Below, piece by piece: positions 1 to 64,000 of a stretch of DNA of 64,000 nt (position 1 is its first letter; each line of letters starts with the position of its first letter). This DNA is from Polynucleobacter sp. AP-Sving-400A-A2 (GTDB taxonomy: Bacteria; Pseudomonadota; Gammaproteobacteria; Burkholderiales; Burkholderiaceae): NCBI RefSeq assembly GCF_018688155.1, contig NZ_CP061312.1:620001-684000 (forward strand). The letters are read 5' to 3'. The position numbers were made by a program, and so were the translations under genes. The notes under the pieces are model-generated. The model had not been told where the DNA came from. It did no database searches and worked only from the letters and a program-made list of their open reading frames with translations.

Positions 1-1238
1 CTTTCGAATCGAAGCTTTTATTTCCTGTATTGGCAGGCGCCTCTTTTGGGATGGCCTTGCTGTCAAAGTCTTTTGCTTATATTGTGCCCGCTGCATTTGC
101 ATTAGGTTTGTTCTACTGGCGCTGGCGTGAGTGGAGCATTCCCAAGGTCTTATTGCAAGACCTTTATAAAGTCTTATTGATTGCTATTTTAGCTTTGGGT
201 GTGTTTGCACTTTGGTTTGTCCTGGATCCTTTCCCTGAAGCGGTTTGGAAAGAATTTGTTCTGGGTGAGAATGCCGGTAAGTTTGAAGCGCGTAGCTCAA
301 ACTATGTATTGGATTTAGTACGAGGTGGCGATAGTGTTTGGATGCTGGCTTTAACGACTTTAGCTAATGCCGGACTCTTTACCTTTGTGTTGATTACTGC
401 ATTAATTCAATGTTGGCGAGAGCGGCGTTTTATGTCTCTTGAAGAGAGTCTGTTACTGCTATTGATCTTAGCTTTTTTTATTGTATTTAGTTTGCCAAGT
501 CAGCGCTCTGGGCGTTATCTGCTTCCAGTGATGCCAGCTTTTGCTGCTGTGATCGCCCTGTATTGGGATCGATTGCCCGTCTGGGGATTTCGGATTGCAT
601 TACTACTGCAGTTACTATTACTTGCTGCGCTTGTTTGGGTGGGCGGTAATTTACAGCTGTCTAACTTCCTAGGTCAGTCTGGCATCTGGAGTTACTCCCC
701 TTGGCATTGGGTTTTTATGGGAACCGCGATAGTCCTAGTATTACTTGGACTATTTAATCGAGAGCGTACTAAGGCAATCGCTTTGGCGGGCTGCTTTCTT
801 TGCTACTGCGCACTCACTAGCGGCTTATCACCTCTCGAGGGTGCCTTAGGCCGGTACTCGCAAGCGACTATTCAAGGCCTTGCCGGAAAAGATGTTTGGG
901 TACCTTGCGACTATCGCGCCAAGGATGAAGAGTATCGACTCTTATTGCCTGGAGCAATATTGCATGGCTATTTGGCAAAGGATGCCAGTCAAATTAATTT
1001 ACTGACCAGTACTTATCCAATAGTAGCGGTGCAGTCAGCGATTGGTGTGGAACCCACACTATGCGATTCTTGCAAAATAGTGGGCAAACGAATGGAGATG
1101 CGAGCACGCCATTCTGATGCAGAAATTCAGGCGATACTCAGGGGTCATATTGGAGAACACCTGTTTGTGAATGAATATTTAATTGCCACCCCTGCAAACA
1201 TTGCATTGCCACTGGTTGGTAAGGATGCTTGTCGATGA
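1..1238 (+). CDS. ArnT/PMT-like glycosyltransferase, 5' truncated by window edge
   Basis: The reading frame is open from base 3, so the gene begins upstream and only the C-terminal part (about 411 residues) is present. The first codon able to start, a TTG at 30, lies inside the conserved fold and is not a real start. The protein has many hydrophobic segments with short loops, and the Ser-Gln-Arg-Ser-Gly-Arg-Tyr stretch before a further membrane segment resembles the GT83/GT39 family (ArnT, PMT), which moves a sugar from an undecaprenyl or dolichyl phosphate carrier onto lipid A or protein at the periplasmic face. Its stop overlaps the start of the next gene (ATGA), so the two are probably co-translated. 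The family assignment is fairly good; donor and acceptor are unknown. Confidence 0.7.
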   Translation, partial: FESKLLFPVLAGASFGMALLSKSFAYIVPAAFALGLFYWRWREWSIPKVLLQDLYKVLLIAILALGVFALWFVLDPFPEAVWKEFVLGENAGKFEARSSNYVLDLVRGGDSVWMLALTTLANAGLFTFVLITALIQCWRERRFMSLEESLLLLLILAFFIVFSLPSQRSGRYLLPVMPAFAAVIALYWDRLPVWGFRIALLLQLLLLAALVWVGGNLQLSNFLGQSGIWSYSPWHWVFMGTAIVLVLLGLFNRERTKAIALAGCFLCYCALTSGLSPLEGALGRYSQATIQGLAGKDVWVPCDYRAKDEEYRLLLPGAILHGYLAKDASQINLLTSTYPIVAVQSAIGVEPTLCDSCKIVGKRMEMRARHSDAEIQAILRGHIGEHLFVNEYLIATPANIALPLVGKDACR

Positions 1239-2464
1239 GTCGTGTGATTGCCTTTTGTTTTTTATTGCTGGCCTCGGTGCTGGGTTATCTCCACATTGAC
1301 AGTCTCCCAGTGTGGGCGCCGTTTGCAAGTGATTACCCAGTGAATAATGCCAATCAATTTGAAGCTGCATCTGAAGTAACTGGGAATGTTAAGCCAGTAA
1401 AGTCACTAAAGCCCATTCAGCCCGTTCAGCCCAACCTGCTGATAGATTGGTTACCTGACACTGGCGCTCCTTCAGTGCATGCCGCCTCTTTAATTGCGCT
1501 GAAGAATGGCGCAGTGAGGGCCTTCTGGTTCGCGGGTAGTCGAGAAGGCGCTCCAGACGTAGTCATCAATACATCTGTATTTGATCCGCGTGCATCTCGA
1601 TGGAGTGCTCCAACAGTTGTGATGGATCGCGTTAGTGCTGAAAAAGGCTTGTCTCGTTATATTGCTAAGTTAGGCAATCCTGTTCCAGCAAGAATAGCCG
1701 ATGGTCGAATGCAATTATTTTTTGTCACAGTTTCTATTGGAGGTTGGGCTGGTAGTTCAATTTCTTCAATGATTTCAGATGATGAGGGTTTGACTTGGGA
1801 TCGGCCGCAGCGCCTAATCAGCTCCCCGCTGATTAATCTCAGTACCTTGGTAAAGTCACCAGCCATGGCATTTGTAGATGGGCGACTGGGTTTACCGGCA
1901 TACCATGAGTGGATTGGTCGCTTTGGGGAGCTTTTGAGAATCGATGCGAGTCAGGTAATCGATAAGCGACGCATGAGTTCGGGCAGGAGTGCAATTCAGC
2001 CAGTAGTTTTTACTGATGGCCCGCAGGTGGCAAAAGCTTTCTTTCGCCAAACTCGACCCAGTTCTCAGCCAAAGCAAATCCCTGTAAGTGAAACTAAGGA
2101 TGCTGGACGATCATGGACGGTAACAAAAGACCTGGAGATTCCAAATCCCAATTCAGCGCTTGCTGCACTCACTTTGGCGAATGGCACAAGATTGATGGTC
2201 CTGAATAACATCGAGGCAGCGCGCTATCGCTTGGTGATGGTCATGCGTGAGCCAAGCTCCCCTCAATGGCAAGTAGTGCAGGTACTCGAGGATGATGCAT
2301 CTTTACTCAATGATCAGCATCGAGAATTCTCCTACCCATATTTGATTTCCGCGAATGGTGATGATGCGCATCTTGCTTATACCTGGAATAGAGCAAAGAT
2401 TAAGCATGTGTATTTTCCAGCTGCCTGGTTTAAGCATGCCCTCAGTAGTATGAAAGAAAAGTAA
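1235..2464 (+). CDS. Membrane-anchored sialidase-like (BNR/Asp-box) protein
   Basis: A 409-residue protein with one N-terminal hydrophobic segment (about residues 4-18), probably a signal anchor, followed by a beta-propeller-type sequence. Asp-box-like turns are visible (SDDEGLTWDRPQRL and ETKDAGRSWTV), typical of sialidase/BNR proteins grouped as predicted neuraminidases. The ATG at 1235 is chosen over a TTG at 1229 because it forms the classic ATGA overlap with the upstream glycosyltransferase stop. Translational coupling to an ArnT-like enzyme suggests work on a periplasmic glycan or glycolipid. True sialidase activity is not shown; the catalytic arginine triad was not confirmed by eye. 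Confidence 0.7.
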   Translation: MSRVIAFCFLLLASVLGYLHIDSLPVWAPFASDYPVNNANQFEAASEVTGNVKPVKSLKPIQPVQPNLLIDWLPDTGAPSVHAASLIALKNGAVRAFWFAGSREGAPDVVINTSVFDPRASRWSAPTVVMDRVSAEKGLSRYIAKLGNPVPARIADGRMQLFFVTVSIGGWAGSSISSMISDDEGLTWDRPQRLISSPLINLSTLVKSPAMAFVDGRLGLPAYHEWIGRFGELLRIDASQVIDKRRMSSGRSAIQPVVFTDGPQVAKAFFRQTRPSSQPKQIPVSETKDAGRSWTVTKDLEIPNPNSALAALTLANGTRLMVLNNIEAARYRLVMVMREPSSPQWQVVQVLEDDASLLNDQHREFSYPYLISANGDDAHLAYTWNRAKIKHVYFPAAWFKHALSSMKEK

Positions 2465-2469
2465 TCATA

Positions 2470-3093
2470 ATGATGACCCCTTATTTACAGCTGATCGCTC
2501 TTCTAGAGATGTCGCTTACTTCTGCAGTAGTACTGATTATTCTCTCGCAAAAAATGTTCTCAAAAGAAATTCCATTTGCAATTCGCCTGCTGGTAGTTTT
2601 GTTGCTGGCGAATCTATTTTTCTGGCCATTAGGAATGTCGCTGGAACTACCTTTATCTGCCTATGTTCGCGGGGTCACTGGTGAGCTCAGTATTGTGACA
2701 ATGCTCTTGCTGTGGAGCTCCATTATTCCGGCTGCTAAAAAAACACCAATGGGATTTAAAGTGCCAGTAGCCTTGATTGCGATTATGTTTTATCCCTTGG
2801 CGCTAGGTCTTGGCATGTTCGATCCCTATGTTTGGGGATACGGTTCTATTGGCCTTTTAATTGCCACCATCTTGTTTGCTGTAGTTTGCGGCCTTGCTGG
2901 CTGGACTAAGGGTGTTTGGATCTTATCCTTTGCGATTATTGCGTGGGCAGTGCATTGGCATGAATCTGCAAATCTCTGGGACTACCTCTTGGATCCCTTC
3001 TTGGCTATTTGGGCTTTGCTGGCAATCCCGAATGCGATTTATCAGAAGCGTCGTGAAAGAGTTCAATCAGGTTATCTGTTTAGGGCGGATTAA
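2470..3093 (+). CDS. Polytopic membrane protein, unknown function
   Basis: A 207-residue protein with about six or seven hydrophobic stretches and a short basic C-terminal tail (YQKRRERVQ). I do not recognise the family. It starts 5 bases after the sialidase-like gene, at ATG 2470 (a second ATG follows at 2473), and is closed by a strong terminator, so it is probably the last gene of a three-gene operon with the glycosyltransferase. A role in export or modification of the same cell-surface sugar is an inference from position only. Confidence 0.65.
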   Translation: MMTPYLQLIALLEMSLTSAVVLIILSQKMFSKEIPFAIRLLVVLLLANLFFWPLGMSLELPLSAYVRGVTGELSIVTMLLLWSSIIPAAKKTPMGFKVPVALIAIMFYPLALGLGMFDPYVWGYGSIGLLIATILFAVVCGLAGWTKGVWILSFAIIAWAVHWHESANLWDYLLDPFLAIWALLAIPNAIYQKRRERVQSGYLFRAD

Positions 3094-3147
3094 TTAGTGA
3101 GTTAGGCAATTAGTACATTATCAGTACATCAGATAATTTTAGGTAAC

Positions 3148-3179
3148 AAAAAAGCCAGCAGAAATTTGCTGGCTTTTTT
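3148..3179. terminator. Bidirectional intrinsic terminator
   Basis: A 13-bp stem, A6 followed by GCCAGCA, pairs with TGCTGGC followed by T6 around a 6-base loop. It sits between convergent genes, so the U-run works on both strands: for the glycosyltransferase operon on plus and the Bug receptor gene on minus. Confidence 0.9.
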
Positions 3180-3198
3180 GTTTACCGCTATTCCGGAA

Positions 3199-4191
3199 TT
3201 AATCTGGAATATTGGCTTTACGAATGACTGGACCCCAGACGTTGATTTCTTTATCGAGGTGATCCTTAAGGCCATTGGCGGATACTTTATCCATTGATAC
3301 GATATCAATGTTGGCATCATCCAAGCGCTTCTTCACATCAGGATTGGTCAATGCTTTCTTCAGAGCAGCATTGATTTTATCCAGCACTGGTTTTGGAGTA
3401 CCTTTTGGAGCATACACACCATGCCATACCTTAACTTCAAAGCCTTTGAGGCCTTGTTCGTTCAGAGTAGGAACGTTAGGAATGGCTGGTAAACGCTTCA
3501 TCGTGGTTGTACCAAATGCTTTTACACGGCCATCCTTAATATAAGGAATAGTTTGTGTTGTCTGATCGCACAAGAGGTCAACTTGACCGCCTAAGAGGTC
3601 AGTTAAAGCAGGACCAGTTCCTTTGTAAGGAATATTGGTCAAGCGAACACCCATGCGACTTTGGAACAACAAGCCGCATAGCTGTGACACAGCGCCTGGA
3701 CCTGCATTAGCCATCGTTACTTTTGAACCATTGGCTTTAATGTAAGCCTCAAGCTCTTTAAAGTTGTTGACTGGCAAATCTTTTTTACCGAGCAATACCA
3801 TTGGCACGTCAGCAACTTGGCCGATGTACTCAAAGCTAGTCATTGGGTCGTATGGGAGTTTGTCATACAGCGCATTTGCTGTAGCCATCCCCATGTGATG
3901 AATATAGATGGTGTAGCCGTCTGGAGCTGCACGTGCAACCTTGGTGGAGGCAATTGTGCCGCCAGCACCTGGCACGTTCTCAACTACCACTGTTTGACCT
4001 AAGGCCTGACCCATTGGCACTGCAATTAAGCGTGCGATAGTGTCAGTTGGGCCACCAGCTGCAAATGGAACAACCAATTGAACTGATTTTGTAGGCCAAT
4101 CTTTTTGAGCAGATGCAATATTGCTGCCCAATAAAGTACTGGCGCTGACAACTGCAGCAATTCCAGCAAAGAGGGTTTTCTTGAATTTCAT
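3199..4191 (-). CDS. Bug/TctC-family solute-binding protein
   Basis: A 330-residue periplasmic binding protein of the tripartite tricarboxylate transporter (Bug) family. The N-terminus has a signal peptide (basic MKFKKTLFAG, hydrophobic core, cleavage near SNIASAQ). Family marks are WPTKSVQLVVPFAAGG near residue 32, the GAGGTIA turn and the IPYKGTGPALTDLLGGQVD segment. Bug proteins capture organic acids and pass them to TctAB-type membrane partners, which are not encoded nearby. The gene ends an apparent minus-strand run with CitE-like, MmgE/PrpD and HTD2-like genes, so its ligand is probably the substrate of that pathway. Confidence 0.92.
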   Translation of the reverse strand: MKFKKTLFAGIAAVVSASTLLGSNIASAQKDWPTKSVQLVVPFAAGGPTDTIARLIAVPMGQALGQTVVVENVPGAGGTIASTKVARAAPDGYTIYIHHMGMATANALYDKLPYDPMTSFEYIGQVADVPMVLLGKKDLPVNNFKELEAYIKANGSKVTMANAGPGAVSQLCGLLFQSRMGVRLTNIPYKGTGPALTDLLGGQVDLLCDQTTQTIPYIKDGRVKAFGTTTMKRLPAIPNVPTLNEQGLKGFEVKVWHGVYAPKGTPKPVLDKINAALKKALTNPDVKKRLDDANIDIVSMDKVSANGLKDHLDKEINVWGPVIRKANIPD

Positions 4192-4250
4192 TTAAGTCTC
4201 CGTTAATGTGTGATGCGAGCCAATTTTGCCACTATTAAACACTATCGGCC

Positions 4251-5096
4251 TTAGGGTTTACCAGCAATCGCTAGAGTTCTTTGGGCCAGTAGAACAACTG
4301 GACGGTCAATCATGCGGCCATCTAATTTCACTGCGCCTCCCTTAGATGCCTTGTCAGCCTCGATGACCCGATGAGCCCAAGAAACCTCTGCAGCAGTAGG
4401 CATAAAGGAATCCTTCACCAGAGAAATCTGCTTTGGGTGAATACACAGCTTGCCACCAAAACCCATTCTTTTGGCGCGCTCGGCATCATCCGTGATGCGC
4501 TCAATATTGTCAGTAGAAGGAGTAACCCCATCTATTGGGGGGGCAATTTGGGCTAAGCGTGAGGCCAACACAATCTGAAAGCGCGCTGTTTGTAGTTCAG
4601 TTTCTTGTGCGTCGCAGACCATACCTAAGTCTGCCTGCAAATCGATGTTGCCTAATGCTAGGCGCAAGACTTGTTCAGAGTTTGCAATTTCATTGAGGCG
4701 ATCAAGACCGATGGCAGTCTCAATCATGGGAATGATGGCTGTGTTTGGAAGGATTTGTGCTGCGCCATTGATTTGATCGAGAGACTCACTTTTGGGAATG
4801 AGTAAGCAAGCGGCATCTAACTCTTGGATCAAGATGAGGTCTGCCGCATAAAAATGACTGCCAGGAGAATTCGAGCGAATGATCAGACGCTTTTTTTGTT
4901 CTGCGGTGAATGAAGGCCAAGCTGCACGTATTGCTGCACGTGCAGATTCTTTATCTTCATGGGCAACTGCATCCTCTAAGTCGATGATGACACCATCAGC
5001 ACCACTATCGAGTGCTTTAGTAAATCGCTCTGGGCGCGTCCCCGGAACGAATAAGAAAGTGCTGCTAAAGCCGATAGGTGTATCAAGTGGATTCAT
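4251..5096 (-). CDS. CitE/HpcH-like CoA-ester lyase
   Basis: A 281-residue protein of the HpcH/HpaI aldolase (CitE-like) family, a TIM barrel that cleaves beta-hydroxyacyl-CoA esters such as citramalyl-CoA or malyl-CoA using Mg2+. Visible marks are FVPGTRPERFTKA at the N-terminus, VIIDLEDAV (metal-binding acid), IPMIETAIGL (acidic ligand), the LALGNIDLQADLG loop and GGKLCIHPKQ near the C-terminus. Length fits single-domain CitE paralogues rather than a citrate lyase complex subunit, and no citD or citF lies nearby. Beside an HTD2-like hydratase it could be a citramalyl-CoA lyase giving acetyl-CoA and pyruvate; that is inference. Confidence 0.88.
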   Translation of the reverse strand: MNPLDTPIGFSSTFLFVPGTRPERFTKALDSGADGVIIDLEDAVAHEDKESARAAIRAAWPSFTAEQKKRLIIRSNSPGSHFYAADLILIQELDAACLLIPKSESLDQINGAAQILPNTAIIPMIETAIGLDRLNEIANSEQVLRLALGNIDLQADLGMVCDAQETELQTARFQIVLASRLAQIAPPIDGVTPSTDNIERITDDAERAKRMGFGGKLCIHPKQISLVKDSFMPTAAEVSWAHRVIEADKASKGGAVKLDGRMIDRPVVLLAQRTLAIAGKP

Positions 5097-5127
5097 GAAT
5101 GTGGTTTTTTAAATATGAGGCAGAAAT

Positions 5128-6498
5128 TTAGGAGATCAACAGGCCTATCTTGGACTGCTTGCGGATATTCCACAAGCGCTCAATAGCGGCGCTCATCTCA
5201 GTTGGGCTTGCGCCGCCACTAAATACAGCAAGGCGCATAGCCTTATCGGTAATTTCAGCGCGACTCAGAGTATTACCGGGATCACCTTTGGGTTCGTCTA
5301 CGCGACCTTCTAAAACTTCACCACTGTTTAAATGGACCTTGACTTTGCCAATCCAGCGCTGAGGGTAGGCGCCATCCACTTCAGGATCCAGCACCATAGT
5401 GACGCGATCACGGAATGCGCAAATGGCTTGATCATGAAAGTGTTGATCAAATTCTTGCAAGCCTGCAAATTGATAGTGAGCAATTAAGGCTAATACAGTT
5501 CCCATGGAGAACTTCGATTGGTGCACAGTCGCGGGATCAGTCACTGGACCAAGCACATCGATTGCACCCTGATGAACTAAAGTTTCTACTTTAGCGATAT
5601 CGCTAGGCTTGAGCTGATGTGCCAACATCACTTGTAACAAGGCATCTGCGGCAGGGTGAGTGTGACGGCATGAGGCGTGATATTTGAAGCTTGTCTCAGC
5701 AATAGTCCAGCGGCTACCTAATCGATCAATCAACTTGCTAGGATCTGCATCGCTTGACATGCCAGCCGCTAAACCTTGTTTGCCTTCCAAAATATGCTCG
5801 GCACCAGTAAAGCCTGATTGCGCCAGATAGGCCGACATCAAACCAGCAGAGGCAGCGTGTGCAGTATGTAATTGTTTAGAGTCAGCGGCATCGCGCAGAA
5901 ATTCCCAAAGGCCAGCGGATTGGGTGCCGGCTGAACCGAAGGCGTGCAGCATTTGAGTGGAGTTTAGTTTGAGAAGGTGACCTACTGCAGCGGCAGCAGC
6001 CAAGGTGCCGGCAGTACCAGTAGTGTGAAATGTTTTGTAGTGTGAGCGACCTAGAAATTCTCCAACCCGAATGCCGACTTCATAGCCAGCAACAGCAGCT
6101 ACCAGAAGATCTTCGCCTGATGCACCAATCGTTTGCGCCGTTGCCAATGCTGCAGGAAACACTACGGTGCCTGGATGAAAGACAGAGCCATTGTGAACAT
6201 CATCTTGCTCGGCTACATGTGATGCTGCGGCATTAGCGAGTGTCGCCAAAAAAGGGCTCGAGCTCTTGCGGCTAATCAGAATTTCAGCGGAACCGGGATT
6301 GGCGGCATTAAAGCCACCCATGTTTTGCGCAAACTGCGTCATCGTTTCTACTGGGCGTGAACCTTTGCCAGCAATGGCAGAGCCAAACCAATCCACCAGT
6401 AAATCTTCAGTGCGTGCAATTACCTCTTGTGGAATGTCGCCAATCTTTAATTCAGCAGCAAATGTCGCTAAGGCTTTAGATAAGTGTGGAGTAGTCAT
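5128..6498 (-). CDS. MmgE/PrpD family protein
   Basis: A 456-residue member of the MmgE/PrpD family, which includes 2-methylcitrate dehydratase and cis-aconitate decarboxylase. The sequence shows the family pattern: DLLVDWFGSAIAG near the N-terminus, AEQDDVHNGSVFHPGTVVFPAALA, GYEVGIRVGEFLGRSHYKTFHTTGT, and KYHASCRHTHPAADALL in the second half. No prpB or prpC is nearby, so classical methylcitrate cycling is not suggested. It lies 15 bases downstream of the HTD2-like gene and 31 bases upstream of the CitE-like gene, pointing to dehydration, isomerisation or decarboxylation of a C5 or C6 organic acid. Confidence 0.87.
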   Translation of the reverse strand: MTTPHLSKALATFAAELKIGDIPQEVIARTEDLLVDWFGSAIAGKGSRPVETMTQFAQNMGGFNAANPGSAEILISRKSSSPFLATLANAAASHVAEQDDVHNGSVFHPGTVVFPAALATAQTIGASGEDLLVAAVAGYEVGIRVGEFLGRSHYKTFHTTGTAGTLAAAAAVGHLLKLNSTQMLHAFGSAGTQSAGLWEFLRDAADSKQLHTAHAASAGLMSAYLAQSGFTGAEHILEGKQGLAAGMSSDADPSKLIDRLGSRWTIAETSFKYHASCRHTHPAADALLQVMLAHQLKPSDIAKVETLVHQGAIDVLGPVTDPATVHQSKFSMGTVLALIAHYQFAGLQEFDQHFHDQAICAFRDRVTMVLDPEVDGAYPQRWIGKVKVHLNSGEVLEGRVDEPKGDPGNTLSRAEITDKAMRLAVFSGGASPTEMSAAIERLWNIRKQSKIGLLIS

Positions 6499-6513
6499 TA
6501 AGTAAAAAATTTC

Positions 6514-7398
6514 CTAAGCTAAAACTGCGGTCGCTTGCATGGTGAGCCAGCCTTCATGATCTTCGGCCCAAATGGAGAGCGTTTTTCCAGAAGGATCTTT
6601 CTCTAAATCAGGCTTAGCACTCACTTTAAATACATTGATATCAAAAGTAGGGCGTATGGCGCGGAACTCAAAACTCTTTAACTTGCAGGCTGGAATACTC
6701 TGACGCACAAGATCCACTAACAAAGTCGCAATTAAAGGGCCGTGAACAATTAAGCCGGGATAGCCCTCAACTTCAGTAACGTATTTGCGATCGTAATGAA
6801 TGCGATGACCATTAAATGTCAGTGCTGAATAACGAAACAATAAAACATCATCAGGAGTAATTGTTTTAGACCAAGAGGCTCCCGTAGGAGCTGGTGTTGG
6901 TGCTGCTGGCTTATCGTCTGGTCCGGGAGCATCGCGATACACAATGTCATGCTCTTCAACTAAAGCCAAGCCATGTTGATTAGAGATGGTATGTTTCACC
7001 AATACAAAGATGAGGTCACCAGTGCGACCCGCTTTGTGTGTAACGGATTCAATTTTGGAGACGCGCTCGATTTCATCGCCAACTGCCAAAGGGGTTAACC
7101 ATTTAATCCGACTACCAGCCCACATGCGACGCGGCAATGGTACGGGGGGCAGAAAGCCGCCACGCTTAGGATGGCCATCGGGGCCGATTTCTGATTGAAG
7201 AGCGCAAGGTAAAAAATAGAGCCAATGCCATAGCTCTGGTAAAAAGGTTCCGGTAACGGGCGCAGCATCAGGTCGATCGAGTGTTGCTGATAAAGCTCTA
7301 ACAGGTGCTGCAGTGACGATGTCTTGAAGGGTCTCAGTTTTCCCGAGCCATTCTTGGAGATGGGTAATAGTTTGGGGTTCAATTCGCATAAGTTCCAT
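6514..7398 (-). CDS. MaoC/HTD2-like acyl-CoA hydratase (mesaconyl-C4-CoA hydratase type)
   Basis: About 294 residues with two hot-dog-fold halves. The N-terminal half has WHWLYFLP and the LPPVPLPRRMWAGSR block typical of FAS1-like/HTD2 dehydratases. The second half has RYSALTFNGHRIHYD, the hydratase-2-like motif with its Asn and His, followed by YPGLIVHGPLIATLLVDL. Proteins of this type include mesaconyl-C4-CoA hydratase, which forms citramalyl-CoA, the substrate of a CitE-like lyase such as the one two genes downstream. A TTG at 7419 would add seven residues. ATG 7398 or ATG 7389 are preferred because the conserved sequence begins just after; no strong ribosome site decides between them. Confidence 0.82.
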   Translation of the reverse strand: MELMRIEPQTITHLQEWLGKTETLQDIVTAAPVRALSATLDRPDAAPVTGTFLPELWHWLYFLPCALQSEIGPDGHPKRGGFLPPVPLPRRMWAGSRIKWLTPLAVGDEIERVSKIESVTHKAGRTGDLIFVLVKHTISNQHGLALVEEHDIVYRDAPGPDDKPAAPTPAPTGASWSKTITPDDVLLFRYSALTFNGHRIHYDRKYVTEVEGYPGLIVHGPLIATLLVDLVRQSIPACKLKSFEFRAIRPTFDINVFKVSAKPDLEKDPSGKTLSIWAEDHEGWLTMQATAVLA

Positions 7399-7429
7399 TA
7401 TGCCAATTTCAGCCCCCAATACAGCCTTG

Positions 7430-8755
7430 CTAGATCAATAAAGTAGTCAGTAAATAACTCAGAAGCCCAGCTAGGGCTGAACCGATCAACACACTAATCA
7501 CTCCTTTTTGGTACCTAAAGAGAGCTATGCCTGCAAACAAGGTGATCACCATCGAAATCCATGAGATTGAACCACCAAGGCCATGCGGAAAAAAGACGTG
7601 ATATGCAAAGAACAGGCCTAAATTAGCGATGACGCCGACCACTGCTGCAGAGATGGCAGTCAGGGGTGCAGTAAAACTCAGCTTGCCATGGGTAGATTCG
7701 ATGAGCGGACCACCGACCAGTACCAGGAAAAAAGAAGGTAAAAAAGTAAACCAGGTGGCAACACAAGCCCCAAGCACGCCAAACCAAAACGGATTGCTAT
7801 TTCCAATCAGATGTTGAATATGGCCAGCCAGATATCCAACAAAAGCCACCACCATGATGAGCGGTCCTGGAGTGGTTTCTCCAAGCGCTAAACCATCCAT
7901 CATCTGACCTGCGCTAAGCCAATGGAATTGATCTACTGCACCTTGGTACACGTAGGGCAGAACTGCGTAAGCGCCACCAAAGGTGAGGAAGGCGGCTTTA
8001 GTAAAGAACCAAGCAATTTGTGGGTATAGCGTTTTCCAGCCAAAGATCAGAACAAGGGCAATAAACGGAATTAACCAGAGCGCGAGAACAACTGAACTAT
8101 GTAGCGCCAGTTTCTTTTTGGAAAACTGAGCATGGTCTGGAGTGGGGGTGTGATCATCAATTACTGCGGGAGGGTGTGCCTCTGTTGATTTATCGTGAGC
8201 GGCAGTTTGCTGAAAATATTCTGGGTAGCGTTTGCCTCCCCAGGCGCCGATCAATGCAGCAAAGATAACGATGATCGGGAAAGCCAAATTAAAAACAAAG
8301 ATCGCTAGAAAGGATCCGATTGCAATCCAACGGAGTGTTTGATTGTGGAGCGTGCGTTTACCAATGCGAACTGCTGCATGAAGGACGATGGCAGTGACTG
8401 CAGGTTTGATGCCAAAAAAGATGGCTGCAATCCAGGGCACTTGCCCAAAGGTGAGGTAGACCCAAGATAGGCCTATCAATATAAAGAGGGAAGGCAGAAC
8501 AAAGAGGGTGCCTGCTAAAACACCACCCCAAGTACGATGCATCAGCCAGCCGATATAAGTGACTAGCTGCTGTGCCTCGGGTCCAGGCAACAACATGCAA
8601 TAGTTGAGCGCATGTAAAAAACGCCGCTCAGAAATCCAGCGACGCTTCTCAACAAGCTCTTGATGTAGGACGGCTATCTGTCCTGCGGGCCCACCAAAAC
8701 TAATAAAGCCCAGCTTGGCCCAAAACTTCAGGGCCTCGCGCAGTGGAACGCTCAA
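7430..8755 (-). CDS. chrA: Chromate transporter, CHR family long form
   Basis: A 441-residue membrane protein with two homologous CHR halves. The first carries KLGFISFGGPAGQI with the conserved FGGP, and the second carries AAFLTFGGAYAVLP. About ten hydrophobic segments are visible, with a charged His/Asp-rich linker between the halves (around residues 185-210). The family exports chromate by exchange or proton coupling; many members have other or unknown anion substrates. The start is a TTG whose last two bases overlap the fabI TGA stop (TTGA). No in-frame ATG precedes the conserved N-terminal motif, so I accept this start. Confidence 0.88.
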   Translation of the reverse strand: MSVPLREALKFWAKLGFISFGGPAGQIAVLHQELVEKRRWISERRFLHALNYCMLLPGPEAQQLVTYIGWLMHRTWGGVLAGTLFVLPSLFILIGLSWVYLTFGQVPWIAAIFFGIKPAVTAIVLHAAVRIGKRTLHNQTLRWIAIGSFLAIFVFNLAFPIIVIFAALIGAWGGKRYPEYFQQTAAHDKSTEAHPPAVIDDHTPTPDHAQFSKKKLALHSSVVLALWLIPFIALVLIFGWKTLYPQIAWFFTKAAFLTFGGAYAVLPYVYQGAVDQFHWLSAGQMMDGLALGETTPGPLIMVVAFVGYLAGHIQHLIGNSNPFWFGVLGACVATWFTFLPSFFLVLVGGPLIESTHGKLSFTAPLTAISAAVVGVIANLGLFFAYHVFFPHGLGGSISWISMVITLFAGIALFRYQKGVISVLIGSALAGLLSYLLTTLLI

Positions 8756-9537
8756 ACTTCTTCCATTCCACCAACCACTTGGCTAAAACCGTTATCGACA
8801 TAAATGATTTCGGCAGTGATGCCGTTTGCTAAATCAGACAATAGGAAAGCCGCGGTATTTCCAACATCATCAATTGTGACATTGCGACGCATGGGAGCAG
8901 TTTGTTCAACTGCTTCCAAAATCTTGCCGAAACCTTTGATGCCAGCAGCAGCTAGAGTTTTAATCGGGCCAGCAGAGATTCCATTAGCGCGAATGCCTTT
9001 AGGTCCAACTGAGCCAGCGATGTAGCGTACCGAGGCTTCAAGTGAGGCCTTAGCAAGTCCCATGGTGTTGTAGTTGGGAACGTTGCGTAAGCTGCCGAGG
9101 TAAGTGAGTGTCAATAAGGAAGATTTGTCGCGCAACATGGGCAAAGCTTCTTTTGCCATCGCCGGGAAGCTGTAAGCCGAGATGTCATGAGCGATTTTGA
9201 AGCCTTCGCGAGAAAGACCTTCTAAAAAGTCTCCAGCAATCGCTTCACGTGGTGCAAAGCCAATCGCATGGACAAAGCCATCAAATTGCGGCCAACTCTT
9301 AGCCAAATCCTTAAAAAGGGCGGAAATTTGCTCATCGCTGCCAACGTCGCAGTCAAAAATTAGTTCGGTATTGAATTCTTTGGCGAAATCGACAATGCGG
9401 TCTTTAAAGCGTTCACCAACGTAGGTAAAGGCCAGTTCAGCCCCTTCGCGGTAGCATGCCTTGGCAATACCATAGGCAATAGAGCGGTTAGAGAGAAGCC
9501 CGGTAATCAGGATTTTTTTGCCGGAGAGAAAGCCCAT
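8752..9537 (-). CDS. fabI: Enoyl-[ACP] reductase (NADH)
   Basis: A 261-residue SDR-fold enoyl-ACP reductase, the last step of each fatty-acid elongation round. The N-terminal nucleotide-binding region is GKKILITGLLSNRSIAYGIA. The catalytic set is Tyr146, Tyr156 and Lys163 in TYLGSLRNVPNYNTMGLAK, matching the E. coli enzyme's numbering, and the C-terminus has the expected YVDNGFSQV. A good ribosome site (AAAGGAAA) precedes ATG 9537. The stop overlaps the chrA start, so chrA and possibly the following catabolic genes may be read through from the fabI promoter. Confidence 0.97.
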   Translation of the reverse strand: MGFLSGKKILITGLLSNRSIAYGIAKACYREGAELAFTYVGERFKDRIVDFAKEFNTELIFDCDVGSDEQISALFKDLAKSWPQFDGFVHAIGFAPREAIAGDFLEGLSREGFKIAHDISAYSFPAMAKEALPMLRDKSSLLTLTYLGSLRNVPNYNTMGLAKASLEASVRYIAGSVGPKGIRANGISAGPIKTLAAAGIKGFGKILEAVEQTAPMRRNVTIDDVGNTAAFLLSDLANGITAEIIYVDNGFSQVVGGMEEV

Positions 9538-9587
9538 GTTGTTTCCTTTACTTCAAATATGATTAGCTATCTACAATTGTTGCATAT

Positions 9588-11456
9588 ATGCCCACCCTAA
9601 ACCCCATTCGCCAAATAGCCCATTTCTTGCTACTAGCCATGCTAGTGGGGCTTGGGGCCAATGTAGCGCAGGCAGCTCAAGGGATTTCCCAGTACGGCAA
9701 GCCTAAATATGCCGAAGGATTCACCCATTTTGATTACGTGAATCCTCATGCCCCTAGGGGAGGTACCCTCACTTTACCCAACCCAGGACAAAGAACCAGT
9801 TTTGATAAGTTCAATCCTTTTACTCTGCGGGGTGTAACGGCGCCCGGAATTGAATTGATGTTTGAATCTTTGGCCGAGGGAAGTGCTGATGAGGTATCAA
9901 GCATTTATGGTTTGCTAGCTGAAGATATTGCCGTTGCTCAAGACCATAAGTCGGTAACGTTTCGTATTCGTCCTGAAGCAAAGTTTTCTGATGGTAGCCC
10001 AGTCTTAGCTGCAGATGTGAAACATAGCTTTGATGTATTGATGAGTGGTAAAGCACATCCACGCTATAGAACTACCTTCGCAGATATTAAAGAAGCGGTT
10101 GTGTTATCCGATCGAGCAGTGCGTTTTGATTTCAAAAACAACAACACAGAGTTACCTATTTTGGCGGGAACGCTCCCTATCTTTTCTCGTAACTGGGGAA
10201 AGAATCCGGACGGTACGATCATTCCTTTTGAGAAGATTGCCTTTGAAACACCATTGGGTAGTGGGCCCTACCTGATTGAATCCTTTAAAGCTGGTAAATC
10301 CATTGTCTTTAAGCGAAACCCGCAATATTGGGCCGATCAATTAAGTAAGCCTTTAAATGTCCGCGTTGGTTTTTATAACTTTGATCGCGTGCTTTACAAG
10401 CTCTATAGTGATGATGCTGTTCGTTTAGAGGCCTTCAAAGCGGGGGAGTTCGACGCAATCGTTGAATACCGCGCCAAAATTTGGGCTAAAGGTTATGTGG
10501 GTTCCAAGTTTGATAACGGCACCCTATTGAGGAAGGTATTCCTCAATAACAACGGGGCAGGGATGCAGGGTTTTGCGATGAATCTTCGTCGCCCAATCTT
10601 CAAGGATGCTCGAGTACGTGAAGCTTTAGGTTACGCTTTAGATTTTGAATGGCTCAATCGCCAAATTTTTTATGATCAATACAGTCGTATCAATAGCTAT
10701 TTTCAGAATAGCGATCTGAGTGCGAATTTTGATGGACCGCGTAAGCCCACAGAGGCGGAACTAAAACTACTAAGACCATTAAAAACAAAGTACCCACAAT
10801 GGGTACCTGATGCAGTCTTTGATCCAATGCCCCCAGCCCCATCCACCAAGTCGCCAGATAGCCTACGTCAGAATTTAAAGAAAGCCCGCGAACTATTGAT
10901 GCATGCTGGCTGGCAGTATCGCGATGGCGCATTACGTAATGAAAAGGGTGAGCCATTTCGTTTTGAGATGGTGGAAAATGGCGGATTCTTTCTGAGGGTG
11001 ATTTCTGCTTATGTGCGTAATTTAGAGAAGTTGGGGGTTCAGGTAGATATTCGAACTAGCGACTTCGCTCTACATCAAAAGCGGATGAATGAATTTGATT
11101 TTGATATGACAACAGTTCGTTTCCCAGATTCGCAAAATCCTGGAAATGAATTATGGGATCGCTTTGGTAGTCAGGCTGCCAAAGAAAAAGGATCGGATAA
11201 TGTCATTGGTATTCAGTCACCAGTGGTGGATGCGTTGATTCAGGAAATTACTAAAGCGCAAAATCGCGAGGAGTTGCGTGCCGCCACGAGAGCCTTAGAT
11301 CGCGTACTCTGGAATAGTTATTACGTCATTCCACAGTGGTACAACCCAACGCACCGGGTTGCCTATCGCAAAGAGATGCGCTATCCAGAGCCTCCCTTGT
11401 ACTACTCAGCGGAGCCTTGGATTATGCAAAACTGGTGGAAAGAGGAGGCTAAATAA
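9588..11456 (+). CDS. yejA: Peptide ABC transporter substrate-binding protein, YejA-like
   Basis: A 622-residue family 5 extracellular solute-binding protein. The N-terminus is a signal peptide (hydrophobic FLLLAMLVGLGA, cleavage near VAQAAQG). The mature start ISQYGKPKYAEGFTHFDYVN and PRGGTLTLPN are typical of YejA. FRIRPEAKFSDGSPVLAADV is the family 5 signature region. The gene leads the four-gene operon yejABEF and shares one base with yejB (TAATG). In E. coli the homologue feeds oligopeptides and the antibiotic microcin C into the cell. Confidence 0.93.
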   Translation: MPTLNPIRQIAHFLLLAMLVGLGANVAQAAQGISQYGKPKYAEGFTHFDYVNPHAPRGGTLTLPNPGQRTSFDKFNPFTLRGVTAPGIELMFESLAEGSADEVSSIYGLLAEDIAVAQDHKSVTFRIRPEAKFSDGSPVLAADVKHSFDVLMSGKAHPRYRTTFADIKEAVVLSDRAVRFDFKNNNTELPILAGTLPIFSRNWGKNPDGTIIPFEKIAFETPLGSGPYLIESFKAGKSIVFKRNPQYWADQLSKPLNVRVGFYNFDRVLYKLYSDDAVRLEAFKAGEFDAIVEYRAKIWAKGYVGSKFDNGTLLRKVFLNNNGAGMQGFAMNLRRPIFKDARVREALGYALDFEWLNRQIFYDQYSRINSYFQNSDLSANFDGPRKPTEAELKLLRPLKTKYPQWVPDAVFDPMPPAPSTKSPDSLRQNLKKARELLMHAGWQYRDGALRNEKGEPFRFEMVENGGFFLRVISAYVRNLEKLGVQVDIRTSDFALHQKRMNEFDFDMTTVRFPDSQNPGNELWDRFGSQAAKEKGSDNVIGIQSPVVDALIQEITKAQNREELRAATRALDRVLWNSYYVIPQWYNPTHRVAYRKEMRYPEPPLYYSAEPWIMQNWWKEEAK

Positions 11457-12532
11457 TGCAAGGTCAAATGCGCGCCTATATCTTTAAACGCCTACTGTTA
11501 ATGATCCCAACCTTATTGGGTGTACTGACCTTGACCTTTGCAGTCGTGCAATTTGTACCCGGCGGCCCAGTGGAGCAGATGGTCTTGGAACTAAAGGGTA
11601 AGGGTGCTGGAGCAACCGGTGGATCAGAGTCATCGGGTGCTGGAGCAACCTATCGCGGGCGTCAAGGTGTTGATGCGCAACGCTTGGAAGAGGTTAAAGC
11701 GCTCTACGGATTTGATAAGCCGCCAGTAGAGCGTTATTTCATGATGTTGGGGCGTTTTGCCAGATTCGATTTAGGTCAAAGCTATTACCAGCACGAAAGT
11801 GTTTGGGGCTTAGTAGTTTCTAAGCTACCTGTATCGATCAGTATCGGTCTATGGACCTTCTTTATTACTTACCTGGTATCCATTCCTTTGGGCATTGCCA
11901 AAGCAGTGCGCGATGGCTCTCGCTTTGATGCAGTTACTAGTAGCTTTATCTTGGTCGGTTATGCCATTCCGGGATTTGTATTGGGAGTACTCCTTCTTGT
12001 CCTCTTTGGTGGCGGCAGTTTTTTGCAAATCTTTCCATTACGCGGACTGACTTCAGATAACTGGAGTGAGCTCAGCATGATGGGCAAGGTGTTGGACTAT
12101 TTATGGCATTTAGTTTTGCCGATCACCGCTTCTGTTTTAGGTAGCTTTGCAGTCATCACGATGCTGACGAAGAACTCCTTTTTAGAAGAGATCCGCAAAC
12201 AGTATGTATTGACTGCGAGAGCTAAAGGCCTCACCGAAAAACAAGTGCTGTGGAAGCATGTATTCCGCAATGCGCTCCTTCCTTTGGTGACTGGATTTCC
12301 AGCAGCATTTATTGGCGCTTTCTTTACAGGATCATTACTGATCGAAACCCTATTTTCTTTAGATGGACTGGGTTTACTTTCTTACGAGTCTGTCATGCGA
12401 CGTGACTACCCAGTAGTTTTCGGAACGCTTTATCTTTTCACGCTGATTGGTTTGTTTACAAAGTTGATTTCGGATCTTTGCTATGTCTATATTGACCCGC
12501 GCATCCAGTTTGGTGCGGGAGGTGGCTCATGA
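11456..12532 (+). CDS. yejB: Peptide ABC transporter permease, YejB-like
   Basis: A 358-residue inner-membrane permease of the DppB/OppB class. Visible are an N-terminal KRLLLMIPTLLGVLTLTF membrane segment, a periplasmic loop with a Gly/Ala/Ser-rich insert (residues about 45-65), and the cytoplasmic coupling (EAA) loop around YVLTARAKGLTEKQVLWKHV. It starts in the TAATG overlap with yejA and ends in an ATGA overlap with yejE, so translation of the operon is coupled. Confidence 0.95.
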   Translation: MQGQMRAYIFKRLLLMIPTLLGVLTLTFAVVQFVPGGPVEQMVLELKGKGAGATGGSESSGAGATYRGRQGVDAQRLEEVKALYGFDKPPVERYFMMLGRFARFDLGQSYYQHESVWGLVVSKLPVSISIGLWTFFITYLVSIPLGIAKAVRDGSRFDAVTSSFILVGYAIPGFVLGVLLLVLFGGGSFLQIFPLRGLTSDNWSELSMMGKVLDYLWHLVLPITASVLGSFAVITMLTKNSFLEEIRKQYVLTARAKGLTEKQVLWKHVFRNALLPLVTGFPAAFIGAFFTGSLLIETLFSLDGLGLLSYESVMRRDYPVVFGTLYLFTLIGLFTKLISDLCYVYIDPRIQFGAGGGS

Positions 12533-13554
12533 GTCGCTGGTATCGATTCAAAAACAGTCGCATGGGTTATGCCAGCCTTTGGATTTTTATGATTCTATTT
12601 GGTCTCTCCATGGGCGCTGAGCTGATTGCAAATGACAAACCTTGGATAGTGCGCTATGAAGGAAAATTTTATTTCCCAATTGTGAAGTCACAGCCTGAGC
12701 GCGTTTTTGGCGGTGACTTTGCGACGCCAACCGATTTTTTAGATCCGGACATTCGTCACAACATCACCAGCAATGGTAATTGGGCAATTTATCCACCGAT
12801 TCCTTATAGCTATGAGACGCTCAATTACTTCTCAAAAGCACCTAATCCTGCACCACCATCGTTTGATAACTGGTTGGGCACTGATGATCGTGGGCGCGAT
12901 GTCTTATCTCGTTTGATTTATGGCTTTCGCCTATCGATTTTGTTTGGCTTAGCGCTCACCATCGTCGGCGTCAGCGTGGGCATCATCACCGGTTCTTTAA
13001 TGGGATTCTTTGGTGGAAAGTTTGATCTGGTGTCTCAGCGCTTGATTGAGATTTGGTCGGCGATGCCAGAGTTATATCTACTCATCATTTTTGCCTCCAT
13101 CTTTAATCCAAGCATTTGGCTCTTAATTATTCTGCTGGCAGCATTTGGTTGGATGGGTTTATCTGACTATGTGCGTGCAGAGTTCTTCCGTAACCGCGCT
13201 CTGGAATACGTTCGTGCAGCCCGAGCATTGGGATTGACCAATCTTCAAATCATGCGCCGTCATATCCTGCCAAATAGTTTGACGCCCGTTATTACCTTTC
13301 TTCCCTTCAGAATGAGTGCAGCGATCTTGTCGCTCACTAGTTTAGATTTCCTGGGTTTAGGTGTGCCACCAGGAACGCCGAGTCTTGGTGAATTACTCTC
13401 CCAAGGAAAAAGTAATTTAGATGCGTGGTGGATTTCACTATCGACCTTTATTGTTTTGGTTGCTACCTTACTCTTGCTCACTTTTATGGGTGAGGCCTTA
13501 CGCGATGCCTTTGATTCTCGTAAGTCAGGCGCAATGAGTGGGGGTCGCTCATGA
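12529..13554 (+). CDS. yejE: Peptide ABC transporter permease, YejE-like
   Basis: A 341-residue permease of the DppC/OppC class. The N-terminal membrane segment is followed by a long periplasmic region characteristic of YejE (residues about 35-110), then NWLGTDDRGRDVLSRLIYG, the DppC-type entry motif, and five membrane segments. The coupling loop is YVRAARALGLTNLQIMRRH. The end PPGTPSLGELLSQGK and the DAFDSRKS tail are typical. Overlaps with both neighbours are ATGA. Confidence 0.95.
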   Translation: MSRWYRFKNSRMGYASLWIFMILFGLSMGAELIANDKPWIVRYEGKFYFPIVKSQPERVFGGDFATPTDFLDPDIRHNITSNGNWAIYPPIPYSYETLNYFSKAPNPAPPSFDNWLGTDDRGRDVLSRLIYGFRLSILFGLALTIVGVSVGIITGSLMGFFGGKFDLVSQRLIEIWSAMPELYLLIIFASIFNPSIWLLIILLAAFGWMGLSDYVRAEFFRNRALEYVRAARALGLTNLQIMRRHILPNSLTPVITFLPFRMSAAILSLTSLDFLGLGVPPGTPSLGELLSQGKSNLDAWWISLSTFIVLVATLLLLTFMGEALRDAFDSRKSGAMSGGRS

Positions 13555-15230
13555 GTGAAAAGAATAATTCAAATAAACCAGTAATTCCTTTGCTGCGCTA
13601 TGAAGATTTCTCAATTTCATTTGGTTCAGGTCGGCGTGAAAAATTTGCCGTGAGCCATCTTGATCTAGAGATTGGCGTGGGTGAGCGCGTTGCCCTAGTT
13701 GGAGAGTCTGGTTCTGGTAAGACATTGACTGCCTTAGCGCCACTGCGTCTTGAGCCTGAGGGTGCAAAAACATCCGGCCGAATTTTGTGGGGTGGCAAGA
13801 GTGCAGATGCTAGTAATCCTTCAGTGAATTTGCTCGATTTACCAATACAAGCTATTCGTGAGATTCGGGGTCGTGAGATTGCAATGGTGTTTCAGGAGCC
13901 GATGACTGCACTCAATCCTTTGTTTACTATCGGCAATCAGATTGTGGAGGCGGTGCAGATTTATGAGCCACTGATCTCTAAGGCCGACGGAATGACTGCT
14001 GCAATTGAGTTGCTCAAAAAAACCGGTATTCCTGAGCCAGAGAAGCGCTTCCACTCTTATCCTCACCAATTGTCTGGCGGACAACGTCAACGCGCCATGA
14101 TTGCGATGGCATTGGCGTGCAAGCCAAGATTACTTATTGCAGATGAGCCTACTACCGCTCTAGACGTAAGCTTGCGTTTGCAGATTTTGGATTTACTAAA
14201 AGAATTACAAGAAGAGTCTAAAGATCATGGTGGCATGGCAATCCTGTTGATTACACATGATCTCAACTTGGTTAAGCATTTTGCTCAGCGCGTTGCTGTC
14301 CTCAATCAGGGCAACCTGATGGAGGTGGGGACTACAAAGCAAGTCTTCGAGCATCCAGATAACGCGTATACAAAAGCCTTAGTCAACAGTGTGCCGGTGC
14401 GCGATTTAGCGCCAGTAATGCCTTTGGCACCCGTCTTATTGAAGACGGAGAGCCTGTCTGTTTCTTATCCGGGCACAGAGTCGACCTCTTGGTTTAAAAA
14501 AGCTCCACGTCATCTGGTCTTGCGTAAGCTTGGCTTTGAGCTAAAGCAAGGACAGACTATCGGTGTGATTGGCGAGTCTGGTTCAGGCAAGACTACTTTA
14601 GGTATGGCGGTTTTAGGTTTATTGGGTGACTCTGCTGCCGAGATTACGGGCACAGTGGATGTGCTGGGTAAGGATTGGCAAAAGTTGAAACCATTGGAGC
14701 GCCGAGTTATGCGCTCTAGTTTGCAGGTAATTTTTCAAGATCCGTTTGGCTCACTTTCTCCGCGTATGAATGTGATGCAAATTGTTTCAGAGGGTTTGGA
14801 TGTGCACTTTCCGAATTTGTCTGCGGCGGAGCGTGAGTCTCGCGTCCTGGATATTTTGCGAGAGGTGGGAATTGATCGTTCCGCTCTCACGCGTTATCCC
14901 CATGAATTCTCTGGCGGTCAGAGGCAGCGTATTGCGATCGCTCGTGCTTTAATTCTGAAGCCGCAGATTTTGGTATTAGATGAGCCAACTTCAGCATTGG
15001 ATGTATCGATTCAAAAACAGGTGCTCGCTTTGCTAACTGAGCTCCAGAAAAAATACAACTTGGCCTATTTGATAATTAGCCATGATTTGGCGGTTATTCG
15101 GGCAATGTCACATGAGGTGATGGTGCTCAAAGGGGGTAGGGTGGTGGAGTTTGGTGATACCGAAACCCTCATTAAGCACCCTCGTCAGAGCTATACCCAA
15201 GAGCTGTTTGCAGCTGCTGAACTGACCTAA
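13551..15230 (+). CDS. yejF: Peptide ABC transporter ATPase, fused double-domain YejF
   Basis: A 559-residue protein with two complete ABC ATPase domains in tandem, as in YejF. Walker A motifs GESGSGKT lie at residues 51-58 and 341-348. Signature motifs are LSGGQRQRA and FSGGQRQRI, and Walker B segments LLIADEPTTALD and ILVLDEPTSALD follow. It powers import through YejBE. A 138-base non-coding stretch follows before the NlpC/P60-like gene, which has its own promoter, so the operon probably ends here. Confidence 0.96.
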   Translation: MSEKNNSNKPVIPLLRYEDFSISFGSGRREKFAVSHLDLEIGVGERVALVGESGSGKTLTALAPLRLEPEGAKTSGRILWGGKSADASNPSVNLLDLPIQAIREIRGREIAMVFQEPMTALNPLFTIGNQIVEAVQIYEPLISKADGMTAAIELLKKTGIPEPEKRFHSYPHQLSGGQRQRAMIAMALACKPRLLIADEPTTALDVSLRLQILDLLKELQEESKDHGGMAILLITHDLNLVKHFAQRVAVLNQGNLMEVGTTKQVFEHPDNAYTKALVNSVPVRDLAPVMPLAPVLLKTESLSVSYPGTESTSWFKKAPRHLVLRKLGFELKQGQTIGVIGESGSGKTTLGMAVLGLLGDSAAEITGTVDVLGKDWQKLKPLERRVMRSSLQVIFQDPFGSLSPRMNVMQIVSEGLDVHFPNLSAAERESRVLDILREVGIDRSALTRYPHEFSGGQRQRIAIARALILKPQILVLDEPTSALDVSIQKQVLALLTELQKKYNLAYLIISHDLAVIRAMSHEVMVLKGGRVVEFGDTETLIKHPRQSYTQELFAAAELT

Positions 15231-15333
15231 GGCTTTCCTGAAATAGACTCCTGTAGGCGCTTAATTGGTGCATTTACGCCCCATAATGGTAAATATCCCA
15301 TTGAAAACAATTAGTTAGCCCCAAGGCTGGCAT

Positions 15334-15362
15334 TTGGTGAAAGAGACCTTCTTTGTTAGAAT
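15334..15362 (+). promoter_or_regulatory. Promoter of the NlpC/P60-like gene
   Basis: TTGGTG (15334-15339), a 17-base spacer and TAGAAT (15357-15362) form a good sigma-70-type promoter. The predicted start of transcription falls at about 15369, the A of the ATG itself, so the mRNA may be leaderless; the GGAG at 15363-15366 would then not be transcribed. Confidence 0.55.
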
Positions 15363-15368
15363 GGAGTA

Positions 15369-16031
15369 ATGTCCCTTAAAAAAGACCTCTTGCCAATTGC
15401 TTTGCTGTTTGCAATCACCTTGGCTGCCAATCCTGCACGCGCTGTGGATGCTGTTGCTGATGCCGCAAAAGATCTGCCCGCAGAAGTTGCTAAGGAAACT
15501 CCAAAAGAAACCATGTTTCAGGCAGGCAAGTCTTACTTCGCTCGTGTGTCGGATCGTTTAGCAGACTCCGTTACCGGCAAATCAGACGAATTAATTAACC
15601 GCGCCATGGAAGTAATTGGCGTGCGTTACCGTTGGGATGCAGAGTTACCACAATCTGGTTTGGACGGTAGTAGTTTTGTTGGCTATGTCTTCAAAGATAA
15701 ATTGGGTTTTTTATTGCCACGCAAATCTACTCAAATGAGCCGAGTAGGCAAACCGATTACTCGTGAAGAATTACAACCTGGTGATTTAGTGTTCTTCAAC
15801 ACCATGCGTTTAACTTTCTCTCATGTCGGCATTTATGTTGGCGACAATAAATTCATTCATTCCCCATCTAAGGGTACCAGTGTGCGTGTAGACGATCTCG
15901 GTAGCCTCTACTGGGATAAGCGCTTTGACGGCGCTCGCCGCTTAGACGGCAGTGACAACTTGGGTGACGCAGAGCGTAAAGAGTTGTTGAATGAAGTGAA
16001 TAAACTCAAGCGTAAATCTCGTAGTCTATAG
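15369..16031 (+). CDS. NlpC/P60-fold protein, probably catalytically dead
   Basis: A 220-residue exported protein (N-terminal signal peptide ending near NPARAVDA) with an NlpC/P60 (C40) domain at about residues 75-190. These cysteine peptidases cut peptidoglycan stem peptides. The fold is well kept: GVRYRWDAELPQSG, the ELQPGDLVFF segment, SHVGIYVG with His152 and FIHSPSKG with His164. However, the usual FDCSGFV nucleophile motif reads LDGSSFV, with Gly100 (codon 15666-15668, GGT) in place of the catalytic cysteine. A basic coiled tail (ERKELLNEVNKLKRK) closes the protein. It may bind peptidoglycan or regulate a hydrolase rather than cleave. Confidence 0.85.
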   Translation: MSLKKDLLPIALLFAITLAANPARAVDAVADAAKDLPAEVAKETPKETMFQAGKSYFARVSDRLADSVTGKSDELINRAMEVIGVRYRWDAELPQSGLDGSSFVGYVFKDKLGFLLPRKSTQMSRVGKPITREELQPGDLVFFNTMRLTFSHVGIYVGDNKFIHSPSKGTSVRVDDLGSLYWDKRFDGARRLDGSDNLGDAERKELLNEVNKLKRKSRSL

Positions 16032-16037
16032 GCCCTC

Positions 16038-16074
16038 AGCTAAAGTATTTCTAGCTCTTTAGCTTCTCTTTAAT
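16038..16074 (+). terminator. Possible weak terminator
   Basis: AGCTAAAG (16038-16045) pairs with CTTTAGCT (16057-16064), followed by the T-rich stretch TCTCTTTAATT. It lies between convergent genes and overlaps the 3' end of the patatin-like gene. The stem is AT-rich, so termination would be modest. Confidence 0.35.
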
Positions 16075-16965
16075 TAGCATCATTTGCTCCTGTGCAGCAA
16101 CCTCACCAGCTAGGATGGCGGCATTTCTGGATTTGAAGTCGCCGCTACTCATTTGCTTGAGGTGAGGCGTAATTACAATATCCGCACTCTTGAGCTCATA
16201 CTGATTAATACTTCGCTGCATGATAGAGATGGTTTGTTGCATAACGCCAAAGGTTCCGCTGGCATCTTGATGAACGGGTTCTGATGAGATGTTGACCGCG
16301 ATGATGATGGTTGCGCCCATCTGCCTGGCATAGCTCACAGGGACCGGAGCAACTAAGCCACCGTCAACATATTCTTTGCCGCTAATAACTGCTGGCTGGA
16401 ATACGCCTGGAACACTGCAGGAGGCGCGTACCGCGAGACCAGTATTGCCAGAGCGAAACAAAATCCCTTTGCCTGATTGCAGTTCAGTTGCCACAATTCC
16501 TAGGGGTATACGCATTTGCTCGATAGACTTATTTTGTACTTCACGGTTCACCATGTTCTGAAGAGCGTCACCTTTAATCAGGCCTCCGAACCTTCCAGCA
16601 AAGGGGAGCCCCCAGTCGGCAATGGTTGCCTCATCAAGAGTTAAGGCGAGTCGATTGAGATCATTTCCGGTGGCGCCAGAGGCAAGTAATGCTGCAATTA
16701 CGCTTCCGGCACTACTGCCGACCACAATATCGGGCCGAATACCTTGAGCCTCCAGCGCCTTAATAACGCCCACATGGGCAAAACCTCGGGCAGCACCTGC
16801 CCCTAAGACAAGACCAATGACAGGCTTGCGACTACTAATTAGGCTGCACCCGTTCAGGCTTGAGCCCCCAATGAGAGCCCCTAAACTCAGGCCGAAGCCC
16901 AGAAAACGACGTCTTGTGTCGGCCTTGGTGGATAAAAGAGGGGATGTGGCTGTAATTTCGTGCAT
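16051..16965 (-). CDS. Patatin-like phospholipase, predicted lipoprotein (RssA-like)
   Basis: A 304-residue patatin-domain protein. The N-terminus has RRRFLGFGLSLGALIGG and then a Cys in SSLNGC, so it looks like a lipoprotein, possibly exported by Tat because of the paired arginines. The lipase dyad is visible: the oxyanion GAGAARGFAHVG, nucleophile Ser in VGSSAGSV and Asp in YVDGGLVAPVPV. The likely role is periplasmic hydrolysis of phospholipid or lysophospholipid; the substrate is not known. It is divergent from scpB and convergent with the NlpC/P60-like gene. Confidence 0.85.
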   Translation of the reverse strand: MHEITATSPLLSTKADTRRRFLGFGLSLGALIGGSSLNGCSLISSRKPVIGLVLGAGAARGFAHVGVIKALEAQGIRPDIVVGSSAGSVIAALLASGATGNDLNRLALTLDEATIADWGLPFAGRFGGLIKGDALQNMVNREVQNKSIEQMRIPLGIVATELQSGKGILFRSGNTGLAVRASCSVPGVFQPAVISGKEYVDGGLVAPVPVSYARQMGATIIIAVNISSEPVHQDASGTFGVMQQTISIMQRSINQYELKSADIVITPHLKQMSSGDFKSRNAAILAGEVAAQEQMMLIKEKLKS

Positions 16966-17030
16966 ATAGCTATTGTATTGAGCCTCCCTTATAATGGTTA
17001 CAGGTGAGCGAAAAAGACTTCGTTTCAGCG

Positions 17031-17154
17031 CGGGTAGTTCTCCAGTGTGTATTTACAGAGATCAACTGCCCGTTGCAACTAAATAGCGCCGCCAGAAAAC
17101 TACCAACCCATTACTGAAATACATTTTTATAGTCTCATCAGGTCCTTGCCTGAT
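17031..17154 (+). other. Structured 5' leader of scpB
   Basis: A TATAAT at 16990-16995 could start a transcript about 165 bases before scpB. Within it CGGGTAGTT (17031-17039) can pair with AACTGCCCG (17064-17072), 9 bp with one G-U. Closer to the gene, ATCAGG (17137-17142) pairs with CCTGAT (17149-17154) and ends 12 bases before the ATG. The -35 is poor. No known riboswitch class is recognised. Confidence 0.35.
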
Positions 17155-17166
17155 AGCCCGAATTTT

Positions 17167-17892
17167 ATGGATGATCACAATAAACGCGTAATTGAAACAG
17201 CCCTCTTGTGCGCGCAAGAACCACTCACAGTTGCTGATCTGACGCGTCTATTTGTCGAAGATATTGCCGCTGGCGAAGTTGATGATGCTCTTTTAGAGCT
17301 TCAAAAGGCTTGGGTAGAAAAGGGCATGGAGTTAGTGCACATTGCAACAGGCTGGCGCTTTCAGAGCCGCCTAGCAATGCGTGAATATCTTGATCGCTTG
17401 ACTCCAGAAAAGCCGCCAAAGTATTCTCGCGCGGTGATGGAGACCTTAGCAATTATTGCCTACCGTCAACCAGTGACCCGCGGTGAGATCGAAGAGATTC
17501 GTGGCGTTGCAGTCAGCAGCAATGTGATGAAGCAGCTAGAGGATCGAGGTTGGGTTGAGGTGATTGGCCATAAAGAGACCATCGGTCGCCCAGGTTTATA
17601 TGCCACCACCAAACAATTTTTAGATGACTTGAGCCTTACTAATTTACAAAGCTTGCCAATGCTAGAAGATGCTGCACCGATGGCCGCAGCTGCGCAATTA
17701 GGTCAGGCGGTAATGGAGTTTGATCCTACTGCAACCGTAGAGACAGTCATCGAGTTAGATGAAAACGGTCAGCCCATTATTCAGTCAACAGATGATGCGT
17801 TAGTAAACGAAGAGTCCATCAGCGAAGAAATAAGTGAAGTAGTAGAAGAAGTTACTCCAGAGTCTGAAGAAAAATCAGACGAACAAAAATAA
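17167..17892 (+). CDS. scpB: Segregation and condensation protein B
   Basis: A 241-residue ScpB, the kleisin-associated winged-helix partner of ScpA and SMC in chromosome condensation. Typical blocks are [18 protein letters not shown] at the start, [40 protein letters not shown] and GRPGLYATT. The C-terminus is a long acidic tail after about residue 180. A TTG at 17146 would add seven residues, but ATG 17167 fits the family start better; neither has a clear ribosome site. It is followed after 6 bases by rluB, a common betaproteobacterial pairing. scpA is not in the window. Confidence 0.92.
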
Positions 17893-17898
17893 TTATTA

Positions 17899-19641
17899 AT
17901 GACAAGTCACAACGAAAACGATTCAACTCCGATTAAACCTTCATCGGATAACTCTACTGGTTCTGAGTCTGCACCCAATCATTCAGAGGGCGCAAAAGGC
18001 GAAGGGCGTGAAGGCGGTCAACGTCGTCCACGCCGTCAGGGTGCAGGTGCAGGCAAGCCATTTAATAAAAAGCGTCCATTTAACAAGGATCGGCCTCGTC
18101 GCGAGGGCGAGGGTGCTAACCCCCCAGCTGCCAAGCTTGCACCGAATGCAGCAGAGAGTGAAGCCTTGTTTGCTTCAGTGGTCTCTGGAGAATTTGATGC
18201 TGCATTAGATGCGCCTGAAGTACTTGAAGTTAAAAATCCGGATGGTGTGAATGAGAATGAGATTTCTCATCAGACTGGTGCAGAGCGTCGCGCACAACGT
18301 GTGCGTCATGACGAAGATGCTGATACACCTAGCGATGATGAGATGAGTAGTTTGCAATTTGCCAACATCGATGATTTACCGCTCAGCTTGCGTGATGAAG
18401 TGTGGTCAGACTTAGATGGTTTAGATGACGAAGCTGACGACGAAGATACTGTCAAGTTGCATAAGGTATTGGCTGATGTCGGCATGGGTTCACGTCGCGA
18501 TATGGAAGACTTGATTATTCAAGGGCGCGTATCCGTGAATGGACTGCCAGCCCATATTGGGCAGCGCATTGGGCCTACTGATCAAGTTCGCATTAACGGT
18601 AAACCAGTACATCGCAAGATTCAGACTAAGCCACCACGCGTGATCATGTATCACAAGCCTTCCGGCGAAATCGTGAGTCAGTCCGATCCAGAGGGTCGCC
18701 CAACTGTATTCGATCGCTTGCCAAAGCCACGTCAAGGACGTTGGATTGCAGTAGGGCGTCTGGACTTTAATACTGAAGGTCTATTGCTATTTACGACTTC
18801 AGGCGAGCTGGCTAACCGCTTAATGCATCCCCGTTACGGCGTTGAGCGCGAATACGCTGTCCGTATTTTGGGTGATCTGAGCCAAGAAAACACAGCTCAA
18901 TTAAAGAGCGGCATTACTCTAGATGATGGCCAAGCCAAATTCTTACGTCTTTCTATGGGGGGCGGGGAAGGTGCAAACCGTTGGTACCACGTTGCTTTGA
19001 CTGAAGGTCGTAACCGTGAGGTGCGCCGCATGTTTGAAGCAGTCGGGCATGTCGTCTCTCGCTTGATTCGTACGCGTTACGGCATTTTCTTATTGCCTCC
19101 ACGTTTGAGGCGGGGTAAGTGGGAAGAGATTGAGGCCGGCGGTATCTATAACTTAATGAAGTTTGCAGGCTTAAAAATGCCTCAACCCCAAGATAAGGGG
19201 CGTGGTCCAAGTAATGGCGCTCATGGACGAGACCGTAATCCTGCTTCTAGCGGAGATTTTCAGCCAGATCCAATGCAAACCTCGGTTTCTTATTGGGGTT
19301 CACGGGATGCCTTAACCCAAGCTAGTGGTCATGGCGCTCTCACCCATCAAGGTCGAGGCGGCAAAGCTGGCGGTGGTGGCTCGAGCGAAGGGCGCGGGCC
19401 TTTCCGTGGTCGTACTCAGGGTGGGCGTCCAGGCTCAGGTGGTCAGGGTGGTCAAGGTGCCGGCCAGGGAGCTCAAGGCCAGAACCGCAATAAAGCCAAG
19501 AAAGTCCATCACGGACAGTCTGCTTTTGTGACGGCAAGCCCTCAAAGTCCAGGAAATGGCCCTAAACGCGGGGCACCAAAAGGGCGCAAACCCTTCAATA
19601 AAGGCCCTAGAAAACCGCGGAATCCAAGCGAAAGCTTCTGA
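17899..19641 (+). CDS. rluB: 23S rRNA pseudouridine synthase RluB, with long charged tails
   Basis: A 580-residue RsuA-family pseudouridine synthase, about twice the core length. A charged, low-complexity N-terminal extension (residues 1-180, Arg/Gly then acidic) precedes an S4 RNA-binding domain ([20 protein letters not shown]), then the catalytic domain with [15 protein letters not shown], whose Asp attacks the uracil, and [16 protein letters not shown]. After about residue 420 the tail is a Gly/Arg/Gln-rich disordered region ending in basic repeats. The core chemistry is probably isomerisation of U2605 in 23S rRNA. The tails are probably RNA-binding; similar tails occur in related bacteria. 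Confidence 0.92.
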
Positions 19642-19643
19642 TT

Positions 19644-19674
19644 TTGATGAGTTTTCCTCTAAATCGGCTATAAT
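19644..19674 (+). promoter_or_regulatory. Promoter of the rimP-nusA-infB operon
   Basis: A perfect TATAAT at 19669-19674 is preceded by TTGATG at 19644-19649 with a longish 19-base spacer. It begins directly after the rluB stop. The predicted start is near 19681, giving a leader of about 130 bases before rimP. Confidence 0.65.
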
Positions 19675-19680
19675 TTTGGT

Positions 19681-19792
19681 CTTACAGCAGTTTGCTGCTG
19701 TTTTGAGTTGTTACCGACTGATGTTGCGATCAACGTAAGTCGGCCTGTTCTGAATTTCGAGAATATGGGCTTTGAAGCCCATTTTTTTTTGC
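19681..19792 (+). ncRNA. Structured leader RNA of rimP operon, three hairpins
   Basis: Three consecutive stems are visible between the promoter and rimP: ACAGCAG/CTGCTGT (19684-19701), CCGACT/AGTCGG (19714-19743, with TTG/CAA pairing inside), and the terminator hairpin at 19765-19782 followed by nine U. The layout looks like an attenuator. NusA autoregulates this operon in E. coli, where the leader carries a tRNA gene that is absent here. No known Rfam family is claimed. Confidence 0.55.
19765..19790 (+). terminator. Intrinsic terminator inside the rimP leader
   Basis: ATGGGCTT (19765-19772) pairs with AAGCCCAT (19775-19782) across a two-base loop gap, followed by a run of nine T. It lies 33 bases before the rimP start, so read-through must be regulated or partial. 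Confidence 0.75.
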
Positions 19793-19814
19793 CATTTTGG
19801 ATTGAAGGGTGTTC

Positions 19815-20306
19815 GTGAAGGATCAGCGGATTATTTCTGCAGAGGTAGAAAACCTAGGTTACACGCTAGTCGATATCGAGCGTGAAGCCGGAGGTTTGCT
19901 GCGCGTCACGATTGAAAACCCGGATTACGAGCGCTTGATTAATGTCCAGGATTGCGAAAAGGTAAGTCATCAACTGAGCTATACCTTGCCAGTGGAAAAC
20001 ATTCCTTTTGAGCGTCTAGAGATTTCTTCTCCTGGTCTAGATCGCCCTGTTAAATCAGCGGCTGATTACGAGCGCTTCTCCGGAATGGAAGTGGATTTGA
20101 AGTTGCGTGTCGCCGCTGGCGATCGCAAGAAGTTTCGTGGTGTGTTGCAAGGTTTGCTGAATGGTGAGTTGGATTCGCCTGATGCGAAATTTGGTTTGTT
20201 GTTTGAAGGCGTCGATGGCGCTGAGTCTCAATTGGAGTTTTCTTTAGCCGAGGTCGATAAGACTCGGTTGGTCCCTGTTATTGATTTCAAAGGAAGAAAG
20301 TCATGA
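19815..20306 (+). CDS. rimP: Ribosome maturation factor RimP
   Basis: A 163-residue RimP, needed for 30S subunit maturation. Family marks are [13 protein letters not shown] near the N-terminus, the [17 protein letters not shown] block and [24 protein letters not shown] 19815 is preferred to GTG 19809: GAAGGG at 19804-19809 sits 5 bases before the later start but overlaps the earlier one. The stop overlaps the nusA start (ATGA). First gene of rimP-nusA-infB-rbfA-truB. Confidence 0.95.
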
Positions 20307-21784
20307 GCCGAGAAGTTCTCATGTTGGCAGACGCCTTAGCGCGTGAAAAGAACGTAGATCAAGCAATTGTGTTTGAGGCGCTAGAGATGGCGTTAGCATC
20401 AGCTACCAAGAAACGTTATCCGACAGAAGATGTGGATATTCGTGTGGCGATTGATCGCGAATCTGGTGAATACGAAACCTTCCGTCGTTGGTTGGTTGTT
20501 CCTGATGAAGCTGGCCTCCAAGAGCCAGATAAAGAAATTCTGCATTTTGAAGCGCTTGAGCAATTTGCGGATATGGAAGTTGGCGAACACATCGAAGAGC
20601 AAATTGAATCTTTAGCCTTCGGCCGTATCGGCGCACAAGCTGCTAAGCAAGTGATCTTGCAACGTATTCGTGATGCTGAGCGTGAGCAAATTCTGAACGA
20701 CTACCTTGAGCGTGGCGAAAAAGTCATGACCGGTACCGTGAAGCGTGCTGATAAGAATGGTTTGATTATTGAGTCTGGTCGCGTTGAAGCCTTGCTGCGT
20801 CGCGATCAAATGATTCCTAAAGAGAACTTGCGCTCTGGTGACCGCGTACGTGCTTACATCCTGAAAGTAGATCGTGAAGCCCGTGGCCCACAGATTGAGC
20901 TCTCACGTACTTGCCCAGATTTCTTGATCAAGCTGTTTGAGAATGAAGTTCCAGAAATGGAGCAGGGTTTATTGGAGATTAAGGGCGCAGCTCGTGATCC
21001 TGGTATCCGCGCAAAAATTGCCGTCATTACTTACGACAAGCGTATTGATCCAATCGGTACTTGTGTTGGTGTTCGTGGCACACGCGTTACTGCTGTGCGT
21101 AACGAAGTGGCTGGCGAAGCAGTGGATATCGTGTTGTGGTCTGAAGATCCAGCGCAGTTTGTGATTGGTGCCTTGGCTCCAGCACAAGTATCTTCTATCG
21201 TAGTTGACGAAGAGCGTCACGCCATGGATGTGGTGGTTGATGAAGAGAACTTAGCAATTGCGATTGGTCGCAGCGGACAAAACGTTCGCTTGGCTAGTGA
21301 ATTGACTGGTTGGCAGATCAACATCATGACTCCAGAAGAGTCTGCTGAGAAAACTGAAAAAGAAGCTGCTTCTGTACGCCAATTGTTCATGGATAAATTG
21401 GACGTTGACCAAGAAGTAGCTGATATCTTGATCGAAGAGGGTTTCAACACATTGGAAGAGGTTGCTTATGTGCCTCTTTCTGAAATGTTGGAAATCGATT
21501 CTTTTGACGAAGACACCGTAAATGAATTGCGTACTCGTGCACGTGATTCTCTCTTGACCATGGAATTGGCCAAAGAAGAGCGAGTTGGCGAAGTCTCACA
21601 AGATTTACGTTCCCTTGAGGGAATGACGACTGAATTGGTTGCAAAGCTTGCTGACAATCAAGTTCATACCCGTGACGACTTAGCTGAACTGGCTGTTGAT
21701 GAGCTAGTTGAGGCGACACAAATTGACGAAGAAACCGCGAAAACGCTCATCATGAAAGCGCGCGAACATTGGTTTACTTCATGA
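20303..21784 (+). CDS. nusA: Transcription termination/antitermination factor NusA
   Basis: A 493-residue NusA. Order of domains: N-terminal RNA-polymerase-binding region (residues 1-130), S1 domain (about 135-200, [16 protein letters not shown]), KH1 and KH2 (GACRG-like [17 protein letters not shown] and [19 protein letters not shown]), then two acidic C-terminal repeats (around 365-415 and 440-490) as in proteobacterial NusA. It controls pausing, termination and antitermination and may act on its own leader, which carries a terminator upstream of rimP. Confidence 0.97.
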
Positions 21785-21797
21785 GAGGAAGTAGTGC

Positions 21798-24575
21798 ATG
21801 GCAACAACAGTAAAAGTACTCGCTAAAGAATTAAAACGTACCGCGCCAGACCTGCTGGAGCAATTGAAGGCGGCCGGTATTGAAAAAGGTTCTGAGGACG
21901 ACAGCATTACCGAAAAGGATAAGACTGTCCTGCTAGAGCATTTGCAAAAAGAGCATGGCAGTGCAGATACAGGTAGTCGTAAAAAGATTACTTTAATCAA
22001 GCGCGAAAATTCAGAGATTCGTCAGGCAGACTCTGCTGGGCGTACTCGCACCGTTCAAGTTGAGGTTCGTAAAAAGCGCGTGCTAGTTAAAGCGGGAGAG
22101 AAAGCTCCTGAAGAGACGCCAGCTCCAGTGACTAAGGAAGTTACTCCTGCAGAATCTGCTAAGCCAATCCTTTCTCCCGAAGAGTTAGAAAAACGCGCAG
22201 CTGAAGTTACTCGTCAAGCTGAATTATTAGCTCGTCAAGAAGCTGAAATGAAAGCGGCAGAAGATGCTCGCCTAAAAGAGGCTGATGCTGCCGCTGCAGC
22301 AAGCGCAGCTGAGTCATCGACTGAGAAATCTGCTAAGTCAGATGGAGATGCTGCAGCAGTTAAAGCTGCTGAAAAGAAAGCGAAAGCTGACAAGGCTGCT
22401 AAAGATATCGCTGATGCCAATAAGGCACAGTTAGCAGATATTACAAAACGTCGTGCTGCTGCTGAAGCTGAAGCTTTAGCGATTCGCGACATGATGAGCA
22501 CACCTGCACGTGTCCTCAAAGCGCCAAGTGAAATTGCTGCTGAAGATGCCAAAAAAGGCACCCTACATAAGCCTGCTAAGGTTGAAGGTGCTGACGATAA
22601 GAAAAAAGCAGTTGCTAAAGTTGGCGGAAAGACCATTAAGTCTGCAGAGACTTCATCTACTTGGCAAGAAGAGGGCGCAAAGAAACCGGGTGGCCTTAAG
22701 ACCCGTGGCGATAGCTCTGGTGGTGTAGGTGGTTGGCGTTCAGGTGGTGGCAGAAGAAAGCAACGTCAAATTGCTGAAGCCAACACCGATACCAATTTCC
22801 AGGTACCTACTGAAGCGATTGTGCGTGATGTTAATGTTCCAGAAACCATTACCGTTGCTGAGTTAGCTCACGCCATGGCTGTGAAGAGTGCAGAAGTGAT
22901 TAAGCTCTTGATGGGTATGGGTCAGATGGTCACCATCAACCAGATCTTGGATCAAGATACGGCAATGATCATCGTCGAGGAAATGGGCCACACTGCTCAT
23001 GCTGCTAAGTTAGATGATCCTGATTTAGATTTAGGTATAGCTGGTCACGATGCAGAATTGTTACCGCGTCCACCAGTAGTCACAGTAATGGGTCACGTTG
23101 ACCACGGTAAAACATCTTTGCTCGATAAGATTCGTGCGGCTAAGGTTGCTACTGGCGAAGCGGGTGGTATTACTCAACACATTGGCGCTTATCACGTCGA
23201 AACTCCACGCGGCATGATTACTTTCCTAGATACCCCGGGTCACGAAGCCTTTACGGCAATGCGTGCTCGCGGTGCTAAGGCAACGGATATCGTGATCTTG
23301 GTAGTTGCTGCTGATGATGGCGTGATGCCACAAACCAGAGAAGCGATTCACCATGCTCAAGCGGCGGGTGTTCCAATCGTGGTGGCAATCAATAAGATTG
23401 ATAAACCTGAGGCTAATTTAGAGCGTGTCAAAACTGAATTGGTGGCTGAGCAAGTGGTTCCTGAGGAATACGGTGGCGATGTGCCATTTATTGGTGTTTC
23501 TGCCAAAACGGGTGATGGCATCGATGCATTGCTCGAGAACGTTCTCTTGCAAGCGGAAGTGTTAGAGCTTAAAGCGGCTAAAGAAGCTCCGGCACAAGGT
23601 TTAGTGATTGAGGCGCGTTTGGATAAAGGGCGTGGTCCGGTTGCTACTGTCCTCGTTCAGTCTGGAACACTGAAGCGTGGCGATATGTTGCTAGCCGGCT
23701 CAACTTACGGTCGTGTTCGTGCGATGTTGGATGAGAACGGCAAGCCATGTAATGAGGCTGGCCCATCTATTCCTGTAGAGATTCAAGGTTTATCTGAAGT
23801 ACCTGCAGCTGGCGAATCAGTGCAAGTAGTCCCTGACGAGCGTAAAGCACGTGAGATTGCACTCTTCCGTCAAGGTAAGTTCCGTGATGTGAAGTTAGCG
23901 AAACAGCAAGCATTCAAACTCGAAACCATGATGGAAAACATGGAAGAGGGTGCGATCGAAGCGAAGTTGTTGCCACTGATCATTAAGGCAGACGTACAAG
24001 GATCTCAAGAGGCATTGTCACAGTCATTACAAAAGCTCTCTACTGCGGAAGTGAAGGTTCAAATCGTTCACGCAGCAGTGGGTGGTATTACTGAAACTGA
24101 CGTGAACTTGGCCGTTGCTTCTAAGGCAGTCATTATTGGCTTTAACTCTCGCGCAGATGGTGCAGCGCGTAAGCTAGCTGAAAACAATGGTGTGGATATT
24201 CGTTATCACAACATTATTTATGATGCAGTTGATGAAGTGAAAGCCGCCTTGAGTGGCATGTTGACCCCAGATAAGAAAGAAGAAATCACCGGTATGGTGG
24301 AGATTCGTCAAGTCTTCTTAGTATCTAAAGTTGGCGCGATTGCGGGTTGCTTGGTGCTCGATGGTGTTGTCAAGCGTAACTCTAGCGTTCGCCTCTTGCG
24401 TGAAAACGTCGTGATCTGGAGTGGCGAGTTGGATTCTCTCAAGCGCTTTAAGGATGATGCAAAAGAAGTTCGTGCCGGTGTTGAGTGTGGCTTGTCATTA
24501 AAAGGTTACAACGACATCAAAGAGGGCGATCAACTGGAAGCATTTGAAGTGACTGAAGTCGCTAGAACACTCTAA
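21798..24575 (+). CDS. infB: Translation initiation factor IF-2
   Basis: A 925-residue IF-2. The N-terminal third is charged and Ala/Lys/Glu-rich, with a helical stretch around residues 130-230 and a Gly-rich hinge ([14 protein letters not shown]). The GTPase domain begins near residue 425: G1 GHVDHGKT at about 432-439, G3 DTPGHEAF and G4 NKIDKPEA. Beta-barrel and C-terminal fMet-tRNA-binding domains follow. It recruits initiator tRNA to the 30S subunit. It starts 13 bases after nusA behind a GAGGAAG ribosome site. Confidence 0.98.
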
Positions 24576-24589
24576 GAATTACTGAGTTC

Positions 24590-24958
24590 ATGCATAAAAC
24601 TAGCCCTCATCGTAACCAGCGTCTCGCCGATCAAATTCAGCGAGACCTGGCCGAGCTGATTCCTCGTGAATTGCGTAGCCCGAGCCTAGGTTTGATTACT
24701 TTACAAAGTATTGAACTCACGCCTGATTTAGCGCACGCAAAAGTCTTCTTTACTGTTTTAGGCGCAGAGCCTGAAGTGGCATTAAAGGCACTCCAGGATA
24801 AAGCGGGTTATTTACATTCTTTATTGTTTAAGCGTTTGCATATTCATACTGTGCCAACTCTGCATTTCCACTACGACAGTTCTGTTGAGCATGGCATCGA
24901 AATGTCTCGCCTAATTGATCAAGCGGTGGATAGTGACCGCAAAGACGAGAACGCGTAA
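24590..24958 (+). CDS. rbfA: Ribosome-binding factor A
   Basis: A 122-residue KH-type protein that binds the 5' helix of 16S rRNA during 30S maturation and cold adaptation. Conserved parts are [17 protein letters not shown], the [22 protein letters not shown] block and [19 protein letters not shown]. It sits between infB (14-base gap) and truB (6-base gap), as is usual. Confidence 0.96.
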
Positions 24959-24964
24959 ATAGCT

Positions 24965-25876
24965 ATGTCTGTACGTATCGACGGCGTTGTCTTGCTTGAT
25001 AAACCTGCTGGCATGAGCTCGCAAGGCGCGGTCACAGCAGTGAAGCGGGCATTGAATGCAGAAAAAGCTGGGCACACCGGTACTTTGGATCCAATGGCTA
25101 CAGGCTTACTCCCCATTTGTTTGGGTGAGGCAACGAAGTACTCTCAGGATTTATTGGAAGCTGATAAGACTTATATCGCTCAGGTGAAGTTTGGTCAGCG
25201 CACTGATACTGGCGATGCTGAAGGACTCATTGTTGAAGAGTTGCCGCTTCCAGTATTCGCTGATGAAGTTGCCGTGAAAATAGCGCTAGAGTCATTGCTA
25301 CCAGCGTTTACCGGCCCCATCAGCCAGGTTCCACCAATGTATTCCGCGCTCAAGCGCGATGGCAAGCCTTTGTATGAATATGCTCGTGCTGGTGTTGAGT
25401 TAGAGCGTGCCCCACGAAATATTACGATTCATGCCATCCGCTGGACCAATATCAATTGGCCTGAAGCTACTTTAGAAGTGAGCTGCAGCAAAGGCACTTA
25501 CATCCGTGTCATAGCAGAAGATATTGGTAAAGCATTAGGTTGTGGCGCACATTTGGTTGGATTGCGCCGTACTGAAGTAGGCCACCTCAATTTAGAGCAG
25601 TCTTTCACAATCGAGTCTATTCAGAAAGGCTTGCAAGATAGCTCAAGCTATATCTTGCCAGTCGATGCGCTTTTACAAACCTTGCCGCACCTCACTGTAG
25701 ATGAGCAGCAAGCAAAACGTTTGGAGATGGGTCAACGAGTTCCACTCAATTTACCCTCGATAGAAGCGCTAGTGCGCATCTATCGTGCAACTGCTGCTCC
25801 ACATAATTTTATCGGCACTGGGGATTGGCGCTCAGGGGTATTGCATCCCAAGCGTTTGATTTCTTCGGCGCATTAA
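24965..25876 (+). CDS. truB: tRNA pseudouridine-55 synthase
   Basis: A 303-residue TruB. It makes pseudouridine 55 in the T-loop of nearly all tRNAs. The catalytic Asp42 lies in HTGTLDPMATGLLP; KTYIAQVKFGQRTDTGDAEG, PPMYSALKRDGKPLYEYARAG and CSKGTYIRVIAEDIG are the other core motifs. A short PUA-like C-terminal part follows. It is the last gene of the rimP operon; 70 bases with a promoter-like TTGACT then separate it from typA. Confidence 0.97.
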   Translation: MSVRIDGVVLLDKPAGMSSQGAVTAVKRALNAEKAGHTGTLDPMATGLLPICLGEATKYSQDLLEADKTYIAQVKFGQRTDTGDAEGLIVEELPLPVFADEVAVKIALESLLPAFTGPISQVPPMYSALKRDGKPLYEYARAGVELERAPRNITIHAIRWTNINWPEATLEVSCSKGTYIRVIAEDIGKALGCGAHLVGLRRTEVGHLNLEQSFTIESIQKGLQDSSSYILPVDALLQTLPHLTVDEQQAKRLEMGQRVPLNLPSIEALVRIYRATAAPHNFIGTGDWRSGVLHPKRLISSAH

Positions 25877-25881
25877 TATTT

Positions 25882-25910
25882 TTGACTTATTAACTGATTA
25901 ACCTTAATTA
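25882..25910 (+). promoter_or_regulatory. Candidate promoter of typA
   Basis: TTGACT (25882-25887), a 17-base spacer and TAATTA (25905-25910) lie in the 70-base gap before typA. The -35 is good and the -10 mediocre. Confidence 0.4.
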
Positions 25911-25946
25911 ACCCGAATTTCATATTCTTAACTTCAGAAGCTTCAC

Positions 25947-27764
25947 ATGACTAAACGCGCACTCCGTAATATCGCCATCATCGCCCACGTTGACCACGGT
26001 AAAACTACTCTGGTTGACCAACTCTTGCGCCAATCTGGCACATTCCGCTCCAATGAAAAAATGACCGAACGCGTCATGGATTCAAATGATTTGGAAAAAG
26101 AGCGTGGCATTACTATTTTGTCCAAGAACTGTGCGGTGGAGTATGACGGCACACACATCAACATCGTAGATACACCAGGACACGCCGACTTCGGCGGTGA
26201 AGTAGAGCGTGTGCTCTCCATGGTTGACGGTGTTTTGCTCCTCGTTGATGCGGTTGAAGGCCCAATGCCACAAACTCGCTTTGTAACCAAGAAAGCTTTA
26301 GCTCTTGGTTTGAAGCCGATTGTCGTGATTAACAAGGTTGACCGTCCAGGTGCACGTTGTGACTACGTAATTAACGCTACTTTTGAATTGTTTGATAAGT
26401 TAGGTGCTACGGAAGAGCAGCTCGACTTCCCAATCATCTATGCATCAGGCTTGAATGGCTACGCGGGAACTACAGAAGATGTCCGTGAGGGCAACATGCG
26501 TCCATTGTTTGACGCTGTTCTAAAGTATGTGCCAGTGCGTGATGATGATCCAGATGGCTCTTTGCAATTCCAGATTTCTTCAATCGACTACAACAGCTAT
26601 GTCGGTAAGATTGGTGTTGGCCGTATTAGCCGTGGACGCGTGAAGTCAGGCATGGAAGTAGTCTGCATGAACGGTCCTGATGGTGTGCCATTTAAAGGCC
26701 GTATCAACCAAGTATTGAAATTTAAAGGTTTAGAGCGTGAAATCGTTGAAGAAGCATTTGCTGGCGATATTGCTTTAATCAACGGCATTGAAGAGCTGGC
26801 AATTGGTACAACGGTTTGTGCAGTTGATAAACCGGATCCATTACCAATGCTCAAGATTGATGAGCCTACTTTAACCATGAACTTCATGGTGAACACTAGC
26901 CCATTGGCTGGTCGTGAAGGCAAGTTTGTTACTAGCCGTCAGATTCGTGAGCGTCTTGATCGTGAGCTGAAAGCCAACATGGCTTTACGCGTAAAAGAAA
27001 CTGATGATGACACCGTATTTGAAGTATCAGGTCGTGGCGAGTTGCATCTCACGATCTTGGTAGAGACGATGCGTCGTGAAGGCTATGAGATGGCAGTTTC
27101 CCGTCCACGCGTTGTCTTCCACGAAGAGAATGGCGTCAAGATGGAGCCGTATGAGAACTTAACGGTTGACGTAGAAGATGCTACTCAAGGTTCCGTGATG
27201 GAAGACTTGGGTAAGCGTAAGGGCGAGTTACAAGATATGGTGAGTGACGGAAAAGGTCGTACCCGTCTTGAGTACCGCATTCCTGCACGTGGTTTGATTG
27301 GCTTCCAGGGCGATTTCATGACCATGACTCGCGGTAACGGTTTGATGAGCCATACATTTGATTCTTATGCTCCAGCTAAAGATGGCATCCTGGGTGAGCG
27401 TCATAACGGTGTATTGATTAGCCAAGATGATGGCGAAGCTGTTGCTTATGCTATTTGGAAACTACAAGACCGTGGTCGTATGTTTGTAAAACATGGCGAT
27501 CCTGTTTACGAAGGTATGGTGATTGGTATTCATAGTCGCGATAACGATTTAGTTGTGAACCCAATTAAAGGCAAGCAATTAACTAACGTACGTTCCTCAG
27601 GTACTGACGAAGCAGTCCGTTTAGTGACGCCAATCGACTTGACTTTGGAATACGCTGTTGAATTCATTAGTGATGATGAGTTGGTTGAAGTAACTCCGAA
27701 AAGCGTTCGAATCCGTAAGCGTTATCTAAAGGAGCATGACCGTAAGAAAGCTTCCCGCGAGTAA
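25947..27764 (+). CDS. typA: Ribosome-associated GTPase TypA/BipA
   Basis: A 605-residue translational GTPase resembling EF-G. G1 is AHVDHGKTT at residues 13-21, followed by RGITILSKN (G2), DTPGHADF (G3) and NKVDRPGA (G4). Beta-barrel, EF-G III/V-like domains and the BipA-specific C-terminal domain ([28 protein letters not shown]) are complete. BipA aids 50S assembly and growth at low temperature or under stress. It is a single gene closed by a strong terminator. Confidence 0.97.
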
Positions 27765-27814
27765 TTTCGCGAAGTTGCTTCACTGAGACACTTTAATCAG
27801 TCATCTAGTTGCTA

Positions 27815-27848
27815 AATAAGAGTCACCTTTGGGTGGCTCTTATTTTTA
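27815..27848 (+). terminator. Intrinsic terminator of typA
   Basis: AATAAGAGTCACC (27815-27827) pairs with GGTGGCTCTTATT (27832-27844), a 13-bp stem with one G-U around a 4-base loop, followed by T-rich sequence. Confidence 0.9.
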
Positions 27849-27891
27849 CTCAAAAGCAATATTCTCAAAACCTTAGTAAATTAATCATTTC

Positions 27892-30255
27892 ATGCTGCCA
27901 TCAATCGAACAACGCCTTGCCCAAGAGTTATCCGCTAAACCTGCACAAGTAGCTGCTGCCATTGCATTAATGGATGAGGGTGCAACCGTTCCCTTTATTG
28001 CGCGTTATCGCAAAGAGGCAACAGGTGGTCTAGACGATACGCAGTTGCGTTTACTAGAAGATCGACTCGGTTATTTGCGGGAATTGGAAGAGCGCCGCAA
28101 GGCTATTGTTTCTTCAATTGAAGAGCAGGGCAAGATGACTCCAGAGCTTCTGAAATCTATCATGCTGGCTGAGGATAAAACGCGCCTAGAAGATCTCTAC
28201 CTTCCCTATAAGCTCAAGCGTCGCACTAAGGCACAAATTGCTTTAGAGGCTGGATTAGAGCCGCTAGCAAATGACTTATTAGCTAATCCCATACTAGATC
28301 CTGAAGTGGAAGCGGTCAAATATCTTAAAGAGGCATTTACATCGGATCAGGGCGACAACCCAGGTGTAGTTGATACCAAGGCTGCCCTTGAAGGTGCACG
28401 TCAGATTTTGATGGAGCGCTTTGCTGAAGATGCTGGCTTGGTGCAATCACTCAGAACCTTCATGCAAGAACATGGTGTGGTGGAGTCCAAAGTCATTGCT
28501 GGTAAAGAGCAAGAGGGTGAGAAATTCTCGGACTACTTCGATTACTCAGAGCCTATCTCGGCAATTCCGTCGCATCGTGCCTTGGCATTATTTAGAGGTC
28601 GTCGTGAGCAAATGCTCATGGTCAACTTGCGTCTAGATACCGAAGAAGAAAAACCCAAATGGGACGCACCACACAATCCTTGCGAGTCCCGTATTGCCAA
28701 TCAGTTCAAGATTAAAAACGAAGGTCGTCCTGCCGATCAGTGGCTCGCAGAGACTGTGCGTTGGACTTGGCGTATCAAGTGCTCCATGCACTTGGAATCT
28801 GAGTTGATGAGTGCCTTGCGTGAACGCTCTGAAGCGGAAGCGATTAATGTCTTTGCACGCAATCTCAAGGCTTTACTGTTGGCTGCACCTGCAGGACCAA
28901 AGGTGACCATCGGCCTTGATCCCGGCATGAGAACTGGTGTCAAAGTTGCGGTAGTAGATGCGACCGGTAAGGTGGTAGATACCGATGTGATTTATCCCCA
29001 CCAACCTAAGAATGATTGGGATGGCTCGCTACATACCCTTGCGAAACTTGCAGAAAAGCATAAGGCTTACCTAATCTCAATTGGCAACGGTACAGCCTCT
29101 CGTGAGACTGATAAGTTAGCCCAAGATTTAATCAAAGCCAAGCCAGAACTCAAGCTAACAAAGATTGTGGTCTCTGAAGCAGGGGCATCGGTTTACTCTG
29201 CCTCTGAGTACGCCTCAAAAGAATTGCCTGGTATGGATGTATCTTTACGTGGAGCGGTATCGATTGCGAGAAGGCTGCAGGATCCTCTGGCCGAGCTGGT
29301 GAAGATTGATCCCAAGTCCATTGGCGTGGGCCAATATCAGCACGATGTGATGCAGACTCAATTAGCTAAGTCATTGGTGGCAGTAGTGGAGGATTGCGTC
29401 AATGCGGTCGGTGTTGATGTGAACACAGCATCTGCACCCTTATTGGCAAGAGTCTCAGGCTTAAGTACTACAGTTGCTGAAGGTATCGTGACTTATCGAG
29501 ATAGCCATGGTGCTTTTCAGACGCGGGCAGATTTACGTAGCGTGCCACGTTTGGGCGATAAGACTTTTGAGCAGGCGGCTGGTTTCTTGCGCATTATGAA
29601 TGGCAAAGATCCTTTGGATGCCTCTGCTGTCCACCCAGAATCCTATCCTTTAGTGGAGAAGATTCTGAAAGACATTAAAAAAGGTGTCAAAGAGGTCATT
29701 GGCGATGTCGCAATACTCAAGGGGCTGAATCCAGAAAAATATGCCGATGAGAAGTTTGGTCTTCCTACAGTTACCGACATCATTAAGGAATTAGAAAAAC
29801 CTGGACGCGATCCGCGTCCGGAGTTCACTACAGCGACATTTAAAGATGGTGTCGAAAAAATCAGCGATCTTATGGTGGATATGATCTTAGAAGGCGTGGT
29901 CACGAACGTGGCAGCTTTCGGCGCTTTTGTTGATATTGGTGTTCATCAGGATGGCTTAGTGCATATCTCCGCATTGGCCAATACCTTTGTAAAAGATCCA
30001 CACACGGTAGTCGAAGCAGGGCAGGTTGTGAAGGTTAAAGTGTTGGAGATAGATGAGAAACGCAAGCGGATTGCACTTACCATGCGACTATCAGATCAGG
30101 CGCCTAAAGTTTCAGTAGACTCAAAACCTGAGCAAAGGTCAAATAGACCTGGCATCTCAAGAGCTCTAGATGCTAGAAGACCTCAAGAAGATAGAAGATC
30201 TGCGCCTCCAATGAATAATGCAATGGCTGATGCTTTACGTAAATTAAAGGGTTAA
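27892..30255 (+). CDS. tex: Tex-type S1 RNA-binding transcription accessory protein
   Basis: A 787-residue Tex protein, conserved in bacteria and related to eukaryotic Spt6. Domains in order: helical Tex N region (1-200, [17 protein letters not shown]), an RNase H/YqgF-like domain from about residue 340 ([16 protein letters not shown]), helix-hairpin-helix repeats ([21 protein letters not shown]), and a C-terminal S1 domain from about 663 ([21 protein letters not shown]). It binds nucleic acid and affects transcription in an incompletely known way. The last 40 residues are a basic, Pro/Arg-rich tail. Confidence 0.96.
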
Positions 30256-30291
30256 ATCTCTCCTCAAAGAGGATCTTGCCCCCCTAATAAT

Positions 30292-30313
30292 AATGTAGTA
30301 ACATTGCTACATT
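30292..30313. promoter_or_regulatory. Inverted-repeat operator of the Phd/PIN toxin-antitoxin pair
   Basis: AATGTAG (30292-30298) and CTACATT (30307-30313) are perfect inverted arms around 8 bases, 22 bases before the antitoxin start. Position and symmetry fit autorepression by the Phd-type antitoxin. Inference from position. Confidence 0.6.
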
Positions 30314-30335
30314 TAATACCTTTGTGGAGGCTTCA

Positions 30336-30590
30336 ATGATCACCACTTTATCCAGCCGAGAATTTAATCAAGATACTGGTAAAGCTAAAAAAGCATCTGA
30401 AATAGGCCCAGTTTTTATTACTGATCGGGGTAGGCCTGCACATGTATTGATGACTTTTTCAGACTACCAGCGAGTCCTAGGAAAAAGAAAAAACATGTGT
30501 GATCTTTTGGGGGTGAAAGGTGCGGGTGAAATTCAATTTGAGCCTGCGAAAGTGCAAGGCCTAATCAAGTCAATTGGAGATTCTTTGTAA
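30336..30590 (+). CDS. Phd/YefM-family antitoxin
   Basis: An 84-residue antitoxin. ITTLSSREFNQDTGKAKKASEIGPVFITDRGRPAHVL is read as the Phd/YefM DNA-binding fold: the SSREFNQD segment, the GPVFITDRGRPAHVLM strand pair and the SDYQRVL helix. The C-terminal 30 residues would wrap the toxin. ATG 30336 is chosen over GTG 30324 because GGAGG (30326-30330) sits 5 bases before it. It overlaps the PIN toxin start (TAATG) and has a palindrome upstream. Confidence 0.87.
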   Translation: MITTLSSREFNQDTGKAKKASEIGPVFITDRGRPAHVLMTFSDYQRVLGKRKNMCDLLGVKGAGEIQFEPAKVQGLIKSIGDSL

Positions 30591-31006
30591 TGTATTTATT
30601 GGATACCAATGTTGTATCTGAGTTGAGGAAATCGGCTGATGGTCGAATTAATAAGGGCGTTCAGTCCTGGGCCGAAGCAATCTTTCCAGAATTAATGTTC
30701 ATTTCTGCGATCACCGTATTGGAATTAGAAATTGGTGTTTTACAAATTGAGCGCCGCGATAAAAAACAGGGGGTTTTACTCAGGCGTTGGCTAAATCAGA
30801 ATGTCTTGCCGGCGTTCTCCGAGAGAGTCTTACCAGTTGATCTGGCTGTTGCTCAACGCTGCGCCAGCCTTCATGTGCCGAATCCTAAATCGGAGCGAGA
30901 TGCCATGATTGCAGCTTCTGCTATTGAGAGTCGAATGACTATCGTCACCAGAAACGTATCTGATTTCAGTCAGTCAGGCGTGAAGGTTTTTGATCCTTGG
31001 ATTTAG
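30590..31006 (+). CDS. PIN-domain ribonuclease toxin (VapC/FitB-like)
   Basis: A 138-residue PIN-domain protein. The acidic residues of the Mg2+ site are recognisable: Asp5 in YLLDTNVVSEL, Glu in ITVLELEIGV, Asp in SERDAMIAASA and the TRNVSDF end. The KPS-like SEL start resembles FitB. As a toxin it would cleave RNA and be held in check by the Phd-like antitoxin encoded just upstream (one-base overlap). Pairing of a Phd-type antitoxin with a PIN toxin is common. Target RNA unknown. Confidence 0.88.
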   Translation: MYLLDTNVVSELRKSADGRINKGVQSWAEAIFPELMFISAITVLELEIGVLQIERRDKKQGVLLRRWLNQNVLPAFSERVLPVDLAVAQRCASLHVPNPKSERDAMIAASAIESRMTIVTRNVSDFSQSGVKVFDPWI

Positions 31007-31044
31007 TGCAACATATAAGCGTACAAGTTTAAGGAGTGAAAAAA

Positions 31045-31803
31045 ATGACACTAATAAAGCAGATTCTTTTGGCTTTGCTCGCTCTGTATGCCTCTGCTTC
31101 TTTAGCGCAATCAGCGCCAACTGTAGCCGCAGCCTCAGACCTGAAGTTTGCCCTAGAAGAAATTGCCGCTAACTATAAGGCCGATAAAGGGCAAGAGGTG
31201 AGGTTGGTCTTTGGTTCATCTGGTGTACTCTGGCAGCAAGTCAAAAATGGAGCGCCCTTTGGCCTGCTGATGTCTGCAGATGAAGCGTATATCGATGACT
31301 TATATAAAAATGGCTTAACGATAGACCAGGGAAGTCTTTACGCTATCGGCAGAATAGCCCTCTTGCAGAAAAAGGGGGGTTCAATCAAACTTGGCACAGA
31401 TAAAGATGGTTTGATTAAAGCGATTACACAAGCAAAGAAAATTGCTATAGCCAATCCAGAGCACGCTCCTTACGGCAGGGCTGCAAAAGAATATCTCACT
31501 ACTATTGGAGTTTGGGATTTAGCTCAGCCTAAGCTGGTGTTTGGTGAAAACATTTCTCAAGCAACGATGTTTGCCTTAACGGGCTCAGCAGATTTTGCAA
31601 TTTCCGCCCTATCTCTAGCCATATCGCCCCAGGTGCAAGTTCAATCTACCTATGTATTAATTCCGGATCACTTGCATAAGCCCTTAAGGCAAAAGATGGC
31701 CTTGATCAAAAATAGTTCATCTAGCGCAAAAGATTTTTATCAATACCTGCAAGAGTCTAAATCCCGGCAAATTATGAGCAGGTATGGCTTTACCGCTCTG
31801 TAG
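31045..31803 (+). CDS. ModA-like periplasmic oxyanion-binding protein (orphan)
   Basis: A 252-residue protein with a signal peptide (hydrophobic LLALLALYASASLAQSA) and the ModA fold: PTVAAASDLKFALEEIA, VFGSSGVLWQQVKNGAPFGLLMSAD, IANPEHAPYGRAAKEYL and GSADFAISALSLA. ATG 31045 is chosen over GTG 31036, since AAGGAG (31031-31036) overlaps the GTG and stands 8 bases before the ATG. ModA binds molybdate or tungstate for ModBC, but no modB or modC is nearby. It lies 37 bases before arsR of the arsenic operon, so another oxyanion is conceivable. Confidence 0.82.
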   Translation: MTLIKQILLALLALYASASLAQSAPTVAAASDLKFALEEIAANYKADKGQEVRLVFGSSGVLWQQVKNGAPFGLLMSADEAYIDDLYKNGLTIDQGSLYAIGRIALLQKKGGSIKLGTDKDGLIKAITQAKKIAIANPEHAPYGRAAKEYLTTIGVWDLAQPKLVFGENISQATMFALTGSADFAISALSLAISPQVQVQSTYVLIPDHLHKPLRQKMALIKNSSSSAKDFYQYLQESKSRQIMSRYGFTAL

Positions 31804-31822
31804 TCATCTATTTGTAATATAG

Positions 31823-31838
31823 TTCGATTATTATCGAA
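31823..31838. promoter_or_regulatory. ArsR operator palindrome
   Basis: TTCGAT-TATT-ATCGAA is a 16-base interrupted palindrome ending 2 bases before the arsR ATG. A TAATAT just upstream (31815-31820) could be the -10 box, so a bound repressor would cover the transcription start. No ribosome-binding site fits between palindrome and ATG. Confidence 0.65.
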
Positions 31839-31840
31839 TT

Positions 31841-32167
31841 ATGAAAAATACTGAAGCTATTCTGGCATTCATTGCCCTAGGGCAAGAATCGCGCTTAAAC
31901 GTCTATCGCCTGATTGTTCAAAAGGGCGATCAAGGTTTATTGCCATCGCAAATCCATGAAATGTTGGGTATTCCCAATGCGACGCTCAGCTTTCATTTAA
32001 AAGAACTCTATCAAGCCGGGCTAATTACTGTCGAGCGTCAAGGTCGCAATTTGATTTATAGACCCAATCCGGGAATGGTTGAGGATCTGAGTCAATTCCT
32101 GCTGGCTAACTGCTGCGGCGGTAAGCCCTGTAAAACCACAAAAACCGTCAAAAAGGTAAAAGCCTAA
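31841..32167 (+). CDS. arsR: Arsenic-responsive ArsR/SmtB repressor
   Basis: A 108-residue winged-helix repressor. The recognition helix region is IPNATLSFHLKELYQAGLI and the wing is VERQGRNLIYR. The metalloid site is C-terminal: Cys91, Cys92 and Cys97 in NCCGGKPCK. This resembles the Acidithiobacillus-type ArsR (C-terminal Cys pair plus a third Cys) rather than the E. coli CVC site in the recognition helix. It heads arsR-arsC-acr3-arsH, with which it overlaps or abuts. Arsenite binding would release the palindromic operator at its own start. Confidence 0.93.
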   Translation: MKNTEAILAFIALGQESRLNVYRLIVQKGDQGLLPSQIHEMLGIPNATLSFHLKELYQAGLITVERQGRNLIYRPNPGMVEDLSQFLLANCCGGKPCKTTKTVKKVKA

Positions 32168-32646
32168 TGAAACAGTACAACATCCTTTTCTTATGCACTC
32201 ACAACTCTGCTCGCTCAGTACTGGGTGAGGCTTTAGCATCTACACACCCAAGTGGAAAATTTATCGGTTATTCAGCGGGTTCCACCCCGGGCACAAGCGT
32301 GAATCCTATTGCTGCTGATATTGCAGAAGAATTAGGTATGGACCGTACTCTTTTGAGATCGAAGAGCTGGGATGAGTTTGGTTTAGCGGACGCCCCAAAG
32401 ATGGATTTTATTGTGACGGTTTGCGATAACGCCGCTGGCGAAGTGTGCCCATTTTGGCCGGGTCAGCCTGCAACAGCGCATTGGGGCTTCCCAGATCCAT
32501 CCCAAGTGCAAGGCACTGATTTAGAGAAAAAGGCGGCTTTTAATGAGGTGAAGAATGGTCTGAAAAGACGTTTAGATATTTTGGCTTCAATGCCATTAGA
32601 AAAGCTCGATTCTATGAGTCTTAAAGAAATTCATAGCAAAGCATGA
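32167..32646 (+). CDS. arsC: Arsenate reductase, low-molecular-weight phosphatase type
   Basis: A 159-residue ArsC of the LMW-PTPase fold. The P-loop is CTHNSAR at residues 10-16 (CX5R), SAGS follows as in the family, and [17 protein letters not shown] supplies the further cysteines for the disulfide relay; WGFPDPS carries the general-acid Asp. It reduces arsenate to arsenite, which Acr3 exports. TAATG overlap with arsR and ATGA overlap with acr3. Confidence 0.93.
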
Positions 32647-33695
32647 GTTCCCTCACTAAAAAACTATCCTTTCTGGATCGTTATTTAACGGTTTGGATTT
32701 TTGTAGCAATGGCCTTAGGTATTGCCTTGGGCCACTTTATTCCAGATATAGAGCAGTTTATTAATATCTTTCAAGTTGGAACCACTAATCTCCCAATTGC
32801 TATTGGTTTGATACTGATGATGTATCCACCGTTTGCTAAGGTTCGTTACGAAGATCTGCCTGATGTTTTTAAAGATAAGCGTATCTTCCTGATCTCGCTA
32901 TTGATGAACTGGATCATTGCGCCAACTTTAATGTTCTTTTTAGCGATTACTTTTGTTCCAGATCAGCCTGAGTACATGGCTGGCCTGATATTGATAGGTA
33001 TTGCACCTTGTGTTGCGATGGTGATTATTTGGAATGATCTAGCGAAAGGCTCTACTGAATATGCTGCTGGCCTAGTAGCATTTAATGCCATTTTTCAGGT
33101 GCTGTTCTTTAGTGTCTACGCCTACTTTTTTCTCACTGTCTTGCCCCCTTATTTCGGACTCGTTGGATCTAGCGTCAGCATAGGTATGGGGCAGATTGCG
33201 CAGAGTGTATTTATTTATTTGGGCATTCCTTGTATCGCCGGAATATTGACTAGGGTGGTGATGCTCAAGTTCATGACTAAAGCGTATTATCACGAGCATA
33301 TCGTGCCTCGTATTGGCAAGCTCACCTTGATCGCTTTACTCTTTACCATCGTTGTGATGTTTAGTCTCAAGGGCGGAGTAATGTTGACGCTCCCGATGGA
33401 TGTCCTTACCATCGCCGTTCCATTACTCATATTCTTTCTGATCATGTTCTTGCTGACATTCTTTATCACTGGCAAGATGGGAATCGATTACAAGCGTTGC
33501 TGCACACTCTCATTTACAGCTTCAAGTAATAATTTTGAGTTGGCTATTGCAGTAGCAATTGCGGTATTCGGAATCAATTCTGGAGCCGCCTTTGCAGCAG
33601 TCATAGGCCCCCTAGTAGAGGTACCTATCATGATTGGCTTAGTTACTGTGGCTTTATGGTTTAAAGCAAAATTCTTTACAAAGGATATGGTCTAA
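32643..33695 (+). CDS. acr3: Acr3-family arsenite efflux permease
   Basis: A 350-residue membrane protein with about ten hydrophobic segments. Family marks: [19 protein letters not shown] at the N-terminus, the essential Cys123 in [19 protein letters not shown] and the Glu in [17 protein letters not shown]. Acr3 expels arsenite (and in some members antimonite) using the proton gradient. It ends where arsH begins, with no gap. Sometimes named arsB in annotations, although it is unrelated to true ArsB. Confidence 0.95.
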
Positions 33696-34415
33696 GTGTT
33701 TGAGTCTCCACTGCAATTTCCAGCTCTAGTAAAGGAGCTTTTCCAGGTTCCCGGAATCGAAAAATTGAGCATCCAATCTGGCGATCATGCGCCAAGATTT
33801 TTAATGCTCTATGGGTCACTGCGTGAGAGATCCTTTAGTCAACTTCTGACTTTCGAAGCAGCTAGATTGCTCATGGCGATGGGTGGCGAGGTCAAAATAT
33901 TTGACCCTACTGGACTGCCTTTAGTCGATAGCGTGCCCGATACTCATCCGAAGGTGCAAGAGTTGCGTCAACTGGCTTTATGGGCAGAGGGTATGGTTTG
34001 GACTTCGCCAGAGCGGCACGGCGCTATGACGGGACTCTTAAAAACGCAGATTGATTGGATTCCATTGGCGGATGGTGCTGTCAGACCAACACAAGGGAAA
34101 ACTTTGGCTGTGATGCAGGTATGTGGCGGATCTCAATCTTTTAATGCCGTTAATCAAATGCGCATCTTGGGTCGGTGGATGAGGATGGTCACCATCCCCA
34201 ACCAATCTTCGGTTGCCAAGGCTTTCGCAGAATTTGAGGAGGATGGACGCATGAAGCCTTCCTCTTTCTATGACCGCGTAGTGGACGTGATGGAAGAGCT
34301 CTATAAGTTCACATTACTCACTCGTGGCATTAGTGAGCACTTAACAGATCGCTATAGCGAGCGAAAAGAATCTGCCGAGGAGCTGTCTCAGCGGGTAAAT
34401 CAGCACTCACTTTAA
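33696..34415 (+). CDS. arsH: ArsH, NADPH-dependent FMN reductase / organoarsenical oxidase
   Basis: A 239-residue flavodoxin-like protein. [24 protein letters not shown] is the phosphate-binding loop of FMN, and [20 protein letters not shown] is the second flavin contact. The start is a GTG directly after the acr3 TAA. ArsH proteins oxidise trivalent methylarsenicals such as methylarsenite to less toxic pentavalent forms using NADPH. Its presence suggests protection from organic as well as inorganic arsenic. Last gene of the operon. Confidence 0.93.
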
Positions 34416-34427
34416 TTGGCTAGTTTG

Positions 34428-34664
34428 TTAGGCCCTGTAAGGTCTTACTAAATTCTCTAAACCAAATGCATCATTCGCATGTCTGAGTTGGTCAATTGAC
34501 ACCCTGAGTGCCTTTACTTCTTTGCATTTGAGTTTTTGAAGCTTCTTGCGATCCATTCCGTAGGTATCTACTAGGTAGCGAATTCTAGACAAGCATATTT
34601 GTAGCCGAATAAGCCAGTAGATGGCAAATATCCCCGGTGCGAATAAGAGCAGCAAAATACTCAT
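34428..34664 (-). CDS. Small membrane protein, unknown
   Basis: A 78-residue ORF with one N-terminal hydrophobic segment (residues 2-20, LLLLFAPGIFAIYWLI) and a basic cytoplasmic part with many Lys/Arg. I do not recognise it. It stands alone, convergent with arsH (12-base gap). Reasonable start at ATG 34664 and composition like its neighbours; still only moderately sure it is expressed. Confidence 0.5.
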   Translation of the reverse strand: MSILLLLFAPGIFAIYWLIRLQICLSRIRYLVDTYGMDRKKLQKLKCKEVKALRVSIDQLRHANDAFGLENLVRPYRA

Positions 34665-34676
34665 TTAAGTATCCAT

Positions 34677-34702
34677 AAAAAAGACCGTCACATAGACGGC
34701 CT
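34677..34702 (-). terminator. Intrinsic terminator of uspA
   Basis: Read on the minus strand, GGCCGTC and GACGGTC pair (one G-U) around a 5-base loop, followed by six T. It lies 33 bases beyond the uspA stop. Confidence 0.8.
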
Positions 34703-34734
34703 ATTGAGGTTAATCTGGTGATTAAACTTAATAC

Positions 34735-35160
34735 TTACTTGACTAATAAGACAGCTTGCTTGGCCGTATTGCTTACTCTCTGCGCAACAGAGCCCATTAG
34801 AGCATCAACAATACCACTGCGACCTTTTGATCCCATTACGATCAAATCAAACTTTTCTTTATTAGCAAGTGCAATGATTTCACCAGCAATGTTGCCACGC
34901 TTAATGACCATACTGTGTTTTACCCCAGCCGTATCCAATACCTTCTGGGCACCCTTGAGCTCTTTTTCGCTCACTTCGCGCAGGTAATCATCAACGACAC
35001 TATTTGCCACAAATTGCTTGACGTGACCGAGGCCAATGTCATCATGAACACTAATTAATGTCACTATGCACTTGCTGCGTAAATCTTTTGCTAATTTCAC
35101 AACAAACTTGGCTGCATTGAGCGCAGATTTTGAGCCATCAACTGGTAATAGTATTTTCAT
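34735..35160 (-). CDS. Universal stress protein, UspA family
   Basis: A 141-residue single-domain UspA protein. It begins KILLPVDGSKSALNAAKF and ends with the ATP-binding pattern G-x2-G-x9-G-S in MGSKGRSGIVDALMGSVAQ, so it probably binds ATP. Such proteins help survival in starvation and other stresses through poorly defined contacts. It is a single gene with its own terminator and a striking 10-bp inverted repeat just upstream. Confidence 0.92.
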   Translation of the reverse strand: MKILLPVDGSKSALNAAKFVVKLAKDLRSKCIVTLISVHDDIGLGHVKQFVANSVVDDYLREVSEKELKGAQKVLDTAGVKHSMVIKRGNIAGEIIALANKEKFDLIVMGSKGRSGIVDALMGSVAQRVSNTAKQAVLLVK

Positions 35161-35174
35161 TTTTTTTCAATTCA

Positions 35175-35217
35175 TATAGTGACTGTATGAGTTCAATGTA
35201 CTCTTTAAGTCACTATA
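35175..35217. repeat. Perfect 10-bp inverted repeat upstream of uspA
   Basis: TATAGTGACT (35175-35184) and AGTCACTATA (35208-35217) are perfect inverted copies 23 bases apart, 15-57 bases before the uspA start. They may be operator half-sites or a leader hairpin. Confidence 0.7.
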
Positions 35218-35272
35218 AAGCTATGAATGATCACTAATACCCGACTAATCCATTTATCTATTGATCAATTAC

Positions 35273-36046
35273 TTATTTAAGAAAAGCGTCATAAAAGGTT
35301 TTGATGATGAGGATGCTTACTAAAATGAAGAATCCCTTACGAATAAAAGAGTTGCCATGCTTGATCGCAATTCTGGTGCCGATTTGACCCCCCACCAGAT
35401 TGGCGCTGGCCATGAGTAAGCCGAGTTTCCAGTCAAAGTAACCTAGATAAAAAAATACGCAGAGTGCGCCTAGATTCGAGGCAATATTGAGAAACTTGGC
35501 AGGTGCTGCAGATCGTAAAAAATCAAATCCTAAAACACGGGTGTAAAAGAGTTTGTAAAAGGCTCCAGCTCCAGGTCCTAGGAAGCCATCATAAAAACCA
35601 ATGATGCCGGCGCCAGCTGAGGCAATGGCTTTTTGTTTATGGTGTTGATGTTTGGGAGCGTGCACTAGACCAGCACCAGATTTGATATTGAAGATCAGTA
35701 GTGCTAGCAATAAAAATGGCAGGGCGCCTCTGAGCCATTCTGTTGGTAAGCGAGTAACAAGGTAAGCCCCCGCAACCGAGGCAAAAAAAGCAAAGGAAGA
35801 GGAGATAATCACCAGACCCCAGGGACTCTTGTTGGCTCTACTGTACTGAATGGCTGAACCAATAGTCCCTACAATCGAGCCAAACTTATTGACTGAGAGT
35901 AGGGTGGCTGGTGGAAGGCCTGGGAGGGCTGCAAACAGTGCTGGAACCTGAATCATTCCCCCGCCACCAATAATGGAGTCGACCAATCCCGCAAATAATG
36001 CGAAGGCAAACAATAAGCCAAGGTCGAATGCGGAGAGTTCAAGCAT
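35273..36046 (-). CDS. TSUP family (TauE/SafE) anion exporter
   Basis: A 257-residue membrane protein with about eight hydrophobic segments. The N-terminal GLVDSIIGGGGMIQVPAL is the family hallmark, and the second half repeats it loosely as GFYDGFLGPGAGAFYKLF. TSUP proteins are linked with export or import of sulfite, sulfoacetate, taurine or other small anions; the substrate here is unknown. It is separated from uspA by 112 bases and is divergent from the pseudouridine synthase gene. Confidence 0.9.
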   Translation of the reverse strand: MLELSAFDLGLLFAFALFAGLVDSIIGGGGMIQVPALFAALPGLPPATLLSVNKFGSIVGTIGSAIQYSRANKSPWGLVIISSSFAFFASVAGAYLVTRLPTEWLRGALPFLLLALLIFNIKSGAGLVHAPKHQHHKQKAIASAGAGIIGFYDGFLGPGAGAFYKLFYTRVLGFDFLRSAAPAKFLNIASNLGALCVFFYLGYFDWKLGLLMASANLVGGQIGTRIAIKHGNSFIRKGFFILVSILIIKTFYDAFLK

Positions 36047-36161
36047 GCTGTCTATTCATTTTCTAGTTCTAATGGGCGCTACTGCCCCATTTTAGAGGGT
36101 TTCATTTGGGCGTACTTGGATTGCGTTGCCAAGCTTGGTGGGGGTGGATAATCTAGAGCAA

Positions 36162-37061
36162 ATGAAAGTCAATTCTGAAGGAGTTTCCTCATCTAGGGTG
36201 TATTTGCCTGCAGCGCAGAGCTATGCCTCTTTGCTGGATTTCTTCATCACTACTTTTCCACATATTGAGAGAGGTGAGTGGGAAGCTCGCTTTGAAGAGG
36301 GTTTGATATTTAATCAAGAGGGTGAAGCACTTTCTGCTAGCGATACTTATCTCCCTAATGCCCATTTGCTGTACTTTAGGCGCTTGGTGAGAGAGCCGGA
36401 GATTCCTTTTGAGGAGCAAATCTTATTTCAGGATGAGCATATTTTGGTTGCCGATAAGCCCCATTTTTTGCCAGTGACTCCAAGTGGTCTTTATCTACAT
36501 CAAACGCTACTGAATCGCTTAAAGAAAAAAACAGGCATTCAGGACTTAAGTCCTATTCATCGCATTGATCGTGATACAGCGGGTTTGGTAATCTTTTCAG
36601 TGAAACCTCAAGAGAGGGCGCAATACCAAAATTTGTTTAGAGACCGAGAGGTCAAGAAAGTATACGAAGCCATAGCGCCATATTCAGAAGAGCTCTGCAA
36701 AAAACTGCCAATGACTTATGTGAGCAATATAAAAGAGTCTGAACATTTCTTGCAAATGGAAGAAGTGGATGGCGTAGCAAATACAGATACCTACATTGAA
36801 TTGATTGAAGTAAATGCACCTTGGGCTAAATATCGCTTAACTCCTGGTAGTGGTAAAAAGCACCAATTACGTTGCCACCTTAATTCCCTCGGAGTTCCAA
36901 TACGCTTTGATCAGATCTATCCAATCCTGACGCCTTATCAAGAATATGACCTGGACTTTTCAAAACCCCTGCAGCTACTGGCAAAGACAATTGGTTTCAA
37001 AGACCCCATAACTGGGGCGAAAAGAGAGTTTCTAAGTAGGGAAGAGTTAAATCTGCCGTAG
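36162..37061 (+). CDS. RluA-family pseudouridine synthase
   Basis: A 299-residue RluA-type enzyme. The catalytic Asp lies in SPIHRIDRDTAGLVIFS, with VKKVYEAIAPY and the RLTPGSGKKHQLRCHLNSLG motif downstream. There is an S4-like N-terminal part (FFITTFPHIERGEWEARFEEG). ATG 36162 is preferred over TTG 36126, which would add 12 residues without a ribosome site. The target uridine cannot be told by eye; TruC- or RluA-like tRNA or rRNA sites are possible. Single gene. Confidence 0.88.
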   Translation: MKVNSEGVSSSRVYLPAAQSYASLLDFFITTFPHIERGEWEARFEEGLIFNQEGEALSASDTYLPNAHLLYFRRLVREPEIPFEEQILFQDEHILVADKPHFLPVTPSGLYLHQTLLNRLKKKTGIQDLSPIHRIDRDTAGLVIFSVKPQERAQYQNLFRDREVKKVYEAIAPYSEELCKKLPMTYVSNIKESEHFLQMEEVDGVANTDTYIELIEVNAPWAKYRLTPGSGKKHQLRCHLNSLGVPIRFDQIYPILTPYQEYDLDFSKPLQLLAKTIGFKDPITGAKREFLSREELNLP

Positions 37062-37088
37062 CAAGTTTCTCATTGCCCAACACCTTAA

Positions 37089-37110
37089 TTAATTACCGAT
37101 AGGTAATTAA
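37089..37110. promoter_or_regulatory. HipB operator box 1
   Basis: TTAATTACC and GGTAATTAA are 9-bp inverted arms around GATA. The core TTACCGATAGGTAA (37093-37106) is the exact reverse complement of box 2, whose centre is 50 bases downstream. Confidence 0.75.
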
Positions 37111-37142
37111 TCCTTGCAAATCTTTAAAAACCACTTAAAATA

Positions 37143-37156
37143 TTACCTATCGGTAA
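37143..37156. promoter_or_regulatory. HipB operator box 2
   Basis: TTACCTATCGGTAA, the reverse complement of the core of box 1, ends 15 bases before the hipB-like start and is followed by the GGAG ribosome site. Two such boxes fit cooperative autorepression by HipB dimers. Confidence 0.75.
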
Positions 37157-37171
37157 CTTTTGGAGTGGGTG

Positions 37172-37423
37172 ATGGCAAATATTAAAAATGGATCAGATGC
37201 TTCTATCAAGATTGCATCTGCGAAAGATTTAGGCCTATTTATTCAGCAATTTCGCTCATCTCAAAAAATTACTCAGGCTGATATTTCTGGGATGGCCAAT
37301 ACGGGCAATCGTTTTATTGTTGAGCTTGAAAATGGCAAAGAGACCGTTCAATTCAAAAAAGTTCTCGATGTCTTAGATACCCTTGGATTGGAGATGATCA
37401 TCCAAAGAAAGGGCGGTAACTAA
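37172..37423 (+). CDS. hipB: HipB-like XRE-family antitoxin/repressor
   Basis: An 83-residue helix-turn-helix protein. The XRE domain spans about residues 14-70 (LGLFIQQFRSSQKITQADIS, GMANTGNRFIVELENGKETVQFKKVLDVLDTLGL). ATG 37172 has GGAG 6 bases upstream; an upstream TTG at 37160 is rejected. It overlaps hipA by one base (TAATG) and is preceded by two palindromic boxes. It should bind HipA and repress the operon. Confidence 0.9.
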   Translation: MANIKNGSDASIKIASAKDLGLFIQQFRSSQKITQADISGMANTGNRFIVELENGKETVQFKKVLDVLDTLGLEMIIQRKGGN

Positions 37424-38721
37424 TGGCCAATGTCAAGAAGCTTGATGTATATCGAGGCACTGATCTAGTAGGTCAACTGCTTGATGAGCCAGAGCTTCAA
37501 TTTATTTACGCTCATTCTTACTTGGGTGGTCAAGGCAAATCTATTGCACCTGCGCTACGTATTTCTGAAAAAGAATTGAGTGGCCCCCCAGTGGAGGCCT
37601 ATTTTGAAAACCTTCTTCCGGAGGCGAGTATTCGCGAGTTATTAAAGCTGAAGTATCAAGTGACAAGTACCTTTGGCTTACTTAGCGTGATCGGTGGCGA
37701 TACTGCAAGCGACTTAATGATATTGCCAGAAAGTGAGAGGCCGATTAAGCCAGAGTATCAGGCAATCAACTGGGATGAAGTAGCTTTAGGTTTTAAATCA
37801 TCTTCAGGCACGATTCAAATAGCCCAGCAAGAAAAGGGTATGCGCATCTCACTAGCAGGCGCTCAAAGGAAGCTGGGAATTCTGATGGATGAGCAAGGCA
37901 ATATCTCTTTGCCATTAGGTAGTTCACCATCAAGCTATATTGTTAAACCTGATATCGCTGGAATAGAAGGGATCTGGGCATCTGCCATTAATGAAACTTT
38001 TGTGATGAAGTTGGCTAAACAACTGGGTTTAGATGCTGCGCCAGTGCTGTATCAGCCTACTGCGAAGTCTTGCATTATTAAGCGATACGATCGTATTACG
38101 AATAAAGTAGTAGGTATACAAAAAATTCATCAGATGGACCTTTGTCAGCTTGATCTAAAACCTTCGACAGTAAAGTATGAAACTGATGGAGGTCCTAGCT
38201 TGCTGAGGTGCTATGAACTGTTAAAAGAGAGCGGAGTGCCTGCATCGGATTTCAAGCGTTTTTTGCAATGGATCTTTTTTAATTTGTTTGTTGGTAATAA
38301 CGATAGTCACGCTAAAAATTTATCAGTTTATTTTCCGCCTGGCCTGGGTGCGCGACTCACTCCTTTCTACGATCTTCTATCTACCTCTATCTATCCAGGC
38401 TTATCGAATCAATTCGCCTTCAAAATTGGAGGGGAAAATAGACCCTCTCATATTGGAAAGGCTGAGCTTTGCTTAATGGCAAATGAACTTGGCTTTAAAG
38501 AGCAGTATGTTTTGAAAATTGGCCAAGAACTATCTGAAGCCCTACGGGTGAAGATTGAAGTTATTGCAGCAGAAATGAACTCAGTTGCCTCGGTAGGTGC
38601 TGAGAAAACGATGGTAGAAAGATTGAGCCAGCATATTGCTAGTAACACTAGTCAACTGCAAAAGCGATTTTTCTCCCGGCCCCCCAAGATAGAAATGAGT
38701 CTTATAAAAACTCTAAAATGA
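37423..38721 (+). CDS. hipA: HipA-family Ser/Thr kinase toxin
   Basis: A 432-residue HipA with full-length N-terminal subdomain (couple_hipA, residues 1-105) and kinase core. The P-loop-like RISLAGAQRK is at 141-150, with Ser143 at the place of the E. coli autophosphorylated Ser150. The catalytic NDSHAKN contains Asp294, and the metal-binding FYDLLS contains Asp317. In E. coli HipA phosphorylates glutamyl-tRNA synthetase and causes persistence; other HipA proteins use other targets. All motifs are intact, so it is probably active when released from HipB. Confidence 0.93.
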   Translation: MANVKKLDVYRGTDLVGQLLDEPELQFIYAHSYLGGQGKSIAPALRISEKELSGPPVEAYFENLLPEASIRELLKLKYQVTSTFGLLSVIGGDTASDLMILPESERPIKPEYQAINWDEVALGFKSSSGTIQIAQQEKGMRISLAGAQRKLGILMDEQGNISLPLGSSPSSYIVKPDIAGIEGIWASAINETFVMKLAKQLGLDAAPVLYQPTAKSCIIKRYDRITNKVVGIQKIHQMDLCQLDLKPSTVKYETDGGPSLLRCYELLKESGVPASDFKRFLQWIFFNLFVGNNDSHAKNLSVYFPPGLGARLTPFYDLLSTSIYPGLSNQFAFKIGGENRPSHIGKAELCLMANELGFKEQYVLKIGQELSEALRVKIEVIAAEMNSVASVGAEKTMVERLSQHIASNTSQLQKRFFSRPPKIEMSLIKTLK

Positions 38722-38749
38722 TGAGTAATCAATTATTAAAAAAGTTTCT

Positions 38750-39832
38750 GTGAAAAATAAGCAAAACAAACGATTAGCTGTTGCTCCAATGATGGAGTGG
38801 ACTGATCGTCATTGCCGTTCTTTTCATCGCTCGCTGACTAAAGAGGCTGTGCTGTATACCGAGATGGTAACTACTGGCGCCCTTATTCATGGGGATGTGC
38901 CACGCCATTTGGATTATTCACAGGATCAACACCCAGTCGTATTGCAGTTGGGTGGCTCTGAGCCATCTGATTTGGCTAAAGCTGCAGAGTTGGCGCAGCA
39001 GTGGGGCTACGATGAGATTGATCTCAATTGCGGTTGTCCTTCTGAACGCGTGCAACGTGGTGCTTTTGGCGCTTGCCTGATGGCCGAGCCACAACTGGTT
39101 GCCGATTGTGTCAAAGCCATGAAGTCAGCTGTCGATATCCCGATCACAGTCAAGCATCGCTTGGGATTGGACTCGATGGATGCCGCTAACTCTGAAAAAG
39201 ATTATCAATTTGCCCTGAACTTCATATTGGCTGTAGCAGATGCGGGTGCTAGTCAGGTCACCATCCATGCCCGTAATGCAGTGCTCAAAGGTTTATCCCC
39301 CAAAGAGAATCGTAGTAAACCGCCACTTCGTTATGAGGTCGCTGCAAAGCTTCGTCTAGATGCACGTAAACAATTTCCGGATCTCAAAGTCCTGCTCAAT
39401 GGCGGCCTAGAAAGCAATGAGCAAATCGCTGGCCATTGGGATGATTTTGATGGCTTTATGGTGGGTAGGGCGGCCTATCATTTTCCGGCTATGTTGTTAG
39501 GCTGGGATGACTTAATTAATACTGATGGAGAGGCTGCTGGATATCTTTTTAGCGAAACAGAGTGGCATCGCATTCAGATTGCATTGGTGAAGCAGGTGCA
39601 GGCTTGGTTTGATGAGTGCCAATCTAAAGGAAAACTGTTTTATATCGGCGCCTTTACAAGACATATTCTTGGCCTAGCCCATGGCAGAGCGGGGTCACGC
39701 TATTGGCGCCAGCGCCTTTCTGATCACCATGCCTTGGCTAAGGTTCAAAGTAAGGCTGCCATTTTGGATTTCTTTATCGATGCTAGCCTTACCCTAGGGG
39801 ATTGGGCCGCTTTTGAGTTCGAGGGCTCTTAA
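38750..39832 (+). CDS. dusA: tRNA-dihydrouridine synthase A
   Basis: A 360-residue DusA, an FMN enzyme that reduces U20/U20a in the tRNA D-loop. LAVAPMMEWTDRHCRSFHR opens the TIM barrel; the catalytic Cys lies in NCGCPSERVQRGAFGACLM; ITVKHRLGLD and HARNAVLKGLSPKENR are typical of DusA rather than DusB or DusC. The start is GTG 38750, the only suitable codon before the conserved part. It is followed by the tRNA-His promoter. Confidence 0.95.
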   Translation: MKNKQNKRLAVAPMMEWTDRHCRSFHRSLTKEAVLYTEMVTTGALIHGDVPRHLDYSQDQHPVVLQLGGSEPSDLAKAAELAQQWGYDEIDLNCGCPSERVQRGAFGACLMAEPQLVADCVKAMKSAVDIPITVKHRLGLDSMDAANSEKDYQFALNFILAVADAGASQVTIHARNAVLKGLSPKENRSKPPLRYEVAAKLRLDARKQFPDLKVLLNGGLESNEQIAGHWDDFDGFMVGRAAYHFPAMLLGWDDLINTDGEAAGYLFSETEWHRIQIALVKQVQAWFDECQSKGKLFYIGAFTRHILGLAHGRAGSRYWRQRLSDHHALAKVQSKAAILDFFIDASLTLGDWAAFEFEGS

Positions 39833-39851
39833 ATCTTATAACTAGGGCTTT

Positions 39852-39881
39852 TTGACAGGGTTTTAGCCCAAAAGCTATAAT
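39852..39881 (+). promoter_or_regulatory. Promoter of tRNA-His
   Basis: Consensus TTGACA (39852-39857), 18-base spacer and consensus TATAAT (39876-39881); transcription would begin near 39888. GGGCT (39846-39850) and AGCCC (39865-39869) flank the -35 and could also form a weak hairpin for dusA. Confidence 0.85.
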
Positions 39882-39894
39882 CTAAGTCTTCAGT

Positions 39895-39971
39895 GGCGGA
39901 CGTAGCTCAGTTGGTAGAGTCCCAGATTGTGATTCTGGTTGTCGCGGGTTCGAGCCCCGTCGTTCGCCCCA
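39895..39971 (+). tRNA. tRNA-His (GTG)
   Basis: Acceptor GCGGACG (39896-39902) pairs with CGTTCGC (39961-39967). The extra G-1 at 39895 stands opposite discriminator C, the identity mark of tRNA-His. The anticodon loop TTGTGAT sits in a CCAGA/TCTGG stem, the T-arm is GCGGG-TTCGAGC-CCCGT, and CCA is encoded (39969-39971). Its own promoter and terminator flank it. Confidence 0.96.
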
Positions 39972-39990
39972 CCGAATATTGCATTATCCT

Positions 39991-40020
39991 AAGGCTCCCT
40001 ATTCGGAGCCTTTTCTTTTT
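39991..40020 (+). terminator. Intrinsic terminator of tRNA-His
   Basis: AAGGCTCC (39991-39998) pairs with GGAGCCTT (40005-40012) across a 6-base loop, followed by a T-rich run. It lies 20 bases beyond the tRNA and 13 bases before the next gene, whose transcription must depend on read-through or a promoter within this space. Confidence 0.88.
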
Positions 40021-40032
40021 GAGACTTTATTC

Positions 40033-40818
40033 ATGAAAAAATTCGATATTCTCCCAATCCTATTTGGTTTTTTGCTATCAGTCATTGCACTGTATTTCAT
40101 GTTGAGGCCATCAACTGCTACTAGCGCACCTTCATCGACTATTCCTGTGGTTAAAGTTGGCAATATTGCTTGGGATCAAACTGAGATGACCATTGCGGAT
40201 ATGAAAGCGTTTGCGACGGCTACAGGCTTTGTGAGCCAGGCTGAGAAAAACGGCGGCGGGCTCAATTACGAATCTGGCTTTGTTAAGAAACTCGGTTGGA
40301 CTTGGAAAACCCCATACGGTGTTCCTGCAAAAGATGCGGAGCCAGCAGTGCATCTCAATCAATCTGAGGCTGCATCTGCCTGTCGTTATTTTGGCAAGCG
40401 TCTACCTACTGAGGCTGAGTGGATTTCTGCGGCATTTGAAGAACAACGATCTAACCCACCTACAGGCTTTGTCAAGGGTGAGCGTTATACATATCCCGGC
40501 GGTAGCACGCCTGCGGTTTCTCATTGCCTCAGTGGCTGTGGTGACTACAAAGGTGTGGCTCCAACAGGTGCCTTAAACCGAGGTACTGGTCATGTCCCCG
40601 TAGGCACTACGAAGCCCGGCGTCAATGGCATCTTTGACATGGGTGGTAACGTATGGGAGTGGACTGCTACTGAGCGTAATGGCGGCTTCATTACTCGTGG
40701 CGCTTCTTGGTGGTATGGCCCTGAGAGGCAAAAAGAATCTGATGTGGAATCTAAGCCGGCAGATATTGGGGTGGTTTACATTGGATTTCGGTGTGTAGCT
40801 GATCCCGTGAAACAATAA
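40033..40818 (+). CDS. FGE-sulfatase-fold (SUMF1-like) membrane-anchored protein
   Basis: About 261 residues from ATG 40033. One N-terminal membrane segment (residues 5-25, ILPILFGFLLSVIALYF) places the rest in the periplasm. The body has formylglycine-generating-enzyme fold marks: EPAVHLNQSEAASACRYFGKRLPTEAEW, NGIFDMGGNVWEWT, GASWW and YIGFRCVAD. FGE needs two active cysteines near the C-terminus; only the one in GFRCV remains, so true FGE activity on sulfatases is unlikely and no sulfatase is nearby. Similar proteins act as accessory or binding factors. Followed closely by the helicase gene. Confidence 0.82.
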   Translation: MKKFDILPILFGFLLSVIALYFMLRPSTATSAPSSTIPVVKVGNIAWDQTEMTIADMKAFATATGFVSQAEKNGGGLNYESGFVKKLGWTWKTPYGVPAKDAEPAVHLNQSEAASACRYFGKRLPTEAEWISAAFEEQRSNPPTGFVKGERYTYPGGSTPAVSHCLSGCGDYKGVAPTGALNRGTGHVPVGTTKPGVNGIFDMGGNVWEWTATERNGGFITRGASWWYGPERQKESDVESKPADIGVVYIGFRCVADPVKQ

Positions 40819-40821
40819 GGA

Positions 40822-42147
40822 ATGACCGCACCCGTAATTGATCCATCCGCTATTGAAATCACCCCTGAATACCAAGAGGTAATTGACGCTATTGAGCGTC
40901 ACGATCCTTATATCTTTGTCAGCGGTAAGGCGGGCACCGGTAAGACCACTTTAATTGGCTATTTACGTGAGCATATTCATGGCAACGTAGTTGTGGTGGC
41001 ACCAACTGGCGTAGCTGCATTGCAGGTAAAAGGTGTCACGATCCATTCCTTCTTTCGCTTACCACCGCGCTTAATCTTTCCTGAAGAAGATATTAAGCCT
41101 CTAAAAGATAAGCGACTGTACAAAGATATCCGCCTACTCATTATTGATGAGATCTCGATGGTGAGAGTGGATGTAGTCGATGCAATTGATTTATTCCTAC
41201 GCGCTAACGGACCCCAGAAGAGCGAGCCCTTCGGTGGCATACAGGTGATGTTTGTTGGGGACTTGTTTCAGTTGCCGCCGGTGGTATCTCAGGCGGATAT
41301 GCAAGTACTTTCGGAGCGCGGTTACGAAGGCCCTTATTTCTTCTGCGCTAATGCGTTACATCGCAAAGATGTCACCATGGTGGAACTATCCAAGATCTTC
41401 CGTCAAAAAGACGCGCACTTTGCCGGTCTACTTAATCAGATCCGTATCAATCAAGACATTGAAGAAGCACTGGATACCTTAAATACCGTCTGTTATGAAA
41501 CCAAAAAAGAAATTGATGAGCAAACCATCACGCTAACCACGACTAACGCCCGTGCAGATCAAATTAATGGCGCAGGGTTACGAGCACTTACAACTGATGC
41601 CAAAGTCTATATGGGTAATAGCACTGGTAAGTTCAATGTGGATGATCGCAATCTGCCATCACCCAATCAGCTCACTCTCAAGGTTGGTGCCAAGGTCATG
41701 TTCACGGCAACCGATAGCAATTTCCCTAAGCGCTGGGTGAACGGTACTATTGGCGTCGTTCGCGAACTACTACCTAACACCGTGAAGGTGATGGTGCAAA
41801 ACGGCCCCTACTCAAATACGGTTGAAGTCAAAGGACATCAGTGGGAATCCTATCGCTATGACCACGACATGATGTCTGGCAAGATTTCACCAAACATCAT
41901 TGGTACCTTTGTACAGATCCCGTTAATGCTAGCTTGGGCTGTCACTATTCATAAGAGTCAGGGCAAGACTCTAGATAAGATCAAAGTAGATTTATCTTCA
42001 GGAGCATTTGCATCAGGGCAAGTTTATGTCGCCTTGAGTCGCTGCACCTCCATCGAGGGCATTACCCTTGAGCGCCCTATACAACCCAAGGATGTCAGCT
42101 GCGACCAAGAGGTGAAGCGTTTCTATCTGAATTGCTTGCCTAGTTAA
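40822..42147 (+). CDS. PIF1-like superfamily 1B DNA helicase
   Basis: A 441-residue helicase. Walker A is GKAGTGKTT at residues 35-43, the Walker B is LLIIDEISMVRVDVVD, motif III is GDLFQLPPV, and the C-terminal part has the AVTIHKSQGKTLDKIKVDLS and YVALSRC motifs of RecD/PIF1 helicases. It would unwind DNA 5' to 3', possibly clearing G-quadruplexes or R-loops. It starts 3 bases after the FGE-fold gene with AAGGA too close to the ATG, suggesting coupling. Cellular role in this organism unknown. Confidence 0.88.
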   Translation: MTAPVIDPSAIEITPEYQEVIDAIERHDPYIFVSGKAGTGKTTLIGYLREHIHGNVVVVAPTGVAALQVKGVTIHSFFRLPPRLIFPEEDIKPLKDKRLYKDIRLLIIDEISMVRVDVVDAIDLFLRANGPQKSEPFGGIQVMFVGDLFQLPPVVSQADMQVLSERGYEGPYFFCANALHRKDVTMVELSKIFRQKDAHFAGLLNQIRINQDIEEALDTLNTVCYETKKEIDEQTITLTTTNARADQINGAGLRALTTDAKVYMGNSTGKFNVDDRNLPSPNQLTLKVGAKVMFTATDSNFPKRWVNGTIGVVRELLPNTVKVMVQNGPYSNTVEVKGHQWESYRYDHDMMSGKISPNIIGTFVQIPLMLAWAVTIHKSQGKTLDKIKVDLSSGAFASGQVYVALSRCTSIEGITLERPIQPKDVSCDQEVKRFYLNCLPS

Positions 42148-42488
42148 GCTGCTTTTGCCATCTTCTTGCTGCTTTTTTGTTTCTCGGCCCGCTGCTTTTC
42201 TAGTGCTTCACTGGCAATCAGCTTAAATTCACCTTCAACGAATCTTTTCAAGGCTTCGCGCATGAGAGGTTGATAGCCCATATCGTATTTAGCGCCCAAG
42301 AGCTTATAAGACTCAATCAAGTCCTGCTCCAGTCTGATGGAGATCATTTGTAGCCCTAGCGCTTCATCAATTTGAGCGCCGATTTTTTTATCAACTGCTC
42401 TTGCATGCTTTAGGTCGTTACCTAGCTCACCACTTTCCCAGGCCTCAGCGGAATTTTCTATTCTTACTTTCTTACTTTTTGCGATCAT
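42144..42488 (-). CDS. CopG-family (ribbon-helix-helix) antitoxin
   Basis: A 114-residue protein with an RHH-like segment MISIRLEQDLIESYKLLGAKYDMGYQPLMREALKRFV (about residues 48-84), written here only as its recognisable stretch from ISIRLEQDL to LMREALKRFV, and a charged Lys-rich C-terminus. Such proteins accompany a small toxin encoded just upstream, here 55 bases away on the same strand, which gives a toxin-first order. It overlaps the helicase stop by 4 bases. Antitoxin role is inferred from family resemblance and pairing. Confidence 0.75.
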   Translation of the reverse strand: MIAKSKKVRIENSAEAWESGELGNDLKHARAVDKKIGAQIDEALGLQMISIRLEQDLIESYKLLGAKYDMGYQPLMREALKRFVEGEFKLIASEALEKQRAEKQKSSKKMAKAA

Positions 42489-42543
42489 CTCTTTCCTCGC
42501 TCTTGAGTTTTAATATTTCGTCACTTTCATAGAAATGACATTT

Positions 42544-42837
42544 TTAGTAAAGTGTTGATATTGTATTGTATATACGGATTTCTGTTGAATTTGGAGGAAA
42601 TGCACTTTTTAAGTAAATTAGTCCATGATCAAATATAAAAACCACTTTTATCAGAATTCCTCGATCATTTTCTGAGATAAACCACTCTGTAGGCGGCTCT
42701 GTTTGATGCTCAAGTCTATCATCTATAAGGTAAGAGCGAACTCTATTAATAAAGCACTGTTCAACGTCTTGACGAGAAATCTGGTGTTTGAAGGTTAACT
42801 TTCCCTCAATTGCTGGGCTTATGACCAGATTTTTCAT
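42544..42837 (-). CDS. Small BrnT-like toxin (often annotated ADP-ribosyl hydrolase-like)
   Basis: A 97-residue protein of a family usually found beside CopG-type antitoxins. The recognisable marks are MKNLVISPAIEGKL at the start, an EQCFIN/DDRLEH stretch, PPTEWFISENDRG, and IKVVFI...LIYLKSAFPPN before the end, a pattern resembling BrnT-type RNase folds. I recall close relatives labelled ADP-ribosyl-(dinitrogen reductase) hydrolase, which is doubtful. AGAGGAAA stands before the ATG. Toxin role is inferred from size, fold type and partner. Confidence 0.65.
   Translation of the reverse strand: MKNLVISPAIEGKLTFKHQISRQDVEQCFINRVRSYLIDDRLEHQTEPPTEWFISENDRGILIKVVFIFDHGLIYLKSAFPPNSTEIRIYNTISTLY
42562..42581. 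repeat. 20-bp direct repeat copy A (end of toxin gene)
   Basis: TGTATTGTATATACGGATTT lies at the 3' end of the toxin gene, 74 bases before the antitoxin start. It matches copy B at 17 of 20 bases; the palindromic core GTATATAC is shared. Confidence 0.6.
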
Positions 42838-42849
42838 ACTTTTTTCCTC

Positions 42850-42869
42850 TGTATCGTATATACATATTT
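42850..42869. repeat. 20-bp direct repeat copy B (toxin promoter)
   Basis: TGTATCGTATATACATATTT lies 13 bases before the toxin start, overlapping the likely promoter. With copy A it suggests an RHH operator present both before toxin and before antitoxin. Confidence 0.6.
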
Positions 42870-43000
42870 TATCAAAAGGATGAGTTTAAAAAAGTGATTG
42901 GGTTTATTAACCCATGATTGAAAGAGTGAGATTCATTTAAATGGTATTCAACAGTAGCGCACCATTAAAATTTCTCGTAGCGCTACTCTGTTTTATCTAT

Positions 43001-43192
43001 ATGAAAAAAGATCTTACCGATCCCGATGAGCTCGCTGACTCTAAGAGCGGCATTTCAAGGACACTTACTTCAGAGAGGGTGGTGCCTAGAGTGGGCTGGA
43101 GCGAAAGCTCAAAGGCCATCGCCAGGGACGGCGATGACCATTTACGTTTGGGTAATTTCCCGAATCTAGAAGATCAAGAATTGGAGTGGTAA
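43001..43192 (+). pseudogene. Possible antitoxin remnant (MazE/AbrB-type tail)
   Basis: A 63-residue open frame from ATG 43001 (an ATG at 42941 in the same frame adds a hydrophobic stretch that does not fit a cytoplasmic protein). The C-terminal part, PRVGWSESSKAIARDGDD followed by an acidic end with EDQELEW, resembles the toxin-binding tail of MazE-type antitoxins, but no AbrB DNA-binding domain or toxin partner precedes or follows. No clear ribosome site. It may be a decayed or fused fragment. Low certainty. Confidence 0.35.
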
Positions 43193-43197
43193 GCTAT

Positions 43198-44787
43198 TTA
43201 AAAGCCCGCCGCCAATCCATCACGACGATGATCACTGCCAGCAATATAGGCTTCATTTGTTTGTTCGCCTAATAAGGCAATCGCTTGAGCGCTACCAAAG
43301 TCCAAGCTATTAGCTGGCATCACCGTCACTTCATGCCCCATCGCTTTTAGTCCTTCGACTACTGCAGTTGGCATAGACGTTTCAACAGTGAGCTTGCCCA
43401 CATCATCAATTCTCCAGCGGGGTGCATCTGAGCAGGCCTGTGGATTGAGGTATTCATCGACAAAGCGCATCACAAATTGAAGATGTCCCTGTGGCTGCAT
43501 ATTGCCACCCATCACACCAAATGCCATTGCTGGCTGACTGCCTTTGGTGAGGAATGCGGGGATGATCGTGTGGAAAGGACGTTTACCAGGCGCAACTTGA
43601 TTGGGATGACCATCTACTAAGCTAAAGCTCATGCCGCGGTTATGAAAGGCAATACCACCAGGAGCAACCACGCCAGAGCCAAAGCCTTTGAAGTTCGACT
43701 GAATATAAGAAATCATCATGCCGTTCTCATCCGCAGCGCACAGGTAAACCGTGCCACCAGCATGTGGATCTCCAGCGCCATAGCTACCCGCTTGATTGTG
43801 ATTAATCAGTGCAGCACGGCTAGCCAAATAGTCTCCATCTAGTAGGGCACTTGTTGGCACTTTCATGTTGCTGGCATCGGATACATGAGCATAGGCATCA
43901 GCAAAAGCCATGCGCATGGCTTCCACTTGCAGATGAATGCGTTTCGCAGAGTTAGCTGGGTATTGTTTTGCATTAGCCCCTTGCAAAATGCCGAGCGCCA
44001 TCTGCGCCACAATGCCCGAGCCATTGGGAGGAATCTCATGCAAGGTGTAATCGCCATAATCAAACGCCAAGGGCTCAACCCAGTTAGTTTGATTAGCAGC
44101 AAAATCTGCCATGGTGAAACAGCCACCGGTACTTTGAGCAAAGTCGACCATACTTTGGGCTAACTGACCGGTGTAAAAAGATTCACCCTCAGTGTTGGCG
44201 ATCTCACGCAAGGTATTGGCTTGAGCAGGATAGCGCCAGATTTGGCCAGCAGCAGGCGCCTTGCCATCAATCAAAAAGGATGCACTAAAACCAGGCTCAT
44301 TCTTCAGAATGGGAATTGCTTCGCGCCATTGACGGGCAATGACCGGTGAAACTGGAAAGCCATTTTCAGCATAGTCAATCGCACGTTTAAAGAGTTGTGC
44401 AAAAGGCAGCTTGCCAAATTTGCGAGATAACTCAATCCAACCCGAAACCATGCCAGGTACAGTCACAGTATTCCAGCCAATTAAATCCATTGCTGTTTTG
44501 CCAGAAAAATACTCTGGTGTCCAAGCGGCTGGGGCACGACCAGAGGCATTCATACCATGGAGTTTTTTACCATCCCAAATCAATGCAAAGCCATCACCAC
44601 CAAGGCCATTCATGGTTGGTTCAACCACGGTGAGTGTGATCGCAGTAGCTAAGGCTGCATCAACCGCATTGCCGCCATGTTGTAAAGCCTCAATACCTGC
44701 CTGCGTTGCCAATGGCTGTGAACTAGCAACTGCATTTTTAGCAAGGACTGGGGCACGGCCGCCACCAAAGGGAGGGGAAATTAACAT
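43198..44787 (-). CDS. ggt: Gamma-glutamyltransferase family, no signal peptide
   Basis: A 529-residue Ntn-hydrolase. The precursor should cut itself before Thr346 in HAGGTVYLCAADENG, whose threonine becomes the nucleophile of the small subunit. GGDGFALIWDGKK and the FGSGVVAPGGIAFHNRG loop are family marks. E. coli Ggt is exported, but this protein starts MLISPPFGGG, so it is probably cytoplasmic, as in YwrD-like members. The likely role is glutathione or gamma-glutamyl compound hydrolysis. Next to a Bug receptor gene on the same strand. Confidence 0.9.
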   Translation of the reverse strand: MLISPPFGGGRAPVLAKNAVASSQPLATQAGIEALQHGGNAVDAALATAITLTVVEPTMNGLGGDGFALIWDGKKLHGMNASGRAPAAWTPEYFSGKTAMDLIGWNTVTVPGMVSGWIELSRKFGKLPFAQLFKRAIDYAENGFPVSPVIARQWREAIPILKNEPGFSASFLIDGKAPAAGQIWRYPAQANTLREIANTEGESFYTGQLAQSMVDFAQSTGGCFTMADFAANQTNWVEPLAFDYGDYTLHEIPPNGSGIVAQMALGILQGANAKQYPANSAKRIHLQVEAMRMAFADAYAHVSDASNMKVPTSALLDGDYLASRAALINHNQAGSYGAGDPHAGGTVYLCAADENGMMISYIQSNFKGFGSGVVAPGGIAFHNRGMSFSLVDGHPNQVAPGKRPFHTIIPAFLTKGSQPAMAFGVMGGNMQPQGHLQFVMRFVDEYLNPQACSDAPRWRIDDVGKLTVETSMPTAVVEGLKAMGHEVTVMPANSLDFGSAQAIALLGEQTNEAYIAGSDHRRDGLAAGF

Positions 44788-44837
44788 GGATCTAATCGAT
44801 TCTATTTAAAGGTGTGCAAGCTTGGGTGTATTAGCTA

Positions 44838-45830
44838 TTAATCAATTTTAACGTTGGCTGCTTTCACTGCCTTTGCCCACTTATCATGCTCGCTTTGAGT
44901 GATCAAAGTTAATTGCTCAGAGTTGGCAAATTGAGGATGGATGCCCTGGTTTGCCAGGCGATTCTTGAAGTCAGGGTTCGTTAAAATTTTCCGAATTTCT
45001 CTTTCTAGTCTTGCAGTAATAGCTGGCGATGTTCCTTTAGGAGCAAAAAAGGCGTATAGGTTCTCCACATCAAATTGCTTCATGCCATCTTGACCCAAGG
45101 TTGGAACATTCGGCATTAATGGTGAGCGTTCGGGAGCCGCAATCGCAATGGGGCGTAACTTACCGCTTTGAATGTGTGGCAAAGATGCAGTCACGCTATC
45201 AAACATCATGAGTGTATTACCGGCAATTAAATCTGGCAGGGCAAAAGCGCTACCTTTGTAGGGGATGTGGGTGCCAGCAGCACCAATCCGTTGCATAAAC
45301 AAAGTTGACTCCAGGTGAGAGAGACTGCCGTTACCTTGAGAGGCGTAATTAAATTCTCCCTTCTTGGATTTAATAAAGGCAATCAGTTCAGGCAAATTCT
45401 TAGCAGGTACAGAAGGGTTCACTACGATCAAATGCGGAATTGAACCCACTAGTGCAATGGGCGCAAAATCTTTGGTGAGGTCGGCCGGTGGATTTTTGAA
45501 AAGCGCTTGAGAAATAGACTGATTGGTGAGGGCACTAAATAACAGGGTGTAGCCATCAGGTGCTGCCTTGGCTGATGCACCTAGGGCAATCATGCCACCA
45601 GCACCGGGTTTATTTTCAATCACAATGGGTTGACCTAATGCTTCTCCGAGTGGAACGCCAATAGCGCGCGCAAATATATCAGTAGAGCCACCAGCAGGAA
45701 AAGGCAGGATGGCGATGATCGGTTTCTTAGGCCAATCTACATCTGATGCTGCCAAGGCGTTGCCGCATAGGATGCTTGTGAATACAAAGCCTAAGAGTAC
45801 ATGGGCAGTTTTGCGCTTAAGAGGATTCAT
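44838..45830 (-). CDS. Bug/TctC-family solute-binding protein (second copy)
   Basis: A 330-residue Bug receptor with a signal peptide (HVLLGFVFTSILCGNALA) and the family blocks VDWPKKPIIAILPFPAGGST, ENKPGAGGMIALGAS and HIPYKGSAFALPDLIAG. It is a diverged paralogue of the receptor at 3199-4191. It stands 50 bases upstream of the gamma-glutamyltransferase gene on the same strand, so its ligand might be related to that enzyme, though Bug receptors are often orphans. Confidence 0.92.
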   Translation of the reverse strand: MNPLKRKTAHVLLGFVFTSILCGNALAASDVDWPKKPIIAILPFPAGGSTDIFARAIGVPLGEALGQPIVIENKPGAGGMIALGASAKAAPDGYTLLFSALTNQSISQALFKNPPADLTKDFAPIALVGSIPHLIVVNPSVPAKNLPELIAFIKSKKGEFNYASQGNGSLSHLESTLFMQRIGAAGTHIPYKGSAFALPDLIAGNTLMMFDSVTASLPHIQSGKLRPIAIAAPERSPLMPNVPTLGQDGMKQFDVENLYAFFAPKGTSPAITARLEREIRKILTNPDFKNRLANQGIHPQFANSEQLTLITQSEHDKWAKAVKAANVKID

Positions 45831-46006
45831 GTTGACGTTCTTTAAGTGATGAATAATTTGTTTTAGGAGAATACCAATCGCTCAAGCTTAAAGCAGTAGC
45901 GATCGGAGAAATGACTTCTTTGATACTAAATCGGACATTGCTGCTCATTATTAGTGCAAGCCATCACTTTTGCGGTCATCCACGACATTTTATTGGAGCA
46001 AGTCAA

Positions 46007-46732
46007 CTAATTAAACAGGTGGTACAAAATCGGAATGGCTACAGCACTGATGACGCCATTCATACCCATAGCGAGACTGGCATAAGTTCCTGCCACTGGA
46101 TGAATGCTAAATGCACGCGAGGTTCCAATGCCATGCGCGCCAATACCAATGGCAAAACCGCGTTGCCACCACGCTTTCATACCCAAAGCATTCAGAATAA
46201 AGGGTGCCAAAATAGCCCCTAGGATGCCAGTAGTGACGGCAAAGATGGCAGTCAAGGTCGGGGATACGCCGATCCGCTCAGCAATACCCATAGCTATAGG
46301 TGCAGTAACTGATTTGGGGTACATGGCACCCGTAATGCTGGAGTCAGCCCCTAATAATTTGGCGATGTTTACCGCGCCAATAATGGATACCAAGCCACCC
46401 GCAATTAAAGATGCCAGCAAGGGAAATGATCGACCCTTTAAGCTGCTTAAACCTCTATAGATCGGTATGGCCAAAGAGACGGTTGCTGAGCCTAATAAGA
46501 AGTGGATAAATTGCGCGCCTTCAAAGTAGGTGGAATACGGCATCTCAACAAATTGAATAATGCTGGCCACCAAAATGATTGCAATTGCTACTGGATTGGC
46601 TAAGGGGTTCTGTTTGGCAGCCTTATAAATTGAGAGACCTATTTTATAGGCGGCCAAAGTAATAAAGAGGGCAAATAAAGGGCTACCTGAGAGATAAACC
46701 CAAATCTCCACAATCGAGTGTTTTTCGTTCAT
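46007..46732 (-). CDS. lrgB: LrgB/CidB-family membrane protein
   Basis: A 241-residue membrane protein with about seven hydrophobic segments. The central MYPKSVTAPIAMGIAERIG and GIGAHGIGTSRAFSIHPVAGTYASLAMG stretches are LrgB signatures. With LrgA it affects murein hydrolase activity in Gram-positives; in plants and some bacteria LrgB-type proteins move glycolate or pyruvate-like acids. The start overlaps the lrgA stop (ATGA), so the two are a pair. Confidence 0.92.
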   Translation of the reverse strand: MNEKHSIVEIWVYLSGSPLFALFITLAAYKIGLSIYKAAKQNPLANPVAIAIILVASIIQFVEMPYSTYFEGAQFIHFLLGSATVSLAIPIYRGLSSLKGRSFPLLASLIAGGLVSIIGAVNIAKLLGADSSITGAMYPKSVTAPIAMGIAERIGVSPTLTAIFAVTTGILGAILAPFILNALGMKAWWQRGFAIGIGAHGIGTSRAFSIHPVAGTYASLAMGMNGVISAVAIPILYHLFN

Positions 46733-47082
46733 TGCCCCGTCTCTTTTGGCTTTGGGCTCAAAAAGCGGACCACTATCGCGCTGGTGGCAATAGTCAGAAT
46801 GACGCTACCGACCAAAGCGCTGATGATGGCCAGCGCATTGGCCTGCAGTTGGGGCAAAAATAGCACCACCCCAACGGCTGCCGGAACAAATAAGAGGCCA
46901 AGGTATTGGCTAAAGCCGTCCGCCACCAATGCGAGCTCGGGGTTAATTCCCTTGCGTAGAACTAGCCAAATAATCAGCAGTACCAAGCCAATTACGGGCC
47001 CTGGCAGGGTGGGCAGAACAAACTTAGATACAAGCTCACCCAGGCTTTGAAAGAGAAGGATTTGGACTAGGCCGGAAATCAT
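46729..47082 (-). CDS. lrgA: LrgA/CidA-family membrane protein
   Basis: A 117-residue holin-like protein with four membrane segments. LPTLPGPVIGLVLLIIWL and FVPAAVGVVLFLPQL are the conserved parts. Usually partnered with LrgB, which follows here with a 4-base overlap. Divergent from iorA, leaving 132 bases for two promoters. Physiological role in Gram-negatives is uncertain. Confidence 0.92.
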   Translation of the reverse strand: MISGLVQILLFQSLGELVSKFVLPTLPGPVIGLVLLIIWLVLRKGINPELALVADGFSQYLGLLFVPAAVGVVLFLPQLQANALAIISALVGSVILTIATSAIVVRFLSPKPKETGQ

Positions 47083-47214
47083 GGCTTGATCTTACTGCTC
47101 TGCAATATATGTTGCAAAGCAATAAATTATTTCTTGGTTAATATAAACACATCAAAAGCAGGGTCTTTGGTAATTAGTAAGACTTCAAAAATAAATCAAT
47201 TAAGGAGAGCACGC

Positions 47215-47664
47215 ATGGCTGACTTAAACGTCAACGGTAAAAAGTACAAGGTGGATGTTGATCCAGAAACCCCGTTGTTGTGGGCGATCCGTGATCATGT
47301 TGGATTAACAGGTACTAAATATGGTTGCGGTGTAGGTCAGTGCGGGGCATGTACTGTCTTGTTTGATGGCCAAGCAATTCGGAGCTGTGCATTACCAGTG
47401 AGCGCAGCTGTAGGTAAAAAGATTGAAACCATTGAGGGCTTAGAAAAAAATGGGCAGCTCTCTAAAGTGCAAAAAGCTTGGGTTGATAACCAGGTGCCTC
47501 AATGTGGTTACTGCCAGTCAGGCATGGTGATGGCAACTACGGCCCTATTGCGCAATACCCCAAAACCGACTGATGCTCAGATTGATGCTGCCGTAACGAA
47601 TATCTGCCGCTGCGGAACCTTCCAACAAGTGCGTGATGCTATTCATGCTGTGAGCAAGGCATAA
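47215..47664 (+). CDS. iorA: Isoquinoline 1-oxidoreductase-type small subunit, [2Fe-2S]
   Basis: A 149-residue iron-sulfur subunit of the xanthine oxidase family. The plant-ferredoxin cluster is CGVGQCGACTVLFDGQAIRSC-like (Cys near 42, 47, 50 and 62), and the second cluster uses CGYCQSGM and NICRCGTF. ATG 47215 is chosen because AAGGAGAG precedes it at good spacing. It carries electrons from the molybdenum cofactor of the next gene's product. First gene of an apparent six-gene run that continues with soxXYZA. Confidence 0.93.
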   Translation: MADLNVNGKKYKVDVDPETPLLWAIRDHVGLTGTKYGCGVGQCGACTVLFDGQAIRSCALPVSAAVGKKIETIEGLEKNGQLSKVQKAWVDNQVPQCGYCQSGMVMATTALLRNTPKPTDAQIDAAVTNICRCGTFQQVRDAIHAVSKA

Positions 47665-47673
47665 GGAGCAATC

Positions 47674-49905
47674 ATGACTAAAACTATTAATACAAACACT
47701 ACCAACACTTCACGTCGCCACTTTATTGTTGGCTCAAGCGCTATTGCAACCGGATTAGCAATCGGCTTTGATTTCTCTTTCATCTCATCTGCGAATGCGG
47801 CGATGGGTTCCGGTACCACTGGCATGACTCCCTTATCTACATCCGAGATTGGTGTTTGGGTAGAGGTCAAGCCGAATGACGATATCGTAGTGCGAATCGT
47901 GCGCTCCGAGATGGGTCAAGGAACTATTACTGGTTTGGCACAAATGGTTGCTGAAGAGCTGGAATGTGATTGGAAAAAAATCTCTTACGACTATCCAACA
48001 CCCGGTGAGAATCTCAAGCGTAACAAAGTATGGGGCAGCTACTCTACTGGCGGTAGTCGTGGTATCCGTACTTCTGAGCAATATGTTCGTAAAGGCGGTG
48101 CCGCAGCACGCATGATGTTGATTCAGGCTGCTGCAACCCAATGGGGCGTACCCGTCTCTGAATGCGTCGCTAAAAATAGCGTGATTACCCACACACCATC
48201 TGGCCGCAAAACGACTTTCGGTAAAGTTTCTGTAGCAGCCTCCAAGTTAGAAGTGCCCAAAGATGTCCCTTTAAAGGATCCTAAAGAGTGGACTGTCATT
48301 GGTAAGTCATTGAATCGTATTGACGGCACTGCTGACAAGGTAAACGGTAAGCAGATCTATGCAATTGACTTGAAGTTACCCGGTATGTTGGTAGCAACCA
48401 TTCATGAGTCTCCAGTTTTTGGTGGCAAAGTGAAGAGCTATGACGCTAGCAAAGCCTCCAGCATGAAGGGAGTAAAGAAGGTGATTCAGGTAGGTGATTC
48501 TGCTGTAGCAGTGATTGCTGACACTTTCTGGCAAGCAAAGACCGGCCTAGACGCAGTCAATATAGTTTGGGATAACGGCGGCAATGGCGATGTCTCTAGT
48601 GCCTCTATTAAGAAGATGCTTGAGGGTGGCTTAACTGCTAATGAGACTTTTGTCGGTAATTCGAATGGCGATGCTAAAGAAGCAATCTCTAAAGCAACTA
48701 AAACGATCGAGGCAACCTATTTCTATCCATTCTTGAACCATGCAACTCTGGAGCCACAAACAGCAACAGCGAAGTGGACGGCAGATTCTTGCGAAGCTTG
48801 GGTTCCCACTCAAGATGGTGAAGCCTCTTTGGCTGCGGTAATCGCTGCTTCAGGCTTGCCTGCTGAAAAATGTAATGTCTATAAGGTAAATCTTGGCGGT
48901 GGTTTCGGTCGTCGCGGCGCCTTCCAGGATTACACAACACAAGCAGTCAACATTGCCAAGCAAATGCCAGGCACTCCAATCAAATTGATTTGGACTCGTG
49001 AAGAGGATATGACCCAAGGCCGTTATCACCCGGTAACGATGTGTAAAATGACGGCCGCCATTGATGATAAGAAAAATATCACTGGCTTGGATATGCGCAT
49101 CTCCAGTCAATCCATTTTGGCTTCTGTGCGTCCAGCGGTAGTTGCTGCCAACAAAGGTAAGGATCCAGTGGTGTTCCAAGGACTAGACGCTGCGGGTGAG
49201 CATGGTATTACTTACAGCTTCCAGAATTTGATGATTGACCACGCTATGCGTAACACGCATGTGCCGCCAGGTTTTTGGCGCGGCGTGAACGTTAATCAAA
49301 ATGCAATCTTCCTCGAAACCTTTATGGATGAGATGGCTGAAGCTACTGGTGTGGATGCAGTCGAGTTCCGTCGCAAGCACATGGAGAAGTTTCCGCGTGC
49401 AGTAGCTGTTCTCAATGCAGTAGCAGATGGTATTGGTTGGACTAAGCCTGCTAAGCCAGGTGTATTCCGTGGCGTTGCCCAGATGCGTTCTTTTGGTAGT
49501 TATGTCGCTGCTGCTTGTGAGCTCACAGTGACTAACGGCAATGAGGTCGAGATTCTCCGAATGGTGGCTGCAACTGATCCGGGCTATGCGGTCAATCCAG
49601 CACAAATAGCCCGTCAGGTATCCGGCTCCTTTGTTTATGGCTTATCTGCACTCTTCGAAGAAGAAATCACGATTGAGAAGGGCGCAGTTGTACAGAAGAA
49701 TTTTGATACCTTTAACTCTATTCGTCTGTCACAGATGCCACCGGTAGAGACCATCATTATTCAGGGTGGTGGCAAAGAGTGGGGAGGTGTTGGTGAGCCC
49801 ACGATTGCAGTCGCGGCACCAGCAGTGCTTAATGCGATTTACCGTGCAACAGGCAAGCGCTTGCGTACGGTTCCATTGAAGAACAGTGGTTTTAAGTTGG
49901 TGTAA
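47674..49905 (+). CDS. iorB: Isoquinoline 1-oxidoreductase-type large subunit, molybdopterin-binding, Tat-exported
   Basis: A 743-residue molybdenum hydroxylase of the IorB type. The N-terminus has a Tat signal (SRRHFIVGSSAIATGL), so the enzyme works in the periplasm. Blocks include QGTITGLAQMVAEELE, NLGGGFGRRG, RGVNVNQNAIFLETFMDE and the active-site Glu in WGGVGEPTIAVAAP near the end. Family members oxidise N-heterocycles or aldehydes and pass electrons to cytochrome c. The usual third cytochrome subunit is absent; instead soxX begins 19 bases after the stop. Substrate unknown. Confidence 0.93.
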   Translation: MTKTINTNTTNTSRRHFIVGSSAIATGLAIGFDFSFISSANAAMGSGTTGMTPLSTSEIGVWVEVKPNDDIVVRIVRSEMGQGTITGLAQMVAEELECDWKKISYDYPTPGENLKRNKVWGSYSTGGSRGIRTSEQYVRKGGAAARMMLIQAAATQWGVPVSECVAKNSVITHTPSGRKTTFGKVSVAASKLEVPKDVPLKDPKEWTVIGKSLNRIDGTADKVNGKQIYAIDLKLPGMLVATIHESPVFGGKVKSYDASKASSMKGVKKVIQVGDSAVAVIADTFWQAKTGLDAVNIVWDNGGNGDVSSASIKKMLEGGLTANETFVGNSNGDAKEAISKATKTIEATYFYPFLNHATLEPQTATAKWTADSCEAWVPTQDGEASLAAVIAASGLPAEKCNVYKVNLGGGFGRRGAFQDYTTQAVNIAKQMPGTPIKLIWTREEDMTQGRYHPVTMCKMTAAIDDKKNITGLDMRISSQSILASVRPAVVAANKGKDPVVFQGLDAAGEHGITYSFQNLMIDHAMRNTHVPPGFWRGVNVNQNAIFLETFMDEMAEATGVDAVEFRRKHMEKFPRAVAVLNAVADGIGWTKPAKPGVFRGVAQMRSFGSYVAAACELTVTNGNEVEILRMVAATDPGYAVNPAQIARQVSGSFVYGLSALFEEEITIEKGAVVQKNFDTFNSIRLSQMPPVETIIIQGGGKEWGGVGEPTIAVAAPAVLNAIYRATGKRLRTVPLKNSGFKLV

Positions 49906-49924
49906 TGGCTATGGGCAAACAGGA

Positions 49925-50359
49925 ATGAGACGAACGCTAGTAGTTTTATTGCTAGGGACCTCGACTCTTTTCCTGCCTTGCTTAGCGCAGTCTCAAACTT
50001 GGACAGGGGATTCGATTGTGAGTCCCCTGACTTCTTCTCCAGGTGATGTTATGAAAGGGCGTGCGATTGTAGCTAGCCGTCAAGTCGGTTTATGTTTGTT
50101 GTGTCATAGTGGGCCATTTCCGGAAGAACGCTTTCAGGGTAATCTAGCGCCAGACTTGCTTGCTAGTGTGGGCCAATCCACTCCAGCTCAATTACGGGCT
50201 CGATTAGTTGATCCGGGCCGCTTGAATCCATCCAGTGTCATGCCGGCGTACTATCGCACTACTGGGCTGAGTCGTGTGGCTCCCAAGTTTGTCGATCAGA
50301 CTATTCTTACTGGCCAGGAGATAGAAGATGTTGTGGCTTTTTTAGTAAGCCTTCAATAA
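49925..50359 (+). CDS. soxX: SoxX-like monohaem cytochrome c
   Basis: A 144-residue exported cytochrome. The signal peptide ends near LAQSQ; haem c binds at CLLCH (Cys57, Cys60, His61), with Met106 in SSVMPAYY as the likely distal ligand. FQGNLAPDL, LRARLVDPGRLNP and the IEDVVAFLVSL end are typical of SoxX. SoxX pairs with SoxA to couple sulfur compounds to SoxY. ATG 49925 has only a poorly spaced AGGA. Directly downstream of iorB. Confidence 0.88.
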   Translation: MRRTLVVLLLGTSTLFLPCLAQSQTWTGDSIVSPLTSSPGDVMKGRAIVASRQVGLCLLCHSGPFPEERFQGNLAPDLLASVGQSTPAQLRARLVDPGRLNPSSVMPAYYRTTGLSRVAPKFVDQTILTGQEIEDVVAFLVSLQ

Positions 50360-50382
50360 GCAACTGAAATCACGAAATCAAT

Positions 50383-50868
50383 ATGACTAAATTCAATCCG
50401 AGTTCAAATCCCATCAAACTGAGTCGGCGTATGTATTTGTCTGCGCTGGGTCTTTTAGGTCTATCCAGTTGGATGACTTCGAGTTTGACTATGGCTAAAC
50501 AGCCAGAGGCAATGGAGGCGATCGCAAAAATTGCCGGCTCGAACAGGATTCGTGATGGCCGAGTGAACTTGGTAATTCCGCCTTTGGTGGAGAGTGGCAA
50601 CTTGGTGGTTCTCAAGCTATCCATAGACAGTCCGATGACTGCAAATGACTACGTTAAGGCAGTGCATGTAATCTCTGAGGCCAATCCATCCCCCAATATG
50701 TTTACTGCTTATTTCTCGCCCCGCTCCGGTCGCGCTGAGTTAACTACTCGTGTGCGCTTGGCAGACTCACAGCGAGTATGGGCTATCGCGCAAATGAGTG
50801 ATGGTAGCTTTTTCCGAGGGTATGCCGACACGCTAGTCACTCTTTCAGCCTGTACGGAGATGATATGA
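50383..50868 (+). CDS. soxY: SoxY-like sulfur carrier, unusual C-terminus
   Basis: A 161-residue protein with a Tat-like leader (LSRRMYLSALGLLGLSSW) and the SoxY core: NLVIPPLVESGNLVVLKLSID, YVKAVHVISEANPSP, and ELTTRVRLADSQRVWAIAQMSDGSFF. Classical SoxY ends in GGCGG, whose Cys carries the sulfur substrate. Here the end is SACTEMI, with a single Cys157 four residues from the C-terminus. The arm is therefore present but not canonical. It overlaps soxZ (ATGA). Confidence 0.85.
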   Translation: MTKFNPSSNPIKLSRRMYLSALGLLGLSSWMTSSLTMAKQPEAMEAIAKIAGSNRIRDGRVNLVIPPLVESGNLVVLKLSIDSPMTANDYVKAVHVISEANPSPNMFTAYFSPRSGRAELTTRVRLADSQRVWAIAQMSDGSFFRGYADTLVTLSACTEMI

Positions 50869-51194
50869 GCAAGACTTCCCGCACGGGTATCACGATGCCA
50901 GCCCAGGCAAAAAAAGGTGCCATGATTGAAATTCGGGCAATCGCCCAACACGACATGGAGACGGGCTATCGATACACTGAAGATGGTAAACGAATCCCAC
51001 GTGACATTATTCAACTCTTTACTTGTCAATATAACGGCGAGGAAGTATTCAGAGCCGATTTTTATCCAGGTACCGGTGCAAACCCCCTCATCATTTTCAC
51101 TACAGTAGCAGTGGCCTCTGGCACGCTTGTGTTCAAGTGGGCGGGGGATGGTGGCTATGAGGCAGTTAATCAAGCACAAATTACTGTTTCGTGA
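50865..51194 (+). CDS. soxZ: SoxZ-like partner of SoxY
   Basis: A 109-residue immunoglobulin-like protein without signal peptide, exported with SoxY in the usual way. Marks are KKGAMIEIRAIAQHDMETGYR, RIPRDIIQLFTCQYNGEEVFRADF and LVFKWAGDGGYEA. SoxYZ carries sulfur intermediates between the Sox enzymes. ATGA overlaps with soxY and GTGA with soxA make translation of the three tightly coupled. Confidence 0.92.
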   Translation: MSKTSRTGITMPAQAKKGAMIEIRAIAQHDMETGYRYTEDGKRIPRDIIQLFTCQYNGEEVFRADFYPGTGANPLIIFTTVAVASGTLVFKWAGDGGYEAVNQAQITVS

Positions 51195-51976
51195 GCCTGT
51201 TTGTTTTCTGCCTTCGTGTATTACCGCTATTAGTCTTTCTGCTTGGGCTTAATTCCAGTCAAGCACTTGAAACTCCAAAAGATACTCGGCAATCAAGCTA
51301 TCACCTGATGACGCCCGAGAATCGGGCAATGCAAGATGATGCCAATCTCAACCCCGCTTTATTTTGGGTAATGGATGGTCACAGCCTCTGGAAAGAAAAG
51401 ACCGGAAACAAGAATGTATCTTGTGCATCTTGTCATGGTGATAGCGGTCAAAAGATGACTGGTGTAGCAACCCAATTTCCGAAGATGCAAAAAGGAAAGT
51501 TGCAGACCTTGGAGGGGCAAATTAATCAATGTCGTACATCACGGCAAGAAGCCTCGACACTCGCTTATGAGAGTAAAGAGCTCCTAGCTTTAACGACATT
51601 TGTAGCAACTCAATCCAAGGGTTTACCAATCGCTGTTCAAGAAACGCCTCAGAACAAAAAAGATCTACAACAAGGCCGTCAGTTCTTTAATGAAAGAATT
51701 GGTCAACTCAATTTATCTTGTGCCCAATGTCATCAAGATCGCGCTGGTTTGAAATTAGGGGGAAGCCTCATTCCCCAGGGGCACCCAACTGCCTACCCAA
51801 TTTACCGAATTGAATGGCAGACCATGGGGTCTTTACAAAGACGTTTGCGTAACTGTATGAGTGGGGTGCGCGCTCAGCAGTTTGAGTATGGCTCACAAGA
51901 GATGGCTCAATTAGAGTTATTTCTGATGTGGCGAGCCAGAGGCATGCCCCTTGAAACTCCAGGGGTTCGGCCTTAA
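51191..51976 (+). CDS. soxA: SoxA-like dihaem cytochrome c
   Basis: A 261-residue exported cytochrome (signal peptide with LPLLVFLLGLNSSQALE). Two haem sites are seen: CASCH (Cys78, Cys81, His82) and CAQCH further on. The active-site Cys ligand of SoxA is probably in LRNCMSG. GGSLIPQGHPTAYPIYR is a conserved SoxA block. Starts at GTG in a GTGA overlap with soxZ. SoxXA forms the disulfide between thiosulfate and SoxY in the classical pathway, but soxB and soxCD are absent in this window. Confidence 0.92.
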   Translation: MSLFVFCLRVLPLLVFLLGLNSSQALETPKDTRQSSYHLMTPENRAMQDDANLNPALFWVMDGHSLWKEKTGNKNVSCASCHGDSGQKMTGVATQFPKMQKGKLQTLEGQINQCRTSRQEASTLAYESKELLALTTFVATQSKGLPIAVQETPQNKKDLQQGRQFFNERIGQLNLSCAQCHQDRAGLKLGGSLIPQGHPTAYPIYRIEWQTMGSLQRRLRNCMSGVRAQQFEYGSQEMAQLELFLMWRARGMPLETPGVRP

Positions 51977-51983
51977 GTAGGGA

Positions 51984-52838
51984 TTAGTCTGAAAAGACTA
52001 CTGAAGTCGCACCGTTAATTAAGACACGGTCATGTAAGTAGTAACGCAGGGCGCGTGAGAGTACAGTGCGCTCCAAATCTCTGCCCTTACGAACTAAGTC
52101 TTCGGGCGTATCGCCATGGGTAACACGAGTGACATCTTGCTCGATAATTGGACCTTCGTCTAAATCACTCGTAACAAAGTGTGCGGTAGCCCCAATCAAC
52201 TTAATGCCGCGAGCATGAGCTTGATGGTAAGGCTTCGCTCCTTTAAAGCTTGGCAAGAACGAGTGGTGAACATTGATGCAGCGTCCAGATAACTTGGTGG
52301 ATAAATCATCCGACAGAATTTGCATATAGCGCGCCAAAATAACCATATCGACTTTTGCATCAGCAACAATCTCAAGCAGTTTGGCTTCTTGGGCTGACTT
52401 CGTATCTGGCGTAACTGGTAAGTAATAAAACGGAATATCCGCAAAATCGATGCTAGAGTAAACCTCACGCGGATGATTAGAAACAATGCCACTAATAATC
52501 ATCGGCAGCTCACCAATACGCCAGCGATAGAGAAGATCTACTAAGCAATGATCGAGCTTGGATGCCATGATCAGCACGCGCTTCAAATCTTTGACAGCAC
52601 GCAAGTCCCAGGTGAGGTCAAAGCGCTTAGCGATTTCTACAAAGCCAGCTTTAAGGGATTTACTGTCAGCGCCACCGCTAAAGCTTACCCGCATGAAGAA
52701 GCGTTTAGAGGCTTTGTCGTCAAATTGCTGGGCTTCCTCAATATCACCACCCAATTCAAAGATGTAGGTTGAAACAGCTGCAACAATGCCTGGTCTATTA
52801 GGGCAGGTCAGTGTGAGGTAATAATTTTCTGTAGTCAT
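51984..52838 (-). CDS. purU: Formyltetrahydrofolate deformylase
   Basis: A 284-residue PurU. An N-terminal ACT domain (residues 5-80, [14 protein letters not shown]) senses Met or Gly in related enzymes; the formyl-transferase fold follows with [20 protein letters not shown] and [17 protein letters not shown], containing the catalytic Asn, His and Asp. It releases formate from 10-formyl-THF and balances one-carbon pools. Convergent with soxA; the 7-base gap leaves no room for a terminator. Confidence 0.95.
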
Positions 52839-52886
52839 AGCTTTAAATAAGAGAAGGATTACTTGTGAGACGCAATTTTAGACTGC

Positions 52887-53264
52887 TTATTTGGCAGTGG
52901 GCACTCTGTCTGCTGGTCCCAGATAGGATTCGCTCATATCTTTAATTTTGGGAATGGGAATATCCGAGCAAATCGGCTTTGGCCCTAAGGCATTCAGAAA
53001 ATTACAATCTTGCTTGGTTGCTGCGGAGGCGGCATGTTCTAGAGGAGATTTACCAGTCGTCACAGTGGAGATGGCGCTAGCTGCAGTCGAAGGGTTGGCT
53101 ACCGCTGCCGATACTGCTACTGAGCCTACAGAGCTTGCAGCTGTGGTGGCAGATCCCCCTAAAGCTAGTAATGGCGCTGCACAACCGCCCAAATTAAAGC
53201 AGAGAACTATACTTCCAAAAACAGACCAAACCCATCGGGCTAGTCTGTTTTGAGGAGTATTCAA
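52887..53264 (-). CDS. Small predicted lipoprotein, unknown
   Basis: About 125 residues if the TTG at 53264 is used; a GTG at 53324 would extend it into the upstream gene. A signal sequence RLARWVWSVFGSIVLCFN ends in the lipobox LGGC, so it should be lipidated. The mature part begins with an Ala/Ser/Val-rich low-complexity segment and then KSPLEHAASAATKQDCNFLNALGPKPICSDIP. I do not recognise a family beyond this pattern. Start choice is weak because no ribosome site is visible. Confidence 0.6.
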   Translation of the reverse strand: MNTPQNRLARWVWSVFGSIVLCFNLGGCAAPLLALGGSATTAASSVGSVAVSAAVANPSTAASAISTVTTGKSPLEHAASAATKQDCNFLNALGPKPICSDIPIPKIKDMSESYLGPADRVPTAK

Positions 53265-53274
53265 AATGGAATGT

Positions 53275-53685
53275 TTATTTACGCTGGCAAACAACGTTGA
53301 AAACTCCAGCAGCCCAAGACTCACTTACCACGGGCTCAAATTCACTATTGGGAGTTTTGTTATCTGAAACTACCTTGCCGCCACCTTTATTGCCAGCGAA
53401 CTCTTTGTATTCGATTGGGCGATAGCTAATTGCAGGGCAGTTATATTCGTTGATGCCGATGATGGAGCTAACAGCTTGTTTAGTTTTTGGATTAACACCA
53501 GGCTTCTTCAAGTCGAGCATCGACATGATTTGCGCTTTTTCACCTGCTGCGCTTACTGTATCCAGATCAACATATACCACCATCATTTCATTTGACCCTA
53601 ATTCTTTCCACTCAGCAAAGCTGCTGGTGAAAGGCAACAAGGAGAAGGCAGTAAAAATAGTGAGTGCGTATATTTTTTTCATCAT
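53275..53685 (-). CDS. Surface-adhesin E-like exported protein
   Basis: A 136-residue protein with a signal peptide (KKIYALTIFTAFSLLPFTSSFA). The mature part has WKELGSNEMMVVYVDLDTVS, LDLKKPGVNP, EYNCPAISYRPIEY and a final CQRK, a pattern matching surface-adhesin protein E family members (about 120-150 residues). Two cysteines probably form a disulfide. The function of this family in betaproteobacteria is unknown. It is followed after about 10 bases by the lipoprotein gene, suggesting a pair. Confidence 0.7.
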   Translation of the reverse strand: MMKKIYALTIFTAFSLLPFTSSFAEWKELGSNEMMVVYVDLDTVSAAGEKAQIMSMLDLKKPGVNPKTKQAVSSIIGINEYNCPAISYRPIEYKEFAGNKGGGKVVSDNKTPNSEFEPVVSESWAAGVFNVVCQRK

Positions 53686-53763
53686 ATTTGGCGTTGTCGC
53701 ATTGTTATTAAAGTAAATTCAGTCTCAGTCGGAGGCTTCGTAACTATTCTAAACTCCCCCAGC

Positions 53764-56229
53764 TTATTTCTCCTTAATAGCCAAATCTAGTTGACGTCCG
53801 ACCTTTTGGGGTTTCATTTGCAGGGGTAAATATTCATTTCGAGCCCACAGCGCACTCATATTGCGGTAAAGCTTGCTCTGTACCCAGCCAGACTGTCCAG
53901 ATTGATAAATAAAGAGGGATTGCTCTAGATCCGATAAGTCATAAACTGTCCGCAGGCTTGGCGCCTGCTTAGTTTCAAAAGGATTGTCAGCTCTCAGTAG
54001 TTCAAGGTTACCCACATTGATGCTAAAGCTATCGCCAGGAAAAGGTTGCGTCAAATTAAAGAGACTTCCCAGGAATGGCACCTTGCTCAATGGACGATGC
54101 TCTGAAACTGCGATGTGTGCATTCCCCCAAACCCAATTTTTAGGGTTGTTGCCAAATTGCGTACTCAGTTGTTCAAGCGCTTTATTGAAGGCGGCATTTG
54201 AAGTATCAACACAACTTTCTATTTGCTCGGTTGAGGGGTCATTGCACCAAGGGCTATTAGGATTTTGTAATTGCAGAATCAGAGCCTGTCTAAAGCTGCG
54301 TATGCCGTAATTCTCGGTGAACAAATACCCTAAGCGCGAGAAGAGCATGCGTGAGAGTTGATCAGCCCAAGCATTAAATATGAGTACACCAGCACTATCA
54401 ATTTTCATATCCCCATCAAAGTTCTTGCTGAGCTCAATTGCTTGTTGGGCTAGCGGATGTGTTGATTGCGCTGATTTAAATAATTCTAATAATGGTGTGG
54501 CACCCAAAGATAGAGTGTCTGCTTGCATTGCTTTCATGGAAGCGAAGTCGTGTGTTGATCTGCCCTTAATGAGCTCCACAATTCTGTCGTAGCGGGTCGG
54601 CAATTCCCAGTCGCCGGTCAGCGGATTAGGATCATTATTAGCAATTATTTTTTGGTTAGCTGTAGCAATCCAATTTGAGTCAGGATTATTGCTATTAGGT
54701 AGCTGTTCAAAAGGGACGTATCCAGTCCAGTCATATTGCTTCTCCCAGCCTAAGGCTGGTGCCACTCCATACAGTCCTTGATGCAAGGTGCGCTTGGGTG
54801 CAACACCGGCCGCCTGATAGGAAATATTTCCATCGACATCTGCCATCACCACGTTTTGCATTGGCGCATAGTTTTTGCGTAGTGCCTGCTTAAATGTCTC
54901 TAAATCTTTGGCGTGATTCATATCCAGCAAGCCAGCTACAGATTGATTTTCAACATCTAAGGCAGTCCAGCGTAAAGCTAAAACAAAGCGATCGGTATCG
55001 ATCACCCGCTTGGCCCGTGCATACGATTCAGAAATCACTGGGCCGTGCCGTGTTTCTTTGACCAAGAAGCGTAGTGGAGGCTCGCCTTTGATATCGACTA
55101 TTTCCTGGCGAACTTTAAAAGCTAGTGGGCCCTCGGGTCCTCGATACACTCCAGGATTTTTCGGATCAAGCTCCTCAATATATAAATCCTGAACATCAGG
55201 GCCGGTATTCGTAAAGCTCCAGGCAAACTTATCAGTCCTACCCAATACCACTCCTGGAATACCAGGGAGGGTCGCACCAATGACATTGAGGCCTGGCGCA
55301 TCTAAGTGGGCCATATACCAAATCGCTGGCGCTGATAGGCCTAGATGCGGGTCGTTTGCCAGCAAGGGCTTGCCTGAGGCCGTCAGTTTCCCACTAAGTG
55401 CCCAGTTATTCGATCCAATGCCCTCCTTGCCGCCCAGAACCTCATTGATAGCTAATTCAGTTGCAGGTAGTTTCTTTGACTTTTGATCTCTTGTGAGTGG
55501 ATTGGGATTAAAAACATTGATATCCCGATATATTTTTGCAAAGTCAACATTACTCACAGGCTCACTAGGTGTGTAAGCCGGCATCACCTCCCATACTTGC
55601 TTGGTAGTTAAAAACTGGGAGAGTTCAAGTCGTTGCAATTCTTTTTGCCAGTTACCGCCAAGGTCGAGCGCCATCATTAGCATCCATGCCACGCTATCGG
55701 TAGGGGACCAATGCCCTGGTTTAGATCCAGTTAAAAAGTATTCAACTGGAAGGGCCCAGCCTAAGTGGGCATTACCAGCATTAACGCCATCCGCATAAGA
55801 CTGAAGTAATCGCTTGGTAGTAATAGGGTAGTGATCAAACTGTTTTTCTGCAGCGTGCTTAATGCCCAGTGTCCGAATAAAGCGATCGATTCCGACAGTT
55901 TCTTTCCCGAGGATTTCAGAGAGTCGCCCACTGGCTAGTCGACGGTTAATTTCCATTTGCCAAGAGCGTTCACTGGCATGTAAATAACCCAATGCAAAAA
56001 GCGCATCCGTAGAGCTTTTTGCTTGAATATGGGGAATGTCACTCTCATCAAAGGTAATCGAAACAGAATCCCCGAGAGACTTAATGATCCGCCTGCCAGA
56101 AGGATTAGTTTGAGCTGAGATGAGGTAGACTGTTCCAGCGGCGATGATAAAGACTAGGGCTGCAGAGCCAAGCCAAAAGATACCTTTGAGGGCTGATTTC
56201 AGGCCTGAGCGTTGCGTGGGTATTTTCAT
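53764..56229 (-). CDS. Penicillin acylase family hydrolase
   Basis: An 821-residue Ntn-hydrolase precursor. An N-terminal membrane segment (residues about 15-40) anchors or exports it. The alpha chain carries GYLHASERSWQMEINRR, then a linker, and the self-cleavage site is before Ser273 in GIGSNNWALSGK, which becomes the N-terminal nucleophile. The conserved LLANDPHLGLSAPAIWY and TLPGIPGVVLGRTDKFAWSFTN follow. Relatives hydrolyse beta-lactam side chains, acyl-homoserine lactones or other N-acyl amides; which of these applies cannot be told. Confidence 0.92.
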   Translation of the reverse strand: MKIPTQRSGLKSALKGIFWLGSAALVFIIAAGTVYLISAQTNPSGRRIIKSLGDSVSITFDESDIPHIQAKSSTDALFALGYLHASERSWQMEINRRLASGRLSEILGKETVGIDRFIRTLGIKHAAEKQFDHYPITTKRLLQSYADGVNAGNAHLGWALPVEYFLTGSKPGHWSPTDSVAWMLMMALDLGGNWQKELQRLELSQFLTTKQVWEVMPAYTPSEPVSNVDFAKIYRDINVFNPNPLTRDQKSKKLPATELAINEVLGGKEGIGSNNWALSGKLTASGKPLLANDPHLGLSAPAIWYMAHLDAPGLNVIGATLPGIPGVVLGRTDKFAWSFTNTGPDVQDLYIEELDPKNPGVYRGPEGPLAFKVRQEIVDIKGEPPLRFLVKETRHGPVISESYARAKRVIDTDRFVLALRWTALDVENQSVAGLLDMNHAKDLETFKQALRKNYAPMQNVVMADVDGNISYQAAGVAPKRTLHQGLYGVAPALGWEKQYDWTGYVPFEQLPNSNNPDSNWIATANQKIIANNDPNPLTGDWELPTRYDRIVELIKGRSTHDFASMKAMQADTLSLGATPLLELFKSAQSTHPLAQQAIELSKNFDGDMKIDSAGVLIFNAWADQLSRMLFSRLGYLFTENYGIRSFRQALILQLQNPNSPWCNDPSTEQIESCVDTSNAAFNKALEQLSTQFGNNPKNWVWGNAHIAVSEHRPLSKVPFLGSLFNLTQPFPGDSFSINVGNLELLRADNPFETKQAPSLRTVYDLSDLEQSLFIYQSGQSGWVQSKLYRNMSALWARNEYLPLQMKPQKVGRQLDLAIKEK

Positions 56230-56362
56230 GGGAATAGTTTAGTGGGTTTGCTTGAACTAGACCCCAGACTTGATGAAAGCAGGCTTCCTGCCTCCGATAG
56301 GGATCGCATGCTAAAATTTTAATTGTCTTGTTTTATTTAGTGCGGCTTTATTGCTCGTGCGA

Positions 56363-56451
56363 GCCCGAGTGGTGAAATCGGTAGACACAGCAGATTTAAA
56401 ATCTGCCGACTCAAAAAAGTCGTGCCGGTTCGATTCCGGCCTCGGGCACCA
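56363..56451 (+). tRNA. tRNA-Leu (TAA)
   Basis: Acceptor GCCCGAG (56363-56369) pairs with CTCGGGC (56441-56447), discriminator A and encoded CCA. The anticodon stem-loop is GCAGA-TTTAAAA-TCTGC, anticodon TAA. A long variable arm (CCGACTC...AGTCGT region) marks a class II tRNA. Confidence 0.96.
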
Positions 56452-56472
56452 ATCGATTGATTTCAGGCATCC

Positions 56473-56913
56473 TTGAAATATCTTTACCTTCTCCCCTTTC
56501 TTTTGTGTGCCGCCCCCAGTTTGGCCGCAGACCCCCTAGTTTTTGCTTGCGAGCGTTCGGAAAAGAATTACACCGAAACTTATCAGCTCAAAGTCATGGC
56601 TGCCTCAAAAAGTCAGAAGGCTAAAGTCTTCATCGATGATCGAGATTTAGATCGGGCTAGCGAGTTGGGTCAGCAAACCATTAGGGGTGTTCTTGTTTCT
56701 GAGTTCACGATCCTTATTTCAATGGAAGCACAATTTCCCCCGGAAAATTTTGATGGTGTTCAGTATGGCGCAGGCTCTGTAATTACGATGATTGCGATTA
56801 ATCGCTCAACGGGACAGATGAGAAAGGTGGAGACAGTAAAAGGTGGAATACTTTCGGCAACCCTCGGTGAGGGTAGGAAGTCGTATCAAGAGCAATGTAC
56901 TGCTGCTAATTAG
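56473..56913 (+). CDS. Small exported protein, unknown
   Basis: A 146-residue protein starting at TTG 56473. The signal peptide YLYLLPFLLCAAPSLA ends before ADPLVFACERSEKNYTETYQ. The rest has beta-strand-like alternation and two cysteines (ACERS and QEQCTAAN), likely a disulfide. I do not recognise the family. It lies just after tRNA-Leu, whose transcript could carry it; convergent with exbD, with a 2-base gap. Confidence 0.65.
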   Translation: MKYLYLLPFLLCAAPSLAADPLVFACERSEKNYTETYQLKVMAASKSQKAKVFIDDRDLDRASELGQQTIRGVLVSEFTILISMEAQFPPENFDGVQYGAGSVITMIAINRSTGQMRKVETVKGGILSATLGEGRKSYQEQCTAAN

Positions 56914-56915
56914 TC

Positions 56916-57329
56916 TTAATTAGGTTCAGTCACAAATCCAAGCTTTGTTAAGCCAGCGCGTCGGGATGCGGCTAATACTTGAGCAACATATTCATACTTC
57001 ACCGACTTATCGGCGCGTAAATTGATTTCTGGTTGCGGTTCCTTCTGAGCAGCTTTTTCTGCATAGCCATCAAAAGTTTTTAAATCAATTAGTGTGCTGT
57101 TCCAGAATATTTGACCCTGCGCATCAATCGAGAGTTGAACTGACTCTGGTTTGACTTCATTGCGCACGCTATTGGCTTTAGGCAGCTCTACCTTCACCGC
57201 CTGCTGAATGACTGGCAGAGTAATGATGAAGATGATGAGGAGCACCAACATGACATCCACCATCGGAGTCATATTGATTTCGGCCATGATGCCGCTTTCT
57301 TCTTGGTCGTTCTGAAGATTAAAAGACAT
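56916..57329 (-). CDS. exbD: ExbD/TolR-type biopolymer transport protein
   Basis: A 137-residue protein with one membrane segment. MAEINMTPMVDVMLVLLIIF contains the essential membrane Asp (in MVDVML) that carries protons. The periplasmic domain follows. Together with ExbB and TonB it energises outer-membrane receptors. The order murI-tonB-exbB-exbD with tiny gaps suggests one operon; no TonB-dependent receptor gene is in the window. Confidence 0.93.
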   Translation of the reverse strand: MSFNLQNDQEESGIMAEINMTPMVDVMLVLLIIFIITLPVIQQAVKVELPKANSVRNEVKPESVQLSIDAQGQIFWNSTLIDLKTFDGYAEKAAQKEPQPEINLRADKSVKYEYVAQVLAASRRAGLTKLGFVTEPN

Positions 57330-57331
57330 AT

Positions 57332-58024
57332 TTATTCTCCAGACTTCACGCGGGCGCCAGTGACAAAGTAAGCGAGGAGGTCATTGCCAAAGCGATTCAG
57401 ATCAGCAAGCAATAATTTATTGGCACGATTAATTGCGTTAAAGCCTAATACCGCTGGAATCGCTACAGCCAAGCCTAAAGCGGTCATGATGAGTGCTTCG
57501 CCAATAGGGCCAGCAACCTGATCAATTTGCGCACTACCAGAGCTGCTGATGGCGATCAAAGCATGGTAGATACCCCACACCGTTCCAAACAGGCCAATAA
57601 ATGGTGCGGTTGCACCGGTTGAGCCAAGGAAAGTAAGTCCTTTTTGGAGTTGGGCCGCAACACCATCAATACTGTTCTTCAGACTTCTTGCCATCCATTC
57701 AGAGTAGTTCAGTGTTTGCAGAAGTTCACGATGATTAGTCGATTGACTCTGGTGGTGAGTAGAGGCTCCACTGGCAGCCTTAGCAATTTGATAGTAAGGA
57801 TTGCTTGCATGGCTAGTAAATGCATTCAGACCTTGGTCATAGGAAGTGGCGCGCCAAAACTGATCGAGCTCAGGCTGGAGTTTACGTAAATTACGCAAAT
57901 CCCAAAAACGAGAGAGCAAAATTACCCAGGTCACAATAGAGCAGATCAGAAGTGCGATTGCCACAAAGCGGGTCACTGCATCGCCCTCGAGCCATAAATT
58001 TGCTAAGCCAAATGGTGTGTTCAT
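57332..58024 (-). CDS. exbB: ExbB/TolQ-type proton channel protein
   Basis: A 230-residue MotA/TolQ/ExbB protein with three hydrophobic segments. GLTFLGSTGATAPFIGLFGTVWGIYHAL and GPIGEALIMTALGLAVAIPAVLGFN are the conserved membrane parts. It forms the proton-conducting complex with ExbD. Two bases separate it from exbD and four from tonB. Confidence 0.94.
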   Translation of the reverse strand: MNTPFGLANLWLEGDAVTRFVAIALLICSIVTWVILLSRFWDLRNLRKLQPELDQFWRATSYDQGLNAFTSHASNPYYQIAKAASGASTHHQSQSTNHRELLQTLNYSEWMARSLKNSIDGVAAQLQKGLTFLGSTGATAPFIGLFGTVWGIYHALIAISSSGSAQIDQVAGPIGEALIMTALGLAVAIPAVLGFNAINRANKLLLADLNRFGNDLLAYFVTGARVKSGE

Positions 58025-58028
58025 AATA

Positions 58029-58724
58029 TTAATTCTTTAAATTAAATTTAATTAAAAGGTTGGTAGAAATTCTCTGGGGCGAACCATTTACCAAAAATGG
58101 TTTAAAGCGATAACGACGACCAATCTCTGTTGCAGCTCTATCTAATCTTGGAAATGAGCTGGAACGCAATAAGGCAACATCCTCAACATTACCTGCTTCA
58201 TCAATAATCAGTCTCACAACTACCTCTCCCTGCTCCCCAGATCTTTTGGAGAAAGAAGGGTAGTAAGCGTCAGCATCTGGTTGATATACGACGACTAGTT
58301 TACCAATGTCAGTCTGAATCGGTGTGCCACTGGATCCAGAGGTGGTGGCTGGTGCAACCGTAGCATTAGGAGCCTGGGTTTCACTTTTGGATTGCTGGGG
58401 TGTTGGCGGGGTGGAAGCCTGTTGTTGAGTTTGTGGCGGTGTTAGTGCCTGCGTGGATTTTTCATCCACCGTTTTCTTCTTTTGTTCTTGCTTAGGTTTT
58501 GGTGGGGGCGCAGCTGGAGTGGCTTGAGGCTGCTTGGCTGCCTCAGGACTTACTAGATTGGCCATTACTCGCGCATCATCTTGATTGTTATCGTTATCCG
58601 GCTTCATCCCACTCTGAAAGCCAATCAAAAACAATAAATGCAAGGCAATAACAATGCTAATGATGATACGTTCGGTCTTATCGAATGGTAGATAGCCATT
58701 CATTCGATTTAAAAAAGTGCTCAT
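58029..58724 (-). CDS. tonB: TonB-family energy transducer
   Basis: A 231-residue TonB. An N-terminal membrane helix (IIISIVIALHLLFLIGF) with a conserved His in ALHLL is followed by a long Pro/Gln/Lys-rich linker (about residues 60-130, APPPKPKQEQ and similar), then the C-terminal domain GEVVVRLIIDEAGNVEDVALLRSSSFPRLDRAA that contacts the TonB box of receptors. It overlaps the murI stop (ATGA) upstream. Confidence 0.92.
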   Translation of the reverse strand: MSTFLNRMNGYLPFDKTERIIISIVIALHLLFLIGFQSGMKPDNDNNQDDARVMANLVSPEAAKQPQATPAAPPPKPKQEQKKKTVDEKSTQALTPPQTQQQASTPPTPQQSKSETQAPNATVAPATTSGSSGTPIQTDIGKLVVVYQPDADAYYPSFSKRSGEQGEVVVRLIIDEAGNVEDVALLRSSSFPRLDRAATEIGRRYRFKPFLVNGSPQRISTNLLIKFNLKN

Positions 58725-59527
58725 GTGAAAGAGCTCACTAATTGAGATGTAATGCTGTGCTTAGCCAGATCTGATTGCATGAGCTCGTGGGCCATATGAT
58801 GCAAGTTCTGCGCATCTTTACTGCTAATGAATTTGATAGCGCCATATTCACCATCATCTAACTGCATGCCCTGTGACTCTAGTTTTCGTTTGAGTTGGCG
58901 TACGACTGCCTCACTAGTATCAATGAGGTTAATGGAATCCCCCAATAATTTACGTATGGCTTTTCGCAAGAAGGGGTAGTGTGTGCATCCCAGAACCAGG
59001 GTATCTGCTCCCGCTTCCTGAATGGGCTCTAGATGTTCGGCTAGTAGCTCTAGAGTTTGCTCGCTATGAGCTTGGCCCGCTTCAATCAGAGGAACTAAGC
59101 CAGCACCCGCCTGTTTAACAAACTGACAATTTGGCAGAGTGGCCAGTAGAGCACTAAATTTATCACTCTTGAGTGTAGCCTCGGTTGCGAGTACCCCAAC
59201 AATGCCATTGCTAGACTGCATTGCTGCAGGCTTGATACCAGGTTCTACGCCGATGATTGGAATACTGCTGAGCTCATCACGAATATCTGCAATGGCTTCG
59301 GCGGTGGCAGTGTTACACGCAACCATAATGGCATCACAACTTTGCGCTGCTAAGTATTGGCATAGCTCCATACTCCGCGAAGCTATCCACTCGCTAGACT
59401 TCTCTCCATAAGGAGCATGAATGGAGTCAGCTAAGTAGATGAAGTCATGCGCGGGAAGCTGGCGCAGAGCCTCATCCAAAATGGATAAGCCTCCAACGCC
59501 AGAATCAAAAACTCCGATGAGTGCCAA
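58721..59527 (-). CDS. murI: Glutamate racemase
   Basis: A 268-residue MurI. GVFDSGVGGLSIL opens the protein; the two acid-base cysteines are Cys71 in VACNTATA and Cys181 in LGCTHYPFL. It makes D-glutamate for peptidoglycan. It heads the tonB-exbB-exbD run and shares four bases with tonB, an unusual but seen arrangement in Burkholderiaceae relatives. Confidence 0.95.
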   Translation of the reverse strand: MALIGVFDSGVGGLSILDEALRQLPAHDFIYLADSIHAPYGEKSSEWIASRSMELCQYLAAQSCDAIMVACNTATAEAIADIRDELSSIPIIGVEPGIKPAAMQSSNGIVGVLATEATLKSDKFSALLATLPNCQFVKQAGAGLVPLIEAGQAHSEQTLELLAEHLEPIQEAGADTLVLGCTHYPFLRKAIRKLLGDSINLIDTSEAVVRQLKRKLESQGMQLDDGEYGAIKFISSKDAQNLHHMAHELMQSDLAKHSITSQLVSSFT

Positions 59528-59584
59528 GTCAGGTCGCTTAACTAAGGGCGGTTAGTTTGATGAATAAATGAGGCACTAATTGAC

Positions 59585-61108
59585 TCAAGCAATCACAACT
59601 GGAATGCCGGCAATCTTTGCTTGCCATTCTTTGGGGCCTGTCTCATGCATAGAGATCCCGGCAGAACTGACTGCTACTGTTACTGGCATGTCTTTGACAT
59701 CAAACTCATAAATTGCTTCCATGCCGAGGTCAGCAAAGCCGACTACCTTCGCTGTCTGAATGGCTTTAGAAACCAAGTAAGCAGCACCACCAACGGCCAT
59801 CAAATAAGCGGACTTATGCTTTTTGATCGCTTCAATTGCGATAGGGCCACGTTCTGCTTTACCAATCATGGAGATCAAGCCAGTTTGAGCCAGCATCATC
59901 TCGGTGAACTTGTCCATGCGAGTTGAGGTTGTTGGGCCTGCCGGACCCACTGCTTCATTGCCTACTGGATCTACTGGGCCAACGTAATAAATCACACGGT
60001 TTTTAAAGCTTACTGGTAATTCTTCACCTTTAGCCAGCATGTCGGCAATGCGCTTATGTGCTGCATCACGACCAGTCAAAATTTTGCCGTTCAGGAGCAG
60101 TGTTTCGCCTTCTTTCCAGCCGGCTACTTCTTCAGCGGTCAAAGCATCCAAGTTCACACGCTTTGATTTTTTAGTGTCCGGAGTCCAAGTGACGTCTGGC
60201 CAATCGGACAATGAAGGCGCCTCTAATTTAGCGGGGCCGTCACCATGTAAATGAAAGTGAATGTGGCGGGTAGCGGCGCAGTTCGGAATCATTGCCACCG
60301 GCAGTGAAGCTGCATGGGTTGGGTAGTCCATGATTTTGATATCAAGAACGGTAGTAAGACCACCTAAACCTTGGGCACCAATACCAAGCTTGTTTACTTT
60401 ATCGAAAATCTCTAAACGGAGTTCCTCGACACGATTTTTTGGCCCGCGAGCAATGAGCTCTTGAATATCTACTGGGCCCATCAAGGACTCTTTAGCCATC
60501 AACATCGCTTTCTCTGGGGTTCCGCCAATACCGATACCTAGGATGCCGGGAGGGCACCAGCCAGCACCCATCGTCGGGACAGTTTTAACTACCCAGTCAA
60601 CGATCGAATCCGAGGGATTGAGCATGACCATCTTGGCCTTGTTCTCAGAGCCGCCACCTTTGGCCGCGCAAATGACTTCAACATCATCGCCTGGGACGAT
60701 TTCATAATGAATAACAGCAGGTGTGTTGTCGCCTGTGTTTTTGCGTTTACCTGCTGGATCAGTCAGAACGGATGCGCGTAGTGGGTTGTCTGGGTTCATG
60801 TAAGCGCGACGAACACCTTCGTTCACCATCTCAGTAACGCTCATGGTGGCATCGCCCCATTGGACATTCATACCAATTTTGAGAAAAACGACTGCAATGC
60901 CAGTGTCCTGACACATGGGGCGGTGACCTTCTGCGCACATCCGGCTATTGGTCAAAATCTGCGCAATCGCATCCTTCGCTGCGGCACCTTGCTCAAGCTC
61001 ATAAGCCTTGCCCAGAGCGGAGATAAAATCTTTTGGGTGGTAGTAAGAGATGAATTGGAATGCATCTGCCACGCTCTGAATGAGGTCGTTTTGTTTGATA
61101 TTTGTCAT
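59585..61108 (-). CDS. fumA: Class I fumarate hydratase (4Fe-4S)
   Basis: A 507-residue class I fumarase. Cluster and active-site motifs are SRMCAEGHRPMCQDTG, GGGSENKAKM, PPGILGIGIGGTPEKAM and GPTTSTRMDKF. It interconverts fumarate and malate with an oxygen-sensitive 4Fe-4S cluster. Single gene, divergent from acs. Length is close to other single-chain class I enzymes, so the alpha and beta parts are fused. Confidence 0.96.
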   Translation of the reverse strand: MTNIKQNDLIQSVADAFQFISYYHPKDFISALGKAYELEQGAAAKDAIAQILTNSRMCAEGHRPMCQDTGIAVVFLKIGMNVQWGDATMSVTEMVNEGVRRAYMNPDNPLRASVLTDPAGKRKNTGDNTPAVIHYEIVPGDDVEVICAAKGGGSENKAKMVMLNPSDSIVDWVVKTVPTMGAGWCPPGILGIGIGGTPEKAMLMAKESLMGPVDIQELIARGPKNRVEELRLEIFDKVNKLGIGAQGLGGLTTVLDIKIMDYPTHAASLPVAMIPNCAATRHIHFHLHGDGPAKLEAPSLSDWPDVTWTPDTKKSKRVNLDALTAEEVAGWKEGETLLLNGKILTGRDAAHKRIADMLAKGEELPVSFKNRVIYYVGPVDPVGNEAVGPAGPTTSTRMDKFTEMMLAQTGLISMIGKAERGPIAIEAIKKHKSAYLMAVGGAAYLVSKAIQTAKVVGFADLGMEAIYEFDVKDMPVTVAVSSAGISMHETGPKEWQAKIAGIPVVIA

Positions 61109-61274
61109 GGTTTTAGGCTTAATTATGTAAGGTTTAATCTATTTTAAGGGTTTGCCATAGAGCAAATCTAGCGTGTTTTCACTTATCTTATTAGCTCTTG
61201 GGATGCGTTTCCCTAACTCTGCACTATTTTTGCAGAAAAAGACGACTGATTATTGAATAGAAGGGCTGTGAAGC

Positions 61275-63248
61275 ATGGAACCATTGATGCAAGAAAACCG
61301 CGTATTTAATCCACCTGCAGACTTTATCAAGTCCGCCACTATTTCTGGAATGGATGCTTACAACAAGCTCTGTGCCGAAGCTAACAATGATTATGACGGT
61401 TTCTGGAGTCGCCTTGCTAAAGAAAATGTCTTCTGGAAAAAGCCCTTTACTAAAGTTCTTGATGAATCCAAAGCACCTTTCTACAAGTGGTTTGAAGATG
61501 GCACTACCAATGCCTCCCATAACTGTTTAGATCGCCAAGTTGAAAATGGTCTTGGCAATAAGACCGCAATTATTTTTGAAGCAGATGATGGCTCGGTAAC
61601 TAACGTTACTTATCAAGAGTTGCTTGAGCATGTTTGCAAAATGGCAAATGCACTTCGCAAAATGGGTATTAAGTCTGGTGATCGCGTCATCATTTACATG
61701 GCGATGACTATCGAAGGCGTTGTTGCCATGCAAGCTTGTGCTCGTATCGGTGCAATTCACTCTGTTGTGTTTGGCGGATTTTCTGCTCAAGCGCTACGCG
61801 ATCGAATCATTGACGTTGGTGCCGTGGCCGTGATTACTGCAGACGGACAGTTCCGCGGCGGCAAATCATTGCCTTTGAAGGCGATTTGTGACGAGGCCCT
61901 GTCGACTGGCGAATGTCCTAATGTCAAACATGTGATCGTAAACAAGCGCACCGGCAATGATGTCACCATGACAGCGGGTCGTGATGTTTGGATGCAAGAA
62001 ATCGTTGCCAATGAATCTTCGACTTGCGAGCCAGAGTGGGTTAGTGCTGAGCACCCACTATTTATTTTGTATACATCTGGTTCAACCGGCAAGCCTAAGG
62101 GTGTTCAGCACTCAACAGGCGGCTACCTCCTGTGGGCAATTCTTACAATGAAGTGGACTTTTGACATTAAGCCAAATGATGTCTTCTGGTGTACTGCTGA
62201 TATCGGCTGGGTAACAGGCCACTCCTACATTACTTATGGCCCACTCGCAGTGGGTGCGACTGAGATTGTGTTTGAAGGTGTTCCAACTTACCCTAGCGCG
62301 GGTCGTTTCTGGGACATGATCCAAAAACACAAAGCGACGATTTTCTACACCGCGCCAACAGCGATTCGCTCATTGATCAAGGCCTCAAGCAATGACCCAG
62401 CAGTGCATCCAAAGAGTTATGACTTATCTTCATTACGTCTCTTGGGTTCAGTCGGTGAGCCGATTAATCCAGAGGCCTGGATGTGGTACTACGAGAACGT
62501 AGGCGGTTCACGTTGCCCAATCGCGGATACCTTCTGGCAAACCGAAACTGGTGGCCATATGATTTCACCATTACCTGGTGCAACTCCCATGATTCCAGGA
62601 TCATGCACATTGCCATTGCCAGGTATTCAGGCAGCGATTGTGGATGAGGCAGGCGCAGATGTTCCAAATGGTCATGGCGGTATTTTGGTTGTGAAGCGTC
62701 CGTGGCCCTCCATGATTCGTACGATCTGGGGTGATCCCGATCGCTTCGTGAAGTCTTATTTTCCAGAAGAGTTGGGTGGTACTTTGTATCTGGCAGGTGA
62801 CGGTGCAATCCGTAATAAGGATACTGGCTACTTCACGATTACGGGCCGTATCGATGACGTATTGAATGTATCTGGTCATCGCATGGGCACGATGGAAATC
62901 GAATCTTGCTTAGTCGCCAATCCCTTGGTTGCTGAAGCTGCAGTAGTAGGTCGTCCTGATGAGTTGACTGGTGAAGCCATTTGCGTATTCGTAGTTCTGA
63001 AGGGCGGACGCCCAACGGGCGATGAAGCGAAGAAGATTGCCACTGACTTACGGAACTGGGTAGGTAAGGAGATCGGTCCGATCGCTAAACCAAAGGATGT
63101 TCGTTTTGGTGATAACTTACCTAAAACACGTTCAGGCAAGATCATGCGTCGCCTACTTCGTGTCATAGCCAAAGGTGAAGAGATTACTCAAGACACTTCA
63201 ACCCTTGAAAATCCAGCAATTTTGGATCAGCTTAAAGAGTCTGTTTAG
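61275..63248 (+). CDS. acs: Acetyl-CoA synthetase (AMP-forming)
   Basis: A 657-residue Acs. It activates acetate to acetyl-CoA through acetyl-AMP. The ATP loop is [12 protein letters not shown], the core has [15 protein letters not shown], and the C-terminal domain ends with [11 protein letters not shown], whose Lys622 is the usual regulatory acetylation site. The start is ATG 61275 (a second ATG lies at residue 5). Followed by tRNA-Ser after 61 bases. Confidence 0.97.
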
Positions 63249-63290
63249 GTAGCTTATTGCCCTTTTAGAGGCAAACCCTTCTGGCAAACG

Positions 63291-63296
63291 TATAAT
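63291..63296 (+). promoter_or_regulatory. -10 box of tRNA-Ser promoter
   Basis: A consensus TATAAT lies 13 bases before the tRNA, giving a predicted start near 63303. No good -35 hexamer at 17 bases was found. Confidence 0.5.
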
Positions 63297-63309
63297 CAAC
63301 GGCTTGTAC

Positions 63310-63401
63310 GGAAGGGTGGATGAGCGGTTTAAGTCACACGCCTGGAAAGCGTGCGTAGGTTAATAGCCTACCGCGGGTTCGAATCCCGCCTCTTCCGCCA
63401 G
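63310..63401 (+). tRNA. tRNA-Ser (GGA)
   Basis: Acceptor GGAAGGG pairs with CTCTTCC (one G-U), discriminator G and encoded CCA. The anticodon loop CTGGAAA (anticodon GGA) sits in an ACGC/GCGT stem. A long variable arm (GTAGGTTAATAGCCTAC) marks the class II tRNA. T-arm GCGGG-TTCGAAT-CCCGC. The 3' end is accurate to about one base. Confidence 0.95.
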
Positions 63402-63409
63402 TAGTTCGA

Positions 63410-63432
63410 AACCACCTTTGGGTGGTTTTTTC
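63410..63432 (+). terminator. Intrinsic terminator of tRNA-Ser
   Basis: AAACCACC pairs with GGTGGTTT around a TTTG loop and runs into six T followed by more pyrimidines. Boundary accurate to a base or two. Confidence 0.85.
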
Positions 63433-63536
63433 TTTTCCTTTCCTTGATTTTTGCCCCAAATCACCATCTCAAGGTAAATTATTTAGTTCCTCAACCCCCT
63501 GTTTTTAATCAAAAAAAGGGGTTTTTAACGTTTCTG

Positions 63537-63599
63537 TTGCATTGCCGCAAATAAATCTTGCACTGCAATAAAAAACTTCTTAGAATGGTGCATTGCAAT
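63537..63599 (+). promoter_or_regulatory. Phasin promoter with three TTGCA-type palindromes
   Basis: TTGCAC (63558-63563), a 17-base spacer and TAGAAT (63581-63586) form a good promoter. Three GC-A symmetric sites overlap it: TTGCATTGCCGCAA (63537-63550), TTGCACTGCAA on the -35, and TGCATTGCAA (63589-63598) on the predicted start. This layout fits repression by a PhaR-like regulator known to control phasin genes; that link is inference. Confidence 0.6.
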
Positions 63600-63635
63600 A
63601 CATTTATCAATTTTATAAAAGTTAGGAAAACCACC

Positions 63636-64000
63636 ATGTTCCAGAATCAATTAAACGACCAAATGACACAAGCTCAAACTAAAGCTGTTGAAAACGCTAA
63701 GTTCTTGGCTCAAGTAGCTGTTGAAAGCGCAAAAGAATTAGCTGAAATCAACCAAGCTGCTGCTAAAGATGCTTTAGTTGCTGCTCAAGATGCAAGCGCT
63801 CAATTGTTGGCAATTAAAGATGCGCAACAGTTGGCAAAATTGGCTCAGCCAGAAACAGCACAAGAAGCCGCTAAGTACGCTGCTGCTTACCAGGCTAAAG
63901 TAAATAAAGTTGTGCGTAACAGCAACAAAGAAGTTGCTCAAGTTGTTGAGGCATCTATTGATGACGCACGTGCTGATATGGTTAAGTTTGTTAAAGAAGC
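63636..64000 (+). CDS. phaP: Phasin family protein, 3' truncated by window edge
   Basis: Starts at ATG 63636 behind TTAGGAAAA, and runs open to the window end (121 codons). The sequence is Ala/Gln/Lys-rich and helical: MFQNQLNDQMTQAQTKAVE, FLAQVAVESAKELAEINQ, QLAKLAQPETAQEAAKYAAA. This is the pattern of phasins (PhaP type), which coat polyhydroxyalkanoate granules. Typical length is about 180 residues, so the last third is missing. Strong promoter upstream. Confidence 0.9.
   Translation, partial: MFQNQLNDQMTQAQTKAVENAKFLAQVAVESAKELAEINQAAAKDALVAAQDASAQLLAIKDAQQLAKLAQPETAQEAAKYAAAYQAKVNKVVRNSNKEVAQVVEASIDDARADMVKFVKE

Follow-up and report, generated by a model that had tools for sequence, protein, structure and literature searches.

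Related systems

The gene arrangement considered here has already been reported in Starkeya novella, with no function assigned to it in the passages of PMC3797975 used here. There, a second sox cluster, soxX2Y2Z2A2F2 (Snov_1982-1977), without soxB or soxCD, forms one operon with a xanthine-oxidase-family molybdenum enzyme (Snov_1975/1976), in an organism that also carries a complete sox cluster. The SoxAX and SoxYZ proteins of the second cluster were undetected and its transcripts very low, which counts against the functional explanation favored below; the same passages make no mention of the SoxY arm. In the portions considered of five other reports (PMC3308952, PMC12997753, PMC10708946, PMC11582611 and PMC4782131), no operon combining sox and xanthine-oxidase-family genes appears; only PMC3797975 has one.

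Looser parallels are found in those portions. SAR324 has a flavocytochrome c beside SoxY and SoxZ, with no further sox genes (PMC4782131). The quinoprotein dehydrogenase-associated SoxYZ-like carrier (TIGR04557) likewise goes with periplasmic dehydrogenases, not with thiosulfate oxidation, but it is a fused SoxYZ adjoining a SoxH-like hydrolase and PQQ enzymes (PMC12997753). PMC3308952 counts a four-gene cluster, Pnuc_1154-1157, as one of the SOX clusters in a Polynucleobacter strain; it may be the same set as the soxXYZA genes described here.

The locus and its proteins

The window analyzed is a stretch of 64,000 nucleotides from Polynucleobacter sp. AP-Sving-400A-A2, positions 620001-684000 of the genome contig (NZ_CP061312.1). 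The run iorA-iorB-soxX-soxY-soxZ-soxA occupies 47215-51976 of the window, all on one strand (+):

iorA, 47215..47664, +, ATG start; [2Fe-2S] subunit of a xanthine-oxidase-family molybdenum hydroxylase
iorB, 47674..49905, +, molybdenum-cofactor subunit, 743 aa
soxX, 49925..50359, +, monohaem cytochrome c (CLLCH)
soxY paralog, 50383..50868, +, altered swinging arm, with C-terminus SACTEMI as against GGCGG
soxZ, 50865..51194, +, partner of SoxY (PF08770)
soxA, 51191..51976, +, dihaem cytochrome c (TIGR04484)

Gaps of 9, 19 and 23 bases separate iorA from iorB, iorB from soxX and soxX from soxY; soxY and soxZ, and soxZ and soxA, overlap by 4 bases each. An earlier sequence-only reading had proposed this gene order, the 19-base step and the overlaps, and open reading frames and coordinates agree with it. 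A scan gave 5 promoter-like sites (8.4 expected by shuffling) and 9 terminator-like sites (5.9 expected), one of the latter inside soxX at 50004-50029; neither set was drawn upon as evidence. By published description, the Starkeya cluster and this one share soxXYZA, xanthine-oxidase-family molybdenum genes and the absence of soxB and soxCD from the cluster; they differ in that the Starkeya operon includes soxF2, whereas fccAB of this genome is unlinked, about 48 kb away.

IorAB has the subunits of an aldehyde-dehydrogenase-type enzyme. A domain search finds two [2Fe-2S] domains in IorA (Fer2 and Fer2_2) and MoCoBD_1/2 in IorB, with the MoCo domains in IorB order; IorB also has a Tat-like RR signal, judged by eye, and a GVGE motif close to its C-terminus. 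Molybdenum-site motifs recur among long IorB relatives (G[VLIM]GE in 70/71, MGQG in 71/71 and GG[GA]FGRR in 62/71). The best solved matches of IorB and IorA are the large (molybdenum) and small (iron-sulfur) subunits of one aldehyde dehydrogenase, 8gy3_C and 8gy3_B. That complex has a cytochrome c subunit; here no multihaem cytochrome gene adjoins iorAB, and soxX and soxA follow iorB instead. They are the only cytochrome c genes in the six-gene run; the missing subunit had been correctly remarked upon.

The two cytochromes pass the models of their families. SoxX exceeds the cut-off of TIGR04485 (67.8 bits against 61) and matches the solved chains 1h31_B and 2c1d_B; SoxA exceeds that of TIGR04484 (229.5 against 110) and, aligned with 1h31_A, retains a cysteine in the SoxA active-site region, RLRNCMSGVR, which we take to be catalytic. 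With a single CxxCH in SoxX and two in SoxA, SoxXA supplies three haems, the number the earlier reading gave.

The carrier is another matter. SoxY matches solved SoxY structures (2ox5, 2oxg and 4uwq), but it falls short of the thiosulfate SoxY model with its GGCGG arm (TIGR04488; 78.5 bits, cut-off 125) and of the TIGR04557 carrier model (51, cut-off 140), and passes TIGR04487, 'SoxY-related AACIE arm protein' (185.2 bits, cut-off 172). Judged by model scores and arm motif, it is a paralog of a different family from thiosulfate SoxY, with an [SAN]AC arm in place of GGCGG. A protein search returned 1528 relatives; several of the 120 listed carry the NCBI name 'SoxY-related AACIE arm protein'. 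SoxZ scores 67 bits against TIGR04490, slightly under the cut-off of 76, and matches the broader PF08770. The sequence-only reading overlooked the family of this SoxY, as well as the membership of fccAB in the clusters of other genera.

Two Sox sets in one genome

That reading had also reported soxB and soxCD to be absent. This is correct for the window, in which tblastn with the genome's own copies finds no soxB, soxC or soxD; it does not extend to the genome, where a complete soxC-D-Y-Z-A-X-B set lies at about 935.8-942.5 kb, some 264 kb from the six-gene run. A complete soxBCD set elsewhere was one half of the finding that the reading had itself named as telling against its proposal. The two sets have SoxXA cytochromes, a SoxYZ carrier and the SoxA active-site region in common; the canonical one differs in the GGCGG arm of its SoxY and in its linked soxB and soxCD. 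Between the two sets, SoxZ and SoxA share 26-29% identity; SoxX and SoxY of the canonical set found no match in the window set at E 1e-3. Measured against a thiosulfate Sox cluster, then, the window run has SoxX and SoxA and departs from it in SoxY arm, SoxZ model score and the lack of SoxB in the cluster.

Elsewhere, no SoxB match was obtained in four cluster-bearing genomes, G564 and G323 (both listed as 100% complete), Sheuella amnicola and Jezberella montanilacus. Since the cluster occurs without a SoxB match and the SoxY arm is not GGCGG, the system is separable from the thiosulfate Sox pathway, which bears out the earlier suggestion that it is distinct from thiosulfate oxidation. Arm type and iorB linkage were consistent in all 30 SoxY loci read, out of 52 SoxY rows from the phylum search: 20 [SA]AC loci, all iorB-linked, and 10 GGCGG loci, none so linked. 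From such comparisons the six genes very probably constitute one functional module, distinct from the same genome's thiosulfate Sox system; the second conserved Sox-like set is probably a separate sulfur pathway.

Conservation

Among 121 genomes of the genus, iorB and the soxY paralog are both present in 74, iorB only in 2, soxY only in 2 and neither in 43; soxY lies directly 3' of iorB in 72/76. The two iorB-only cases, and one of the soxY-only pair, are accounted for by contig ends or decay, and in one genome (G723) the entire cluster decays together. In a second lineage of 7 genomes, iorA'B' stands tail-to-tail with a divergent soxXYZA. Haem and active-site motifs are almost invariant across the genes collected (the SoxA of L203 and L204, not cleanly readable, are left out of the count), and dN/dS is below 0.2 wherever dS is finite, low in all six genes.

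One way to dismiss the second sox set is to regard it as a duplicate without a role, as PMC3797975, in the passages used, suggests for the Starkeya novella strain, whose set was undetected or very low under the tested conditions, though one SoxF-like subunit was present at a low level. Loss or decay of the cluster in some genomes of the genus agrees with this. The low dN/dS of all six genes, the near-invariant catalytic residues, the tight co-occurrence with iorB, and the presence of the set in distant genera, as well as in genomes that give no SoxB match, make it highly improbable.

Several exceptions within the genus do count against the explanation we favor, in which the molybdenum enzyme and the carrier work together. 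In G176 and G655 (2/76, besides G723) iorB contains a stop despite the presence of soxY. At L097 (coordinates same as G661) iorAB has been lost by an internal deletion and soxXYZA kept; L074 and L081 likewise have no iorAB beside soxX. All three retain the paralog iorB' (48-51%). Of the iorA'B' loci read in the genus, 13/20 have no sox linkage.

Across the family, the SoxY model cut-off is passed in 22/249 genomes, all of the same genus; the gene order is therefore not general in Burkholderiales, conserved though it is in the genus and in distant genera, and the restriction of this SoxY to one genus of the family likewise weighs against the favored explanation. The search of 398 genomes of the phylum gave 24 IorB matches at ≥50% identity, with 21 beside sox genes: soxY lies 0.5-2.1 kb downstream in 20, and one genome, G387, has iorAB-soxX-soxA. 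Three sox-free iorAB loci at 52-71% identity (G434, G541 and a second copy in G050) again count against the favored explanation. Gene content and arm motif show iorAB staying linked to soxXYZA, with a SoxY of non-GGCGG type, in Polynucleobacter, Alcaligenaceae and Bradyrhizobium; at least three different layouts occur.

The simpler alternative offered at the outset, two partial operons adjacent by chance, could appeal to the resemblance of both halves to known genes and to the occurrence of iorAB alone. It is very unlikely, indeed barely credible, because many other genomes preserve the linkage (74/121 in the genus, 21/24 linked in the IorB-based sample of the phylum), and these partners recur in three layouts and in genera whose flanking genes differ.

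A flavocytochrome c sulfide dehydrogenase gene, fccB, lies inside the cluster in 9/9 named Bradyrhizobium loci, in Jezberella and at L111, L113 and L115; FCSD domains were found in 4/4 FccB scanned. Within Polynucleobacter, fccB is present in 115/121 genomes, with or without the cluster; it therefore does not track the cluster there, and the idea of fccB as a co-inherited cluster part in the genus was rejected. This too counts against the favored explanation.

The electron acceptor

Eleven more distant IorB matches (37-40%) were found, and 0/9 of those read are sox-linked; 7/9 have a 2- or 3-haem cytochrome ORF within 2.5 kb. Adding L141-L143 makes these figures 0/12 and 8/12. Haems were counted frame by frame (L192 has three CxxCH in two overlapping frames; a one-CxxCH frame at L189 was left uncounted), and this overturned an impression from simple ORF calling that unlinked IorAB, too, goes without a cytochrome gene. 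The matches of the single distant-locus cytochrome compared are cytochrome subunits, from quinone alcohol dehydrogenase and from aldehyde dehydrogenase 8gy3. At sox-linked loci, soxX or fccB occupies the place of this gene.

The sequence-only reading had supposed a molybdenum-dependent pathway in which SoxYZ carries a substrate or intermediate and SoxXA takes the electrons. The part in which SoxXA stands in for the customary cytochrome c subunit is strengthened, because 7/9 distant loci carry a cytochrome ORF where sox-linked loci have soxX or fccB, and because the 20 kb read in G387 contain iorAB-soxX-soxA but no soxYZ; the electron transfer itself and the cargo are what we infer. That SoxXA or FccA is the electron acceptor of IorAB is somewhat better than an even bet.

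A second perspective goes no further than this: SoxXA would be a plain electron acceptor for a conventional periplasmic hydroxylase, of the aldehyde or a related type, with SoxYZ and FccAB as auxiliaries, for example in thiol or Mo=S ligand repair. The best solved match of IorA and IorB is an aldehyde dehydrogenase with a cytochrome c subunit in the complex, and SoxYZ-like carriers have been described next to PQQ alcohol dehydrogenases (PMC12997753). G387, with no soxYZ in 20 kb, has no AACIE-type SoxY at E 1e-25 either, so SoxYZ may be dispensable. Such a role would not account for the SoxA active-site and SoxY arm cysteines, kept in nearly all genes (the SoxA cysteine also in G387), for the recurrence of fccB in the cluster, or for the iorA'B' loci that persist without linked sox genes. 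We regard it as unlikely.

A possible carrier pathway

SoxCD is the molybdenum enzyme of the canonical Sox system. IorAB might then replace SoxCD, oxidizing sulfane sulfur on the altered SoxY arm in a further, SoxB-independent pathway for inorganic sulfur. The arm change accompanies the enzyme change, and some clusters include fccAB, a potential source of sulfide-level sulfur. However, xanthine-oxidase-family molybdenum enzymes act on C-H bonds or CO, and we know of none that oxidizes sulfane sulfur; without SoxB, to our knowledge, sulfate has no route of release from the carrier. This alternative appears decidedly unlikely.

The explanation we prefer, at not quite an even chance, is a module in which SoxYZ is the carrier, SoxXA loads it and the molybdenum enzyme acts on carbon. 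SoxXA would act in the periplasm as its canonical counterpart acts on thiosulfate, joining a sulfur compound oxidatively to the cysteine on the altered arm of SoxYZ. FccAB, if present, would feed in sulfide-level sulfur or reactivate SoxYZ. IorAB, aldehyde-dehydrogenase-like, would oxidize carbon, either in that compound or in one coupled to it, and pass the electrons to c-type haems in SoxXA (or FccA). A small carbon-sulfur compound, not thiosulfate, is our tentative suggestion for the substrate. The most specific version, in which SoxXA ties such a compound to the arm, the molybdenum hydroxylase oxidizes its carbon before or during attachment, and the electrons go to the common c-type haems, all without SoxB or SoxCD, is doubtful. 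Methanethiol was considered as a source, methanethiol oxidase yielding formaldehyde and sulfide for IorAB and FccAB; the oxidase family (SBP56, PF05694) occurs in 2/10 cluster-bearing genomes and not in this one, and this route is therefore not general.

Implications

These comparisons suggest that a further kind of Sox-like carrier module exists, for which an [SAN]AC in place of a GGCGG arm in SoxY is the marker; in the loci read the [SAN]AC arm goes with an adjacent molybdenum hydroxylase, and SoxB is not required. On sox gene names alone, cluster-bearing genomes can be mistaken for those of thiosulfate oxidizers. Should the module act on an organosulfur compound, it would give the abundant freshwater Polynucleobacter, and Bradyrhizobium of soil and legumes, a previously unrecognized route in sulfur and carbon cycling.

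Gene content of the cluster

Six genes make up the cluster; 9, 19 and 23 bases separate the first four, and each of the last two overlaps the gene before it by 4 bases:

iorA, 47215-47664, plus strand: best solved match, the small subunit of aldehyde dehydrogenase 8gy3
iorB, 47674-49905, plus strand: best solved match, the large subunit of 8gy3
soxX, 49925-50359, plus strand: above the NCBIfam cut-off; matches SoxX structures
soxY, 50383-50868, plus strand: above the TIGR04487 cut-off; below the thiosulfate-SoxY model
soxZ, 50865-51194, plus strand
soxA, 51191-51976, plus strand: above the NCBIfam cut-off; matches SoxA structures

Profiles and solved structures bear out the gene names proposed in the sequence-only reading. 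In the profile search SoxY passes TIGR04487 (‘SoxY-related AACIE arm protein’) and does not reach the cut-off of the thiosulfate-SoxY model; its C-terminus is SACTEMI, not GGCGG. The flanks, read by eye, carry minus-strand genes: upstream (43198-47082) a gamma-glutamyltransferase-like gene, a TctC-like binding protein and an LrgAB-like pair; downstream (51984-52838), convergent with soxA, a formyltetrahydrofolate-deformylase-like gene.

A second Sox set

The absence of soxB and soxCD, remarked in the same reading, holds for the window, where tblastn with the genome's own canonical genes finds no match to soxB, soxC or soxD, but not for the genome (2.03 Mb, one contig, of which the window spans positions 620001-684000): a complete canonical soxC-D-Y-Z-A-X-B set, whose SoxY has GGCGG, lies at ~936-942 kb, ~264 kb from the window soxA. 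Because that set is complete, the window sox genes are a second, paralogous Sox set, not the remnant of a sole one. Two other gene pairs of this genome are relevant:

fccAB, genome ~617.7-619.3 kb: flavocytochrome c sulfide dehydrogenase pair, just outside the window, 48 kb from iorA
iorA'B', genome near 314-317 kb: second pair, IorB' 49% identical to the window IorB

The fccB gene and a small cytochrome c gene (L140:9717-11342) lie left of the window; FCSD domains were confirmed in this FccB, which is 68% identical to the FccB within the Jezberella cluster, and fccB is present in 115 of 121 genus genomes.

Conservation within the genus

The closest named relatives by SoxY are Polynucleobacter (up to 92% identity). 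Among the 121 genus genomes, iorB at ≥71% identity occurs in 76, as does cluster-type soxY: 74 have both, two iorB only, two soxY only and 43 neither. Of the 76 soxY genes, 72 lie no more than 1.5 kb downstream of iorB. Two fragmented drafts (G654, G706) have the genes on different contigs, and in G666 soxY is cut by a contig end. One iorB-only genome, G695, breaks off within soxY; in the other, G723 (L147), the whole cluster has decayed: iorA, soxY and soxZ match in pieces, stops interrupt iorB and soxX, and soxA gives no match. The iorB genes of G176 and G655 each contain a stop. G661 has cluster-type soxY without iorB at ≥71% identity; at the same coordinates (L097) an internal deletion, read by eye as running from near iorA codon 25 into the final codons of iorB, has removed iorAB and left soxXYZA intact. 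At L074 and L081 soxX likewise lacks adjoining iorAB, and all three genomes retain an iorB' paralog (48-51% identity). A search of named contigs places iorB ≤3.5 kb upstream of soxY in 67 of 74 loci; the other seven are these three, L091 and L119, which begin at contig ends, and L129 and L131, which have a GGC-type arm. A decaying copy in Polynucleobacter necessarius isolate PPGSP2 (L060) matches iorA in pieces, and its IorB lacks GVGE.

Against five relatives dN/dS is ≤0.19 for each gene wherever dS is finite; one pair gave infinite dS for two genes, and many values exceeded 1. These comparisons show that the cluster genes are kept together and under constraint. In the wider family, 22 of 249 genomes score above the TIGR04487 cut-off, all of them in this genus and each with iorB upstream, so the six-gene order is not general in Burkholderiales.

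Relatives across the phylum

IorB matches at ≥50% identity number 24 in 398 phylum genomes, and 20 have soxY 0.5-2.1 kb downstream. Three others are without linked sox genes in the stretches read: G434, G541, where a monohaem cytochrome c gene adjoins iorA, and the second iorAB copy (L148:6439-9096; 71-76% identical) in G050, where the full cluster is present too. In G387 soxX and soxA lie directly downstream of iorB (iorA-iorB-soxX-soxA, L183:8849-12916), and the 20 kb read contain no soxYZ; this minimal variant may separate an electron role of SoxXA from a carrier role. Downstream of the 49% IorB paralogs of G000 and G064 (only the former locus was read) there is no SoxY from the phylum SoxY search.

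More distant IorB (37-40% identity) gave 11 matches. None of the nine fetched is sox-linked, and seven have a 2- or 3-haem cytochrome c ORF ≤2.5 kb from iorB; with three other distant loci (L141-L143) included, the counts become 0 of 12 and 8 of 12. One of these cytochromes was compared with solved structures, and it matches the cytochrome subunits of both quinone alcohol dehydrogenase and 8gy3. In a tree of 34 IorB rows, 31 form one fully supported clade apart from three distant IorB, as supporting evidence only, given long branches and sampling partly through SoxY.

SoxY arm type agrees with iorB linkage at every locus read. From 48 of the 398 genomes the phylum SoxY search (E up to 1e-25) returned 52 rows. 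Of 30 loci read, 20 end in [SA]AC.., all iorB-linked, and 10 have GGCGG, in genomes without an IorB match at E 1e-140, several adjoining soxB or soxCD; these counts leave out 22 other rows, including a second SoxY in four linked genomes and one in G541. The [ASN]AC arm recurs in 113/113 collected SoxY, a matter of consistency, not a test, as they were collected by similarity from genomes that may repeat. SoxX keeps CxxCH in 112/112, and SoxA keeps two CxxCH in 111/112 and R[LF]R.C in 110/112 (the other two read RLHDC and RIRNC). Conservation covers the haem and Mo-site residues, the SoxA active site and the SoxY arm. Elsewhere (L025-L032) SoxY-like matches fall in open frames of ~280-340 aa with no Cys in the last 14 residues, possibly fused SoxYZ-like carriers.

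Other arrangements

Genes flanking the cluster vary between genera (by eye), and so does its order. In nine named Bradyrhizobium loci, one starting inside iorB, fccB lies between iorB and soxX; a small cytochrome c gene also precedes fccB in L135, L137 and L138. Jezberella (L116), L111 and L115 have iorA'B'-iorAB-soxXYZA-cytc-fccB; L113 shows this order from iorA onward only. FCSD domains were confirmed for FccB of L116, L128 and L137. In seven genus genomes (G719, G671, G674, G730, G648, G656, G637) iorA'B' stands tail-to-tail with a divergent soxXYZA, of which a contig edge leaves only soxYZA in G656; SoxY there ends in NACFDAT, SACFDAS or SSCWDGT, and fccB adjoins in three of the seven. The remaining 13 of 20 genus iorA'B' loci read are unlinked. 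That iorAB and sox genes recur together in different arrangements speaks against a single gene order having simply been inherited. A methanethiol-oxidase-family (SBP56) gene lies ~7 kb from the iorAB-fcc-sox cluster of G447 (L137:1-1406); the family occurs in 2 of 10 genomes searched.

SoxB was found in 114 of 121 genus genomes, so the two systems usually coexist there. Twenty genomes were selected because they carry the cluster or an iorB'. At E 1e-60 SoxB matched in 14 of them; the six without a match at that cut-off are G564, a single contig, and G323 (each with a listed completeness of 100%), Sheuella amnicola, Jezberella montanilacus, G648 (93% complete, with the second cluster type) and G680 (78%). 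By this measure the cluster can exist in a genome without a SoxB match.

Published record

Starkeya novella has a second cluster, soxX2Y2Z2A2F2, without SoxB and SoxCD, in an operon that includes a Mo enzyme of the xanthine oxidase family, already known from the molybdoproteome of that strain; the window shares this combination. Its SoxAX and SoxYZ were undetected, one SoxF-like subunit appeared at low level, transcripts were very low, and the authors suggest that the cluster either lacks functional significance or acts in growth conditions other than those tested (PMC3797975). Pnuc_1154-1157 is described as one of three SOX clusters in a Polynucleobacter strain, in a paper that also notes sox genes known elsewhere from Alphaproteobacteria, Bradyrhizobium among them (PMC3308952). 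Our literature search found no account of the SoxY arm type or of a wider iorB-sox linkage.

Proposed role

SoxXA loading of SoxYZ is a known reaction, and through it SoxXA could load the altered SoxYZ, whose changed SoxY arm would suit partners other than SoxB and SoxCD. IorAB would oxidise a carbon atom, since its enzyme family does so, and would pass its electrons to SoxXA or FccA, because their genes stand where other IorAB loci have a multihaem cytochrome gene. The soxXA-only arrangement of G387 speaks for an electron role of SoxXA; its retained SoxA cysteine speaks for sulfur chemistry. The simplest substrate fitting all these points would be a small carbon-sulfur compound, as a candidate only.
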